Position numbers and translations under genes: made by a program | Shown: in pieces, positions 1-64,000 of the stretch | Layout: each line of letters starts with the position of its first letter | Position numbering within the stretch: the stretch's first letter is position 1 | The notes under the pieces: generated by a model | The model's input: the letters and a program-made list of their open reading frames with translations, nothing else | Told to the model about the DNA's origin: nothing | Database searches by the model: none | From: Diabrotica undecimpunctata | Lineage: Eukaryota; Arthropoda; Insecta; Coleoptera; Chrysomelidae | Direction: 5' to 3' | Assembly (NCBI RefSeq): GCF_040954645.1 | Contig: NC_092803.1 | Coordinates: 62,858,484-62,922,483 of the forward strand | Length of the DNA stretch: 64,000 nucleotides

Positions 1-700
1 CACCATATCTATTATATTTTTAATTAAGGTTATATTTTATTCTCTGATATCGCATCCATTGCTCCATTTGACATGACAGTTTGACCATAGAATAGCCGAA
101 CTGTGCTCCGTTGTTCTCTGTTTTGACATATACAGCGAACAGGGATGTATTTAACACACTTTAAATAATAAAAAAAAAATTGAATTATTAATTTATTAAA
201 TTTAATAAGGTATGAGAAAATTAATATTTAAAAAAATAATAAGTAAATTATTTATTTTAAATATTATTTTTGGGGTATTGTGACGATTAGGGTTTATAGA
301 AAATAATTTATAAGTTATATACTACATAATATTAGATATTTGGTTGTTTTAAATAAGTTATATACTAGAGAATTTAATAAAAATATATTTATGTGAGGGC
401 ATTTTTAATAAATTAGCATATAATAATTGTAAAAAAGTTGTATTTTAATATTGTAAATATATATAAGTGAGCCATGTGCTTAGGCAACCAAAAATACTCT
501 CGGAGATTGACAGATATTTATACTCTGAAGTGACGTTTAAAAATATTTACGAATATAAAGTGGGTTATATAATATATTGTTTGAAATGTGTATTTTATTA
601 AATTAGAGTGTTAGTTACTAATTTAATTATATATTCTGATCTGAAAAGCCTAAATGTAAACAAAATTATTAATAGAAAAGAATGGAATTCTCTGGATCTC
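1..700. other. AT-rich DNA, nothing recognised
   Basis: Very AT-rich sequence with short A/T runs and no long open frame. I see no protein motif, terminal repeat or RNA gene here. Confidence 0.5.
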
Positions 701-779
701 CGGAGATGGCCATGTTTGCGAAATGGTTTGTTCCAGAAAATTCAGACAAGTAGTTAATAGAACAAAATAGAACATGATA

Positions 780-845
780 TCTTACGAGATGGTTCTAGAA
801 TGTCCAAAAGATATAAATACCCGTGATTTGGATTCAAGAAGACAG
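780..845 (+). promoter_or_regulatory. possible TATA-type promoter
   Basis: A short GC-richer stretch carries TATAAATACC near 813-822, followed about 20-25 bases later by a purine-rich GATTCAAGAAGACAG segment that leads straight into the 60-bp tandem array. The arrangement resembles the core promoter and transcript start of a retroelement LTR or of a non-coding transcription unit. I could not find matching LTR ends, so the parent element is unknown and the call is weak. Confidence 0.25.
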
Positions 846-1042
846 TTTTTGAAAGTTTTTAGTCAGAAAAGTTTTAGATAGTGCAGTCAGAAGAGTTTTA
901 GGCAGTTTTTGAAAGTTTTTAGTCAGAAAAGTTTTAGATAGTGCAGTCAGAAGAGTTTTAGGCAGTTTTTGAAAGTTTTTAGTCAGAAAAGTTTTAGATA
1001 GTGCAGTCAGAAGAGTTTTAGGCAGTTTTTAGAAGTTTTTAG
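843..1042. repeat. 60-bp tandem repeat, about 3.3 copies
   Basis: Three consecutive units of exactly 60 bp (about 843-902, 903-962, 963-1022) are essentially identical, and a fourth copy breaks up after about 10 bases. Each unit contains nested sub-motifs such as AGTTTTTGAAAG and AGTCAGAA. Downstream (about 1053-1087 and 1132-1175) a looser repeat built on CAAGCAGTTT and ATGAAAGTTAGT continues the theme. The identity of the units argues for recent expansion. No reading frame crosses the array. Confidence 0.95.
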
Positions 1043-1885
1043 TTAGAAGTCAAGCAGTTTATTATGAAAGTTAGTAGAAGATAGACACAATTAATTAGTG
1101 AAGTCAATTGTTCACAGTTTTAGTAAATCAGTCAAGCAGTTTTATAAGAAATATGAAAGTTAGTTGGAGATAGTCCAATTGTTTAATATAGTGAGTTAAA
1201 TGAAGATTAAAAATTATGCATATAATTTAATGCACATTTATAATTATACACAAATAATTATTGAAGATAAAAAGGTATATTGGAAGAAATTAAATTATAT
1301 TATGGTTGGAGATTAGTATAAATCAACTTATAATAATTGGATATTGGTATATTGAAAAGAAGAATAAATATAAATGCTGTTTGCTGGTTTGGTTGGTGGT
1401 GTATAGATGCTGGTGAAGAAAAATATATCTTAAATTGGTAGAAGCTGATAATTGAAAAAAGTAATTTCACAAAAAACAAGGATAACTGAAGTACGAAGAC
1501 ATTCAGTGGTGATTAGAATCTATATACTTAGTGGAAAATAGTTCATTTAGGCATTCAGTGAAAGAAAGGTACAAAATTTTGTTAATATAATTTAGTTAGT
1601 GTCATAACAATTTCAATTTTGAAGATAGTTTGTTTAAATTTTAGATTGTCTATAGAATTTAATTAGTTTTATAAGAATATCAGTTTAAAGATAGTTTATT
1701 TTAAATTTACATTGACTAGGTTAGATATATATGTGTGTTTCATAATAGTTATAATAAAGATAATTTAAAAAAGTACTTACAAGCTAATTCTTTGAGAACC
1801 GCGATAAAAACCCTATATATTATAATATTAAAAATACTCATTGCTCATCATTCAAACAAAAAACACATCATAACAATATATATAG

Positions 1886-1890
<5 letters not shown>
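1043..1890. other. A/G-rich non-coding sequence
   Basis: Continues the compositional style of the tandem array (purine-rich, many GAAG and TTAG words) with no open frame or recognised motif. It could be the body of a non-coding transcript or of an unknown repeat. Confidence 0.3.

Positions 1891-1955
<65 letters not shown>
1891..1955. repeat. (TA)n microsatellite
   Basis: About 65 bp of uninterrupted TA dinucleotides, preceded by an imperfect TATAGATATG lead-in. An open frame through it is an artefact of the repeat. Confidence 0.98.
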
Positions 1956-1957
<2 letters not shown>

Positions 1958-2635
1958 AAAGCTATATTTAAGGAAAGCATTACGTCAGACGCAAGTAATA
2001 GACTAATGAAATAAAACAATGTCATATTTTTATAACTAATTAATTTGTTATAAGAATGCTTCTTTCCGTTCTTAAATCATTTATTTATGATGCAAAAACA
2101 ATTGTCCAATTGGTGTTATTCGGTTTATAAATATGATATAAATATTCAATAAAAGAAGTATCAGAGTCGTTTCGTAATAAAAATACGATATACTTTAATA
2201 TTGTGAGCTTCTCGAACAATCAAGGTGATAAACAGTTTGACATAAAGTTTCAAAGCTCTCGGATCAAATATTCATTCGGGTACGTGGAAATTGGTGTCCC
2301 CAGAGAGAGAAAAATTGTTCTCGAAACAATAAAAATCCGCAATGAATTTCAATCAAGCCGAACAGGAAGTATTCACCTCCTGTCCTTTGGAAAATTTCCA
2401 GCTTCAAGCTATTGGTATTACATTGGCGAGGTAATAGCAGTTTTACAGGATATTAAAAATGTTTGACCTGAAAAGTAAACGCAGTTCGTTTTAATTTTCT
2501 AACAAATATTGACGTATATTTCAAAATTCGGTAAACTATTTAGCTTGTGCAACAAAAAATATATTAAGTGTAGCTTATTTATACAACGCTAATAAGAATT
2601 TTTTTATATTAATATTATTATTCTGTTTGCAAAAT
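1956..2635. other. unassigned sequence, possible LTR-like end
   Basis: Around 2140-2220 an AATAAA-containing segment is followed by a slightly less AT-rich stretch that is open in one plus frame from 2203 to 2466. The translation shows no family motif I know. It could be part of an old LTR element, but no paired repeat or primer site was found. Confidence 0.2.
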
Positions 2636-2735
2636 GAAAAAGACAGTTAAGATTTGATTTCACGTATGTGCGTCTGTGTATTCGCTTATACGTATTTCGC
2701 CCTAAAAGAGCTCTTCGGAACGGCTATTCACAGTC
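2636..2735 (+). repeat. dispersed direct repeat, copy 1
   Basis: About 100 bp starting GAAAAAGACAGTTAAGATTT and containing CGCTTATACGTATTTCGCCC, followed by a CTCTTC motif and CACAGTC. It recurs 400 bp downstream with roughly 85-90% identity by eye. No coding potential. Probably a short dispersed repeat. Confidence 0.85.
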
Positions 2736-3035
2736 GCTCTGAACGTGAAAATAAATTTCTTGTGTCTTAGGAACCAACTCTAACATGACTTCGTATGGAC
2801 GCCAATAGCGACATCTGATATTAAAATCCGTAAACTAATTTTCGAAACCAAATTCAGGTTTTTGCTTTAATCTGTGTCTTCTAAGAATTGCAAGGCAAAA
2901 CAAACGTTGATAAAGACGTTAATAGAGACATAAGGAATCTAAAAATTGCATTCCACAACATATCTCCTCAACTAAGCCAAAATCCTTAGCGAATTTGGTT
3001 TCTAGTACTCGTACAGAGTATATCGGAATAAATAG

Positions 3036-3135
3036 GAAAAAGACAGTTAAGATTTAATGTCACGTATAGTGCGTTTGTGTATCCGCTTATACGTATTTCG
3101 CCCTAAAAGGGCTCTTCAGAACGATATTCACAGTC
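3036..3135 (+). repeat. dispersed direct repeat, copy 2
   Basis: Second copy of the repeat at 2636, in the same orientation and offset by exactly 400 bp. It carries the same TTATACGTATTTCGCCCTAA core with scattered substitutions and small indels. Confidence 0.85.
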
Positions 3136-3945
3136 ACAGATTTAAATTCAATCGATTTTAGAAGTTAGGAGTTATGCTTATTATTTTGGGATAGAAAACA
3201 TATTAGACATATAATACATGATAGACTGAACATTGCAATAGCAGCCCGTTCCCCTAGTGCGACAAACACAACTGACGCAACTCAGTCCTTGCATCTCTTT
3301 CTTATTCGGCAGGCTTATCCACCACGTGACCTAAACGACCAATGAGAAGGTCATATGGTCGATTAACCCGGCCCATCGGACAGAGATTGTTAATTTACAA
3401 CACTAAAAGTCCCTATTAAGCGACCTATTAGTTTCCTTTCTACCTCTTAACCGTTATACTTGCACTTGAGACCATTAAGCGGTTTTAGCCTTTTCCCCAG
3501 TATGAAACCTTTGTACAATACAGATTAAACCTGCTTATTTCCGCATTTTATGGGTTGTAGTGTTAATTAATGTATCTAACCTACAGTACGCAGAATTGGT
3601 ATAGGCATATGAACGTAAAATACACTAAAAGAAAAATTATAATTACGAAGTGTCTTTAATTTGAATATATCTACATAAATAATTATAAAAGTTGGACTTT
3701 GATGCAACCTTCTTCGTGTTTTTGAGCACTCGTGACCTAATTTACTAGCAGCATTATTTCCGGCATGGTGTTGAAAAAAATTTACTAAGACCAAGCTATT
3801 TTATATTTTTAAGAGGCAGTGGCTGTTCGGAATAATACCAGTAGTAACAAAAATAAAACAATATTATCTTTATGTTCTCTAGTGTCCCTTATTTTTACTT
3901 TAAAATGTATGTAATGGATTTGACCGTTACTTGATGGCAACTGCC
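3136..3945. other. no gene seen
   Basis: Mixed-composition sequence with no open frame of note; the 3576-3794 minus-strand frame has no recognisable motif. No repeat partner was found in this window. Confidence 0.4.
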
Positions 3946-3947
3946 CA

Positions 3948-4215
3948 AAAACTTACATCGGTCAAACTGGTAAAAATATTTAAAAAACGTACAACAGAAC
4001 ATAAAATGTCTTTCAATAATGGAAAACGGATTCTACGTACGCACTTTACTTTCTAGCCTATAATGATTTTTTAATGGCCTGTTTTATATTCTTTACATTT
4101 AAAATAAAGGCTTTATTAGAATCAATCAAAACTCACAATTTAAAAAATGCAGATATAATTCTTAATGGCCAACTTGAGACAAGTAGTTCTTTCCTCCTTA
4201 ACTTTTTAGTTGAAA
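3948..4215 (+). pseudogene. Penelope-like element: GIY-YIG endonuclease relic
   Basis: Near 3950-3990 the plus strand reads CPKTYIGQTGKN, the GIY-YIG signature found in the C-terminal endonuclease of Penelope-like retroelements. After a one-base frame change it continues as a basic TTEHKMSFNNGK segment. Further on (about 4080-4210) comes KALLESIKTHNLKNADI, which resembles the conserved tail after the endonuclease in insect Penelope elements. The reverse transcriptase part is missing, so this is a 5'-truncated, frameshifted fragment. It abuts an RTE fragment at about 4325. The family call is from motif memory. Confidence 0.6.
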
Positions 4216-4324
4216 ACTATAAATTGTATACAAAAAATACCAAAAATAATTCACTTGAGAAAAACACTGCCAAGGCAGTTTTAGTGACAATAAATTATAA
4301 TACATTTTACAAGTGTTGAAAACA

Positions 4325-5133
4325 AAATATTCAAACTATATTCAGAGGAAAATTTAGTGAAGCCTTGGAAAATTGCGAACATGGAATGTTTTTAAATGGA
4401 TAAGACCTAAACAATATCCGCTATGCAAATGACACCATTATTTTTGCAGACAGTTTAAACAGCTTCCAGCAAATAACAAACAAAGTCAATGAAGTAAGTG
4501 AAAGATTTGGACTACAACTAAACATATCAAAAACTAAATTTATGGTCATCAGCAAAAAGAAAATTCGAGACGCCCAAATGCTTGCCAAGTAAAATGTAGA
4601 ATAGAGAAGGCTAGGAATGTATTCAAAAACATGGCCAAACTGTTTAAAAGCTACAACCTTCATCTGGAGATAAGAGTAAGGCTTCTACGATGTTATATCT
4701 TCTTGATATTATACTACAGAGTTGAATCCTAGACACTAACTGAAGCGATGGAGAAAAAACTTAAAGGCTTCGAGATGTGGCTATACAGAAAAATCCTAAG
4801 GATATCATGGACGGACAAGATAACCAACGAGACTGTACTATGAAGAATAGGAAAAGAAAGAGAAGTGATGTATAAGAATAAAAGGAGAAAGTTAGAATAT
4901 CTCTGACACATAATGAGAAACGACACTAAATACAGATTACTGAAAATAATCCTTCAAAAAAAGTATTCGGAAAGCGAGGAATTGGGAGAAGAAGAATATC
5001 GTGGTTAAAAAACCTTACGAAATGGTTCTTCACAACAACAAATATTCTATTTAAATCATCAGTTAATAAAATGATTATAGCCAGAATGATTGCCATTATT
5101 CGAAACGAAGTGACACCAAAAGAAGAAGATTGT
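4325..5133 (+). pseudogene. RTE-type LINE fragment (RT 3' half)
   Basis: Plus-strand translations, interrupted by stops and frame changes, read NNIRYANDTIIFAD (RT motif C, normally YADD, here YAND) and GLQLNISKTKFMVIS (the following RT motif). Further on are RRIGKEREVMYKNKRRKLEY and HIMRNDTKYRLLKIIL, the tail typical of RTE/BovB-like elements. The fragment lacks the endonuclease and 5' RT and is 5' truncated. It ends near 5133 in an AGAAGAAGA stretch that may be its short 3' simple-repeat tail. Dead copy: the mutated active site and several stops exclude function. Confidence 0.75.
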
Positions 5134-6926
5134 TAGTTAAAATACGAGTATATAAACTTGGAAATTTTTCCGTTTAACATGCAGGTTGCTGCTGTTGCGT
5201 ATTGTTACATCAATAAACGATTTCATTTTCTTTAGTTTTTTGACTGTAGACTTAATCCATTAGCCGAACTAAAGTCAACAAAGTTGTTTGTTTGCTTGCT
5301 ACTCTCAGGGCCAGTCTATTACTTGGAACTAGTTGGTCTATGAGTAGATTGCCGTCTCAATAAAGCTTGAATTTTTTATATTAAACTATAGTATTAGTAA
5401 TATATTTAAAATAAGGAAGATTATAGGATTAAAGGAGTCCAGTTGCTTCATCCATTTTTACTACTAAGTCTTACTGTTACTTTGTTAAACTAATTTAAAC
5501 AAAAACTAAACTGCTTCTTGGATTCTACATCCATATTTGCTTTTGTCAATATTGTTGACAATATACTCGTAATTTAGCTACTGACGGATTCCTGACTGAA
5601 TTCATAGGGTATTATATCCATGTAGAAGTATTTTTATCCAGGTGTCCAGTTTGGACAATGTTATTTAACCTACTTGTTGTCTATATCCGTCCTTTCTTTT
5701 ATTTATCACAGTAAAATTCTTTCTATTGCTCTTCGAGAATAATGTTTCTGCCAAATTTTCGATGAAGATTTTTTATATCCCTAAAATATAATAAGAATTC
5801 ATCTTTATCATTCTCTAATGCTTCTGCGGTGGGTAAACCTACTGAAAATATAGTTCAATTGGACCATTTACCACCTAATTTTTCAACATTTTTAGTTTAA
5901 AAATTCTTTTTTTTAGACAGTCTTAATGCCTGATACCAATTCTACTTTCATTCATTAAAAAGCAACATCCTTTTTCATGTCTAGTTTCATGTCCAGACCA
6001 TAATACTAATTACCTTTTTTTTTGACTGAGTATTTGTCAGACCCTATAAGACTTATTTTTTAATTGGCTGTTTCATCTTATCTCAGGTCGTCTAGTTATT
6101 TTATCGATCTCCTGAAGATTCCAGGTCGGTACCACCTTATACATTTCGTCTTTCTAATAGAATGTCTTTTTTCTGTAGCTTTTGTCCTTTGTTTTGCTAA
6201 TCTAATATATTCCGAGGCAATATTATTCGTTTTATTGTGTATTGAATTGTAGGACAACCTAGAAAAAGGTAAAAAGATACAGTCAGAGAATATCTTAGGT
6301 AAATGGAAGTGAGACAATGGGAAAGAGTAGCATACTACCGACACAAATAAAAGGCAATAGTAAACGCAGCTAAGACATGAAGAATTGTAACACCATTGAT
6401 AAAGATGCAAAATAATATTACAAGTTGGATCAATATTTATCATTGTGAGTCTATGGCTAGTTTATCAAAGAGTGTATTTATATAAATTTACATTATTAAA
6501 CATGTTTTTAACTCTATAAAGATTTTAATTATCTTCTTATAATTAAACTGTTACCAAAAATATTCTATTTTTATAAATTAATAGTGGCATATAGTCGGAC
6601 CAGCTCTTTAGGATTTGGTTTAAATCCGATATATACCCGGAGAGTGGGGTGGGTAAAATGTTATGACCCAATTTTATCGAATAATGCTGCGTATCAGACC
6701 ATTAGCCATAACCCAGCGGAGGTGTTGTTGTCACCTATCTATGGTTGTCACCTGTCAAGAACTACACTTTATGTTTATAGTTTAAATTTTGATTCAACAG
6801 TGAAGTTAATTGTAAGAATGCTTAGAGCAAATAATATGGATTATTACAATGATTTGAATAACCCCAGCGTATATATATATACCTTAGGTGTACACTACTT
6901 TATCAACGGTAAGTTTCTAACTTAAT
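5134..6926. other. no gene recognised
   Basis: AT-rich DNA. Open frames exist at 6064-6252 (+), 6096-6443 (-) and 6584-6925 (+), but none shows a domain, compositional signal or partner copy in the window. The 4 bp at 6927-6930 are the left target duplication of gypsy element 1. Confidence 0.4.
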
Positions 6927-6930
6927 ATTA

Positions 6931-7356
6931 TGTTACGATAAATTCTGACCCAAAACCGTAAATATATTTATTACTAATATTTTCATTCATTCACGTATTT
7001 TTTAGGTAATGCCTACCTGACACACGATGGGTCCCCCTTTGTAATAAAAACAACAATTCGAACCTTCTGGAGACAAGCCGATTTAACCATACCGGTTCTG
7101 AGAACAATTCGCCGCTCTGTCTAGAAGGCCGTAGACGATTCCAGTCTAACAGTAGTGAATATATAACAGGACTTTTTGGAGAATAGAGAACAGTTAATTC
7201 TGACACGCGCTCGCGATAAAATGTTACGTTCGCTTTTTAATAAATTATGTATATTTAGTGATAAATAAATTTAATATCAGTTATTGTGCTTTTTAATGAA
7301 TTAAGATAAGAACAAGACATTATAAATTAAATAGACATTGAACTAAAATCACAACA
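6931..7356 (+). repeat. 5' LTR of gypsy element 1
   Basis: 426 bp with TGTT...AACA termini. Contains a TATA-like TATATAACA near 7160, a conserved AACAGTTAATTCTGA start-site block (about 7189-7203), a CGCGCTCGCG palindrome-like core just after it, and AATAAA-type signals downstream. Matches 12888-13314 except for an A/G change in GAATAGAG and a 1-2 base change in the CTGACACGCG region. Confidence 0.96.
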
Positions 7357-7358
7357 AA

Positions 7359-7381
7359 TGGTGGCAGAAGTGAGATCGAAC
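7359..7381 (+). promoter_or_regulatory. primer binding site (tRNA-Leu type)
   Basis: TGGTGGCAGAAGTGAGATCG starts two bases after the LTR. It closely resembles the complement of insect tRNA-Leu 3' ends (TGGTGTCAGAAGTGGGATTC), the primer used by mdg3-like elements. The tRNA assignment comes from remembered primer sites, not from a tRNA in this window. Confidence 0.7.
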
Positions 7382-7432
7382 ATAAATTAGACTTATAATA
7401 ATAATACAAGTGAATATTTGTAAATTGTGAAA

Positions 7433-10400
7433 ATGACGACGATTTATGAGCTGACAGTGACTAATTTAAGAAGACATCTTAAAGACAGAGAATTAGCTTC
7501 TACCGGAAAAAAGGCTGAGTTAGTCCAACGACTAAAGAACGCTTTGCTAGAAGAAGGACTAGATTCAGAGACTTATATATTTGAAGATGCTGTCATCTCG
7601 TCGATTTCGAAATTACAGAACAAAGTTTCTGGTGACATCGCATCATTAGAGAACAAAGTTTCTGGCGATATTTCGAAAGTTTCTGGTGACATCGCATCAT
7701 TAGAGAACAAAGTTTCCGGCGACATCGCTTCTTTGGAAGACAAAGTTTCTAACGAGATTTCTTCGCTGGAAAGCAAAGTCTCTGCTAATATCTCTTTGGA
7801 AATCTCTAAAGTAACTTCTGAGATGTCTGCCCTCGACGATAGAATGTCTTCGTTAAAAAACCAAGTTGCTGCCGATATGTCGGCCTTCGAAGAAAAGATT
7901 AAAGAGATGGAAAGGAAGATGGAGGAAACAGGGACAGCAGAGAGAGGAAACAATCCAATTACAGTGGAGATAAAAGAAGACGAGACGAAATGTAAGTTGG
8001 AGACACGGCCGAAATTTGAAGGAAGTGGAGGTTCTATTCATGTTAAAGTCCCAACTTTCGACGGAAAATCATCATCGAACAACTACATGAAACAGTTCGA
8101 ATCAGCCGCAAGAGCGAATGGATGGTCTGAAAAAGAAAAGGCTGTAAACCTGACTATCGCTCTTCGAGGAGATGCCTTAGATGTGCTTCAGACCATAGCC
8201 GTAGAGGAGACCGATGATTTCGAACAACTGAAGAAGAGGTTAAATATGCGATATGGCCACGAACATTTGGAGCATGTATATCAGTCACAGCTTAAAAATC
8301 GTAGACAGAAGAAAGATGAGGCTCTTCAAGAATATGAGGTAGATATTGCCAGATTAGTACGATATGCTTATCCAACAGCGCCCGAAGACATGATGGAAAA
8401 ATTGGCCGTTCAAACGTTTATTGATGGTCTTCGTGATCATGAAATGCAGAGAACACTGCGATTAGCTCGTCACAAGACGCTGGTTGATGTCCTATCCGCC
8501 GCCCTCGAATACTAGTCAGCTACGCAGGCCTCTGGCGGGTACAGTAAAGTTAGGACTGTAAAAGAGGAAGGAGATGAAGATAAACTTGACCAGCTCGTTA
8601 ATATGATGAAAATTATTACATGCAAGAAAACGAAGACCATAAAATCAAGAAACTCACCATCAGGAAAACCAGAACGAGTCGGCTTTAGGGGAGCAGCTTC
8701 GACCCGGAACTTTTCCAAAGACCCTCTTATACTAATAGCTTCTTTGAAATGTCGTGAAGATAGTGTATATGTAGATGGAGAAATAAATGGTAAAAGACAT
8801 ACGTTGTTGGTGGATACCGGAGCGACCAGAACCATTATACGCCCGACAGTTATAAACAGCCGAAAGAAACTGTTACCAACGAGGTTGCGACTTCGGACCG
8901 CTACAGGTGAAAATGCCAACATTCTTGGAGAAATCCAGGTACAATTGGGAATTGGACCAGAACAGTTCGTCCATACTGTTATAGTTGCTGACATCGAAGA
9001 GGATGTTATATTAGGAATGGACGTAATGAATATGCATGGATTCCAATTGGATTTTAAGAATAAGGTAATCAAAGTTGGCAACAAGGAGGTATTTCTCCAT
9101 CCACATAATGACAACACTGTGCAAGCAGCCATTACAGAAGATACAGTCGTGCCTGCGAGAAGCGAAACGATCATAGTAGCGCGGCTACAGGGAATGGTGG
9201 ACGAAGGGAGACCTGTTATGATGGAGCCTTGGAACCACGACGATGAGGTTGGCCGTGGAATCATAATTGGAAAAGAATCGGTGACTTCGGCTAAGGAAAT
9301 TCCTGTGAGACTTATCAATGTCAACGACTACCCAGTGACCATAAAGAAAGAGACAAAGGTAGGAACTTGTGTACCTGTGACATCCATAATCCGTCAGGCG
9401 ACAACATCTGATAATTCCAACGACAAATTCGACCAAATGGTTGCAGTTGCAGGACAGTCTCTAAATCAGATGGAGAAAAGGAAATTAAGGGAATTTCTGC
9501 GGCAGTATCGTGATATTTTCGTACCGAAAGGAGGAAAGACGGGAAGAACTACCGTTGTTAAGCATAAAATTGATACTGGTAATGCTAAGCCAATTCGTCA
9601 AACAGCTCGACGATTACCACAGGCGAAGAGAGAGGAAGCTGAAACGATTGTTCAGGAAATGAAGAAATACGGGGTGATAGAACCTTCTACGAGCCCATGG
9701 GTCTTTCCGGTGGTCCTGGTTAAGAAGAAAGACGGAACGACGAGGTTCTGTGTGGATTACCGTTTGCTGAACAACGTTACCAAGAAAGATAGTTATCCTC
9801 TGCCTCGGATCGATGACATATTGGACACATTGGCTGGAAGTAAATTGTTTTCTACTTTAGATTTGAAGTCTGGATACTGGCAGGTAGAAATGGACCCAGT
9901 CGATAAAGAAAAGACAGCCTTCACCACAGGATCTGGATTGTGGCAATTCAACGTTATGGCATTTGGACTTTGTAATGCTCCTGCGACATTTGAGAGGCTT
10001 ATGGAAAATGTGTTGAGAGGGTTATCTTGGAAAATATGCCTGGTTTATTTAGATGACATAATCGTCTTGGGGGAGACATTCGAAGATCATTTGAGGAATT
10101 TAGAAAACGTTTTGAATCGACTTAAAGCTGCCCAATTGATGCTAAACCCCAAGAAGTGCCAGCTATTTCAAGGTAAAGTCAATTATCTGGGTCTTATAGT
10201 CAGTAAAGAAGGAGTGGCCGTGGATAAGGGAAAAATCGATTCCATTAAGGAATGGCCAAAACCAACTGACAAACATCAAGTGAGAAGTTTTCTTGGACTA
10301 TGTACTTACTACCGGAGGTTTATTAAGAAGTTTGCAGATATCGCTAAGCCATTAACGCGACTTACAGAGTAAGCAAGAGAATACCGCTGGGATACAGACT

Positions 10401-12898
10401 GCCAAAATGCCTTTGAGACCTTAAAAAAACCTCTAATAACAGCACCAATTTTAGGGTATCCACTGCCAGAAGGAGAGTTCATCTTAGATACGGATGGTAA
10501 TGTGAGAATTGGAGGAGTGCTGTCTCAGATTCAAGGAGGACAGGAACGAGTCCTCGGATATTTTAGTAAAGTTCTTTCAAAACCTGAGCGGAATTATTGC
10601 GTCACGAGAAGAGAACTTCTAGCAGTAGTTAAATCAGTAGAGCACTTCTATCAATACCTCTATGGCAGAAAGTTTCTAATCCGAACCGACCATGCCGCCC
10701 TTAAGTGGTTGATGCAGTTTAAGATTCCAGAGGGTCAGATAGCCAGGTGGATCGAACGACTCCAAGAATACGATTTTAAGATTGAGCACCGGGCCGGAGT
10801 TAGCCACAGAAACGCTGATTCTCTTTCCAAAAGGCCATGCCCAGCAGAGTGTTCCCACTGCAACAAAACGGAATCCAAGGAAGCAGCAGTGCTAAGAACG
10901 ACGATTGTCAACGACGACTGGACGCCTACTAAGATAAGGGCAGAACAAGAGAGAGATCCAGTTATACAGAAAATCCGAAAATGGAAAGAGGAAAACCGTC
11001 GACCACCTTGGCAGGAAATATCAAACCTATGCTCAGTAGTTAAGACGTATTGGGCCCAGTGGGACTCATTTATCATCGAAGATGGCTTGCTCAAACGAGT
11101 CCTGGAAAATGATGACGGTTCAGAGAAGAGAAGACAGTTGGTGATCCCAAACAGCAGAATAGCCGAAGTACTTCGTCAGTTACACGACAGTCCATCGGGA
11201 GGGCATTTTGGTGTAAGGAAAACCCTTCAGCGAATTCGGGAACGGTTTTATTGGATGAACAGTTCCGACGATGTAAAAGACTGGTGTAAGAAATGTACTA
11301 TTTGTGCCACGAGTAACGGGCCTTACCGAAAAAGGAGAGCTCCTATGAGACAATATAATGTTGGAAGCCCGTTTGAAAGAATAGCTTTGGACATCGCTGG
11401 GCCATTTCCAGAAAGTGAAAATGGAGGCAAATACATGCTGGTAGTAATGGATTACTTCACTAAGTGGGTCGAGATTTACGAACTTCCCGACCAGAAGGCC
11501 GCCACCGTTGCAGATAAGTTGATCCAAGAATATATCAGCCGATTTGGAGTGCCTTTGGAGATACATAGTGACCAAGGCAGGAACTTCGAAAGCGATCTAT
11601 TCCAAGGAATATGTGATAGACTAGGCATGAAGAAAACAAGAACTACCGCGTATCATCCGCAATCGGATGGTATGGTAGAACGAATGAATAGGACAGTTGG
11701 CAAGTATTTGACAAAGATGGTGTCCGATCATCAGCGAGACTGGGACCAATACCTTCCGTTCTTCACAATGGCCTACAGATCTGCTGTTAACGAATCAACA
11801 GGCCAGACACCAGCCAAAGTCCTATTCGGACGCGAAATGCGACTACCTTGTGATCTCGAGTTTGGATGTAAACCTGGAGAAGATGTAGCAGGTGAAGATT
11901 ATGTGATCGAATTACGAAGAAGAATGGACGATGTACATGAGTTGGTCCGTTCCCACCTTCAGATCGCTAGCGACAGAATGAAGAAACGGTACGATACACA
12001 CGCCGAAAAGGGTTGCTTTAAGAAGAACGACAAAGTATGGCTGTATAATCCCAAGAAGCGAAAAGGTTGTTCTCCCAAATTGCAGCAGTTTTGGGAAGGT
12101 CCATACCTCATTAGGGAGAAGATCAACGATGTCATCTACCGACTAAGCAAGATTCCGAGGGGAAAGCCGATGATAGTACACCATAACCGGTTGGCGTCTT
12201 TCGAAGGTGACCACAACGTAGATGAAGAAGTGGAAGTAACCCAAGTCCACGATGTGTTTGACCTCACGTTTGAGGAATTCATGGGTGCCTATGGAGGTAC
12301 CGGTAAAGCGAGACATGGTGTTACCACTGAAGAAAAGCAAGATCTACTTGCGCTCCCCGATGACTACTCGCTGGCCCTTACCATCCCGGCCAGTATCAAA
12401 GACGCACCAGGGTTGGCATCCGTCTTTCGAAGGAAGTTTGGTCGAGTTGCAGAACTTCAATGCCAAGTGCCAGCTCCCGGTAAAACCTTGAAACTCCAAG
12501 ATGCATCACGTTACCTTTTCTACCTGGTAACAAAAGACACTGCCCGTGACCAACCTACCTACCGAGATGTATGGGAAGCCTTACTTCAATTGAGAGAGCA
12601 CGTACTGGAGTCCGACGTGCAAAAGTTAGCCATGCCAAAGTTGGAGTGCCGCCAATTAGATTGGAGGGTTATCCGAAATATGGTGGAAGAGATCTTTAAA
12701 GACACCGAAGTCCAGGTGTTAGTCTGTTGCAATCCGCATAGTTACTGGTGCGGAGAGAAAACCGTCCCTTGTCATTTTTATACAACTGGAAGTTGTAAAA
12801 GAGGGTCCAGTTGCCGATACCAGCATACCGTTCCGGTTCCAGTCCCGACAAGGTTCCAGGAGGAACAATCTTTTAAGAGGGGGGCAATGTTACGATAA
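7433..12898 (+). pseudogene. gag-pol polyprotein of gypsy element 1, two nonsense codons
   Basis: One continuous frame (no frameshift) interrupted by TAG at 8513-8515, where element 2 has GAG, and TAA at 10370-10372, where element 2 has GAA. A 3-bp in-frame deletion near 10495 removes a residue beside the first RNase H aspartates. Domain order: SAP-like motif; coiled-coil with VSGDIASLE repeats; Gag core; protease with DTGA near 8815-8826; RT with intact YLDD (10046-10057); RNase H; integrase HHCC and DDE; GPY/F module; macro domain (about 12329-12730); CCCH finger starting at 12770. I start at ATG 7433, because the codon two before it is GTG. The stops fall after Gag and between RT and RNase H, so at best a Gag-only product is made. 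Confidence 0.93.
12873..12887 (+). promoter_or_regulatory. polypurine tract of element 1
   Basis: AAGAGGGGGGCAA sits directly upstream of the 3' LTR, the expected plus-strand primer for LTR retroelement DNA synthesis. Element 2 has the same tract at 30547-30559. Confidence 0.85.
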
Positions 12899-13314
12899 AT
12901 TCTGACCCAAAACCGTAAATATATTTATTACTAATATTTTCATTCATTCACGTATTTTTTAGGTAATGCCTACCTGACACACGATGGGTCCCCCTTTGTA
13001 ATAAAAACAACAATTCGAACCTTCTGGAGACAAGCCGATTTAACCATACCGGTTCTGAGAACAATTCGCCGCTCTGTCTAGAAGGCCGTAGACGATTCCA
13101 GTCTAACAGTAGTGAATATATAACAGGACTTTTTGGAGAATGGAGAACAGTTAATTCTGAAGACGCGCTCGCGATAAAATGTTACGTTCGCTTTTTAATA
13201 AATTATGTATATTTAGTGATAAATAAATTTAATATCAGTTATTGTGCTTTTTAATGAATTAAGATAAGAACAAGACATTATAAATTAAATAGACATTGAA
13301 CTAAAATCACAACA
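12888..13314 (+). repeat. 3' LTR of gypsy element 1
   Basis: 427 bp, TGTT...AACA, about 99% identical to the 5' LTR. Followed directly by ATTA, the right target duplication. Confidence 0.96.
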
Positions 13315-15050
13315 ATTATATCACACGGTTTGTATTTTGTGGTAATTTATTCCTACTAAGTTTCTAACACTAACTTAACTAAATTAAATAAACCTTGTAA
13401 TCTATACCCCTAATTAGTAACTAAATATCTAACTTTACTTGTGATCTAACTTAATCTAATTATACTTTAAACTACTAATTATAATTTAAGGTTACTTTTA
13501 TTTCAGATATCAATAGTTTTAATTATCTAAACGTCTGGTGGAAGAGAAGGTTATTATAAATACATCAGTTGTATATAACCACAGATAAACTATTTGAATA
13601 TGTGACTAGTATTATCCCAAATATGATAAGGTATACAAGATGGTTGCAGGGAAGGTAAAATGGTTTATTCTCACCAAGTTTATTATTCACTTTCCTTCTT
13701 AGGGTCTATAGCTTGGTTTTCTTTATATCCAATAACCCTACAATCAGCTTCTGGAAGTTGTAGATCCAAACGACGAACAGCTTGTATGGAAGCCAATAAA
13801 AAGTAAACACCAGATAGAAGATTTGAAGGAGACGAATATAAAATAAAAGTATAAGGTCGTTGATGTAAGGTGACCTTAATGTAAAATAATTCTCAATCAA
13901 GAATTTAATCCGCTATAAGTGCCTATTTTACAAATAGAATTGATTCCTGATCCTGTTGAGGTGAAATTGAGTTTTAAATCCAGAAATTTCCTGTATATTC
14001 AGTACCCTTGGCACATGTGAACCCAAAAATCTCAACCAACAATTCAAAGTACAACTTTTAGTTCCATGAACCAATAAATTGGCCTTTAGAAGTTGATGTC
14101 AAATAACCTGTAAGAAGAGGCTAAATGTCATGTCACTCAAGATAAGCATACCCTGCCATTAACCTAACATGTGACAGTTTTGATAAAGAAAACAATAACC
14201 TAAACAAGAACAATTTGAAAGATACATGAAGATGCTACCAGAAGAAAAATTAATTAATATTAAAAATAACCTAAATTAACTATAACTAAGTAAGTTTTTA
14301 TAAAATAAATTCAAAGCCAATTTATTGTCTATTTTATTTCTAGTTTCATTGACCACATAAGGAAAATAAACAAAGGAAATATTAAACCTGTAACAAAACC
14401 ATTTCTACTTCTAAAAATTTGCAGCAATTTAATTACCATGTAAACATCAAAAGCCTATTAATATGTCCCGACTTCTAGTCATTTGCTGTAATAAATATAT
14501 TCAGAACATGTTATCCTTTATGCACGTCTAGTCGGCATGCAAAATTAGGGCGACCTCAGCCCATATTCATCAGCATAACGCAGCAATGCGTGTGCTTTAT
14601 TACCATTTGGGAATATATTGGAGATCTCTACAAAACATCACAGGTGATGTCTGAAGGTACATTAAATGTTCTCCGAGGAATACAAATTACAAGATTATAC
14701 AAAAGGTTTTCATAATAAGCATTAAAATTAATGAAAATAATTAATGAAAGAATTAGAAAGTTTAAAGAAAATTATAAAAATTTTAGGAAAAAACTTACAA
14801 CTTTATGCACTCCTTGAAAGAATAAATAATAAAGAGCGTCTCTTGAGTCATTTTCGTAAAGAAATTTATACAAAAATTTACAACAAAAAACCGGAAGGAA
14901 GCTACTGATTATACCTTGGTTACTGTTCAAAGAAAAGACAAATCAAGCTTACTTTCCTAATAGTTTTGGGTGTTATCCAAAAACGTTGTTTTGCTAGTAA
15001 GTTTCTTAAATCTGGATAATAGAAACATGATTTTATTTTTTTCACCATCA

Positions 15051-15128
15051 TATGAATAGATCTGGATTTATGGGGAAATTTGAAGAATGTGAAGTAATCT
15101 AGGAAACTTATCGTTCTGTACCTATGTA
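15051..15128 (+). repeat. 78-bp direct repeat, copy 1
   Basis: Starts TATGAATAGATCTGGATTTA and ends ATCGTTCTGTACCTATGTA. It is repeated 252 bp downstream with one mismatch, so the duplication is recent. No coding potential. Confidence 0.93.
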
Positions 15129-15302
15129 CCGTACCTACTATTTTGAAGAAAAATCATTACTTTACTTCAAACACTCATCATAATACGTCCGGATGCCAAT
15201 TTTCACTTCAATTGGACATTTCTAAACACGTTTATTGAAAAAACTGCCGTACTGTAAAATTTACTAAACGAGACTTAAGATGTTATGGCAAAAAGGTATC
15301 GA

Positions 15303-15380
15303 TATGAATAAATCTGGATTTATGGGGAAATTTGAAGAATGTGAAGTAATCTAGGAAACTTATCGTTCTGTACCTATGTA
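15303..15380 (+). repeat. 78-bp direct repeat, copy 2
   Basis: Second copy of the 15051 repeat, same orientation, one substitution (AATAAATC against AATAGATC). Confidence 0.93.
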
Positions 15381-15599
15381 TAGAAAATATTAAACTTTTA
15401 AATGAAATAAAACGAATGTTTTTAATTTCCTTTCTAAAGTAATTAAAGCTTTTAAAACATAAGGGAATGTTTCTAAAGATAGTTTGAAATAATCATACAC
15501 CTTCTAATTAAAATCCTTAATACATTTTCACAATGTCTTATTGGTTCTGCCACCAAATTTATATCTATTTGGTACCTTTTGGAGGTCCATTTTTAAAAA

Positions 15600-17300
15600 T
15601 ATTAGTAGGGTGCTCCGTTAACACTTCTCTAAATTCGCGTTCCTTTGTTTTTTTCTGAAGATTTTGAAGAATTAGTTGGCTTTTTAGATATATCTGCTGT
15701 ATCATTTAAACTATCTTTAGATGACTCTTTGTCGTTTTCTTTTCCTTCAATGTTTTTTTTTATTATTTTTTAGATTTTGTGTTGTCTCTCTCGGTATTGG
15801 TCTTTTCCGAATGTTTGTTTAATGCAACGGCGTTTTCTTTAGATGACACATCTACTGTTTAATACGTGGAATGTTCAGTCTGCTGTTTTGATAAATTTTC
15901 AAAAGAAGAAGCTTTTGTAGGTACTATATTTTTTGTTTTAATTCTATTGAAAGGTTTGCTTTGTTTATCTACATCTAAAATATGTACTGGACTTTTTAAG
16001 ATGTTGCTTTGAATATTTTTGGTTATAGTTACTTCATTTTCTTTAATTTTGGGAGCCATTCCTGCCATATCCATAGAGCGTTTTTTAATGAGGAACTTGT
16101 GATTGGAGCAACTGACTCGGTTTCACTTTTACGATTTTATTGTATATTCTTTGTTTGTGTAATAAAACAGACATTTTTCTCTGAAATCCCTACACATTTA
16201 TCTCGCGATTTTCTTCGGTTATAAAGTTCTTTTTCTACTGTGGAAACTGTATAAAAGTCAGAATCATTTACTTGATTGGCATTTATTATTAGCTTCTCCA
16301 CAATTTTGTCTAAGTCTTATACCGTTACGCCTTTTATGGTTTTTCGTTTTTTCTTTTGCCTGATTTTTCTGAGCTTTGTCTTTTTCGATATTTTTTAAAC
16401 GTCCAGCAGAAAAAATTGGTGATTTTGATATTTGTTATATCGCCTACCCCCTCTAAAATAACTTGGTGCTTTAACTGTCTTAGTTTCACTCTTATTTAAA
16501 GATTTATTACCATTTTTGTCGAAAATGTTTAAATTTATCTCTGCGAAATATTTTCTTTAACACAAAGTGATAAAAAGTTTTTCACAGATTCATTATTACT
16601 ATATTTATTTGTACTAACCAAGGATGTTACATTTTTTATTTTAGAAATCTTATTGTTAGACTTTTGCTCGGATCTGTTTTGAACCGTTTTTTTTCACTTT
16701 ACTTAAATGAGACTTAAAGCATTATTCGCCATTATTGCTATGATCATACTTCCTATCTTCTTTCTTCTTTTTCGCCAGTCTGCAGCTATAAACATACTTT
16801 ATAAAATAGGTTCGTAAAAAAAGTCTTACGTTGTTTGTTTAGATTTTCTAAATATTTTGAACATTTTTTAGATATAATTTTGTGAAAAGATGATTTACGG
16901 ATATTTACAATCATAACTAAAGTTTTAGGATGTTTGGTTTCTTATATCATAGTGTCTTTTAATATATCCTCTATTGTGTCATCGAATGATGTTTTTAAAT
17001 CACAGTTAAGCGCAAATTATTTTGATGCAGCATTTAAGTGCAAATCAGACTTTAAGATATTATTGGACTTAAAAAAGAACCATTAGTATTTTTTTCTAAT
17101 GTATTCTTGTGACTTGCGTTTCTTCTCGGTTTCACAGATGTAGATGTTTGTAAAACTCGAAGAGGTTTCTTTTTTCAGCTATATCTACTACAATTCTTAA
17201 TAAGTTGTCTTTGAAAAGTAGAATATTGCCTTTATTATTTGTATTTTCATTGTTAGCTTACTTGTTTTCTTTAAAAGAAACTTGGACACTATTTTTATTG
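15600..17300 (-). pseudogene. decayed minus-strand coding region, unknown product
   Basis: Minus-strand translations give long protein-like runs broken by stops and frame changes. Examples are DLDKIVEKLIINANQVNDSD and STVEKELYNRRKSRDKCVGI near 16200-16320, the 71-codon open frame 15859-16074, a KENDKESSKDSLNDTADIS stretch near 15700, and STSVKPRRNASHKNTLEK near 17100-17150. The predicted protein is rich in Lys, Ser, Asn and Asp, as in a disordered nuclear or chromatin-type protein. I recognise no domain. It could be a dead host gene copy or the ORF1 of an unknown element. The evidence is codon-like texture only, and the borders are approximate. Confidence 0.35.
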
Positions 17301-17559
17301 TTAAACTTCTTGTCAGTTTTAATTTCTTCGTTCAAATGCTCACCAGATCTGGTATTTTCTATTTGATAATTAGTTTTTTTAATGTCTGTTATAGTTCTAC
17401 TATTTCTTTTAGCTTTTTTAATACGATTAAATGTAGAATTTTGTGTAACTTGAGTTGTATTTGTATGTAAAAAAATTAATTTTGTAAAGACGTATAAAGG
17501 TAGTTATGTCGATACAGCTAGAAAGTAAAGTACCTACTAAGATTAAGATAATTGCAGGC

Positions 17560-18290
17560 ATAGAGGAAGGTTGCAAACATTTTCTGCTTAAAATAAAATG
17601 AACTAAGAATCTTTACCAAGAAAATTCAAAAATAATGAAAAGAAAAATCCACCAATTAAGAAATGAACAGGGACAAATCATCAAAAATCGAGATTAAATT
17701 ATGAAAAATGTAGAGAGTTTTATAGCCAACTATAAAAAGAACAGCAATACTTTGTCGACCAATATCAAAAATATTTGATTAGGAGTCTAAAACTTTACCG
17801 ATATTACACCAAAAATTTCAACAGTCAGTGTAAGTAATGAAAAGTCATATGAGACGATAAAATAGTTGCGTATCTCTTAAAAGTGGCTGGAAAAAGATTA
17901 TGGTAATATCTTACCAAACTATTATGGGAAGTCTATACATCAGTATATAGTATAGTATATACATCAATTATAGGAAGCAGTAACATCAATTCAGTGACAT
18001 AACGCAGAAATTAAACTACTTCATAAAAAACGCGATACTATCGACCTCAGAAACTACTACACAACACATTACTTGCAACCGTTAGAAAGAGCTTTTTTAA
18101 AGTTATATAAATCATTTTTTTACACTTTATGTAACGTGTTGATAAAAGCTAATCCTACAAGAAAAATAAACAGAAAAGCTAAACAGTATTTAGCAGATTA
18201 TTAAATGAAGCTTGGTCAAAAGAAGCAACTGTATCGAAGAAGCAATGTAATCTCCAGATTTCGGCCACCCATATTGTACCACTTAACTCT
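17560..18290 (+). pseudogene. RTE-type LINE fragment (5' RT region)
   Basis: Scattered plus-strand frames show the linker and early RT blocks of RTE-like elements: KIHQLRNEQGQIIKNRD near 17640-17690 and IKLLHKKRDTIDLRNYY near 18010-18060. The latter corresponds to the conserved HKKGD..DL.NYRPI motif 1. There are many stops and frame changes. It ends where an unrelated zinc-knuckle ORF1 remnant begins at about 18300. Confidence 0.5.
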
Positions 18291-18299
18291 TATGTCATT

Positions 18300-18717
18300 C
18301 CAGGCCATGCTTTAATAAGAGCAATATAAAAAATCTAAAGACACAAGTGGAGCAGAAATTTAAGAAGATAGAAAAAAGAAACAGTAAGTAACCAAGAAAG
18401 AAGTCAAAAATAAAGCCAAAACATGAAACTAGGTATACCTGATACGAGTGGACTTTACATCTTATCATATGGTGGAAGCAAGGGCAAAGATACTCAGATG
18501 TATAAGATAATTTGCCTTCGGATACAGACAATGGAACTGCAAGGGCTAAAACAAAAAAGGGTGCTGCTGCCGATGTGGCAACGAGGGTCATTTGGCTGCT
18601 AAATGTAAGAGAGAAACGATATGCCTCAATTGTAATGTAACTGGCTACGTAGAAAACTCGAGGAGGTGTCCTAGGTTCAACCTTCTGGTTGAGAATAGGC
18701 ACACTAGACTCCAGTGT
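18300..18717 (+). pseudogene. R1-like LINE, ORF1 3' end with zinc knuckles
   Basis: At 18565-18606 the plus strand encodes CCRCGNEGHLAAKC, a CX2CX4HX4C knuckle. It is followed by a second degenerate knuckle, CLNCNVTGY, in which the histidine is replaced, and then CPRFN. Tandem knuckles ending in CPRF are typical of ORF1 in R1/TRAS-like LINEs. The matching ORF2 remnant resumes at 19612 after a nested RTE insertion. Stops upstream show it is dead. Confidence 0.6.
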
Positions 18718-18731
18718 GCCTATTCTCAACC
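18687..18731. repeat. perfect 19-bp inverted repeat at an RTE 5' junction
   Basis: GGTTGAGAATAGGCACACT (18687-18705), a 7-base spacer AGACTCC, then its exact reverse complement (18713-18731). The left arm and spacer belong to the R1-like host sequence. The right arm overlaps the left target duplication of the inserted RTE and extends 14 bases beyond it. Confidence 0.95.
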
Positions 18732-19599
18732 AAACTATTTACCCTTGCTCTAGAAGATATTTTTAAGAAACTAGAATGGAACAATAAGGGTATCAACGTC
18801 GACGGATCATACTTAAACCATTTGCGATTCGCAGATGACATAGTTTTAATAGCCGATAATATCCAAGAACTAAATGATATGTTACAACAATTAAATGCAG
18901 TTTCAGGAGCGGTAGGCTTAAAAATGAACTACAGCAAAACAAAAATACTGAGCTGAGACCAGACAAATATAACAATACAAAATCATACCATAGAAAATGT
19001 TGAACAATATGTATATCTAGGTCATGTTATCAAACTAGGAAAACCAAATCAAGATGCTGAAATTAAAAGAAGAACACAACTGGCATGGGGCGCTTTCGGC
19101 AAATTTGCATATATCTTGAAAAATACCTCCATTCCTGTAAACTTAAAGAAAAAGGTGTATAACACATGCATACTACCAGTTTGTACTTACGGCTTGGAGA
19201 CAGTAGCCCTTACCAAAAAATCTGCTAAAAAATTAGAAACAACGCAAAGAGCAATGGAACGAATCATGCTTGGAATATCACTAAGAGACAAGATTAGAAA
19301 CACCGAGATAAGACGTAGAACGAAGATTAGGGATATTGTGGAAGAAATTGCAAAAATGAAATGGCGCTGGGCAGGTCACGTAGCCCGATATAATGACATC
19401 AGGTGGACACGGAGAATTCTAGAATGGAGACCAAGGACGACAACAAGAAGCATGGGAAGACCTCAAAAAAAAGGGTAGATGATATAAAAACAGTGGCAGA
19501 CAAACAGTGGATTAGATTGGCGCAAGATAGAGAAAGATGGAAGCAATTGGGAGAGACCTACATTCAGGAGTGGATGGAAAATGGTTGACAAAGAAGAAG
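18718..19599 (+). mobile_element. 5'-truncated RTE LINE inserted in the R1-like relic
   Basis: Flanked by AGACTCCAGTGT (18706-18717) and AGACTCTAGTGT (19600-19611), a 12-bp target duplication with one mismatch. The body encodes KLFTLALEDIFKKLEW, FADDIVLIAD (RT active site intact), GLKMNYSKTKIL, and the RTE-type tail (YGLETVALTKKS, KWRWAGHVAR, GRPQKKG, DREKWKQLGETYIQEW). The endonuclease and the first half of RT are missing. A stop after KTKILS and frame changes break the frame. The 3' end is a short AAAGAAGAAG tail. Confidence 0.88.
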
Positions 19600-19611
19600 A
19601 GACTCTAGTGT

Positions 19612-21470
19612 ATAAAGATCAAGAAACAGTCGAGTGCAAGATCTAAGATAAAGGGATGGCAAACACAAGTCGGGAGTTAAGGATACTTTCAACAAATGTG
19701 GGAATGGCTAGATTGTCGCATCATCTGGCAGAGGCTGCTGATGAGTAGACATTAGAGAAAACTGTGCGAAAATTTGGATGAGGACATCTTTGGTCAAAGA
19801 TAAAGGATCACAATGAAACAGTTCCATACGCACCCCTCATACGAAATGCCACTAGACAAAAAGCTTGAGGTAACATGAGAGCTTTTTCCATCTGGCAGAT
19901 GACATGGAATGTTGAGAAACGAGTGAGCTGAGCAGTCCGTTCCCCTTTTCCATAAACGAATTAGTCGATGCACTCAAGATACGTAGGTTCCCGGACTAGG
20001 CCAGATACCGCCCGAAGCGGTAAAGGGTCTAGGATGCGCAAAACCTGGGAGGCTTTTGGAGCACATGAATACATTTTTTCAGGTTGGTACTACTTCCAAA
20101 AACTAGGGAGAAATATCGCCCTATATGTCTCCTTCTATGCATCAGGTATTTGTACAAAATGATGCTGCGAGGACGAATCGATGGCACGATTGATAGTCGA
20201 GGACGCATATCCCCGAGACAATTTGGATTCTGCAAAGGGGACAAGGGGAAGAGCATAATTGTCACAATTTTGAGTATTATCGAGGCATTGCACAACATTA
20301 TCGACGAACAGCGTTAGGCGGCTCTGCTGCTTTTCGATATTAGAAATGTATTTAACACTCTGCAGTGGAACGAGGTGATGCGAGCATTGTAGAAGAGGGA
20401 GTGTCCTAAATATAATATGATGAATGTGATGGCGGAATATCTTTCCGAAAGAAAGATCATGGTTGAGAAGGGCACACTCGTTGACGTAACGGCTGGAGTA
20501 ACACAGGACTCGGTCTTGAGTCCGACGCTATGGAACCTGGCATATGATGAAGTCACGAACTGCGAATATGAAGAAGGTATAACCCCTTTCACGTTTATGG
20601 ATGATATGGCTATGCTGATAGAAGCGCGGAAAGAGCCGGGTCACCAATTTCGGGTAAGACATACGGGCAACATCGTAAGGGACTGGGTGACAGATCACGG
20701 ACTAGCACTCGCAACGTAAAATATTAAAGAAGAGTGACGCTACACCAATATGGCGGACGGGGAGATATACGGGTGGTAGCTCAGAAGGCAGCGAAGAGTG
20801 CAGCTGTGATGGGGAAGGTGATGCCTAACATTGGAGGACCCAAATCAGAAAGGAGGAGGGCCTTGCATGGTGTTGTGTAGTCAATCATCCTTTACGCGGT
20901 ACTAGTCTGAAGTGAAGCAGTAGAGAAACCGACCTAAAAAGGGATCATGTCACGAGCAGACAGAACGAGCCTATTGCGAGTAGTATGCGCCTACAGTACT
21001 CTATCTGCGGTGATCTTGTAGACTATCACGGGTTGTGTTCCTCTGCATGTGTTAGCAGTAGAAAGAAGACATCTCAATGAGAGAAGAGATAATTTAACAA
21101 CAGCCATAAAAAAAGAAAGTGAAAGATCAATAATAAGACGACAAGAAGAGTGAAACAATACGGAAGATGTTAACCAGTGAACCAAGATGCTGACCAAAAG
21201 CCTAAGAGACTAGGTGGACTGTGATCATAGGCGATTGTATTACTTTCTGATGCAGGTGTTCACAGGTCATGGCTTTTCTAGGGCGTATCTTCATAGATTC
21301 AAAAAGACAGATACAGATAAATGCCTATAGTGCGAATACTCCAACACCGTTTCTTACACAATGCTGGAGTCTAATAGATGGACAGTGGAGAAAAATAAAG
21401 TATATAGAAAAATAGGTATGAATCCTGTGACTGTGAGAAAGAGGATCGTAAAGATGAGAAAAGTAAGAAG
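19612..21470 (+). pseudogene. R1-like LINE, ORF2 relic
   Basis: Plus-strand pieces in order: ELRILSTNVGMARLSHHLAE near 19670-19740, matching the start of an R1-type endonuclease; FGFCKGDKGKSIIV and AALLLFDIRNVFNTLQWNEV near 20220-20380; AGVTQDSVLSPTLWNLAYDE near 20490-20550; FMDDMAML (20594-20617, normally FADD); then AQKAAKSAAVMGKVMPNIGG, RTSLLRVVCAYSTLSAVIL and a C/H-rich tail (CLYCEYSNTVSYTMLE) near 21330. This order is that of R1-clade ORF2 with its C-terminal zinc motif. Numerous stops, frameshifts and deletions are present, including loss of most of the endonuclease. Confidence 0.75.
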
Positions 21471-21787
21471 GAATGGAATAAAGTTTACAATTACATCTGA
21501 ACTCTAATTAAAAAGAAAGAAGAACGAGAGAAACACAAGCCGGACCAACGACAAAGATAAGTTCTAGATAAGAGAGGGGAGTGCTTCGAAAGTGTTTTCA
21601 GCTTTACCGTGGCCACTTCCGGAGTACGGTACGTGAGACAGTCAACTGCGCACAAGTAGAAGAGAGTGGTTTTAGTTGGTAGGCAGGATAACAGGAAGGC
21701 ATCTGTTTGCAGCATCTCCTTCTAAGGGAAAATGGGCTCGGATGTACTCCTTTACACTGAATACCCTGAATAAGAGAAAAAAAAACA

Positions 21788-22010
21788 GATATGTCTGATA
21801 CATCAGATGGAGAGAGTCAACCAGAACTGAATGATGATATTGTTGATGAAGTTAAAGAAGATTATAATGACATGACTACTATAATATTGGATATGGTAAA
21901 GAGTATAAATATACAAAAAAGTTGTTGACTGGATAAAGTGTGCTCGATGTCAGGTTACACGAAAGAATTGTGACATGTGTGGAAAATTCTTATTTAAATA
22001 CTATTTTAGT
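21788..22010 (+). pseudogene. fragment with acidic stretch and Cys cluster
   Basis: An ATG frame begins MSDTSDGESQPELNDDIVDE. After a frame change the sequence reads DWIKCARCQVTRKNCDMCGK, a CX2C...CX2C zinc-ribbon-like cluster. An acidic stretch followed by paired CxxC could be the tail of a DNA-transposon protein, but I cannot name the family. Short and uncertain. Confidence 0.3.
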
Positions 22011-22200
22011 TTATTATTTTTAAACTTTAATCAAATAAATGGCAGATATCACGCACAGTTTTTTATTAAATCTTGCCCAAGTATTTTCGCTCTCACAGCA
22101 AATGTTATATACATTGAATAATACATATACACAAAACTAAGACTAGACAAAAGACAAAAACAGTTTTAGAAGCTACATTGTGGGTGGCAATTAATATAGC

Positions 22201-22226
22201 AGGAGAGAGAATACATTCTCTCTCCT
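22201..22226. repeat. perfect 12-bp-stem hairpin
   Basis: AGGAGAGAGAAT-AC-ATTCTCTCTCCT. Similar TAATATAG/CTATATTA words lie further out (about 22193 and 22250), so it may sit inside a larger imperfect palindrome. Confidence 0.85.
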
Positions 22227-22384
22227 TTAAGACACCGTTATACTATATTAACAGACGATGTTGTTGAATTTTTAGTTTTCTTAATAAATGTGATTATAAA
22301 AATATTCAATTACTTAGAATTTTAATGTTACCCATATGTTACCTTATTTACTTATATTTATACTTCGCTACTAACTATCGCTTA

Positions 22385-22612
22385 TTGTTCTGAAGCTATT
22401 TGCTTGTGGCATTTTAAATTAATTTATATTTAAATGGGAATAAGCCACAATTAAAGGTTAAAATACGTTTATTGACGTTTCAATTTCCACTTCGGAAATC
22501 GTTCTCGATTTTAAAAATCTTGATAAAGAGAACGATTTCCGAAGTGGAAATTGAAACGTCAATAAACGTATGTTAACCATTAATTGTGACTTATTCCCAT
22601 TTAAATATAAAT
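22385..22612. mobile_element. foldback (hairpin) element with 13-bp target duplication
   Basis: Two 88-bp arms (22419-22506 and 22528-22615) are inverted copies with only a few mismatches, separated by 21 bp. The tip reads TTTCCACTTCGGAAATCGTT and its complement. TAACTATCGCTTA occurs at both borders (22372-22384 and 22613-22625), consistent with a target duplication; the right arm overlaps it by 3 bp. About 34 bp (22385-22418) lie outside the left arm. No coding capacity, so it is non-autonomous; the mobilising system is unknown. Confidence 0.8.
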
Positions 22613-22625
22613 TAACTATCGCTTA

Positions 22626-23510
22626 ACGTTTCACACCTAGAAATAGACATATTTTTTAATAAATAAAAGTAAAAAACGAAATTCTCTGATACGGTTTTAT
22701 TCCAATAACTAACGTTTACGAAGGAAATAATAAAAAATTATTATTTAAACTGCCGCCCTATAATTATCTTTTATCCCCTCTTGTTAGGAGATGATTAATA
22801 GCTTAGTGGCATCACTCTTTGTCACACTAGAACATCTTGGTGTAATCGTTCAAACAAAAATAACTGACATTTATCAAAGATTAATACTCTGACGCTATTG
22901 GCTTTCGAACATTAATCATCAGATAAATGTCGTTCACTTTTGCGTCTGGTTTGCTTTGTTTTTCAATTTTTTATTTGCCGTCTGCTTAATTGACGGACGT
23001 TGAAATTGTTCCAGTATTGTTTTTTTTAAGATTAATACATTTTTCATAACAAATCTTGTTTTAATGGCTATTTCTGCTAAAAATTCTATATGAATCAATA
23101 ATTTATTTACTTATATATATTTGTTTCTTACCAAATTAAATTGGAAGAAAAATTGTAACTGTAAATACAGATTCTTAAACATTGAGTTCCGAAACTTTTT
23201 AAAAACAGATACTCTAGTCACTCGGGCTATTCAACTTTTAACCTTGCGGATTTAACCCATTTACTTAAAATTTGGTGCAACTTATATAACGCCGATATAT
23301 GCTTCCACTTCAGGTGTGGTTGTCATCCCTTCTCGGAATTGGAAATTTTTTGCTTAAAATAATCTCGGGACTCGATAGAGGATTAAATTCTAAGCAACTT
23401 TTGTGTTATAGAGTTTTATTGGAAAGTCAATACTCTTTGAGATATTTATGGTTAAAAACATCGAATTTAAATTGAAAAATGTCGCGTTTTTTAACCGTTT
23501 TCTATAAATA
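22626..23510. other. no gene seen
   Basis: AT-rich DNA between the foldback element and the left end of the Tc1-like transposon. No motif was recognised. Confidence 0.4.
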
Positions 23511-24131
23511 CACTCTGGGCCAAAATTAACCAACCACCTTAAAAATAATAGTAATTTTTAATTTCTTATATCTTTTAAACCTGTTGTACGATTTAAGTGA
23601 TTTTTTTAATATGTTATAGCCTCATTCCTTGATAATATCTCTGTAATAATATTGTTGCTAAACAAATAAATTTTTATTGTATACCGGGTGTACGAATCAA
23701 ACTGTGTTTTTTTGTTAACGTTTGCATCACCCTGTGGAGTATTCTAGCATTTATAGAATACTGAAATTAAATCTTAACTATAGCCTCATGCTTTTCCAAT
23801 ATTTTGTTTTTGGATTGATTCGCTTATGTTGGATAATACAAAAGTTAGGTGCTTTAATAACTAGACAGGTTTTTTTATCAATTTTTATCTCCGCGGAAGA
23901 GAAAAAATAATCTTTTTGAAAAAAAGTTATTTGTTACAGTAAACATCCAATTAATAAAATCTTCGAAGAAAATTCAAATTAACATTTTAATATTTTGGAA
24001 ATCAAAGTCTAATTGAACAAAAAAATTGGGTATCAATAATGGGTATTTCTTTCATGGGTCATCCAGTCATATATTCATATCCTGGATATCAGATTGGGGG
24101 ATATTGTGCCACTCCTCTACCGCAGCTGTCT

Positions 24132-24627
24132 TCAGCTCTTCAAAGGATGCAAGGCTGGTACTCTTGCTCTTACCCGTCTTTTGAGGTTGTCCCAGATATA
24201 CTCAATTGGGTTAGGATCGGGACTGTGTGCTGGCCATGGTAGAACTTGAATCCCGATCTCATTAAGGTACTCACGGATAGATCTTGCTGTACGCCAACGT
24301 GCATTGTCATGCATTAGTCTGAAGTTATCACCAATGAATGGTGCAAAAGGCATGACATGGTCTTGGAGAACTTCTTGCACGTATACTTGGGCATTCACAC
24401 TACCTCTACCAAATACAACAAGATCAGTACGCGCTTCGTAAAAAATACCTCCCCACATCATTATTGACCCTCCTCGGTAAGCCACTGTTTCGGTTATAGC
24501 GCATGCAGCAAACCTTTCATTTTGACGACTATAGACAGGTTGGCGTCCATCTGGATTTTTTAGGGCTATTCTGCTCTCATCTAAGAACAGTATATTCTTC
24601 CATTCCGCCATAGTCCAGTTAGCATAT
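24132..24627 (-). pseudogene. Tc1-like transposase, C-terminal part (copy A)
   Basis: Minus-strand frame with the catalytic core of a DD34E Tc1-type transposase: FLDES (first D), MMWGGIFYEA, LMHDNARWR (second D) and SPDPNPIEYIWD (E, 34 residues after the second D). It acts by cut-and-paste at TA sites. The frame is interrupted upstream by gypsy element 2 at ATAT, and the N-terminal part continues at 30949. Confidence 0.9.
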
Positions 24628-25016
24628 TGTTACGATAATTATCCTGGCCTAAAATAACCGTAAATATTATGACTAATGCTGTTCTGTTTTAGAGTTTACG
24701 AGAGTATTCGATTAGCCGGCAGAAATTTACCTGAAGGGACCTTCCAGAAACGGTCGAGCCGATGTAAAAATACCCGTTTGCCTTACCGTTATAATTTCGC
24801 CGCTAATCGAGAAGGCTGTTCGATGATTCTAGCGTAAAAGCAATGGCATATATAAAGGACATTTTATTTGGAAGGAACAGTTAATTCTGAACCCGCGCTC
24901 GCGAATTTGTTACGTACGGATATAATAAATTATTGTCAGATAAGTTAATATAAATAAAGAAATAAATTAAATCCGTAAGTGTTATAAATATTGAACCTTT
25001 TAATAAATTCACAACA
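24628..25016 (+). repeat. 5' LTR of gypsy element 2
   Basis: 389 bp. A TATA box (CATATATAAAGG near 24848) is followed by AACAGTTAATTCTGA (about 24876-24890) and CGCGCTCGCGA, a block shared with element 1. Most of the rest is unlike the LTR of element 1. Differs from 30560-30948 only in CTGAAGGGAC against CTGAAAGGAC. Confidence 0.97.
24846..24905 (+). promoter_or_regulatory. LTR core promoter
   Basis: TATATAAAG lies about 28 bases before ACAGTTAATTCTG, which resembles an initiator. The same TATA-spacing-ACAGTTAATTCTGA-CGCGCTCGCG layout is present in the otherwise diverged LTR of element 1 (about 7157-7215), so this block is likely the conserved start site. Confidence 0.6.
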
Positions 25017-25018
25017 AA

Positions 25019-25040
25019 TGGTGTCAGAGTGAGATCGAAC
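25019..25040 (+). promoter_or_regulatory. primer binding site (tRNA-Leu type)
   Basis: TGGTGTCAGAGTGAGATCGA starts two bases after the LTR. It resembles the complement of tRNA-Leu (TGGTGTCAGAAGTGGGATTC) with a one-base gap. Confidence 0.7.
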
Positions 25041-25092
25041 ATAAATTAGACTTATAATAATAATACAAGTGAATATAAAATAAATTGTGAAA

Positions 25093-28000
25093 ATGACGAC
25101 GATTTATGAGCTGACAGTGACTAATTTAAGAAGACATCTAGAAGACAGAGAATTAGCTTCTACCGGAAAAAAGGCTGAGTTAGTCCAACGACTAAAGAAC
25201 GCTTTGCTAGAAGAAGGACTAGATCCAGAGACTTATATATTTGAAGACAAACATGATGCTGTCCTCTCGTCGATTTCGAAAGTTTCTGGTGATGTAGCCA
25301 AAATTTCTGGTGACATCGCATCATTAGAGAACAAAGTTTCTGACGATATTTCGAAAGTTTCTTCTGATGTAGCCAAAGTTTCCGGCGACATCGCTTCGTT
25401 GGAAGACAAAGTTTCTAACGAGATTTCTTCGCTGGAAAGCAAAGTCTCTGCTAACATCTCTTCGGAAATCTCTAAAGTCACTTCTGAGATGTCTGCCCTG
25501 GACGATAGAATATCTTCATTAAAAAACCAAGTTGCTGCCGATATGTTAGCCTTCGAAGAAAAGATATGGAAAGAGATGGAAAAGAAGATGGAGGAAACAG
25601 GGACAGCAGAGAGAGGTAACAATCCGATTACAGTGGAGATAAAAGAAGACGAGACGAAATTTAAGTTGGAGACACGGCCGAAATTTGAAGGAAGTGGAGG
25701 TTCTATTCATGTTAAAGTCCCAACTTTCGACGGAAAATCATCATGGAACAACTACATGAAACAGTTCGAATCAGCCGCAAGAGCAAATGGATGGTCTGAA
25801 AAAGAAAAGGCTGTAAACCTGACTATCGCCCTTCGAGGGGATGCCTTAGATGTGCTTCAGACCATAGCCGTAGAGGAGACCGATGATTTCGAACAACTGA
25901 AGAAGAGGTTAAATATGCGATATGGCCACGAACATTTGGAGCATGTATATCAGTCACAGCTTAAAAATCGTAGACAGAAGAAAGATGAGGCTCTTCAAGA
26001 ATATGAGGTAGATATTGCCAGATTAGTACGATATGCTTATCCAACAGCTCCCGAAGACATGATGGAAAAATTGGCCGTTCAAACGTTTATTGATGGTCTT
26101 CGTGATCATGAAATGCAGAGAACACTACGATTAGCTCGTCACAAGACGCTGGTTGATGTCTTATCCGCCGCCCTCGAATACGAGTCAGCTACGCAGGCCT
26201 CTGGCGGGTACAGTAAAGTTAGGACTGTAAAAGAGGAAGGAGATGAAGATAAACTTGACCAGCTCTTTAATTTGATAAAAAGCATGACATGCAAGAAAAC
26301 GAAGACCATAAAATCAAGAAACTCACCATCGGAAAAACCAGAACGAGTCGGCTTTAGGGGAGCAGCTTCGACCCGGAACTTTTCCAAAGACCCTCTTATA
26401 CTAATAGCTTCTTTGAAATGTCGTGAAGATAGTGTATATGTAGATGGAGAAATAAATGGTAAAAGACATACGTTGTTGGTGGATACCGGAGCGACCAGAA
26501 CCATTATACGCCCGACAGTTATAAACAGCCGAAAGAAACTGTTACCAACGAGGTTGCGACTTCGGACCGCTACAGGTGAAAATGCTAACATTCATGGAGA
26601 AATCCAGGTACAATTGGGAATTGGAGCAGAAAAGTTTGTCCATACTGTTATAGTTGCTGACATCGAAGAGAATGTTATATTAGGAATGGACGTAATGAAT
26701 ATGCATGGATTCCAATTGGATTTTAAGAATAAGGTAATCAAAGTTGGCAACGAGGAAGTATTTCTCCATCCACATAATGACAACACTGTGCAAGCAGCCA
26801 TTAAAGAAGATACAGTCGTGCCTGCGAGAAGTGAAACGATCATAGTAGCGCGGCTACAGGGAATTGTGGACGAAGGGAGACCTGTTATGATGGAGCCTTG
26901 GAACCACGACGATGAGGTTGGCCGTGGAATCATAATTGGAAAGGAATTGGTGACTTTGGCTAAGGAAATTCCTGTGAGGCTTATCAATGTCAATGACTAC
27001 CCAGTGACCATAAAGAAAGAGACAAAAGTAGGAACTTGTGTACCTGTGACATCCATAATCCGTCAGGCGACAACATCTGATAATTCCCACGACAAATTCG
27101 ACCAAATGGTTGCAGTTGCAGGACAGTCTCTAAATCAGATGGAGAAAAGGAAATTAAGGAAATTTCTGCGGCAGTATCGTGATATTTTCGTACCGAAAGG
27201 AGGAAAGACGGGAAGAACTACCGTTGTTAAGCATAAAATTGATACTGGTAATGCTAAGCCAATTCGTCAAACAGCTCGACGATTACCACAGGCGAAGAGA
27301 GAGGAAGCTGAAACGATTGTTCAGGAAATGAAGAAAGACGGGGTGATAGAACCTTCTACGAGCCCATGGGTCTCTCCGGTGGTCCTGGTTAAGAAGAAAG
27401 ACGGAACGACGAGGTTCTGTGTGGATTACCGTTTGCTGAACAACGTTACCAAGAAAGATAGTTATCCTCTGCCTCGGATCGATGACACATTGGACACATT
27501 GGCTGGAAGTAAATTGTTTTCTACTTTAGATTTGAAGTCTGGATACTGGCAGGTAGAAATGGACCCAGTCGATAAAGAAAAGACAGCCTTCACCACAGGA
27601 TCTGGATTGTGGCAATTCAACGTTATGCCATTTGGACTTTGTAATGCTCCTGCGACATTTGAGAGGCTTATGGAAAATGTGTTGAGAGGGTTATCTTGGA
27701 AAACATGCCTGGTTTATTTAGATGTCATAATCGTCTTGGGGGAGACATTCGAAGATCATTTGAGGAATTTAGAAAACGTTTTTAATCGACTTAAAGCTGT
27801 CCAATTGATGCTAAACCCCAAGAAGTGCCAGCTATTTCAAGGTAAAGTCAATTATCTGGGTCATATAGTCAGTAAAGAAGGAGTGGCCGTGGATAAGGGA
27901 AAAATCGATTCCATTAAGGAATGGCCAAAACCAACTGACAAACATCAAGTGAGAAGTTTTCTTGGACTATGTACTTACTACCGGAGGTTTATTAAGAAGT

Positions 28001-30570
28001 TTGCAGATATCGCTAAGCCATTAACGCGACTTACAGAGGAAGCAAGAGAATACCGCTGGGATATAGACTGCCAAAATGCCTTTGAGACCTTGAAAAAGCA
28101 TTTAATAACAGCACCAATTTTAGGGTATCCACTGCCAGAAGGAGAGTTCATCTTAGATACAGATGCAAGTAATGTGGGAATTGGAGGAGTGCTGTCTCAG
28201 ATTCAAGGAGGACAGGAACGAGTCCTCGGATATTTTAGTAAAGTTCTTTCAAAACCTGAGCGGAATTATTGCGTCACGAGAAGAGAACTTCTGGCAGTAG
28301 TGAAATCAGTAGAGCACTTCTATCAATACCTCTATGGAAGGAAGTTTTTAATCCGAACCGACCATGCCGCCCTTAAGTGGTTGATGCAGTTTAAGAATCC
28401 AGAGGGTCAGATAGCCAGGTGGATCGAACGACTCCAAGAATACGATTTTAAGATTGAGCACCGAGCCGGAGTTAGCCACAGAAACGCTGATTCTCTTTCC
28501 AGACGGCCATGCCCAGCAGAGTGTCCCCACTGCAACAAAACGGAATCCAAGGAAGCAGCAGTGCTAAGAACGACGATTGTCAACGACGATTGGACGCCTA
28601 CTAAGATAAGGGAAGAACAAGAGAGAGATCCAGTTATACAGAAAATCCGAAAATGGAAAGAGGAAAACCGTCGACCACCTTGGCAGGAAATATCAAACCT
28701 ATGCTCAGTAGTTAAGACGTATTGGGCCCAGTGGGACTCATTTATCATCGAAGATGGCTTGCTCAAACGAGTCCTGGAAAATGATGACGGTTCAGAGAAA
28801 AGAAGACAGTTGGTGATCCCAAAGAGCAGAATAGCCGAAGTACTTCGTCAGTTACACGACAGTCCATCGGGAGGGCATTTTGGTGTAAGGAAAACCCTTC
28901 AGCGAATTCGGGAACGGTTTTATTGGATGAACAGTTCCGACGACGTAAAAGACTGGTGTAAGAAATGTACTATTTGTGCTACGAGTAACGGGCCTCACCG
29001 GAAAAGGAGAGCTCCTATGAGACAATATAATGTTGGAAGCCCGTTTGAAAGAATAGCTTTGGACATTGCAGGGCCATTTCCAGAAACTGAAAATGGGGGC
29101 AAGTACATGTTGGTAGTAATGGATTACTTCACTAAGTGGGTCGAGATTTACGCACTTCCAGACCAGAAGGCCGCCACCGTTGCAGATAAGTTGATCCAAG
29201 AATATATCAGCCGATTTGGAGTGCCTTTGGAGATCCATAGTGACCAAGGCAGGAACTTTGAAAGTGATCTATTCCAAGGAATATGTGATAGACTAGGCAT
29301 GAAGAAAACAAGAACTACCGCGTATCATCCGCAATCGGATGGTATGGTAGAACGAATGAATAGGACAGTTGGCAAGTATTTGACAAAGATGGTGTCCGAT
29401 CATCAGCGAGACTGGGACCAATACCTTCCGTTCTTCACAATGGCCTACAGATCTGCTGTTAACGAATCAACGGGCCAGACACCAGCCAGAGTCCTATTCG
29501 GACGCGAAATGCGACTACCTTGTGATCTAGAATTTGGGTGTCGACCTGGAGAAGATGTAGCAGGTGAAGATTATGTGATCGAATTACGAAGAAGAATGGA
29601 CGATGTACATGAGTTGGTCCGTTCCCACCTTCAGATCGCTAGCGACCGAATGAAGAAACGGTACGATACACAAGCCGAAAAGGGTTGCTTTAAGAAGAAC
29701 GACAAAGTATGGCTGTATAATCCCAAGAAGCGAAAAGGTTGTTCTCCCAAATTGCAGCAGTTTTGGGAAGGTCCATACCTCATCATGGAGAAGATCAACG
29801 ATGTCATCTACCGAATAAGCAAGATTCCGAGGGGCAAGCCAATGATAGTACACCATAACCGGCTGGCGTCTTTCGAAGGTGACCACGACGTAGATGAAGA
29901 AGTGGAAGTAAACCAAGTCCAAGACGTGTCTGACCTCACGTTTGAGGAATTCATGGGTGCCTATGGAGGTACCGGTAAAGCAAGACATGGTGTTACCACT
30001 GAAGAAAAGCAAGATCTACTCGCGCTCCCCGATGACTACTCGCTGGCCCTTACCATCCCGGCCAGTATCAAAGACGCACCAGGGTTGGCATCCGTCTTTC
30101 GAAGGAAGTTTGGTCGAGTTGCAGAACTTCAATGCCAGGTGCCAGCTCCCGGTAAAACCTTGAAACTCCAAGATGCATCACGTTACCTTTTCTACCTGGT
30201 AACAAAAGACACTGCCCGTGACCAACCTACCTACCGAGATGTGTGGGAAGCCTTACTTCAATTGAGAGAGCACGTACTAGAGTCCGACGTGCAAAAGTTA
30301 GCCATGCCAAAGTTGGAGTGCCGCCAATTAGATTGGAGGGTTATCCGAAATATGGTGGAGGAGATCTTTAAAGACACCGAAGTCCAGGTGTTAGTCTGTT
30401 GCAATCCGCATAGTTACTGGTGCGGAGAGAAAACCGTCCCTTGTCATTTTTATACAACTGGAAGTTGTAAAAGAGGGTCCAGTTGCCGATACCAGCATAC
30501 AGTTCCGGTTCCAGTCCCGACAAGGTTCCAGGAGGAACCATCTTTTAAGAGGGGGGCAATGTTACGATAA
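25093..30570 (+). CDS. Gag-Pol polyprotein with SAP, macro and CCCH domains
   Basis: 1,825 codons, starting at the first ATG (MTTIYELTV). SAP-type helix-loop-helix about residues 5-40 (LRRHLEDRELASTGKKAEL). Coiled coil about 50-165 with heptad-like VSxDIAS/SLExKVS repeats. Gag core about 200-365. Protease DTGA 464-467. RT about 710-900, with first catalytic Asp 813 and YLDV 875-878 where YLDD is expected. RNase H from Asp1022. Integrase: HHCC (H1255, H1262, C1292, C1295), then D1324, D1384, E1420. GPY/F near 1558. Macro domain 1636-1771, aligning by eye to OARD1/TARG1 (KxDLxxxP, SLA, FRRKFG, YLFYLVTK, PTY, MPKLEC). CCCH finger 1784-1802 (CX7CX5CX3H). No CCHC knuckle lies between Gag and protease. 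Gag and Pol share one frame. The frame is intact, but the RT change probably blocks autonomous replication. Confidence 0.95.
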   Translation: MTTIYELTVTNLRRHLEDRELASTGKKAELVQRLKNALLEEGLDPETYIFEDKHDAVLSSISKVSGDVAKISGDIASLENKVSDDISKVSSDVAKVSGDIASLEDKVSNEISSLESKVSANISSEISKVTSEMSALDDRISSLKNQVAADMLAFEEKIWKEMEKKMEETGTAERGNNPITVEIKEDETKFKLETRPKFEGSGGSIHVKVPTFDGKSSWNNYMKQFESAARANGWSEKEKAVNLTIALRGDALDVLQTIAVEETDDFEQLKKRLNMRYGHEHLEHVYQSQLKNRRQKKDEALQEYEVDIARLVRYAYPTAPEDMMEKLAVQTFIDGLRDHEMQRTLRLARHKTLVDVLSAALEYESATQASGGYSKVRTVKEEGDEDKLDQLFNLIKSMTCKKTKTIKSRNSPSEKPERVGFRGAASTRNFSKDPLILIASLKCREDSVYVDGEINGKRHTLLVDTGATRTIIRPTVINSRKKLLPTRLRLRTATGENANIHGEIQVQLGIGAEKFVHTVIVADIEENVILGMDVMNMHGFQLDFKNKVIKVGNEEVFLHPHNDNTVQAAIKEDTVVPARSETIIVARLQGIVDEGRPVMMEPWNHDDEVGRGIIIGKELVTLAKEIPVRLINVNDYPVTIKKETKVGTCVPVTSIIRQATTSDNSHDKFDQMVAVAGQSLNQMEKRKLRKFLRQYRDIFVPKGGKTGRTTVVKHKIDTGNAKPIRQTARRLPQAKREEAETIVQEMKKDGVIEPSTSPWVSPVVLVKKKDGTTRFCVDYRLLNNVTKKDSYPLPRIDDTLDTLAGSKLFSTLDLKSGYWQVEMDPVDKEKTAFTTGSGLWQFNVMPFGLCNAPATFERLMENVLRGLSWKTCLVYLDVIIVLGETFEDHLRNLENVFNRLKAVQLMLNPKKCQLFQGKVNYLGHIVSKEGVAVDKGKIDSIKEWPKPTDKHQVRSFLGLCTYYRRFIKKFADIAKPLTRLTEEAREYRWDIDCQNAFETLKKHLITAPILGYPLPEGEFILDTDASNVGIGGVLSQIQGGQERVLGYFSKVLSKPERNYCVTRRELLAVVKSVEHFYQYLYGRKFLIRTDHAALKWLMQFKNPEGQIARWIERLQEYDFKIEHRAGVSHRNADSLSRRPCPAECPHCNKTESKEAAVLRTTIVNDDWTPTKIREEQERDPVIQKIRKWKEENRRPPWQEISNLCSVVKTYWAQWDSFIIEDGLLKRVLENDDGSEKRRQLVIPKSRIAEVLRQLHDSPSGGHFGVRKTLQRIRERFYWMNSSDDVKDWCKKCTICATSNGPHRKRRAPMRQYNVGSPFERIALDIAGPFPETENGGKYMLVVMDYFTKWVEIYALPDQKAATVADKLIQEYISRFGVPLEIHSDQGRNFESDLFQGICDRLGMKKTRTTAYHPQSDGMVERMNRTVGKYLTKMVSDHQRDWDQYLPFFTMAYRSAVNESTGQTPARVLFGREMRLPCDLEFGCRPGEDVAGEDYVIELRRRMDDVHELVRSHLQIASDRMKKRYDTQAEKGCFKKNDKVWLYNPKKRKGCSPKLQQFWEGPYLIMEKINDVIYRISKIPRGKPMIVHHNRLASFEGDHDVDEEVEVNQVQDVSDLTFEEFMGAYGGTGKARHGVTTEEKQDLLALPDDYSLALTIPASIKDAPGLASVFRRKFGRVAELQCQVPAPGKTLKLQDASRYLFYLVTKDTARDQPTYRDVWEALLQLREHVLESDVQKLAMPKLECRQLDWRVIRNMVEEIFKDTEVQVLVCCNPHSYWCGEKTVPCHFYTTGSCKRGSSCRYQHTVPVPVPTRFQEEPSFKRGAMLR
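29995..30408 (+). other. macro (OARD1/TARG1-like) domain region
   Basis: Encodes residues 1636-1771 of the polyprotein. By eye it aligns without gaps to the N-terminal half of OARD1/TARG1: KQDLLALPDDYSLA corresponds to the KGDLF..P..DSLA adenine-binding start, and APGLASVFRRKFGRVAEL to GAGIA.LF..KFGGV.EL. YLFYLVTK keeps the lysine that is the catalytic Lys84 in human TARG1 (K1705 here). MPKLECRQLDW is two residues shorter than the family's MPRIGCGLDRLQW, which carries Asp125. Binding of ADP-ribose is plausible; hydrolysis is doubtful. Confidence 0.82.
30448..30504 (+). other. CCCH zinc finger at polyprotein C terminus
   Basis: CHFYTTGSCKRGSSCRYQH fits C-X7-C-X5-C-X3-H exactly, the classic CCCH RNA-binding finger. 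It is followed by a Pro/Val-rich tail and the stop. The finger is conserved in element 1 from 12770. Confidence 0.9.
30547..30559 (+). promoter_or_regulatory. polypurine tract of element 2
   Basis: AAGAGGGGGGCAA immediately precedes the 3' LTR and overlaps the last codons of gag-pol (the frame ends at 30570, inside the LTR). Confidence 0.85.
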
Positions 30571-30948
30571 TTATCCTGGCCTAAAATAACCGTAAATATT
30601 ATGACTAATGCTGTTCTGTTTTAGAGTTTACGAGAGTATTCGATTAGCCGGCAGAAATTTACCTGAAAGGACCTTCCAGAAACGGTCGAGCCGATGTAAA
30701 AATACCCGTTTGCCTTACCGTTATAATTTCGCCGCTAATCGAGAAGGCTGTTCGATGATTCTAGCGTAAAAGCAATGGCATATATAAAGGACATTTTATT
30801 TGGAAGGAACAGTTAATTCTGAACCCGCGCTCGCGAATTTGTTACGTACGGATATAATAAATTATTGTCAGATAAGTTAATATAAATAAAGAAATAAATT
30901 AAATCCGTAAGTGTTATAAATATTGAACCTTTTAATAAATTCACAACA
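30560..30948 (+). repeat. 3' LTR of gypsy element 2
   Basis: 389 bp, one base different from the 5' LTR, followed by ATAT and then the resumed Tc1 transposase sequence. Confidence 0.97.
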
Positions 30949-31353
30949 ATATTCTCGCACAAAATGAAGCCTAGGCCTACGGTGTTGTGGGAGCAGCTGT
31001 GGTGCGCGAGCTGGACGAAAACCCCTCAAGTTTATTTCTGACAGTCTTCTTCTAATCGTTTGTCTAGTCATACTAACGTCTCTCACCTCAAGAAGAGAAC
31101 CACGAGCTTTAGGAGCGGTGCAAAAGCGATTTCTTAATACTTTAATGACAATGAAGCAGTCATCTCGAACTGAAGTGTATAGTTTTCGGCCTTGACCTGG
31201 CCTGCAGTTGTAAGATCCTGTCTCCCGAAATTGTCTGTCGATCTTGTACCGTAGTTCTGTGTACATCGAGTATACCAGCGATATGATGTTGACTGTAACC
31301 AGCATCAACTACAGCCACTGCCCTAGCAGCATCAGTTGGAAAGAGTGGCATTT
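30949..31353 (-). pseudogene. Tc1-like transposase, N-terminal part (copy A)
   Basis: Minus strand, starting MPLFPTDAARAVAVVDAGYS with a helix-turn-helix (HHIAGILDVHRTTV). It shifts frame near 31265 and continues as FRETGSYNCRPGQGRK, then MTRQTIRRRLSEINLRG (second DNA-binding helix set) and RRPRLHFVREY, which joins the catalytic part across the gypsy insertion. The same frameshift occurs in copy B, so the parent was already defective. Confidence 0.85.
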
Positions 31354-31402
31354 TTAAAATCACAAAAATAAATAAGCACTAAAATTTCAACCAAATTTAA
31401 TT

Positions 31403-31958
31403 TCCAAGTAAATTAACAAAACAGCAATTGACAATGTACGTCATCTACATATGAGCGTATTATTTGTTATAATCTCATGGTCATCAATACAATGTTTTAT
31501 ATAATTTTGTTTTTTGGTATATCAAGTCCTTCAGTATTTCACATTTTTATATTTAAAATTTCTGGCTGATAGTTTTGGTAAAAAAACCAACTACTGTTTG
31601 TTTTGGTTCAGTGAAATCAAACTCTTCATTATTTTTACCTTCTGTACCTTTTTTACGCTCGTCACTTTTTTACCAAGTGTATTGGAGTATTTATAAGAAT
31701 TGGCCAAATTAACTACTTAATGGTAGGTAGGAGACGAAATTAATTTAGAAGGTGTACAGAAATATATTACAAAAAACGATTGGTCATTTTATTTACGATA
31801 AAAAGGATCGGATATTTTATTCCTTATTCTAACAAAGATCTTTAGAGCGAGTATAGCGGCAGGTTTAAGGTAGGTGTAAGTACATAAAATTAAAGCATAT
31901 ATTTTTTTCTTTAAATATCGAATATTAAATATATAAAAATGTATTTGATACGCCCTTT
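31403..31958. repeat. unknown dispersed repeat X, copy 1
   Basis: About 555 bp matching 42780-43352 in the same orientation. The shared segment begins AAATTAACAAAACAGCAATT and ends AATGTATTTGATACGCC. Copy 1 lacks about 35 bp present in copy 2 (around 31880). No terminal inverted repeat or coding capacity is evident. Probably a non-autonomous element or the end of an unknown larger one. Confidence 0.88.
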
Positions 31959-31964
31959 AGCGAT

Positions 31965-32239
31965 TAAGAGAGACAAGAGAAAAAATAATAATCTTAGGCG
32001 ATTGGAATTCAAGAGTAGGTAAGAACATTAACAGAGGATTAAGATGCATTGAACAATATGGGGAAGAAACATTAAATAGAAATGAAATTAAAATGCTGGA
32101 ATTCTGCCAAACCAATGACCTGATAATAGGAAACACATTCAGTAAACAAACCATTAACGATAAATATACATTTGTGGCTGAAGAGAGAAATGCGAAAAGC
32201 TTAATCGACTATACATACAGTCTATACGACAAAACCTGT
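31965..32239 (+). pseudogene. RTE-type LINE endonuclease fragment
   Basis: Plus strand near 31986 reads IIILGDWNSRVG, the conserved GDxN block of APE-type LINE endonucleases. It is followed by EIKMLEFCQTNDLIIGNTFS, also typical of RTE/BovB-like elements. Only about 90 codons remain, cut on the right by Tc1 copy B and on the left by repeat X. Confidence 0.7.
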
Positions 32240-34284
32240 CTGTAATAATATTGTTGCTAAACAAATAAATTTTTATTGTATACCGGGTGTACGAATCAAA
32301 CTATGTTTTTTTGTTAAAGTTTGCATCACCCTGTGGAGTATTCTAGCATTTATAGAATACTGAAATTAAATCTTAACTATAGCCTCATGCTTTTCCAATA
32401 TTTTGTTTTTGGATTGATTCGCTTATGTTGGATAATACAAAAGTTAGGTGCTTTAATAACTAGACATGTTTTTTTATCAATTTTTATCTCCGCGGAAGAG
32501 AAAAAATAATCTTTTTGAAAAAAAGTTATTTGTTACAGTAAACATCCAATTAATAAAATCTTCGAAGAAAATTCAAATTAACATTTTAATATTTTGGAAA
32601 TCAAAGTCTAATTGAACAAAAAAATTGGGTATCAATAATGGGTATTTCTTTCATGGGTCATCCAGTCATATATTCATATCCTGGATATCAGATTGGGGGA
32701 TATTGTGCCACTCCTCTACCGCAGCTGTCTTCAGCTCTTCAAAGGATGCAAGGCTGGTACTCTTGCTCTTACCCGTCTTTTGAGGTTGTCCCAGATATAC
32801 TCAATTGGGTTAGGATCGGGACTGTGTGCTGGCCATGGTAGAACTTGAATCACGATCTCATTAAGGTACTCACGGATAGATCTTGCTGTACGCCAACGTG
32901 CATTGTCATGCATTAGTCTGAAGTTATCACCAATGAATGGTGCAAAAGGCATGACATGGTCTTGGAGAACTTCTTGCACGTATACTTGGGCATTCACACT
33001 ACCTCTACCAAATACAACAAGATCAGTACGCGCTTCGTAAAAAATACCTCCCCACATCATTATTGACCCTCCTCGGTAAGCCACTGTTTCGGTTATAGCG
33101 CATGCAGCAAACCTTTCATTTTGACGACTATAGACAGGTTGGCGTCCATCTGGATTTTTTAGGGCTATTCTGCTCTCATCTAAGAACAGTATATTCTTCC
33201 ATTCCGCCATAGTCCAGTTAGCATATTCTCGCACAAAATGAACCTAGGCCTACGGTGTTGTGGGAGCAGCTGTGGTGCGCGAGCTGGACGAAAACCCCTT
33301 AAGTTTATTTCTGACAGTCTTCTTCTAATCGTTTGTCTAGTCATACTAACGTCTCTCACCTCAAGAAGAGAATGACGAGCTTTAGGAGCGGTGCAAAAGC
33401 GATTTCTTAATACTTTAATGACAATGAAGCAGTCATCTCGAACTGAAGTGTATAGTTTTCGGCCTTGACCTGGCCTGCAGTTGTACGATCCTGTCTCCCG
33501 AAATTGTCTGTTGATCTTGTACCGTAGTTCTGTGTACATCGAGTATACCAGCGATATGATGTTGACTGTAACCAGCATCAACTACAGCCACTGCCCTAGC
33601 AGCATCAGTTGGAAAGAGTGGCATTTTTAAAATCACAAAAATAAATAAGCACTAAAATTTTAACTTAAACGATATTCGCTCACAATGATATAAAATTACA
33701 ATTTTAATTGTTAATTTTAATAACAAATTTAATTTAAATTACAAATTGTTCAAGAATTGTTATTAACACGAAAACAGATTTGTAACAATGTCGTACAACG
33801 ACTATATGTCAAAAATCCTTCAATGGCACAAATTTAGAAAACAATCTGTCACAGGTAATGTAAACAAAACAATAATAAAGGTTTTGGGGTTAATTTTGCT
33901 GGTGAGTTAAGTCGTCGGTATTGATGAAAAATATAGCTAGTTGTTAAATTACCTTACTTTTGTATTATCCAACATAAGCAAATGAATCAAAAACCAAAAT
34001 TTTGAGAAAACATGAGGCTATAGTTAGGTTTTAATTTCAATATTTTATAAGTACTAGAATATTTCACACAGTGATGCAAACTTTAAGAAAAAAAAAGTTT
34101 AATTCGTACACCCGGTATACGATGAAAATTTACCTATTTAGCAACCATGGTATAATAAAGATATTGCCAAGGAATAATGCTATAATATATTAAAAAAATC
34201 ACTTAAATTTGACAAGAGGTTTAGGAGATATGACATCAAAAAGTGCCCATTTTTAAGGTGGCCGGTTAATTTTGGTCCAGAGTG
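32240..34284 (-). mobile_element. Tc1-like transposon copy B
   Basis: Nearly identical to copy A from 32240 (equivalent to 23641) through about 33655, but without the gypsy insertion. Its outer right end CCAGAGTG at 34284 is the complement of the left end of copy A, and about 400 bp of inward sequence mirrors that of copy A. It lacks the outer 130 bp of the left TIR, so A and B are truncated at opposite ends. Confidence 0.86.
32731..33626 (-). pseudogene. Tc1-like transposase (copy B)
   Basis: Same DD34E transposase as copy A in one piece: HTH start MPLFPTDAARAV, DNA-binding domain, then FLDES, LMHDNA and SPDPNPIEYIWD. It carries the frameshift near 33540 shared with copy A, plus its own 1-bp loss near 33241 (AATGAACCTAGG against AATGAAGCCTAGG in A). 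It is therefore not functional. The catalytic region differs from copy A by about one base. Confidence 0.87.
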
Positions 34285-35240
34285 CAACTTAAAAAATATG
34301 TCTTTGATCAAAAAAGTACGCAAAAAAATTAAACCTTATAAAAGAAAAATGATATCAATATTCAAAGTTATTCTAGATACAACAGAATGCGAGATATAAT
34401 CGGTGAAAAAAGACATTTTTTGCGAATATATGGATCAATGTATTCAACGTTAAATTGTCAGAAATGGGGTTGATTTTTTGGGGGTCACGGTATAAAAGTT
34501 TTTATAGTCCATGAAAATGCCTCAAAAAAAAGCAGTACACAAAGTCATGTACCTGTAAACTAAGTGAAAGCTCGTTAAAGATCGACTTTTCGAATAATTT
34601 AAAGAAAAAAAGCCTTATTAATATATGATTTGTTAGAATGAGAATGATAAATGAATTTCTTCTATCCCATTACATAATGTGGAGAGCAATTTTTTCAAAC
34701 AGTGCCACTTAAAAAACTTGCAATTTGTACAATCTTAGCAGTGGCCGAATCGTCTAAATCGGTTTCTCAAAATATAACGAGCTTACTGCTGAGAATGTTT
34801 AATTTTTTTTTATTCGTGGATAGGATGTGAAATATGTCAATACATTAAACTCTCACCTTTGAATTTAAGCTCATGTTGGGGTTCTATTTACAAAACTTGC
34901 TCTGACTTGGACATTATTTAACAGTATACTTAACTTAATAACCACCATAATCAAAATAATCGTTTTCCTTCTACACTGCATTTAATTTTAGTATTCTTTA
35001 TTAGATCCAGGAGTTTGACTGGTTTAAAATGTATTATTAAAAAAAAAAGTTATATTAAATTGTATCATCTATTTTGAAAATTTTTAAAAAGTTGTTCTTT
35101 TTTCAAAATTACATAAAAACAATAATATATATGTAAAAAAGTGTAGATTTTTTTTCAACAAATATTGTAATAATTTCATGTTCAGTATAACACAAAAATT
35201 ACCATGTAAAATATATTTATTTTCTACGCATGAAATTAGA
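34285..35240. other. no gene seen
   Basis: AT-rich DNA with no motif or repeat partner that I can identify. Confidence 0.4.
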
Positions 35241-35244
35241 TAAT

Positions 35245-36098
35245 CATGTTTAACATGGAAAGAACATGTGCAGTTTCTTCGACAATCTACACAAAATGGA
35301 CTAAATCTGTTAAGAAGTATAGCTCACAAGCAATGGGGCGCGAACTTTCAAAAATTAATGACTTTATACAGATCCTTAATTCGCTAAAAAACTTTATTAT
35401 GACGCAGCTGCGTACAACTCGGCAAAAACTTTAATACTAAAAATTCTCGATACAGTTCATAATTCTGCAAGTAGGATAGCATTGGAGCCACATTGGACAA
35501 GCCCTATTAAGATTATGAACTGTAAATATGGGGAGTCTTCACTTCAACTTAGAAGGGAATATTTGTCTTTCGTATGCTACAAGGGTGGCGGTAAATCCAA
35601 CCATTCCTGTTTTCAGAAACCCTTTTGCTGACAGATTTTTCTCGACGTTTCAGTCAAGAAGAAGGTTATATCCACCATTATATCATCGTATTAGCATGAT
35701 TCTAAATAACCTAGACATCACTGTACCTCCTGTATACGCACTTACAAATTCTGATAATCCTCCACCATGGACAATATCTCTCCCAAAGTGCGATATCAGT
35801 CTTACATCATTCAAAAAATCTGAAACTTTATCACAACTCTTTAAAACCAAAGCCTTAGAGGAATTAAAAAGTCATTACAAGTCCATACACATTTATACTG
35901 GTGCGACAAAATCGGAAAATGGAATGGGTGCTGCGTTTGTAACAACCAAGGAAGAACAATCATTTCAACTCCCTAAATAATTCACTATATTCTCTGCTGG
36001 ACTATTTGCCATTCTTCAGGCAACAAAATTTGTCAATGAAAATAACATTGTTAATAGCCGAATAATTAGTGATTTATTGAGTTCATTATCCTCATTAA
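35245..36098 (+). pseudogene. LINE fragment with RNase H domain (I/R1/Loa-like)
   Basis: Plus-strand pieces: LTWKEHVQFLRQSTQNGLN near 35250-35310, ILDTVHNSASRIALEPHWTS near 35440-35500, SLQLRREYLSFVYATRVAV, RRLYPPLYHRISMILNNLD, and IHIYTGATKSENGMGAAFV (35888-35944). The last is an RNase H start in which the first aspartate of YTDGSK is replaced. It continues in FTIFSAGLFAILQATKFVNE. This is the RT thumb plus RNase H found at the C terminus of I-, R1- or Loa-like LINEs. Frame changes show it is dead. Cut at 36098 by a minus-strand gypsy fragment. Confidence 0.7.
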
Positions 36099-37363
36099 TT
36101 AAACGATTTTTAGGTCGAATGTGTGAGGAATTCCATATTCTAGAAATATTGGCGTCTTAATGTTTAATTCATGTTTGGAACTAACTTTCATCGATGTTAG
36201 CAAAAAAGGTTTACGATAAATATGTTTTTTATCAAATAGTCTGAGAGCTCGTAGATTTATATTCGAATGGGATCCGCCGGTGTCAATCAAAACGCGCAGA
36301 TGTGTTTTGGGTGTGACGAAGCAGGGCAACCCAGGGAAACTTTCTATATTATGTAGGTCTATACAGGGGGTGGATGCTCGTCTAACGAGATGGCTTGAAA
36401 ATCCTAATGATTTTCATTAAGCAAATCGGGCTCTTGTTCGGATTCAGAATTTTCGAAATCGTTTTCAAAATATTGGATATTATTTGAATGTATATTAAAA
36501 TTGTGACTTTTATTAGTGGTAGTTTTCATTGCCTGATGGTTTCTGGTTGTGGCAGTTTGAACACCGCTCATTGGAGAGGCAAAATTTGGTTGAAGTCGAG
36601 GAGCTTTATATTTGTTTATTCTTTGTTGGACATTTTTCGGGGCATTGTTTTCTTGATAGTTTCGTTGGAAAGATTGATTTTGTTCGTAAGGACCGAAGTT
36701 TTGTCTTTGAGAAAAATTGTAGTTCTGGTGTGTGGTGAAACGAAGGTCTCACATAGTTTGAGTGCGTGGGTTGAAAGTTTGTGGATCTTAGATTATTTTA
36801 AGGTTGATACCGTTTATTTTTCATTGGGGTCTTTTTGTTTTGTTGGCTCTTCAGGAAGTTCATGTATTGTTGCTGATTTTTGTGGTTATCATATGCAATA
36901 CACTTTTGAAGGGTTTCATCTAGGGAATTTCGTTCAAAATGCGATAATTATTCGCAATAAGGCTCATTTATTCCAGTGCAGAATGTGTGAAGGGCAATGT
37001 TTTTAAAATATGGGGTCTTAAAAGTTACTGTTGCGAGATTTTCGTTTAGGGTGATGTGTTGGAGTAAGCCGTTCAGATTTGTAATTATTCTTTGATGATA
37101 AGTGTCGTAGGATTCACTATGTTCTCCCTTAATTCGAGATACGATGTGGGAATTTAAAATAAACTCTTGAGATGGATTTAAGTCTTGGGTGCCTAAGAAA
37201 ACTATTAAATTATCTACTGCTTTGATAAAGATGGAGAGGTTGTCTCCAGAAGAGAATTCGGGCACATTTTAGCAAAGGCTAGCAAGATCGCTATTGGTCA
37301 TCGGCATTTTGGAACGTAATTTAGATGCAGGCTTTAATTTAGAGGTTTGTAGATTTCTTTTCA
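36099..37363 (-). pseudogene. Ty3/gypsy gag-protease fragment
   Basis: Minus strand. Gag begins MPMTNSDLASLC, has a stop, then MPEFSSGDNLSIFIKAVDNL and QEFILNSHIVSRIKGEHSES, as in Gag of 17.6/297-like elements. A linker includes SPMSGVQTATTRNHQ. The protease LRVLIDTGGSHSNINLRALR has DTG at 36276-36284. The frame ends KIV at the junction with the LINE fragment, so RT and integrase are lost. This lineage differs from the SAP-macro gypsy family above. Confidence 0.72.
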
Positions 37364-38079
<716 letters not shown>

Positions 38080-38254
38080 CACTTTATTAATGTCAATGTC
38101 CATTTTTACGTTTTGAATATTGACAAAGGCAAAAGTTGATTTTTGCCGAAAGGTTGATTTCTATGGAAAATAAAATCTAGTTCCACATCTAATATAATTT
38201 ATTAAACCTAAATCCAAGAAAAACTAATTTTATATATATATATATATAAAATAA

Positions 38255-39125
38255 CTATACACCCCAGCGTGGGATTAAACCGCGAATGCTTTCTAGATCC
38301 TATTTCTTGGGTGGATCAGTCCCTTTGTTTATATTATCTTCTTGACAATATCTCTCCATTTTTCCTGTCTCTAGTTTTTTCTCTCCATTCTCTGACTCCT
38401 GTCTTCTGGAGGTCTTCTTCAACTTCTTGCAGCCACTTTGATCTTCTCCTTCTCTTTCTTCCTCCTGGATTCCATTCCATCACTGCGTATGATACTGCCT
38501 CCTGCTCGCCAAATATGACCTAACCATCTAACTCTGCGTTGCTTTATTTTAGTCACAATGTCTTCCTGAAGTTCTTTCTTAATATCTGCGTTTCGATATT
38601 TATTTTGCTCTGTTTTGATTGGTCCTAGTATGGTTCTCATAATCTTTCTCTCTGTTATTCTTAAATCTTCTTCATGTATTTTAACCATCGTCATTGTTTC
38701 TCCTGCATATAATAATGTTGGCCTAATTATGGTGTTCATGTTGATGTTCATTATGTTCATCTTATTTTTTTATTTTTTAGTTAGCGTTTCCCTTTTAAAT
38801 AATCTTTTGTTTGCAAAATAAGCTTTATTCGCTGCTAATATTTTTTCTTTTATTTCGGACTTTCTTTCTCCGGATTTGCTTATTGTAACTCCTAGGTATT
38901 TGAAGTATTTTTATATATATTTTTACTTATATATATATATTTTTTTATTTATATATTTACTTCTTTAAACTCAGAACTTCCGATTTTGATTTTTTCTTTC
39001 ATAGGCTTTTTCTCTAATCTTAATATTTTTGTCTCTTCTTGATTAAATCTAAGTCTCATTACCTCCCCTTTCTCTCTTATTTCTTTTAGCATTTTTTTTA
39101 AATTTATGTTATTAATTATCTAAAT
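38255..39125 (-). pseudogene. RTE-type LINE fragment, minus strand
   Basis: Minus-strand order: LRFNQEETKILRLEKKPMKE, FKYLGVTISKSGERKSEIKE, IIRPTLLYAGETMTMVKIHE, KIMRTILGPIKTEQNKYR and QRRVRWLGHIWRAGG. This is the RT thumb and C-terminal tail of an RTE-like element. A TATATA insertion near 38911-38955 splits it. The active-site half is absent and the frame is broken. Confidence 0.75.
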
Positions 39126-39342
39126 AATTTAGAAAGCTGAAAAAAATTACCAGCTTTCCACAAGGTTTAACAAAATTAAGACTGGAACACATTGCACAGC
39201 ATTTTGTATTGAAATCACTAGTTAGATATGTTAAACATAAAACAAACTAATAAAAATTTATTTGCATTTAAAGAACTTGCATCGGTTACGAAAAATTGGC
39301 AAACCCCCGAGTTAGATTGTCCTATCTGCACTGAATAGATAA

Positions 39343-39538
39343 ACTAAGAAATCAATAAGCTCAACTTCTTGGTACTTATGCGTCATAAACTGGACCATAC
39401 TTAAAGTATCCATTAAGAAATCACCAATAAGAAAAACAGACTAAGAAATCAATAAGCTCAACTTCTTGGTACTTATGCGTCATAAACTGGACCATACTTA
39501 AAGTTACCATTAAGAAATCACCAATAAGAAAAACAGAC
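39343..39538 (+). repeat. 97-bp tandem duplication
   Basis: Two head-to-tail copies beginning ACTAAGAAATCAATAAGCTC, offset by 97 bp, almost identical (AAAGTATCC against AAAGTTACC). No coding content. Confidence 0.93.
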
Positions 39539-42500
39539 AGGAAATGCTACGGAATTACAAACAGTTTTTAAAATATAGAGGTAAATTTTTGTGATGCCAT
39601 AAATAAACCAGACGAATATTATATTAAGAGATATCTGACGTCAACAAAGACTGTCTATGTTCACAATCTAAAGAACAAGTAGACAAGAAGGAAACTTCCC
39701 ATAACCTAGATATAGGATGCCATGGAACATTTATTTGAGCCATAATACCTACGAGGAATAAAAAATTTAAAATCGCCATGACAAAAAAGAAATAACATAA
39801 TATATAAGCTAACTGGATAATTTGGCGGACATGGCGAATTTTTTCTATACAGCAGAACACTCAGCTTCAGCGTGTAGTCAATGTGCATATAATCAGGTTG
39901 ATAAGAGTCGTAACTACTTGGTAAGAATAATATTGGGATATCTACAATTCATCTTCGTTACTAAATTTACCCTTTAATTAACGTAAGTCAAATATTAGCA
40001 AAGAAATCATATTACAGGTGGAACTGAAGAAGCAGACAACAGACCCAAATTACCCAATGTTCGTTTAATTAACGCAGCCAGCACAACTTAAGTTCTATAA
40101 AGGTTTTATAAACAGCACAGAGTAAATTAAAAGCTTTGTTCAGATTCGTCCTTAACAATTATGAAATGAGTGCTCTATACTTGACGCCATGTGACGCTAA
40201 CGACGAGCAAGAAGAAGGTTAGGAATGATCGTACTTCACCTGAATTGATCTGAATAAATTAAACACGGCACAATATTAGTCAAAAAGAACTTAAAAATAT
40301 GTGTTACAGAGAATGACAGATTTGTCTGGGCGAAGGTACAGAATAACAGTGCATTTTTAACTACCGGAATCTGGAAGAAAATGTCGCGATTACAAACTTC
40401 TCACTGGCCATTAAAAGAGCCATTTACATAGTAAATTATTAAAAATACTTATCCACATAATTTAGAAGCAAGCTTTAGTACATTTAGTAAACAATACATA
40501 GGTGTTTAAATTGAATAGAAATGTTAGTATTAATATATAATACTTAGAGTCACGTATATAGACAGCAAACTGTTGATTACAATTCAACGAAGGTAATATG
40601 GTACATAATCTCCAATAACCAAGTGATATATCGTTACATATTCAGCCCAATTATGATGTACGTAATTATTAATTTGATGTTGTACGTTTGAGTGACTCCT
40701 CGTCATTACGCTCTAAGCTAAAATTTGCATTATATATATAATTTATATTAAATTTGCAATTAACCTTTTGTCCAATCTACTATAAAGTGATATAAACAAA
40801 AATAATGCAACAGCGCGTTAATGACTATAAGTATTATTTTTAAACGAGACAAATTACTACATATATTATCTCTTAAAGCTGATTTTATATTGCAGACCTA
40901 ACAGTATTCAAGTAAATTTGTAACCTCGGAAACCTTTTTTGGATGGTGCTAGAAAGGTCACCAATGGAGACACTGCGAAAGGCAGCCAGATGGTTGGTGG
41001 AGAGCAAGTCGTGGGTTCTAAACTAGCTTTTGGAACCGGGAATGGGTCCAACGGACGAAATAAGTAAAGATAGGATAAGAGATATTAGAAAAGATACAGA
41101 AATAAACAAAAATATAGATGGGTAAAATTACTAAAGAAACGATGAGATAGAAACAGGGCCACTCAATTTTTTGGGGTTTAAGGAGAAAATTAAGAAACCT
41201 TAGAAAAGAAAAGAGATAAGGAAAGATATTTAGGTTCAGAGGCTAAACCCAAGAAAAGATATTAACAGTTAATTAATAAATAAATTTGGTCAACACAATA
41301 TATAAACAAATAATAAGCATATTAGGTGGACTTCGTCCACCTACTTACCTACGAAACTTAATCGGCCTGATCTTTCTACTGGTCAAAGGTATAGTAATAT
41401 TTAAAGGTAAAAAGCAAATATTCAGAGTTATGGTTATATCAGGAAACTTGTTAGGAGTCGACAAATAAAATACATACATAAAACAAAAACAATATATTCA
41501 ACAACACAATGATGTCGGTAGCTGAATGTACATACAAGTAATAAAAATACGCAGTAATATAAATAATAAGTACCTTTACAAATACAACAATATAATAATG
41601 CACCGGTTCAATTATCAGCGAAGAGAGCCTGATAGTGAGTAAGAAAAAAATTCAACCAAAGTTGATTAAAGAAGGTCCCTCTTTGCTGTTTAATGGGCAT
41701 ATCTCGAGACACTGGGTTAAAAATGTATAACAATTATAGCAAATAACAAAAATTAATCAAATCTTAATTTACAAGAATACAAAAAAGATACCGAAATAAA
41801 AATGTAACCAAACCGCACTTGGTTAAGTTGATTATCTATCTCGCACGGTTATTTAATGATTGAGAACTAAATGTTCGTAATTATTATTTATTGAAATTTC
41901 TTAGTAGCTGATGGAAAGTTCGTAAGAAAATATTGAATGTTTTTTAAATTGAATGCAAAAATCAGTAGTTACTCTCAACTACAGGTGAAGACATGGATGA
42001 ACTTAGATTCGCCCAGATGATTAAAAAAAATATGATACCATACCATATTATTCGACCAGATAAGTGGAGATACTAAGATTATGGTAACTTACAGTTATTC
42101 CTGATGACTGCTGCACTAATTTACTGAAGTTAATTTACTTTACTATAATACTTTACTTGTATCAAGCACTGAAGTTAATTAAAATTAAAGGTACTCTACA
42201 CCAATATTTAATCTAATATTATTTTAGATCAAAAAACTCAAATATACAAGTGTATACACACTTAGAAAAAAAATGCACAGAGAAGGTAACCAGAGACGAA
42301 AATATGAGCGAGCGTCTTTACTCAAAGATCGCCCGACCAAAAGTAACTTGGTTCCTCAAAAATTTTACCAAATTACCCAAAAAAAGGTGAGGGTATCTCC
42401 CATTTAAAAATGATAGGACAGTATCCATTTCTAAGAAGGAAAAGTTCTAACGACTCGGAAAGTTCGAGGTAAATAACGGTACCAGCAATTGGACATGAAA

Positions 42501-42779
42501 AAATTAAAATCCTTTGGATTAGGTTATTATAGAAATAAAACATTACTACGTGCCCCGACGATATTTATCAAATTTATCATAACGGAACCCGGCCTTAAAG
42601 CCGGAAGGAATTAACCGAGGATTACCTAAACCGTCGTTTTTAATAAGTCGGTTATTCCATATTTTGAGGTAGCCGATAGTTTCAATAAAAATTTTGCCTC
42701 TGTTAAACCGACCATGAGCGTATCAGAATGGGGGTAAAAGAATTAACAATAATTTAATATCTTAATCACAAAAAAATGT
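39539..42779. other. long gene-poor stretch
   Basis: About 3.2 kb with no motif-bearing frame. A less AT-rich island at about 40930-41060 (GGAGACACTGCGAAAGGCAG) and another at about 42540-42720 stand out by composition, but neither translates into a recognised protein. Confidence 0.35.
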
Positions 42780-43352
42780 TACAAATTAACAAAACAGCAA
42801 TTGACAATATACGTCATCTACATATGAGCGTCTTATTTGATATAATCTTATGGTCATCAATATAATGTTTTATATAATTTTGATTTTTGGTATATCAAGT
42901 CCTTCCGTATTTCACATTTTTATATTTAAACTTTCTGGCTGATAGTTTTGGTAAAAAAACAAGTGTTTGTTTTGGTTCAGTGTAATTGAACTCTTCATTA
43001 TTTTTACCTTCTGTACCTTTTTTACGCTCGTCACTTTTTTACCAAGTGTATCGGAGCATTTATAAGAACTGACCAAATTAACTACAAAATAAAAGGTAGG
43101 AGATGAAATCAATTTAGAAGGTGTATACAAATATATTACAAAAAACGATTGATCATTTTATTTACGATAAAAAGGATTGAACATTTTAATCCTCATTCTA
43201 ACAAAGATCTTTAGAGCGAGTATAGCGGAAGGTTATACGAGTGTATCAAAGACTTGGACAACTGTAAAGTAGATGTAAGTACATAAATTGTAGCATGTTT
43301 TTTTTTCTTTAAATATCGAATATTAAATATATAAAAATGTATTTGATACGCC
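42780..43352. repeat. unknown dispersed repeat X, copy 2
   Basis: Second copy of the repeat at 31403-31958, same orientation, about 90% or more identical by eye. It contains an extra block (TACGAGTGTATCAAAGACTT region) missing from copy 1. Confidence 0.88.
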
Positions 43353-44687
43353 CCTGGTAGATGACGGCGACAGCGACTTAAAACTGTTTACTTCTAAATG
43401 TTTTTGATAAATCATTTGAAAACAAAAATTAGCAACGGAGTTGTCGAATTTAATCTCGCCTAATTGCATTTTAATTTAAATAAGTTCCCACAATTTAAAA
43501 TTCAAATACCAAGTACTTTAGTGACGCATTTCGTATCCAAAGAGTCGCACAAAAGGAATCCGATTGGCCACAATTTTAGATCTGGTACAACAATGTACGA
43601 TTCTGACATAGCTGACGGTCAAGGGGAAGCATCAGTATCAGTGGAGAGCAATTTATAGTCTGAGTTGATAAGGTTCGTTTTCAAAAGTTTTTGAAAAAAC
43701 CGGCAAAGATTTAATTAATTTTATGTGTGTGGTATGAAGATGGCGATTTAAGCTTAAAATGGAATGTGGCACAACATTTGCAATGTGAGTTAATCACCAT
43801 TTGTTGAGAGCTGTATCCTGTGTGATACAGCTCCCAACAACAACAACATGATTTGATAACAGTGTCCTGGGACTAAGTAAGCGGACATGGTTTTAAGTAG
43901 ACAAATTTAGGTTTGAAGGATCACATATTGTTTTCATCCAGAATAAGCTGAAGTCCAGTTATGGTATTTGGTTTGATTTCTCCCAGGATTTGTCCAGCCT
44001 CCATTTTTTGTCTTCCAAAAGTCAGATTTTAATTGTTTAAAGTCTATGAGGCAATTTTTTTTTAAATCAAAGGCAACAATCTTTTTTAATAATTTAAAAA
44101 GAAATAACTAGCCAGTGAAGCTCGTAGTTTTGTTAAATATTTTTTAAAAAAACATTTATTGTTTATACACTAAAATTTGCTCTCATAATAATTTTAAGTT
44201 TTTTGTATTAGCTAATTGTCATATTTTAGTTTTCTTTTAAATAAAATTAACCTTTGGTAATTAATTAATAATTCAGAAAAGTCTGGTAGTTCATTTCGAC
44301 ATATGAGAGTTAGTACACCTTTTCTACCATTTGTTACATAACCATAGTAATTGTAAGAACTTACGTTCAGAAGACGATACGACAGCAATGGGATTCAAAT
44401 TTAATGCGATTTTCCTCGGAAAGTATTTCTAATATAAATATTTTCTAAGCCTTATTATATATTACTAAGACTTTAAAATCTGCCCTTGAGTACTTTAAAA
44501 AGAAAAATCAGAAATCAACAGTTATTGATGTGAGCTTAAAGTAAATTGCTTATTCATAAGGGAGGTGTCAGAAAATTATCAGAATTTTCTTTTAGACAAT
44601 GTATTATTTAAAAAGCCTTAGTCAATTTACTACAATAGTGCCCAAATAATTGGAAACTTACTTACTAAAAGGATTATATTTTAGAAA
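43353..44687. other. no gene recognised; one hairpin
   Basis: No recognised coding content. At about 43806-43831, GAGCTGTATC-CTGTGT-GATACAGCTC forms a perfect 10-bp stem, extended by TTGTTG/CAACAA with a small mismatch. Confidence 0.4.
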
Positions 44688-45602
44688 TGGAAAACACACT
44701 ATTCGGTATGACAAAGAAAAACATTCGTAAAATGGCCTAAGAGCTTGTAAAGAGGAACTTAATGAACACAGGTTTTCTAAAAATAAAATGTCAGGTGAAA
44801 CGTACTAGTTAAGAGATTTTCCAAAAAGATATCATATCAGTTGTCAGAGCGAGAGGCTTCAATAAAGAGGCAGTTGTAGAGGGAGTCGTTTTTTCTCTTT
44901 TGGGCGAAATACAAAATAAAAATAACATTAATCCTATAAGAATATATAATATGAATAAATCTGGTATCCAGATATTTTCCAAAATTTTGGTATATAAAGG
45001 GCGAGAACAGGTTGATTTCCTAACAAGCGGTAAAAGGGGGCAAAATATCGCCGCTGTTCTCTGTGCAAAAACTGTAATATTGTAATCTCTTTTCTAGGTC
45101 TATTGATTTCTACAGCAATAAAAATCCCTTGAAAATTAAGGAATTAATTTTTATGTTTAGGTTTCCCATTTGGAACGCTTTTTTTTTACAACGAATCTTA
45201 ACATGAAATCTGATACCTTCATTCTGTTCTTAAAACATGTCCAACAACATACACAATGCTTAGTTGAAAATAGGATCCTTTTATTGTTTGATGAGCATTG
45301 AAGTCACAAGTCGAAGGCGAAGTGCCGAAGCCAAAGAATACCCTAGAGAAAATGGCATTATAATCCTGTCATTTCCACCACATTGCACGCACGAGATGCA
45401 GTCATTGGATATAGCAGTATTTTTACTCCTATTGGTGTGTTTTAATAAGGAAGTTATTTTACGGCTTAAAACAAACCCTGGAAAATCGTAAAACTCTGTA
45501 TTACATGGTTAAATTTTTTGGAAAATCGTATCGTAGATCTGCACATTTAATAATCAGTGTAGTGGATTCGAGACAGATGGCATCTATCCTTTTAATCGGA
45601 AT
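44688..45602 (+). pseudogene. pogo/Tigger-type transposase fragment
   Basis: Plus-strand pieces in the order of the DDE_1 transposase of pogo elements: ENTLFGMTKKNIRKMA, ARGFNKEAVVEGV, NPIRIYNMNKSGIQIF (normally YNxDE/DxxGI, so the first Asp is replaced by Asn), GREQVDFLTSGKRGQNIAAV, ILLLFDEH (second Asp), ENGIIILSFPPHCTHEMQSL, LDIAVF, and SGFETDGIYPFNRN at the end. The N-terminal DNA-binding domain is missing and stops interrupt the frame. It ends at 45602, directly against a Penelope-like fragment. Confidence 0.82.
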
Positions 45603-46027
45603 GAACGATGCACATGTGGACTGGTATATGTGGGAACCACAAAAAAAACACAAACACAAGGATAAACAAACATAAAAGCCATTGTCGTTTAGGACATATC
45701 AACAAATCTGCCGTTGCCGAACACGCTTTGGGAAGCTGAGAACATCGGATACTGTTTGAAGAAACGCAGACGCTGGATAAAACATAAGATACCACGGTTA
45801 TATCGAGAAGCGGTGGAACTATATAAGCATCCAAATAATTTTGACCGGATAAAAGAAGGACTAAAAAGTAACAAAACATGGATACCAATATTAAAATCTA
45901 CAAACACCCTTCCCGCAAATCACGAAAAAAGAAAAGCTACAAACGACACGCCCCCTCACGCCGAAACAAGAGGAGGGAAGGCAAGTAGAAAATATAAATA
46001 TGGCCTCCGTAACACAACGCGATGTCA
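45603..46027 (+). pseudogene. Penelope-like GIY-YIG endonuclease relic, 5' part
   Basis: Starts CTCGLVYVGTTKK, the GIY-YIG motif. After a frameshift it reads NTNTRINKHKSHCRLGHINK and SAVAEHALGS (the second conserved endonuclease block). It returns to the ORF with PRLYREAVELYKHPNNFDR, EGLKSNKTWIPIL and YKYGLRNTTR. This is the C-terminal endonuclease of a Penelope-like or GIY-YIG retroelement. It is interrupted after 46027 by the Jockey LINE and resumes at 51790. Confidence 0.72.
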
Positions 46028-46520
46028 AGTGACTAGTAAGTTCGACTCCAGCAGTCGAACACAGCAGACGTGCCGAAGAGCGACTAGCGACACCGCCGAG
46101 GAGCTGCAGCGACCAAGTCCGAGCCGAACTTATCAGTTCGTGCCGTGTATGTAAGCACGGTAGCGGAGACTTGGCGTTAACAGCGCCTAGGCCTGAAAAA
46201 GAGAGGCAAAATCCTACGTCACAACTAGGTTAGCCGGGGAGATTTGTTTTTTAAATCAGATCTTCACGGAGGCCAAAATTGAGGCGTAGGAAAGCGAAAA
46301 AGCATACGGGCTTGCCCGTCGGGATATTCTCTGTGCCTCCGTTGGGATGACACTGTGGGATATAGTTGTTTAGAACTCTATATCTGGCAGACACGGCCCC
46401 AGGGTCAGAGAATTGAGAAACTCAAGAGGATCCCCGCTTTAGTTCTGTCTAAAGCGTGAGCTACCGCGAAAGGGGTCACTGGGTGGCACCCAGAAACCGT
46501 GCTGGCAACGGGCCAGACGG

Positions 46521-48179
46521 ATGACAAAAAAGCCCTCATTCACATTCAGATATCCGTCCCCCAAAATGGATCGCTCTCGATCCCCGCCTGACAGAAAGGC
46601 ACCCCCCAGTCCCACCCCATATGGTTACAGTGAGAGGAAACTCCACTGTAACATCTACGACGCACTACCCCCCATGGATGATGACAGCGCAAACTACGAA
46701 ATATTCAAGGAACTGCCGATAGAAGACGAAAAACAAGAAAACGAAGGGGAATTCAAACGTCCCAAAAACAAGAAGAAGAGGACAAAAGACAGAGCGGAGG
46801 GAAACCGCGAAGAACCACAAACTACCGACGACGATACGCCAAAAAGGCTAACGCAAAAAAGGACAAGACAGAGAAGTAGCGAGGACGACAAGTCCGAACT
46901 ACTTGCATTAAGGACATTATTAAAAGAAAAAGATGCAGAAATTGCATCTTTAAGGAAAAAGATACAAGAGCTCCAAGACACAATGGTAGCCTCTCAAAAG
47001 TCCATCATCGAACACATGGACAAGAAGTTCAACCAACTGAACTCAAAAAATCCCGAGGAAAACCTGGCAAACCAGGCACAGAAATATAAACAAGAAGACA
47101 ACCTGAAAAATCAGGCAAAACCGGAGGAAAACCCTAAAACTCAGGGCAAAAAGAAGCAAAAAACCACAGGAGCCATTCCAAAGAATACTCAAGCCGAAGC
47201 TACGGGAACAATCCCAAAAAATACACAAAAAGAAGAAAAAATAACAAAAGGAAGAAAAGAAGATTTCCCACCCCTCACCCCTCCGAAACAACATCAGGAA
47301 GGTGAAGCTAAAGCTGATCGGCGTCCTCCGTCTCCGTCACAGATGGACATTGAAGTTGCTCCCAAGAAAACTTGGGCAAAACCACCTGTAATCAAATTAC
47401 AGAGTGTGAGATACACAGGTGCAATACTAAGTATTGCACAAAAACAACAAATCATCACAGCGAACAAGCTGTCGAGAAGTGGAAGAGAAACACTCATCCA
47501 AGCAAAGAACCCCGAGGACTATCGCAAAATGGTGAAAATCATTGAAAAATTCAATGAAGAAAATCCAATTCAATGGATTGCATTCCCATTAGAAGAAGAC
47601 ATCAAACCAAGGATGGTTTTGAGAGGGTTACCTCCAACTACGAACACGACTGAAATGTTCGAGGCCATCAGAGATGAGTATGATATAGAAGTCGTGTCGA
47701 TTAAGAACATGACTTCAAGAAAAAGCGACAGAAGACACTTACCAATGTTTGTCATGACGGTGGAGAGGGAGGACACCGAAAAGCTAAAAGGCATCACTAA
47801 CCTGATGCACATGAAAATTAAAATAGAGGATTTACGCAAAGCAACAGGGCCCACACAGTGCTTCAACTGCCAGGGCTACCATCACGCGCAGAGAGCGTGC
47901 TTTAAAGCACCCCGCTGCGTAAAATGCGGAGAGGAACACTCCAGCAAAAGCTGCCAATTGCCCAAAGATCAAAAGGCAAAATGTGCAAATTGCCAAGGAC
48001 AGCACCCAGCAAATTTCAGGGGATGCCCAAGATGCCCTACATGGGGACGTCAACAGCAGCTCCAACAAAGACAGAACGCAACGGCGCAAAGAAGGCCACA
48101 AATCACTCCCGGCGGCCCATCATACGCCCAGGCAGCAACAACAAAAGTACAAGATAAGGAAAACACCATCACGGCCTAG
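46521..48179 (+). CDS. Jockey LINE ORF1 (Gag-like RNA-binding protein)
   Basis: 552 codons from ATG 46521. An N-terminal Pro/Ser-rich and acidic region is followed by a Lys/Glu-rich coiled coil about residues 115-170 (LLKEKDAEIASLRKKIQELQ). Next comes a basic, Gln/Asn-rich linker, then an RRM-like PRE_C2HC region about 365-445 (RMVLRGLPPTTNTTEMFEAI). Three knuckles follow: CFNCQGYHHAQRAC from residue 447 (CX2CX4HX4C), CVKCGEEHSSKSC (CX2CX3HX4C) and CANCQGQHPANFRGC. In Jockey-clade LINEs this protein coats the element RNA. The frame is intact and ends 74 bp before ORF2. Confidence 0.9.
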   Translation: MTKKPSFTFRYPSPKMDRSRSPPDRKAPPSPTPYGYSERKLHCNIYDALPPMDDDSANYEIFKELPIEDEKQENEGEFKRPKNKKKRTKDRAEGNREEPQTTDDDTPKRLTQKRTRQRSSEDDKSELLALRTLLKEKDAEIASLRKKIQELQDTMVASQKSIIEHMDKKFNQLNSKNPEENLANQAQKYKQEDNLKNQAKPEENPKTQGKKKQKTTGAIPKNTQAEATGTIPKNTQKEEKITKGRKEDFPPLTPPKQHQEGEAKADRRPPSPSQMDIEVAPKKTWAKPPVIKLQSVRYTGAILSIAQKQQIITANKLSRSGRETLIQAKNPEDYRKMVKIIEKFNEENPIQWIAFPLEEDIKPRMVLRGLPPTTNTTEMFEAIRDEYDIEVVSIKNMTSRKSDRRHLPMFVMTVEREDTEKLKGITNLMHMKIKIEDLRKATGPTQCFNCQGYHHAQRACFKAPRCVKCGEEHSSKSCQLPKDQKAKCANCQGQHPANFRGCPRCPTWGRQQQLQQRQNATAQRRPQITPGGPSYAQAATTKVQDKENTITA

Positions 48180-48252
48180 TTAACTCTGTGAAAGAGTTAC
48201 TAACTAGAGTAGTCAACGAGGCGATAGCAGATATAAAGCTAGCACTGAACTA

Positions 48253-49521
48253 GTGCAAGCAAATAGGGGATACTTGAGGATAGGCTCCTGGAATCCAGGA
48301 GGCATAAGGACCAACCAGAATATACTGGACGAACTGGTCAATAGATACGAAATGGATGTCGTTGCAATACAAGAAACAAAACTTACAAACAACATAAGTA
48401 TAAAATTCCCAGGATACGACATATATAGGAACGACAACACAGCAAGATCAGGTGGCACAGCAATCTTAGTGAAAAAAGGCATAGAACACATCAGAATAAT
48501 AACACCGCAACTAAATACTATGCAAGCAACAACAGTAAGAATACAAATGAGGCAAGGAGAAGTCAACATTACCTCCGCCTACGTGAGACCACAAGATCTA
48601 CTGATCGACGACGACCTGAACACGTTCTTAAATAACGAACCCTCAATAATAATAGGAGACCTAAACGCAAGATCCCCTAATTGGAACGACAGAGCTACGA
48701 ACAGAAATGGAAGACTATTAAATACCTACATCGAAAATAATGAAGACATTATGGCAATGGGCCCAACAGACCCTACTCACTATCCAGGAAACGGACTTCC
48801 CACACACATAGATATAGTAGTAGCAAAAAATCTAGGACTACAAACAGAATTACAAACATTAAACGAAGGCACAACCGACCACAATCCCATCCTATTAGAA
48901 CTAGGTACGTGGGAGGAAGAAAGCACAATCAGAAGAATTAAAAAGAAAACAAAATGGACAAACTTTAAGAGACTCGTGAGCACTGGAATAAATATAGTTC
49001 CAGTGATAGAAACCCCACGAGAAATAGAAGACAAAGTCCTAGAGTTGGAAAACATCATCCAACAAGCGCTCAGAAACAGCACCACAGAAGAGGAAGTAGA
49101 AATGCATTCTGGAAGATTGAAGGATATACCACAAGCAATAAAAGACTTGATAAGGGAAAAGAACAGAGCAAAGCAGACAGCAAGAAGGACAAGGAATCAG
49201 GCAGACAAAAACAGATCAAACAGACTAAACAGAGAGGTCAAAACAGCACTACAACAACACCGTAGTGAAAGCTGGGAAAATCACCTAAGAGATATGGAGG
49301 AACAAGGACCACACATGCAAAACCTCTGGAGACTCCAGAGGATTTTGAGAACCGACAGAAAACCAATCCCCCCACTACACGGGGAAAATGGAATCGTATA
49401 CACCATAGAGGAAAAAGCAGAGGTAATGAGGAGTACTCTCGAGAGAGTGTACATTAAATTACCACCCAGACGAAGACATCGACTTCATAGAAGAAGTCGA
49501 AAGACAAAGAGAAAGACCTGA
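48253..49521 (+). pseudogene. Jockey LINE ORF2, endonuclease part
   Basis: Opens YLRIGSWNPGG (endonuclease start), then VVAIQETKL (catalytic Glu), SGGTAILVKKG, IIIGDLNARSPNW (GDxN), and TDHNPILLEL (the conserved DH near the C-terminal end), i.e. a complete APE-type endonuclease of about 220 residues that nicks target DNA. A basic linker follows. The frame leaves the correct register at an extra A in 49456-49458 and ends at 49521. The first codon in my boundary is GTG; no in-frame ATG exists between the upstream stop (48205) and 48352, which is already inside the domain. Confidence 0.88.
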
Positions 49522-50932
49522 TAATCCAAACGAAATTATCCCTCATACAACACCAGAGGAGATAAACGAACTGATCAAAAACAGCTCGCCGAAAAAAGCA
49601 CCCGGACCTGACCAAATCACTAATAGGGCACTAAAATACCTACCAGCGAGAGCTATAGTATACTTAACTAACATCATTAATGCAATGCTAAGATTCAAGA
49701 AATTCCCGAACAGATGGAAAGAGGCCCATGTCATAATGTTACCAAAGCCCGGAAAAGACAGCACATTCCCGCAAAATTACAGGCCAATAAGCTTACTACC
49801 TGCAATCAGTAAGATTGTAGAGAGAATCATACTCAGCAGATTACAAGCGGAAACAGATAGATTAAAAATAATACCTGAAGCCCAATTCGGCTTCAGATCA
49901 GAACACTCCAGTGAGCTACAAGTGCTCAGACTAACAGAGTACATAGCAGCTGGATTCAATGATAAACAATACACAGGAGCAGCCTTCCTTGACGTAAGCA
50001 AAGCATTCGACAGAGTCTGGCATAAAGGACTAATATACAAAATGAGAAGATACGGGTACAGTGGAGCAATGACAAGGCTGATCTCGTCGTACTTGAGCAA
50101 CCGACGTTTCAGAGTCCGGATAGGACAAGTCCTATCCGAACTCGGGAACCCGGAGGCTGGAGTGCCACAGGGAGCGGTACTGTCACCCCTACTGTACTCA
50201 ATATACACAGCAGACATACCTAGAACACCAGGTACACTATTAAGCCTATATGCCGACGACACAGCGATAGCGGCCAAACATAGAAACATAGACACTGCGG
50301 TGAATAACCTCCAAACAGCACTAGACGACATAGAAGAATGGAGTTTAAAATGGAAAATAGCAATAAACTCCGAAAAGACACAGGCTGTACTTTTCAAAAA
50401 GCGGCATCAGCAACCAGAAGAACAGGTAACTGTGCAAGACAATCCCATTGAGTGGAAAAGCGAAGCCAAATACCTCGGAGTAATTATGGATAAAGGACTA
50501 ACATTCAACAAACACGTAGAAGCCACAGTACAAAAGGCAAACATGGCAAGAGCTTCTGTAAGAGGACTAACAGGGAGGAAAAGTAAACTCAGACTAAAAA
50601 CTAAGATAAGACTAATAAACAGCATAATACTGCCCATACTGACATATGCATCCCTCGCCTGGGGACATGTATGCAAAACATCAAAAAAGAAAATACAAGC
50701 GGCTCACAACAACAGCCTTAGAGAAGCAGTCAACGTACTAAGATACGTTGCAGAAAGATTCCTCTTCAGAGAATTGCAACAAATCAGAGTGACAGACACG
50801 ATGAAAGAAAAAGCCAGGACAAAGTTTGCAGATATAGAGAACCACCCCAACTACATACTTAGAGAGATGATGAGGTATGACGCTTTCCACAGATGGAAGC
50901 ACAAAAGACCAAAACAACAAATAGTAGAATAA
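49459..50932 (+). pseudogene. Jockey LINE ORF2, reverse transcriptase part
   Basis: Continues ORF2 in the +1 frame after the single-base insertion. Blocks: KKAPGPDQITNRALKY, NYRPISLLPAISKIVERII, AQFGFRSEHSSELQV, AAFLDVSKAFDRVWHKGL (first catalytic Asp), EAGVPQGAVLSPLLYSIYTAD, LSLYADDTAIAA (active site intact) and KYLGVIMDKGLTFNKHVE, then the Jockey-type C terminus (LPILTYASLAWGHVC, KIQAAHNNSLREAV). No RNase H follows, as usual for Jockey. All catalytic residues are present; only the frameshift inactivates this copy. Confidence 0.88.
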
Positions 50933-51126
50933 AATAAAAAGTACTAGAGAGAAAATAATACCAGAGAGAAAAAATAAAATACTAGAGAGAAAACAAAAAC
51001 ACCAGAGAGAAAACACCTCAAAAATAACAACAACGCACACAGAAGACAGTTCGTAGCTCAAAACACCAAAGACTATCGCAAAGCACAGAGTGGGCCCAGT
51101 TGCCTATAGACGATAAAGTCTATATT

Positions 51127-51193
<67 letters not shown>

Positions 51194-51777
51194 CAATGTT
51201 ATAGTATGGACTTTACACTAATTCTGATTTTTTGTTTCAGGGCCACCTACAAAAAAAATTATAAAAAACACAAAAAACCGGCCTCGGCCACCAAAAAAAT
51301 TAAAAAATACTAACAAAAGCCGGCGTAAGCCACCAAAAAAATTAACAAAAACCCCAAAACCCGGGCACGTAGGGCCCAACCCCTTGAGCACCAAGTCGCC
51401 GAACTGAGCCTAGGCTCAGAGCGGAGACTTGAGGCCCAAGTAAGCAATTTTAGTTCGCGGATAAGCCACATCATGATAACAGGATCATAGCGACAATGCG
51501 CTGTCCTGAGTTTTGCAACCGGTTAGGAAACCATGTTGGGGTTCTATTACCCAGGACCTCCACATGAAGAGCATTTGGCTGATAGTTGTGCCCCTATCGC
51601 GCATCAGAGTGCTATAGGGGGGAAAGGGATGGTCTAGAGCATTGGAGCGCGGTGGGGTGACTCCTGTATATACTCGAGTTAACACACCTCGCTCCAATGA
51701 ATTGTTACACCCGAACGTAATTCTTAGGGGTGAACATGTCTCATAGGCTGGGTTTAATCAAATTGCTTGCTTGCTTG
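50933..51777 (+). other. 3' UTR of the Jockey LINE
   Basis: 845 bp. It begins with four 20-21-bp imperfect repeats around CCAGAGAGAAAA (50941-51018), then a TA microsatellite. Two copies of a GCCACCAAAAAAATTA block with CCGG flanks follow (51280-51345), then a GC-richer tail and a terminal (TTGC)n-like run. Confidence 0.75.
51129..51190. repeat. (TA)n microsatellite in LINE 3' UTR
   Basis: About 62 bp of TA dinucleotides within the Jockey 3' region. Confidence 0.97.
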
Positions 51778-51789
51778 AACGCGATGTCA

Positions 51790-52143
51790 GTTTCAGGTTA
51801 CAAGCGGAGCAGTAACATCTCCAGAAGATGCCAACCCCTAGTGTTGGCGAAACTTCGAGAACTAATCTCAGAAGACAGCGGCCTAACAGCCCGAACAAAC
51901 AGTTTAACAAGGTAAACGATGGCCGTGAAAGCCTAACGCATTTTATGTACATTATGCCATGGCAAGAACCGATAAAATAACACCTGATAAAATGTTAAGA
52001 CGAAATACAACGATTTCATGAAGAAAAAAGGTGAAAGGAAATGTAACCATATTAAAAAAGGATTTATGGAAAAGAAATGAATATTTTAATATCATAAGAC
52101 TGATTCTTAAGTACAAATTTATAGTTTTCAACAGGTGGTACAT
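51790..52143 (+). pseudogene. Penelope-like relic, 3' part
   Basis: Resumes after the Jockey insertion as VSGYKRSSNISRRCQPLVLA and KLRELISEDSGLTART, the conserved segment that normally follows YKYGLRNTTR in this element group. It then becomes non-coding 3' sequence to about 52140. Confidence 0.6.
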
Positions 52144-52722
52144 CTATTTAATTTCATTCAAATACAATAGAAGCTATACTAGCGATTTCATTTTATTTTG
52201 ATGTCGTCTTAAGTGAGTTGTAATACCAAACAAGGTCAGAATTTTCATCTCCTTTTACGATTTATGCCAATTTTCCAGGTCTATTATTGATTTCCTTCAA
52301 CAACATTACTCTGGTGACCAATAATTCTACTCCACATTCTTCTGCATACCTTGCAGGTGAAAACGTGTCTCTAATATGAATAAAATATGAACCGGGAATC
52401 CGTTTATACGACGTTTGTGCAAAATAAAATACTCCAATAAAATAACAAAAAATCTAATGTTATTCTCCTTATATGGAATTTTAGAAAGATTAGATTTAAA
52501 AACATAAATAGTCTCGTGGTGAAAATTTAGATTTTGTTAAATATTTGTCGATTATTGGACTAAATGTAAATTTAGCAATTTTTCTGATATATTTGAATGA
52601 TTTTATTTAATACATTGGGAAAAAAGTTTAAATGCTATACTCGGTTTATAAAAATACTTTATCTATAAGACGTATTTAAAGTTGTTACAAATTATGTTTG
52701 AACGTGATCGACGAAAATAGTA
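52144..52722. other. no gene seen
   Basis: AT-rich DNA between the Penelope relic and piggyBac element 1. No motif was found. Confidence 0.4.
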
Positions 52723-52726
52723 TTAA

Positions 52727-55216
52727 CACTTTGACTGCCACACCAAATTCACCATAAGGGTCCTGTGCGCCACACTAATTTTTTTATGAAAATGTATTTA
52801 AAATTGTTTATCAACATACCTTAAATACATTGCTTAAATAATTAAATTATATTTTTTATAGTTTGACTAGTGTACGAAAAATATACACGTGGCCTGAAAA
52901 AGCATTTTTTTTGTTCTACGCCGCGTATATAAGTACGGATACACGGTCTAGACTTGTCGTATCTTGTCTAAAACCGTAGCGTGACGTTGGCTTGTATTTG
53001 TTAGTTTAACTCTAAACGTTACATCGTGCAGTTCATTTATTCCTAAAGGTAGTTTTTCTTGTACAAGTCTATAAAATGTCATCATATGAGAGAGAACAGG
53101 CCCGGCTTCATGCATTATGGGATGAAATATCAGATATGAGTAATGATAATGATGATCCATTTGGGAATAAGTCTGAAGAAGAGCCTGACTACGAAACAGA
53201 GAGTTCACGGAACAGCAGTGACATACCAACTAAAAGACCTCGGATAACGACTAGGGTAAGTGTGAATATAGTTCAATAAATAAATATAGGGCCGTAACTG
53301 ATAGATTATATACTTATACATATTTGACAATGAAATAATAGTTATTAATGTTATAAGTACATATATCATGTTGTAATTATTTTATTATATTCCAATGAGC
53401 TTGCGAGAGAGGGTAGAAAATTACAAGGGCAATAAGGTCATGTTTATGTACGAATTACACAAGATGTTACATACGACTACATTTAAATGCAAATTTATAT
53501 ATTCTATTGACATGCTGTTACATTTTTTTTTGTTTCAGATAGCCATGAGTCAGATAATCAAGATTCTTCATGTTCTTCTTCATCTTCAAGATTCAGGGAA
53601 AGAAGGCAATTCAGGGGCTGATTAAGGATTAGTATTTGGCGATATGAGAAATTTTAATTTTAAGGAAAATATAGGATTTACAGAAGAAGTCCTGAACATG
53701 AAAAATGAATTGAATTGAATTGAAATGAAAGCTTACTTCAGACTTTTTGTAGATGAAAAAATTATTATTATTATTCTCAAACAAACCAACATATACGCAA
53801 ATCAGGTAATTGTGAATAACATCGTTGAAGAAACCATCGGTCCATCTTTAAGACTTTTGGGGCTGCTGATTTGGATGGGTCTGGACCATAAACTTAAACT
53901 GGCTGATTATTGAAGAAATTCGACTTTTTACTGCTCAAAACTGCAGGATATATGTCTCGAAATAGATTGGAAATTTTGTTGAGTATGTGGAACTTCGCAA
54001 ATAATGATTTATGTCAAGCAGAAGACAGACTGTACAAAGTTCAGTTCCTGGTAACTTTATGTGAATATGTAAAAGGAAAGAAACATAAATTTGGAATCAA
54101 ATTAATGGCATGCCTGGGCAACTAAAGAAGTATTTGAACTTATGGACGAATGTCTCAATAAAGGAATGACATTGTACACTGACAACTGGTACACCGGCGT
54201 AGAGCTAGTTGAAAAGTTACAAAGCAGACAAACGCATCTAGTAGGAACACTACGAAAAAATCGGAAAAATATTTCAAAAGAAGTACTGGTAAGCAAACTG
54301 AAGAAGGGTGAAATTTTAGGAAGAGAGAGAAACAGCATTATCATTTTTAAATAGAAAGATAAGCGCGATGTCCTGATGCTTATCACCAAACATAAATTGA
54401 ATTTTATTGATGTTCCGGGTAGAATTGAGGTTAAAAAGAGGCCGAAAGCTATTATTGTGACTTATAATAATGCAAAAAGTTTCATTAGTGTATTCGACCA
54501 ATTGTCGTCTTATTCTTCCTCTATTAGACGGAGCATTGCATGGTACAGAAAGATGGCAGTTGAACTACTTACTGGAACAAGCATAGTAAATGCTCATTAT
54601 TTATATAATAAGATCAAAACTGTACCAGAAAGTTATACTCCCCACAACACACCGTCAGAACATAAATTTATTCAAGCTGGTAAAAAAAGTCGAAGCGTAA
54701 TTTGTTACCAACGAAATAAAAATGACCATCGACGACAGTATGCAATACATAAAACTTAGCAAGTTACCACTAAATGCCAAGTCTGTGACCAAAAATTTCT
54801 CTGCTTAGAATGTTTTTTTGATAAGCACAAAATTTTGCCAAAATAGTCATTTGAGTATAATTTAAAATATGTGTTATTATTTTATTTTATAGTGTATTAT
54901 TGTATCTATTGTATCTATTATTATTCACAATAAACACTTTTACATCAAAACTAATTAGCGTTTAAGGTATAAAAAATCTGCTATAATTCAACTACTAATA
55001 AAAAAAAATGACGAAGTATTTTTTTCCCAGAATACAATCATTTTTAATTTGCCCCAGGCCACGCTAAGTTAAATCCTATTAGAAATACACGTAAAGTGTG
55101 CTCTTGTGGAATACACATGGCCAAACGATCTTTACTGACTCTGTATAATATGTAAATATACACGTGGCGGTTTGAATTCAGCCACTGTGTATATTCAGGT
55201 ATACACAGTCAAAGTG
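52727..55216 (+). mobile_element. piggyBac-like transposon 1
   Basis: 2,490 bp bounded by TTAA (52723-52726 and 55217-55220) with perfect 11-bp terminal inverted repeats CACTTTGACTG/CAGTCAAAGTG. A TATACACGTGGC motif recurs in the same orientation near both ends (about 52882 and 55157). Encloses a decayed piggyBac transposase. TTAA target and matching TIRs make the borders firm. Confidence 0.95.
53076..54840 (+). pseudogene. piggyBac-type transposase
   Basis: Starts MSSYEREQARLHALWDEISD with an acidic region and KRPRITTR. GTAAGT at 53256 and TTTGTTTCAG ending at 53538 mark a likely 283-bp intron. Then come a Ser-rich segment (out of frame), AYFRLFVDEKIIIIILKQTN, LRLLGLLIWMGLDHKLKLAD, YMSRNRLEILLSMWNFANND, KGKKHKFGIKLMA, TLYTDNWYTGVELVEKLQSR (the DN of the catalytic triad) and THLVGTLRKNRKN. 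A C-terminal Cys-rich tail (CQVCDQKFLCLECFFDKHK) ends it. The segment that should hold the first catalytic Asp (between KVQFLV and VKGKKHK) is deleted. Several stops and frame changes are present. Confidence 0.88.
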
Positions 55217-55489
55217 TTAAAGGATGTAAAGTCAAATAGACCGCAACATCTTCTACAGATGAAATAAATAAATTATAGAAAAACCTCTAATTAATAATAT
55301 TTAATTTTAAAGTTTTCAGATCAATGGAAGCGTGGAATAAATATAAAACTTATTAGAAGTAATAAACGAAGTAAAAATGACAACAACAGAAATCATACGA
55401 TTTCCTATCTAGCGAAACTGATATTATACAGATAATTTCATCAAAGGAGTAAACAAAGCGTTACGCAAAGATATTGCGGGTTAATAGAC

Positions 55490-56060
55490 CGGTATATATT
55501 TCACAAGAAGCTGTGAGAATAATAACTGAAGAAATCGAAATAACAGAGAAAGATATACCTAAAGTCCTAAAGAAAGCCAACGGAATAAAGCACCAGGTCC
55601 TGGGAGCCTAATTTTTTTTTGTTGCATAGACTTTCGTCATTCAGCCAGTCTCGAAAGGTTATAATATAATTGCGTAAGAAAGTATATACACATAAGTACA
55701 GATTATTACTCTCAGACAAATGCACAGCGATATCCCTAAAACGAAATAAACGAATAATTAATAGAAGAACACGTCGAAGGAAAATACAAGGACACTCGCT
55801 TTTCGTAGCCTAAAATTGAAACTGATAAAATATCGCAAAGAGCACACGGATAGTATCTTTTATACGAGTGTTGTTTAATAAAATTGATACAGGAGAGGAG
55901 ATTCCTGATGATTGAAATCTATTATACAAAAATGTCCTTCATTTCCAAAAAAGGTAATAAAAAATCAAAAAATAACTGTAGAGGTATCAGTGTAATGCCT
56001 CCAGTAGCAATAATCTTGTCTACCTTATATCCATCCTTGTTATATTGTCGCAAATGAAGT
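55490..56060 (+). pseudogene. RTE-like LINE remnant
   Basis: IITEEIEITEKDIPKVLKKA near 55525-55585 matches the linker ahead of the KAPGPD-type RT start. SFISKKGNKKSKNNCRGISV near 55935-55995 matches the HKKGD...NYRGIS motif. Strongly decayed; the family is inferred from these two blocks only. Confidence 0.45.
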
Positions 56061-56216
56061 CAGTTCCTATAAAGCTGTTAAATAAATAAATATAACGGGA
56101 TTTTTGACATTGTTTGTGATTCTCATGAATTCAATAAAATTTATCACTTTTATTGACCGCTCACTATGCAATTTTCATTATTAGAGCCTAATTCTCAAAA
56201 CATACAGCATGAAATT

Positions 56217-56670
56217 GTTATTTTAAGTTTTGGCCACAATGCCTATAAAATTCTAAATTTAAAATTTCAAATAATCTGAAACAAACTCCTTCGTTTCGAT
56301 TGCGCACCAGTTCAGGCGGTATCTATTTAACAAACGATTTTTGGGTGCAAAGCGTATAATCGCAGTTTTTTTGCACAAATCGCTCCAAAATGTCACTAAA
56401 ATGATAATTTTAGTACGCGTAAATTGTAAAATGAGAGCTTAACTTTTTATTTAATAAAATAAATTAAATAAAAATTCAAATTCAAAAAAATTCAATATTT
56501 TTTCTAACTTTTTTGCATATATCTCAAGAACTATTAGCTTTAAAATAATTTTGTATAGAAAATAACAGTTTTTTAATTTAATTTAGTTATTATAAGAGAA
56601 TGCCAGTTTTAAATCTTAACAATCATTACTATTATTGAAAATATACTAAAAAATACAAAAAAAAAACAGT
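56217..56670 (+). repeat. inverted repeat flank, left arm
   Basis: About 450 bp whose reverse complement, with moderate divergence, lies at 59988-60462. Shared landmarks include TTTTAAGTTTTGGC, TTCAGGCGGTATCTATTT, ATAATCGCAGTTTTT and a TATTATTGAAAA-type stretch. Either the two ends of one long-TIR element or two copies of a dispersed repeat in opposite orientation. Confidence 0.8.
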
Positions 56671-57129
56671 TAAAAGGTTTTTAACGCGACGGCCTGCCAT
56701 ATCTTTAGCCATAGCCTGGTTATCCTGTCAACTATTTGATGAACGGACTACTTTTAATTGCCATTTTAACCAACTTGTAGAGGTATGTAACCAGTATACA
56801 CTTGTACCAAATTAGATCCTTATTTTTTTATTGTAAATTGCAATCAACTTTGACCAATAATTATACCTAACTCCGGGACTAACAAACCGATCATCTTATT
56901 TGTTCTTAATTTTGAAGTTCTTTTAAAACACCTTTAAGATCCATTTTGAAAGTTAACCCATTAGCGCCTAGCGTAATCATATATGATCACACATAACAAT
57001 ACTCAAGATTTTTTTTTTTTTGGCAACACTGTGATAATTTTAACCTCGGCTAATAATGCGTTGCTAATGCCTTAGTGTGCAAGTTGCATTGGATTGTTTT
57101 CAGAAGTATTATATGTAGTGGTGAATTTT

Positions 57130-59397
57130 ATGGTTAACAATTTGAAAAATGATAAATCATATGAACAGGCTAGGCGTATTTTTTTTTGTCTGGTAATCTT
57201 ATAATATCAATCTATTTTTATTGTTTTAGTGGTATTACTTTAGAGTGGTATTACTACTTTGCAATAAGACAAATGCTTGAAAAGTATTGGGAATATAATC
57301 ACGACGTGCATCAGATTTTTATAGACTTGAAACAGGCTTATGATTCAATTAATCGTGCTCCATTATGGAAGGCAATGATAGAGCTCGGCGTACCCAAGAA
57401 ACTAGCTGCGGTAACACAAATGTAAGTAACTCTTTTGCACAAGTTAAAATAGGGGGAAAATATCAAATGCTTTAAAAATGCTGCGTAAATTCTGGACTGA
57501 GACAGAGAGATCCGTTGTCCCCATTGTTGTTTAACCTGGCCTTAGAATATGTCATGCCAAAAATATATCGAAAAATCAAACCAGACATAACTGCTCCGGG
57601 AGCAAAAATCATACTCGCCTTTGCCGATGACGTAGACGCAGTAGCACAATCAACATTAGAAATTAAGGATATTTTCTCGAGATTTAAAGGTTTATTCAAG
57701 TCATTAAACATCGGTCTAAAAATAAATGAAGAGAAAACCAAGTATGGTCGTCTCAAAACAAGAACGACGGCGAAAGGGGCAAAACAATACTATAAATGAT
57801 CACAACTTCGAAATGGTTAAAGAATTTAAATATCTAGGAGCAACAATCACAAATGACAACAAATTAGAGCGAGAAGTTGAAACGAGAATAATGGCAGGAA
57901 ACAGATCTTTCTTTGCAATGCAACAGATCTAATGAAGTCAAAACTTCTTTCACGAGAAACAAAAATCCGGATATATAAGACCATAATACGACCAGCAGTC
58001 GCGTATGGAAGCGAAACATGGATGCTAACAAAAAAAGAGAAATGAATAAATTGCTGGCGTGGGAACGTAAAATTCTTCGAATGATATATGGCCCTTGCAG
58101 AGACAGCGTGACAAACGAATGGAGGGGCAGATACAATAACGAGCTAGAGTCTCTATTCGGAAAAGAAAATCTAGTCAGATATATAAAGGCCAATAGACTC
58201 AGATGTGCAGGGCATGTGATACGCAGTAACGACAATCGCCTTATAAACAATGTGTTTTGGGAAAGACCAGAGGGAAGAAGGTCTGTAGGGCGGCCTAGTA
58301 AAAGGTGGAAAGATGCAGTCAAAGAGAAAGTTAAGATCTAGAGAAAATGGGAGTGCGACAATTACTTGCACAGGACCGACAAACTTGGAAGGCAATAGTA
58401 GCGAAAAGACTCGCGAAGAGTTGTAGCGCCATTGATGATGATGATGATGATGATGGTATTACTTTGGAAGAAACATTATCTATGATTGAAAAGGACGACG
58501 ATCAAGATTTGATACTAACTGACGATGACTCTGTTGATGAGAAAGGAAAACTAGTTGATAACCTAACTGGTAGACAATTACGTTCAGGTACAGAGGTTGT
58601 GATGAATTTATATGATGAGAGTCAGGATCAGTTAGAATATAAGCGTAATGAACAGCAAATAAATGACTCGGTTCATGAAGTAGTTAAAACCATAGAGAAT
58701 TCTATCAAAAAATCTACCAAGAATGTTTATCTAGAGACTGAATGGATAACAGGTGATATATTACCAAACTTGTCCGATTTTCCTTCTCCTTATTTATTTA
58801 ATTATAACAATATGCTTTTCAATTATTTAAAAAAAATTGAATAAATGTCATAAACTGGAAGAAAAATTCAGTTGTGGCCGCTGCATCTACTACTTATGGT
58901 GTTCAAACAATTACATATGTCCAGCGTTATTCTCGAGAACAGAAAAAAATTCACGTCTATCACTATTTACTTACTACAACAAGCATATGGGCAGTACAGA
59001 TAAAATGGACCAAAATATTTCATGTTATACAATATCTATTCATGGTGAAAAGTGGTGGTGGCCAATATTTAGATGGTTTTTGGATGCATTCATTCATAAC
59101 GCCTGGGTGTTAAAAAGAGAATCTGGTTGTGATATGCCTCAACTAGCTTTTAGAAGAAGCATCGTTCAGATTATTTTGCAGAAATGTTGCTTCGAGAGGT
59201 GCTGGTCGTCTGTGGTTTTAAAGTTGCACTAGATAGCAAAGTTTGCACAGAGATAAGACTTGATGAAAGAAATCGTTTGGTAGAGCATTGTAAAAGAAGA
59301 CGGTGGATTGGACTGCAAAAAAACTGTTCGAACACAATGTAAAAAGTCTAATGTCGGACTCTGTATCAATTGTTTCGAAACTTTTCATAAAATGTGA
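57130..59397 (+). pseudogene. piggyBac-type transposase, interrupted and deleted
   Basis: A short 5' exon from ATG 57130 may end before GTAATC at about 57193, with an acceptor TTGTTTTAG ending at 57229. The coding sequence is then split by an RTE insertion and resumes at 58454 as GITLEETLSMIEKDDDQD, GRQLRSGTEVVMN, and WITGDILPNLSDFPSPYLFN (N-terminal piggyBac block). The catalytic DDD core is absent: after about 58840 the sequence jumps to SVVAAASTTYGVQ, YNKHMGSTDKMDQNISCYTI, KWWWPIFRWFLDAFIHNAWV and LAFRRSIVQIIL. It ends in the Cys-rich finger (CKKTVRTQCKKSNVGLCINC). Non-functional. Confidence 0.85.
57242..58453 (+). mobile_element. 5'-truncated RTE LINE inside piggyBac 2
   Basis: Flanked by TGGTATTACTTT on both sides (57230-57241 and 58454-58465), a perfect 12-bp target duplication. 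Encodes RQMLEKYWEYNHDVHQIFI, DLKQAYDSINRAPLWKAMIE, SPLLFNLALEYVMPKIYRK, ILAFADDVDAVAQ (active site intact), EFKYLGATITNDNKLEREVE, YGSETWMLTKKE, RLRCAGHVIR and GRRSVGRPSKRWKDAV, i.e. the RTE RT from mid-palm to C terminus, with a few frameshifts. The 3' end is a (GAT)n tail. Only the 3' 1.2 kb was inserted. Confidence 0.92.
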
Positions 59398-59468
59398 ATC
59401 AAAAATAATTTTTTATCAAAAAGAGTATTTTTATATCTGGTATACGCCTAGCGTGATCATATGAACAC

Positions 59469-59487
59469 GGGGTCCTGTAAGGACCCC
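59469..59487. repeat. 7-bp perfect hairpin near piggyBac 2 right end
   Basis: GGGGTCC-TGTAA-GGACCCC, just downstream of the transposase stop and the subterminal repeat. The related GGGTCCTGTGCGCC occurs near the left end of piggyBac 1. Confidence 0.8.
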
Positions 59488-59987
59488 CTTTCAAAAAATA
59501 AAAAAAATATAAAATAAAGTTTATATGAATATACATATAACTTTAAAATAAAAGAGATTTTATACAAATATTTAAGAAAAAAATAATTCAGGCCCTAGTT
59601 GGTTAAAAGCGATGAAGGTATTTAAATTGTTTATAAACCTAAAAGTGAAACAATTTTTAAAAAGATTCCCTAGGCTCTTCTGATTTACTGATTGTAATGT
59701 GTTAAAATGAGTTTAAAATACTAAATGCTCTTATATATGTAAAAAAATTTTGGAAGTATTTAAAGGTTGCAGTTTTTGACTTAGATAATTTAGAAAATTA
59801 TTCATTTAAAATACATTAGATTGCAAATTTTTTTTGCAAAAACTATTAAATTGATTTGAACAAAATTGGGAGAGGATTAAACATATTAAAGAGTTTTCGG
59901 ATTAAACATATTACAGAGTTTTCTTTCTCGTGATATAAAGATCCTAAGATTGATATAAAATAAACTCTAAAAAAACGGTTTTTTTTT

Positions 59988-60462
59988 TAACTTTTATAGT
60001 ATTTTTTAGTTCTTTGTATTTTTTCAATAATAAAAATAATTGTTAATATTTGAAACTAGCATTACCTTATGTAAAATTTAATTACAAAACTTTAATGTTT
60101 AATACAGAATAATTCTAAAACTAATAGTTTTTGAGAAGAAAAGAAAAAAAATATAGATTTTGTGATTTCTTTATATCTCGTTTCATAAAAAGTTAAGCCC
60201 ACGTTTTACAACTCACGTATAGTAAAATTATTATTTGTATTATTACTTTGTAGCGATTTATGCCAAAAACTGCGATTATATGCTTCTCACCCAACTCAAA
60301 ATAGATACCGCCTGAACTAACGTACGTTTTTCAAAACTACTTCAGCTACAAATTCTACCTATTGCCGTCTTGGAAAAAGCATTTAAAGTGATGTGAAATT
60401 TTAAATTCAGCATTTTTAAAGCATATTTCAAATGCCCCATTTTACTGCCAAAACTTAAAATT
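59988..60462 (-). repeat. inverted repeat flank, right arm
   Basis: Inverted, diverged counterpart of 56217-56670, so piggyBac 2 lies between the two arms. Confidence 0.8.
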
Positions 60463-62305
60463 TAAGGGATGTGATAAAGGGATATCGAATTTGTACCGTC
60501 GAGTTGATACAAGTATTATTTAAAAAAATTAGTTCGAGCACGTAACTGACATTTAAAATTTTTACTAACGTAACTAAACACAATTTATTTTTTCTAGCTT
60601 AAAAAAAAAGAAAAAAATATATATGGCTGCAAGAATGTTTTTTTTAGTGCACAGACTATTTATAAAAAATAAAGGATACTATTTTAGATTATTACAATAA
60701 TAGAACTATCACTGATTTCCTTGAGGTCTGCATTGACCTCTTTTTTTATCTGTTTTTTTAAAGTTCCGATTGAAATATTAAAAACTAAATGGATCCTACC
60801 TTATACTTTTTGTTTTTGTTTACAATCTTTTTCGGGGAGCAATTCTGTTTCTCTTTTTCTGTTTTTCTTTTATTTTCCTGCAATAGTAGAAAGTTTCTTT
60901 GTTTCTTTTAAGCTGCACTGGTAACATTTTATAAATAGTGTCTCAAAAGGAACAGGGTTTCTGAACAACATAAATATAAAGGCCTGAACGGTGGCATGTA
61001 ACCAAGAAGAGAAGGTCGAGTATATCTAAATATTCAGTGATTACAAATCTTTGTCAACCCAGATAACAAATATCTACACTAAATTGATTATTTATTAAAT
61101 AATTATCTGGATGAGTTTTGGGTTTCTATAATCCTCAAAGAGATTCTAGAATCCTCATGAAATTCAAATTAAAAGGGATCAAAAATTGACACTCGACAGG
61201 TAGCAATTTATACCTAAAGCTACTTCATGAGTGATTTCATTTGATTTCGGTCTTAAATAGGGCTCGATAATACCGAATATCGAGGACACTATAATAGTTT
61301 CATGTTACTAATTAGTGTGCACAGAAAAATTATGACTACTAATAAAATTAATAATAATTAATTAATGTTTTATCAATTTTATACTTCAGATAGACACATT
61401 AAAGAAAATGAATTGTAATAAGCTAATGTTAAAAACCATTCGTAGTTCCGTAACTACGTTTAACCCGTAACGTTATCTCAGCTTCGTTGCTTGTTGGAAA
61501 TAATTTTTTCTATGGCACAATTAATCTTATGTTATGTCTAGCAGAATCTAAAATATCACATTGGCTTACAGTCTAATTAACAGGTAACGATCACCTATTT
61601 CTTTATCTTTTCTTTTTATAAACCAATCTGTTTTTGACTGATTTTGTTGATTTCTATATATAATACGTCAGCTTTTCGAAGGATGTATGTACATTTTTTT
61701 CGAAAAACAAATCTATCTGCCATATACATTTCTCTTCCATATCGTATGTGCTATCAACATAAATATAAGTTTCTCAATACTAAATTGTGTTATTCAAGAA
61801 ACTGAACTGGCGACAAGCACATTTGTATTTGTTTTTGCAATGAAACTTTTCTAACGTTATATACTCTGAGCAGGTAGTTTTGACAGTTAAGAATAATCGT
61901 CCAAGAAAATTGAATATAAAGTACTGAAGTTAATAAAAATATTTTTCTAACTTTATTATAAATTCCTCCCGGATATTAGTTTACATCAGGAGATTGCTTT
62001 TGATAAAGACATGACGTAATTTTCAGACGATAACGTTCACCAACAAAATCAAGAATATTCATAAATAAATGTTGATAACTTACAGTTGAATTAATATGTA
62101 TAAACTTACAATAAAGGATATCGTAACTATTATTTTCCAAATTATTTAACATATTTACAACCAGGAGTTGCTTTATCTACTCGCGTATTGCAATTCAAAG
62201 TATCAGGTATATTCTGAATTTTAAACTTTTAAACACGTTTAATTTTTATAAAAATTAATGGGAAAGTCCCAGTAGTTGGCAGTATACCATAGTTTAAAAA
62301 CTTAT
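60463..62305. other. no gene recognised
   Basis: About 1.8 kb of AT-rich DNA. The open frame at 60721-60924 is a Phe-rich translation of a T-rich tract and shows no domain. Confidence 0.4.
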
Positions 62306-62309
62306 ATTA

Positions 62310-64000
62310 AACTTATTTTATTAAATAAATCTAATGTGCAGCTTATCACTGTCTATCGTACTCCAGATTATGATTTAGACAAATTCTTTACCATTATGGC
62401 TAAAGCTCTTATGTTCATAAACCTCTTATAAGTACGGGTGACTTTAATGTCCATGTTAATGAAACAGATATCAAAACTTTAAAACTCTGTAATTTTTTTA
62501 GATCTTACAATATTACAAAAAAAGTTAAATTTAATACTCGAGGTAATAGATGTCTTGATAATGTTTTCACAAATATTGATGATACTACAAAACCTGTGGA
62601 TCTCACTCACACATCTGACCACAGAGGTATTTCCTTTCAGATAGCTTACTCATCCACAAATTGTGCAACCAGAGTTTGTTATAGACCTATCACAGATGAA
62701 GGACTATTCAATCTGAACCAGATTTTGCTAAATTGCAACTTAAATTTTGTATACAATGATAATTTGGATATTAATTTAAAATTTAAAATGCTAATTGACG
62801 TGTTATTAAATTCCATAAACATTTTTTTTCCTGAAAAATAGAAACTGCTGAATAAAAACAATCCAGGTAAAAAAGTAAACTGGTTCAATGACACTTTGAG
62901 AAAAATGCGTGAGAGACTTCAATTTATTATAGCAATAAATAGAAACGATCCCATTGCTGCACCTAGAAGTACCATTATCAAACTTAGAAAAGAGTCCAGG
63001 GAAGCCATCAAGCTTGCAAAAATTTATAAATATGCTTGCATAAATTAATGGTAAAAAACATAAAAATGATTTCTTCGCTGATAATTCTAAATTCAATGCA
63101 GATAGTTTTAATAGCCACTTCTGCTCAACTGATGAGAAAGTAATAAATAAACTCCTCAAGGTTCCTCAGCTAACTCTTGATGACTATTTAAAGTGTATAC
63201 CACAAAAAATATCCCGTGTTTTAGCTTTCAGCCAGTGAACTTTAGTGAAGTTGACTTAGCTATTACAGAAATAAAAAATAGTAACAGCAAAGATTCTGTT
63301 GGGTTAAACACAAAAATTATTAAAACAATTAAAGATATAATTGTTCAACCTCTAACAACTTTAATAAATCAATCAATAAAAAGTTTTCAAAACTGCAAAG
63401 GTAGTACCTCTGTTTAAGAATAAAGGCTCTATTGATGATTATACCAATTATCGACTTATTTCTTTGTTGCCCATTTTATCAAAACTTTATGAACGAATTT
63501 TAAAAAATCAAATTATTTTACATTTTGAATCTAATAAACTGTTTGCCATAAACCAGTATGGATTCCGAAAAAATAAAACAACAACTTTAGCTATTAATCA
63601 TTTCACTAGTAATGTTTTGGAAGGGTTTGAAAAATATCTTGATACTCTTGCATCATTTTTAGATCTTACTAAGGCTTTCGATTGTGTCACACATAGTATT
63701 CTGCTTAGAAAACTTCCTTATTATAATTTTCATAGTGATGCTATTTAACTAATTGATTCAGATCTATCAAATCGTGATCAATATGTTCACTTCAATCAGT
63801 GTGATTCTCAAAAACAATCTCTGTTGTTTGGTGTCCCACAAGGCTCGGTTTTGGGTCCAGTATTATTTCTTATTTATATTAATGATCTAGTGTACTCTCA
63901 AAATGAAACAGTTAACACTGTTTTATTTGCTGATGACACTACTTTCTATGCAAGCTATCACCCTTCTGAATTCGACATCCTTGATTACCAAACATCTGAA
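62310..64000 (+). pseudogene. LINE (CR1/Jockey-like) endonuclease-RT, runs off the window
   Basis: Plus-strand pieces: VQLITVYRTPDYDLDKFF and STGDFNVHVN (endonuclease GDxN) near 62330-62460, TSDHRGISFQ (SDH motif, 62611-62640), KKVNWFNDTLRKMRERLQF, SKDSVGLNTKIIKTI, VPLFKNKGSIDDYTNYRLIS (RT motif 1), NQYGFRKNKTTTLAI, SFLDLTKAFDCVTHSILLRK (first catalytic Asp), FGVPQGSVLGPVLFLIYIND and VLFADDTTFYAS (active site intact). Stops after FFPEK, after KYACIN and after SDAI, and several frame changes, show decay. The rest lies beyond position 64000. The exact clade is not certain. Confidence 0.82.

Follow-up and report, generated by a model that had tools for sequence, protein, structure and literature searches.

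A TARG1/OARD1-type macro domain and a CCCH zinc finger behind the integrase of a Ty3/gypsy lineage in beetles

The sequence evidence supports the view that a Ty3/gypsy ancestor in beetles gained a TARG1/OARD1-type macro domain together with a CCCH zinc finger, both added to the C-terminal end of its integrase; an ADP-ribose-processing fold is thereby linked directly to the integrase of an animal retrotransposon. Two related LTR elements, element 1 and element 2, were found within the window (the whole stretch of 64,000 nt of DNA of the chrysomelid beetle Diabrotica undecimpunctata that was analysed). Element 2 is classed as a Ty3/gypsy LTR retrotransposon that carries a captured module; it is not classed as a TARG1 enzyme because an equivalent of the catalytic Asp125 is absent.

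Structure of element 2

Element 2 has the domain order of Ty3/gypsy (Metaviridae-type) elements according to Pfam (Gag, protease, reverse transcriptase (RT), RNase H, integrase) and their structural marks, namely near-identical LTRs (1 mismatch in 389), a polypurine tract, a short target-site duplication and a copy of the flanks without the insertion (32239-33664). The features in window coordinates are:

24624..24627 (left) and 30949-30952 (right): target-site duplication ATAT, 4 bp
24628..25016, plus strand: 5' LTR, 389 bp, TGTTACG...CAACA
25019..25036, plus strand: candidate primer-binding site, TGGTGTCAGAGTGAGATC (sequence)
25093..30570, plus strand: single open gag-pol-macro-CCCH frame, 1,825 codons plus stop
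25111..25206, plus strand: SAP domain at the Gag start, residues 7-38 (Pfam PF02037, E 1.2e-5)
25213..25692, plus strand: coiled-coil-like repetitive stretch of Gag, residues 41-200 (by eye)
25822..26106, plus strand: Retrotrans_gag, residues 244-338 (Pfam)
26440..26700, plus strand: aspartic protease, residues 450-536 (Pfam)
27388..27870, plus strand: RT, residues 766-926 (Pfam), motif YLDV (from the sequence)
28057..28443, plus strand: RNase H, residues 989-1117 (Pfam)
28816..29331, plus strand: integrase zinc finger and core, residues 1242-1413 (Pfam)
29770..29868, plus strand: integrase p58/GPY-F C-terminal domain, residues 1560-1592 (Pfam)
29869..30006, plus strand: linker with the family signature F-x-x-FM...GVT-x-E, ahead of the macro domain
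30007..30405, plus strand: TARG1/OARD1-type macro domain, residues 1639-1771
30442..30498, plus strand: CCCH zinc finger C-x7-C-x5-C-x3-H, CPSF30-like, residues 1784-1802 (Pfam PF00642)
30547..30557, plus strand: polypurine tract, doubling as the coding end of the frame (by eye)
30560..30948, plus strand: 3' LTR

The stop codon of the frame lies within the 3' LTR. There is no space for an env gene, and no further frame lies between the macro domain and the LTR; the macro domain sits at the integrase end. A tandem repeat (25272-25427) was found in the coiled-coil-like stretch of Gag. The surroundings contain a duplicated stretch of about 1.4 kb with 98-99.6% identity, of which one copy (23640-24628 plus 30949-31391) is interrupted by element 2 and the other (32239-33664) is uninterrupted.

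The SAP domain that the first-pass annotation had placed at the Gag start was recovered by Pfam (25.2 bits in the window protein against a cut-off of 23.9) and again in the Aromia relative P0003 (35.2 bits, E 9.2e-9); its match to the PDB is weak (E 0.02). The CCCH finger likewise holds: the pattern C-x7/8-C-x5-C-x3-H is present, PF00642 scores above its cut-off, and the best PDB matches are CPSF30/CPSF4 (CPSF4, E 1.4e-11). When the tail was searched alone, seven Pfam families were matched at E up to 0.1, all of them CCCH-type or Torus. Since none of nine scanned family proteins (among them P0002, which is without Gag) contains a CCHC knuckle pattern, the finger could replace the missing knuckle. 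The suggested likeness of the macro-CCCH combination to antiviral PARPs proved superficial, the macro domain being of the TARG1 type and the finger CPSF30/CPSF4-like. A PARP-like origin was rejected: the 28 PDB matches of the tail include no PARP, and the Pfam search gave no ART or WWE domain.

Element 1 and further copies in the genome

6930..13315, plus strand: element 1, second copy of the family of element 2, LTRs 6930-7357 and 12887-13315

Elements 1 and 2 are 96.7% identical over 5.6 kb. The frame of element 1 is broken by stops and the RT motif of element 2 reads YLDV, for which reasons neither copy looks autonomous. No match was found between the LTRs of element 1 and element 2. LTR regions were examined in ten other copies selected for long frames (L062-L081); for one of them no 5' LTR was detected. 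Each of the remaining nine LTR pairs has at most 1 mismatch in alignments of 99-388 bases, the comparison being short because in eight of these nine the match to the window LTR is partial; these partial matches indicate LTR subfamilies in the window family. The same copies carry the same macro domain next to LTRs that partly match those of the window, as if LTR ends had been exchanged between subfamilies.

The 127-residue macro stretch of the window was found identical at 150 places in the 1.74 Gb genome, the two of the window included; these are the 150 places scored among 5,253 candidates and, being chosen by score, are uninformative on constraint. According to PMC8982398, genome-size differences in Diabrotica are attributed to gypsy elements and MITEs, and the larger genomes are those of the virgifera group, not of the group of D. 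undecimpunctata. The window also holds a non-LTR retrotransposon (46521-50932, plus strand) with a PRE_C2HC-like Gag (below cut-off), an AP endonuclease and an RT in three frames.

Macro domain and catalytic residues

Fold matches predict an ALC1/TARG1-type macro fold for the window domain and, together with the Pfam domain order, confirm that a TARG1/OARD1-type domain follows the integrase. Catalysis by TARG1 uses Lys84 and Asp125 as given in PMC9411070; PMC7050489 prints the second residue as Glu125. In the alignment, the equivalent of Lys84 is kept in the window protein (residue 1705, 30205-30207) and Leu124-Asp125 are absent through a two-residue deletion at 30321/30322. Because the Lys/Asp pair is broken, ordinary TARG1-type hydrolysis by the window copy, as contemplated in the first-pass annotation, is not supported. 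The diphosphate loop reads DAPG (MSRG in most relatives) and the GCGLD loop is changed too; as both have changed, ADP-ribose binding itself may be lost. TARG1 mutated at residue 125 is described in PMC7050489 as trapping a covalent intermediate in vitro, from which it may be speculated that a domain that keeps the Lys without the Asp might stay covalently bound to its substrate.

For the relatives, 48 element proteins were chosen, namely P0001-P0003 and 45 among the 120 listed tail matches, by element marks or beetle name. Both sites were readable in 42 of them; the other six end early or are broken there. Lys84 and Asp125 are both kept in 35 of the 42, including P0020, in which the loop that follows the Asp is shortened. 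The Asp is lost, with a loop two residues shorter, in six (P0001, P0002, P0011, P0013, P0030 and P0107), and P0059 has Glu in its place. The 121 Aromia proteins among the matches listed show the Lys motif in 117 cases and the Asp motif in 117; three of the four that miss the Asp motif still have the Asp and one has Gly. The window's group of six forms one clade (100/100) in a tree without P0107 and with P0034, which is unreadable at the sites. As 35 of the 42 readable relatives keep both residues, we infer that the ancestral element domain was an ADP-ribosyl hydrolase.

A genome search with the host-type query P0063 returned L011 and 149 further matches, 49 of which were examined (L012-L020 and L022-L061) and taken as a second macro-CCCH element family in the D. 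undecimpunctata genome. Of these, 48 align over most of the stretch, all with Arg for the TARG1 Lys; the place of Asp125 is held by Asp in 45 and Asn in 3. The window family and the second family are sisters with weak support (85/74). Since each keeps what the other lost, the plain reading is that opposite catalytic halves were lost on two separate occasions in Diabrotica.

L011:1036-3087, minus strand: frame of 683 aa that has a long low-complexity start and a TARG1-type domain in which the two catalytic residues are kept

No integrase was seen in L011 and no Pfam match at E 0.01; it is probably the host's own gene. Its C-terminal part may, by eye, be a degenerate second macro domain.

Constraint on the macro domain

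Elements 1 and 2, a single pair chosen without any domain score, differ in the macro domain at 0 of 308 nonsynonymous and 5 of 91 synonymous sites (Fisher p 0.0006), and in the remaining frame at 65 of 3,919 nonsynonymous and 66 of 1,094 synonymous sites (p 3e-13). The domain thus appears to be maintained in D. undecimpunctata. The second-family copies were selected by score against the host-type query, a possible bias for the following counts of nonsynonymous (N) and synonymous (S) variants. In their macro domain, shared variants (at least 3 copies) number 10 N and 13 S and singletons 55 N and 26 S (p 0.0497). For the linker together with the integrase end, the counts are 8 N and 8 S shared and 40 N and 14 S singletons (p 0.12). 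In the final 150 bases, which contain the finger and run a few codons beyond the stop, there are 5 N and 0 S shared variants and 22 N and 7 S singletons, and these show no sign of constraint on the finger tail.

Between the window protein and P0002 identity is 68% in the macro domain, 73% in the linker, 91% in RT, 95% in RNase H and 88% in the integrase, which speaks against a strong constraint on the macro domain. Among six Asp-less pairs the macro domain is more identical than the linker in three and less so in three; among 21 pair-intact pairs it is more identical in 18, level in 1 and below in 2. Evolution of the macro domain may therefore have been faster after loss of the catalytic pair when measured against the linker, but against the integrase end no difference is seen by eye, so that the picture is mixed.

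Distribution and phylogeny

A search by region with the whole protein gave 8 proteins, seven of them from Aromia moschata. The tail search gave 165 proteins; the 120 listed include Aromia, Molorchus, Brassicogethes, Gonioctena, Leptinotarsa, Callosobruchus, Acanthoscelides, Diabrotica, Pyrocoelia, Aquatica and one planthopper, Nilaparvata. From a third search 198 proteins were obtained, and all of the 120 listed belong to Aromia. Proteins were regarded as element pieces by clade in the tree, integrase p58, CCCH or linker signature. The signature matches 12 of 19 element proteins and 0 of 6 host OARD1 proteins; among the seven misses are proteins that start inside it and two that have Tyr instead of Phe. 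Among IMG/VR viral contigs, 83 pattern matches yielded no confirmed relative.

In a tree of 61 domains, 26 element rows lie on one side of a branch (99/98, with the bootstrap not yet settled), and in a tree of 62 rows, to which second-family rows and L011 were added, 30 element rows again stand together (99/97). These trees and the protein searches bear out the earlier statement that the tail is a family trait, since elements from other beetles have it too. No clear sister stood out among the host genes in the trees. A tree that groups the elements with L011 and P0102 (from Exocentrus), the host gene of beetles, is not rejected; it scores a little higher than the free tree (p-AU 0.59). Of the proposed capture of a host hydrolase gene, the capture of an OARD1/TARG1-type domain stands, and a beetle-type host OARD1 as its donor is compatible with the data; trees alone do not separate a single capture from capture followed by spread between hosts. 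The planthopper protein P0038 (Nilaparvata lugens), annotated as OARD1-like, is placed on a long branch within the element clade of beetles and bears no other element mark; it may be misplaced or may represent a relative of the elements outside beetles.

Four Diabrotica and Leptinotarsa database proteins named 'ADP-ribose glycohydrolase OARD1-like' (P0030, P0034, P0042 and P0107) look like retrotransposon pieces, because the first three lie within the element clade, P0042 has an integrase p58 domain and P0107 starts, by eye, with the integrase end. Such 'OARD1-like' proteins should not be counted as host-enzyme expansions.

Possible functions

The reading we prefer, at slightly below an even chance, is that the Diabrotica domain binds rather than hydrolyses and helps to place the integrase complex. 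An ancestor of the lineage would have captured the TARG1/OARD1-type domain and the CCCH finger behind its integrase; the two Diabrotica families would then each have lost a different half of the Lys/Asp pair, with which the TARG1 mechanism would most likely have gone; the domain would have been kept for binding, as an ADP-ribose reader or tether; and the finger would grip RNA while the macro domain brings the integrase complex to chromatin or proteins that bear ADP-ribose. That a captured hydrolase was turned, twice separately, into a non-catalytic reader tethering the integrase to PARP-marked chromatin is, taken whole, unlikely. We know of no comparable target-choice module of integrases. Loss of the Asp is no proof of lost activity, because DarG, a Lys-only relative, is still an active hydrolase according to PMC9411070. 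The integrase-linked domain might act by removing ADP-ribose that host enzymes have added, either from silencing or antiviral proteins or, before integration, from the ends of the element cDNA; pair-intact families would do so by the TARG1 route, the window family with the Lys alone as in DarG. This somewhat unlikely alternative is favoured by the pair-intact state of 35 of the 42 readable element proteins and of nearly all Aromia proteins among the matches listed, by the action of TARG1 on ADP-ribose at nucleic-acid ends and on proteins (as given in PMC7050489) and by the hydrolysis of thymidine-linked ADP-ribose by DarG with Lys only (PMC9411070). Silencing of L1 through SIRT6 mono-ADP-ribosylation of KAP1 (PMC4695847) and repression of integrated retroviruses by PARP-1 (PMC4808796, which calls the part of PARP-1 in retroviral integration disputed) are reported as well. 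However, the window family is without the Asp125-bearing loop, and the second family, though abundant, carries Arg at the position of the Lys on which both TARG1 and DarG rely. The case for removal is strongest for the pair-intact families and for the Lys-only route in the window family, and weakest for the Arg-for-Lys family.

A role unrelated to ADP-ribose, with the domain as a folded spacer or a protein- or RNA-binding surface that presents the finger to element RNA in packaging, is improbable: it would suit a fold kept in Diabrotica while pocket residues drift, the missing CCHC knuckle and the CPSF30-like finger, but a mere spacer would not need the catalytic pair that most readable relatives keep. 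Very improbable is a tail that is a functionless read-through product; that the macro domain is less identical than the remaining large domains of Pol when the window protein is compared with P0002 would fit it, whereas the absence of nonsynonymous changes beside five synonymous ones in the window copies, and a tail that is open with the same layout across several beetle families, argue against it. Nothing was found in favour of an assembly or annotation artefact or a chance resemblance, the probability of which is close to nil; both were rejected on the PDB fold matches and the identical macro stretch at 150 genomic places.

Comparison with known systems

The lineage is relevant to two questions, namely whether ADP-ribose serves hosts against transposons and whether it can be read by integrases. 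It offers a natural series of variants on one scaffold, with the pair intact (Aromia type), the Asp missing (window) or the Lys replaced by Arg (second Diabrotica family). A search of the open-licence literature yielded no description of Ty3/gypsy elements with an integrase-macro fusion, and the captured integrase-linked module looks new.

Human terminal ADP-ribose protein glycohydrolase (TARG1/OARD1/C6orf130) differs from the element version, which lies within an integrase polyprotein and is accompanied by a CCCH finger; relative to TARG1, Asp125 is deleted in the window family and Lys84 is replaced by Arg in the second family. The DarG macrodomain of bacterial DarTG is the DNA-ADP-ribose hydrolase of a toxin-antitoxin pair, with 19-24% identity to the element domain. 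RNA viruses carry MacroD-type macrodomains as given in PMC7050489; those of alphaviruses and rubella virus have no integrase fusion, and the alphavirus identity is 11-15%. A precedent is provided by fish retroviruses with macro-domain ORFs (2009 work, cited in PMC4977317), which are macro-bearing LTR retroelements too, but of vertebrates and, as far as cited there, with an additional ORF rather than an integrase fusion.

Chromoviruses are Ty3/gypsy elements with a chromodomain as a C-terminal extension of the integrase, used for placement. They likewise have an extra module after the GPY/F end of the integrase, which is a chromodomain there and a TARG1-type macro domain with a CCCH finger here.
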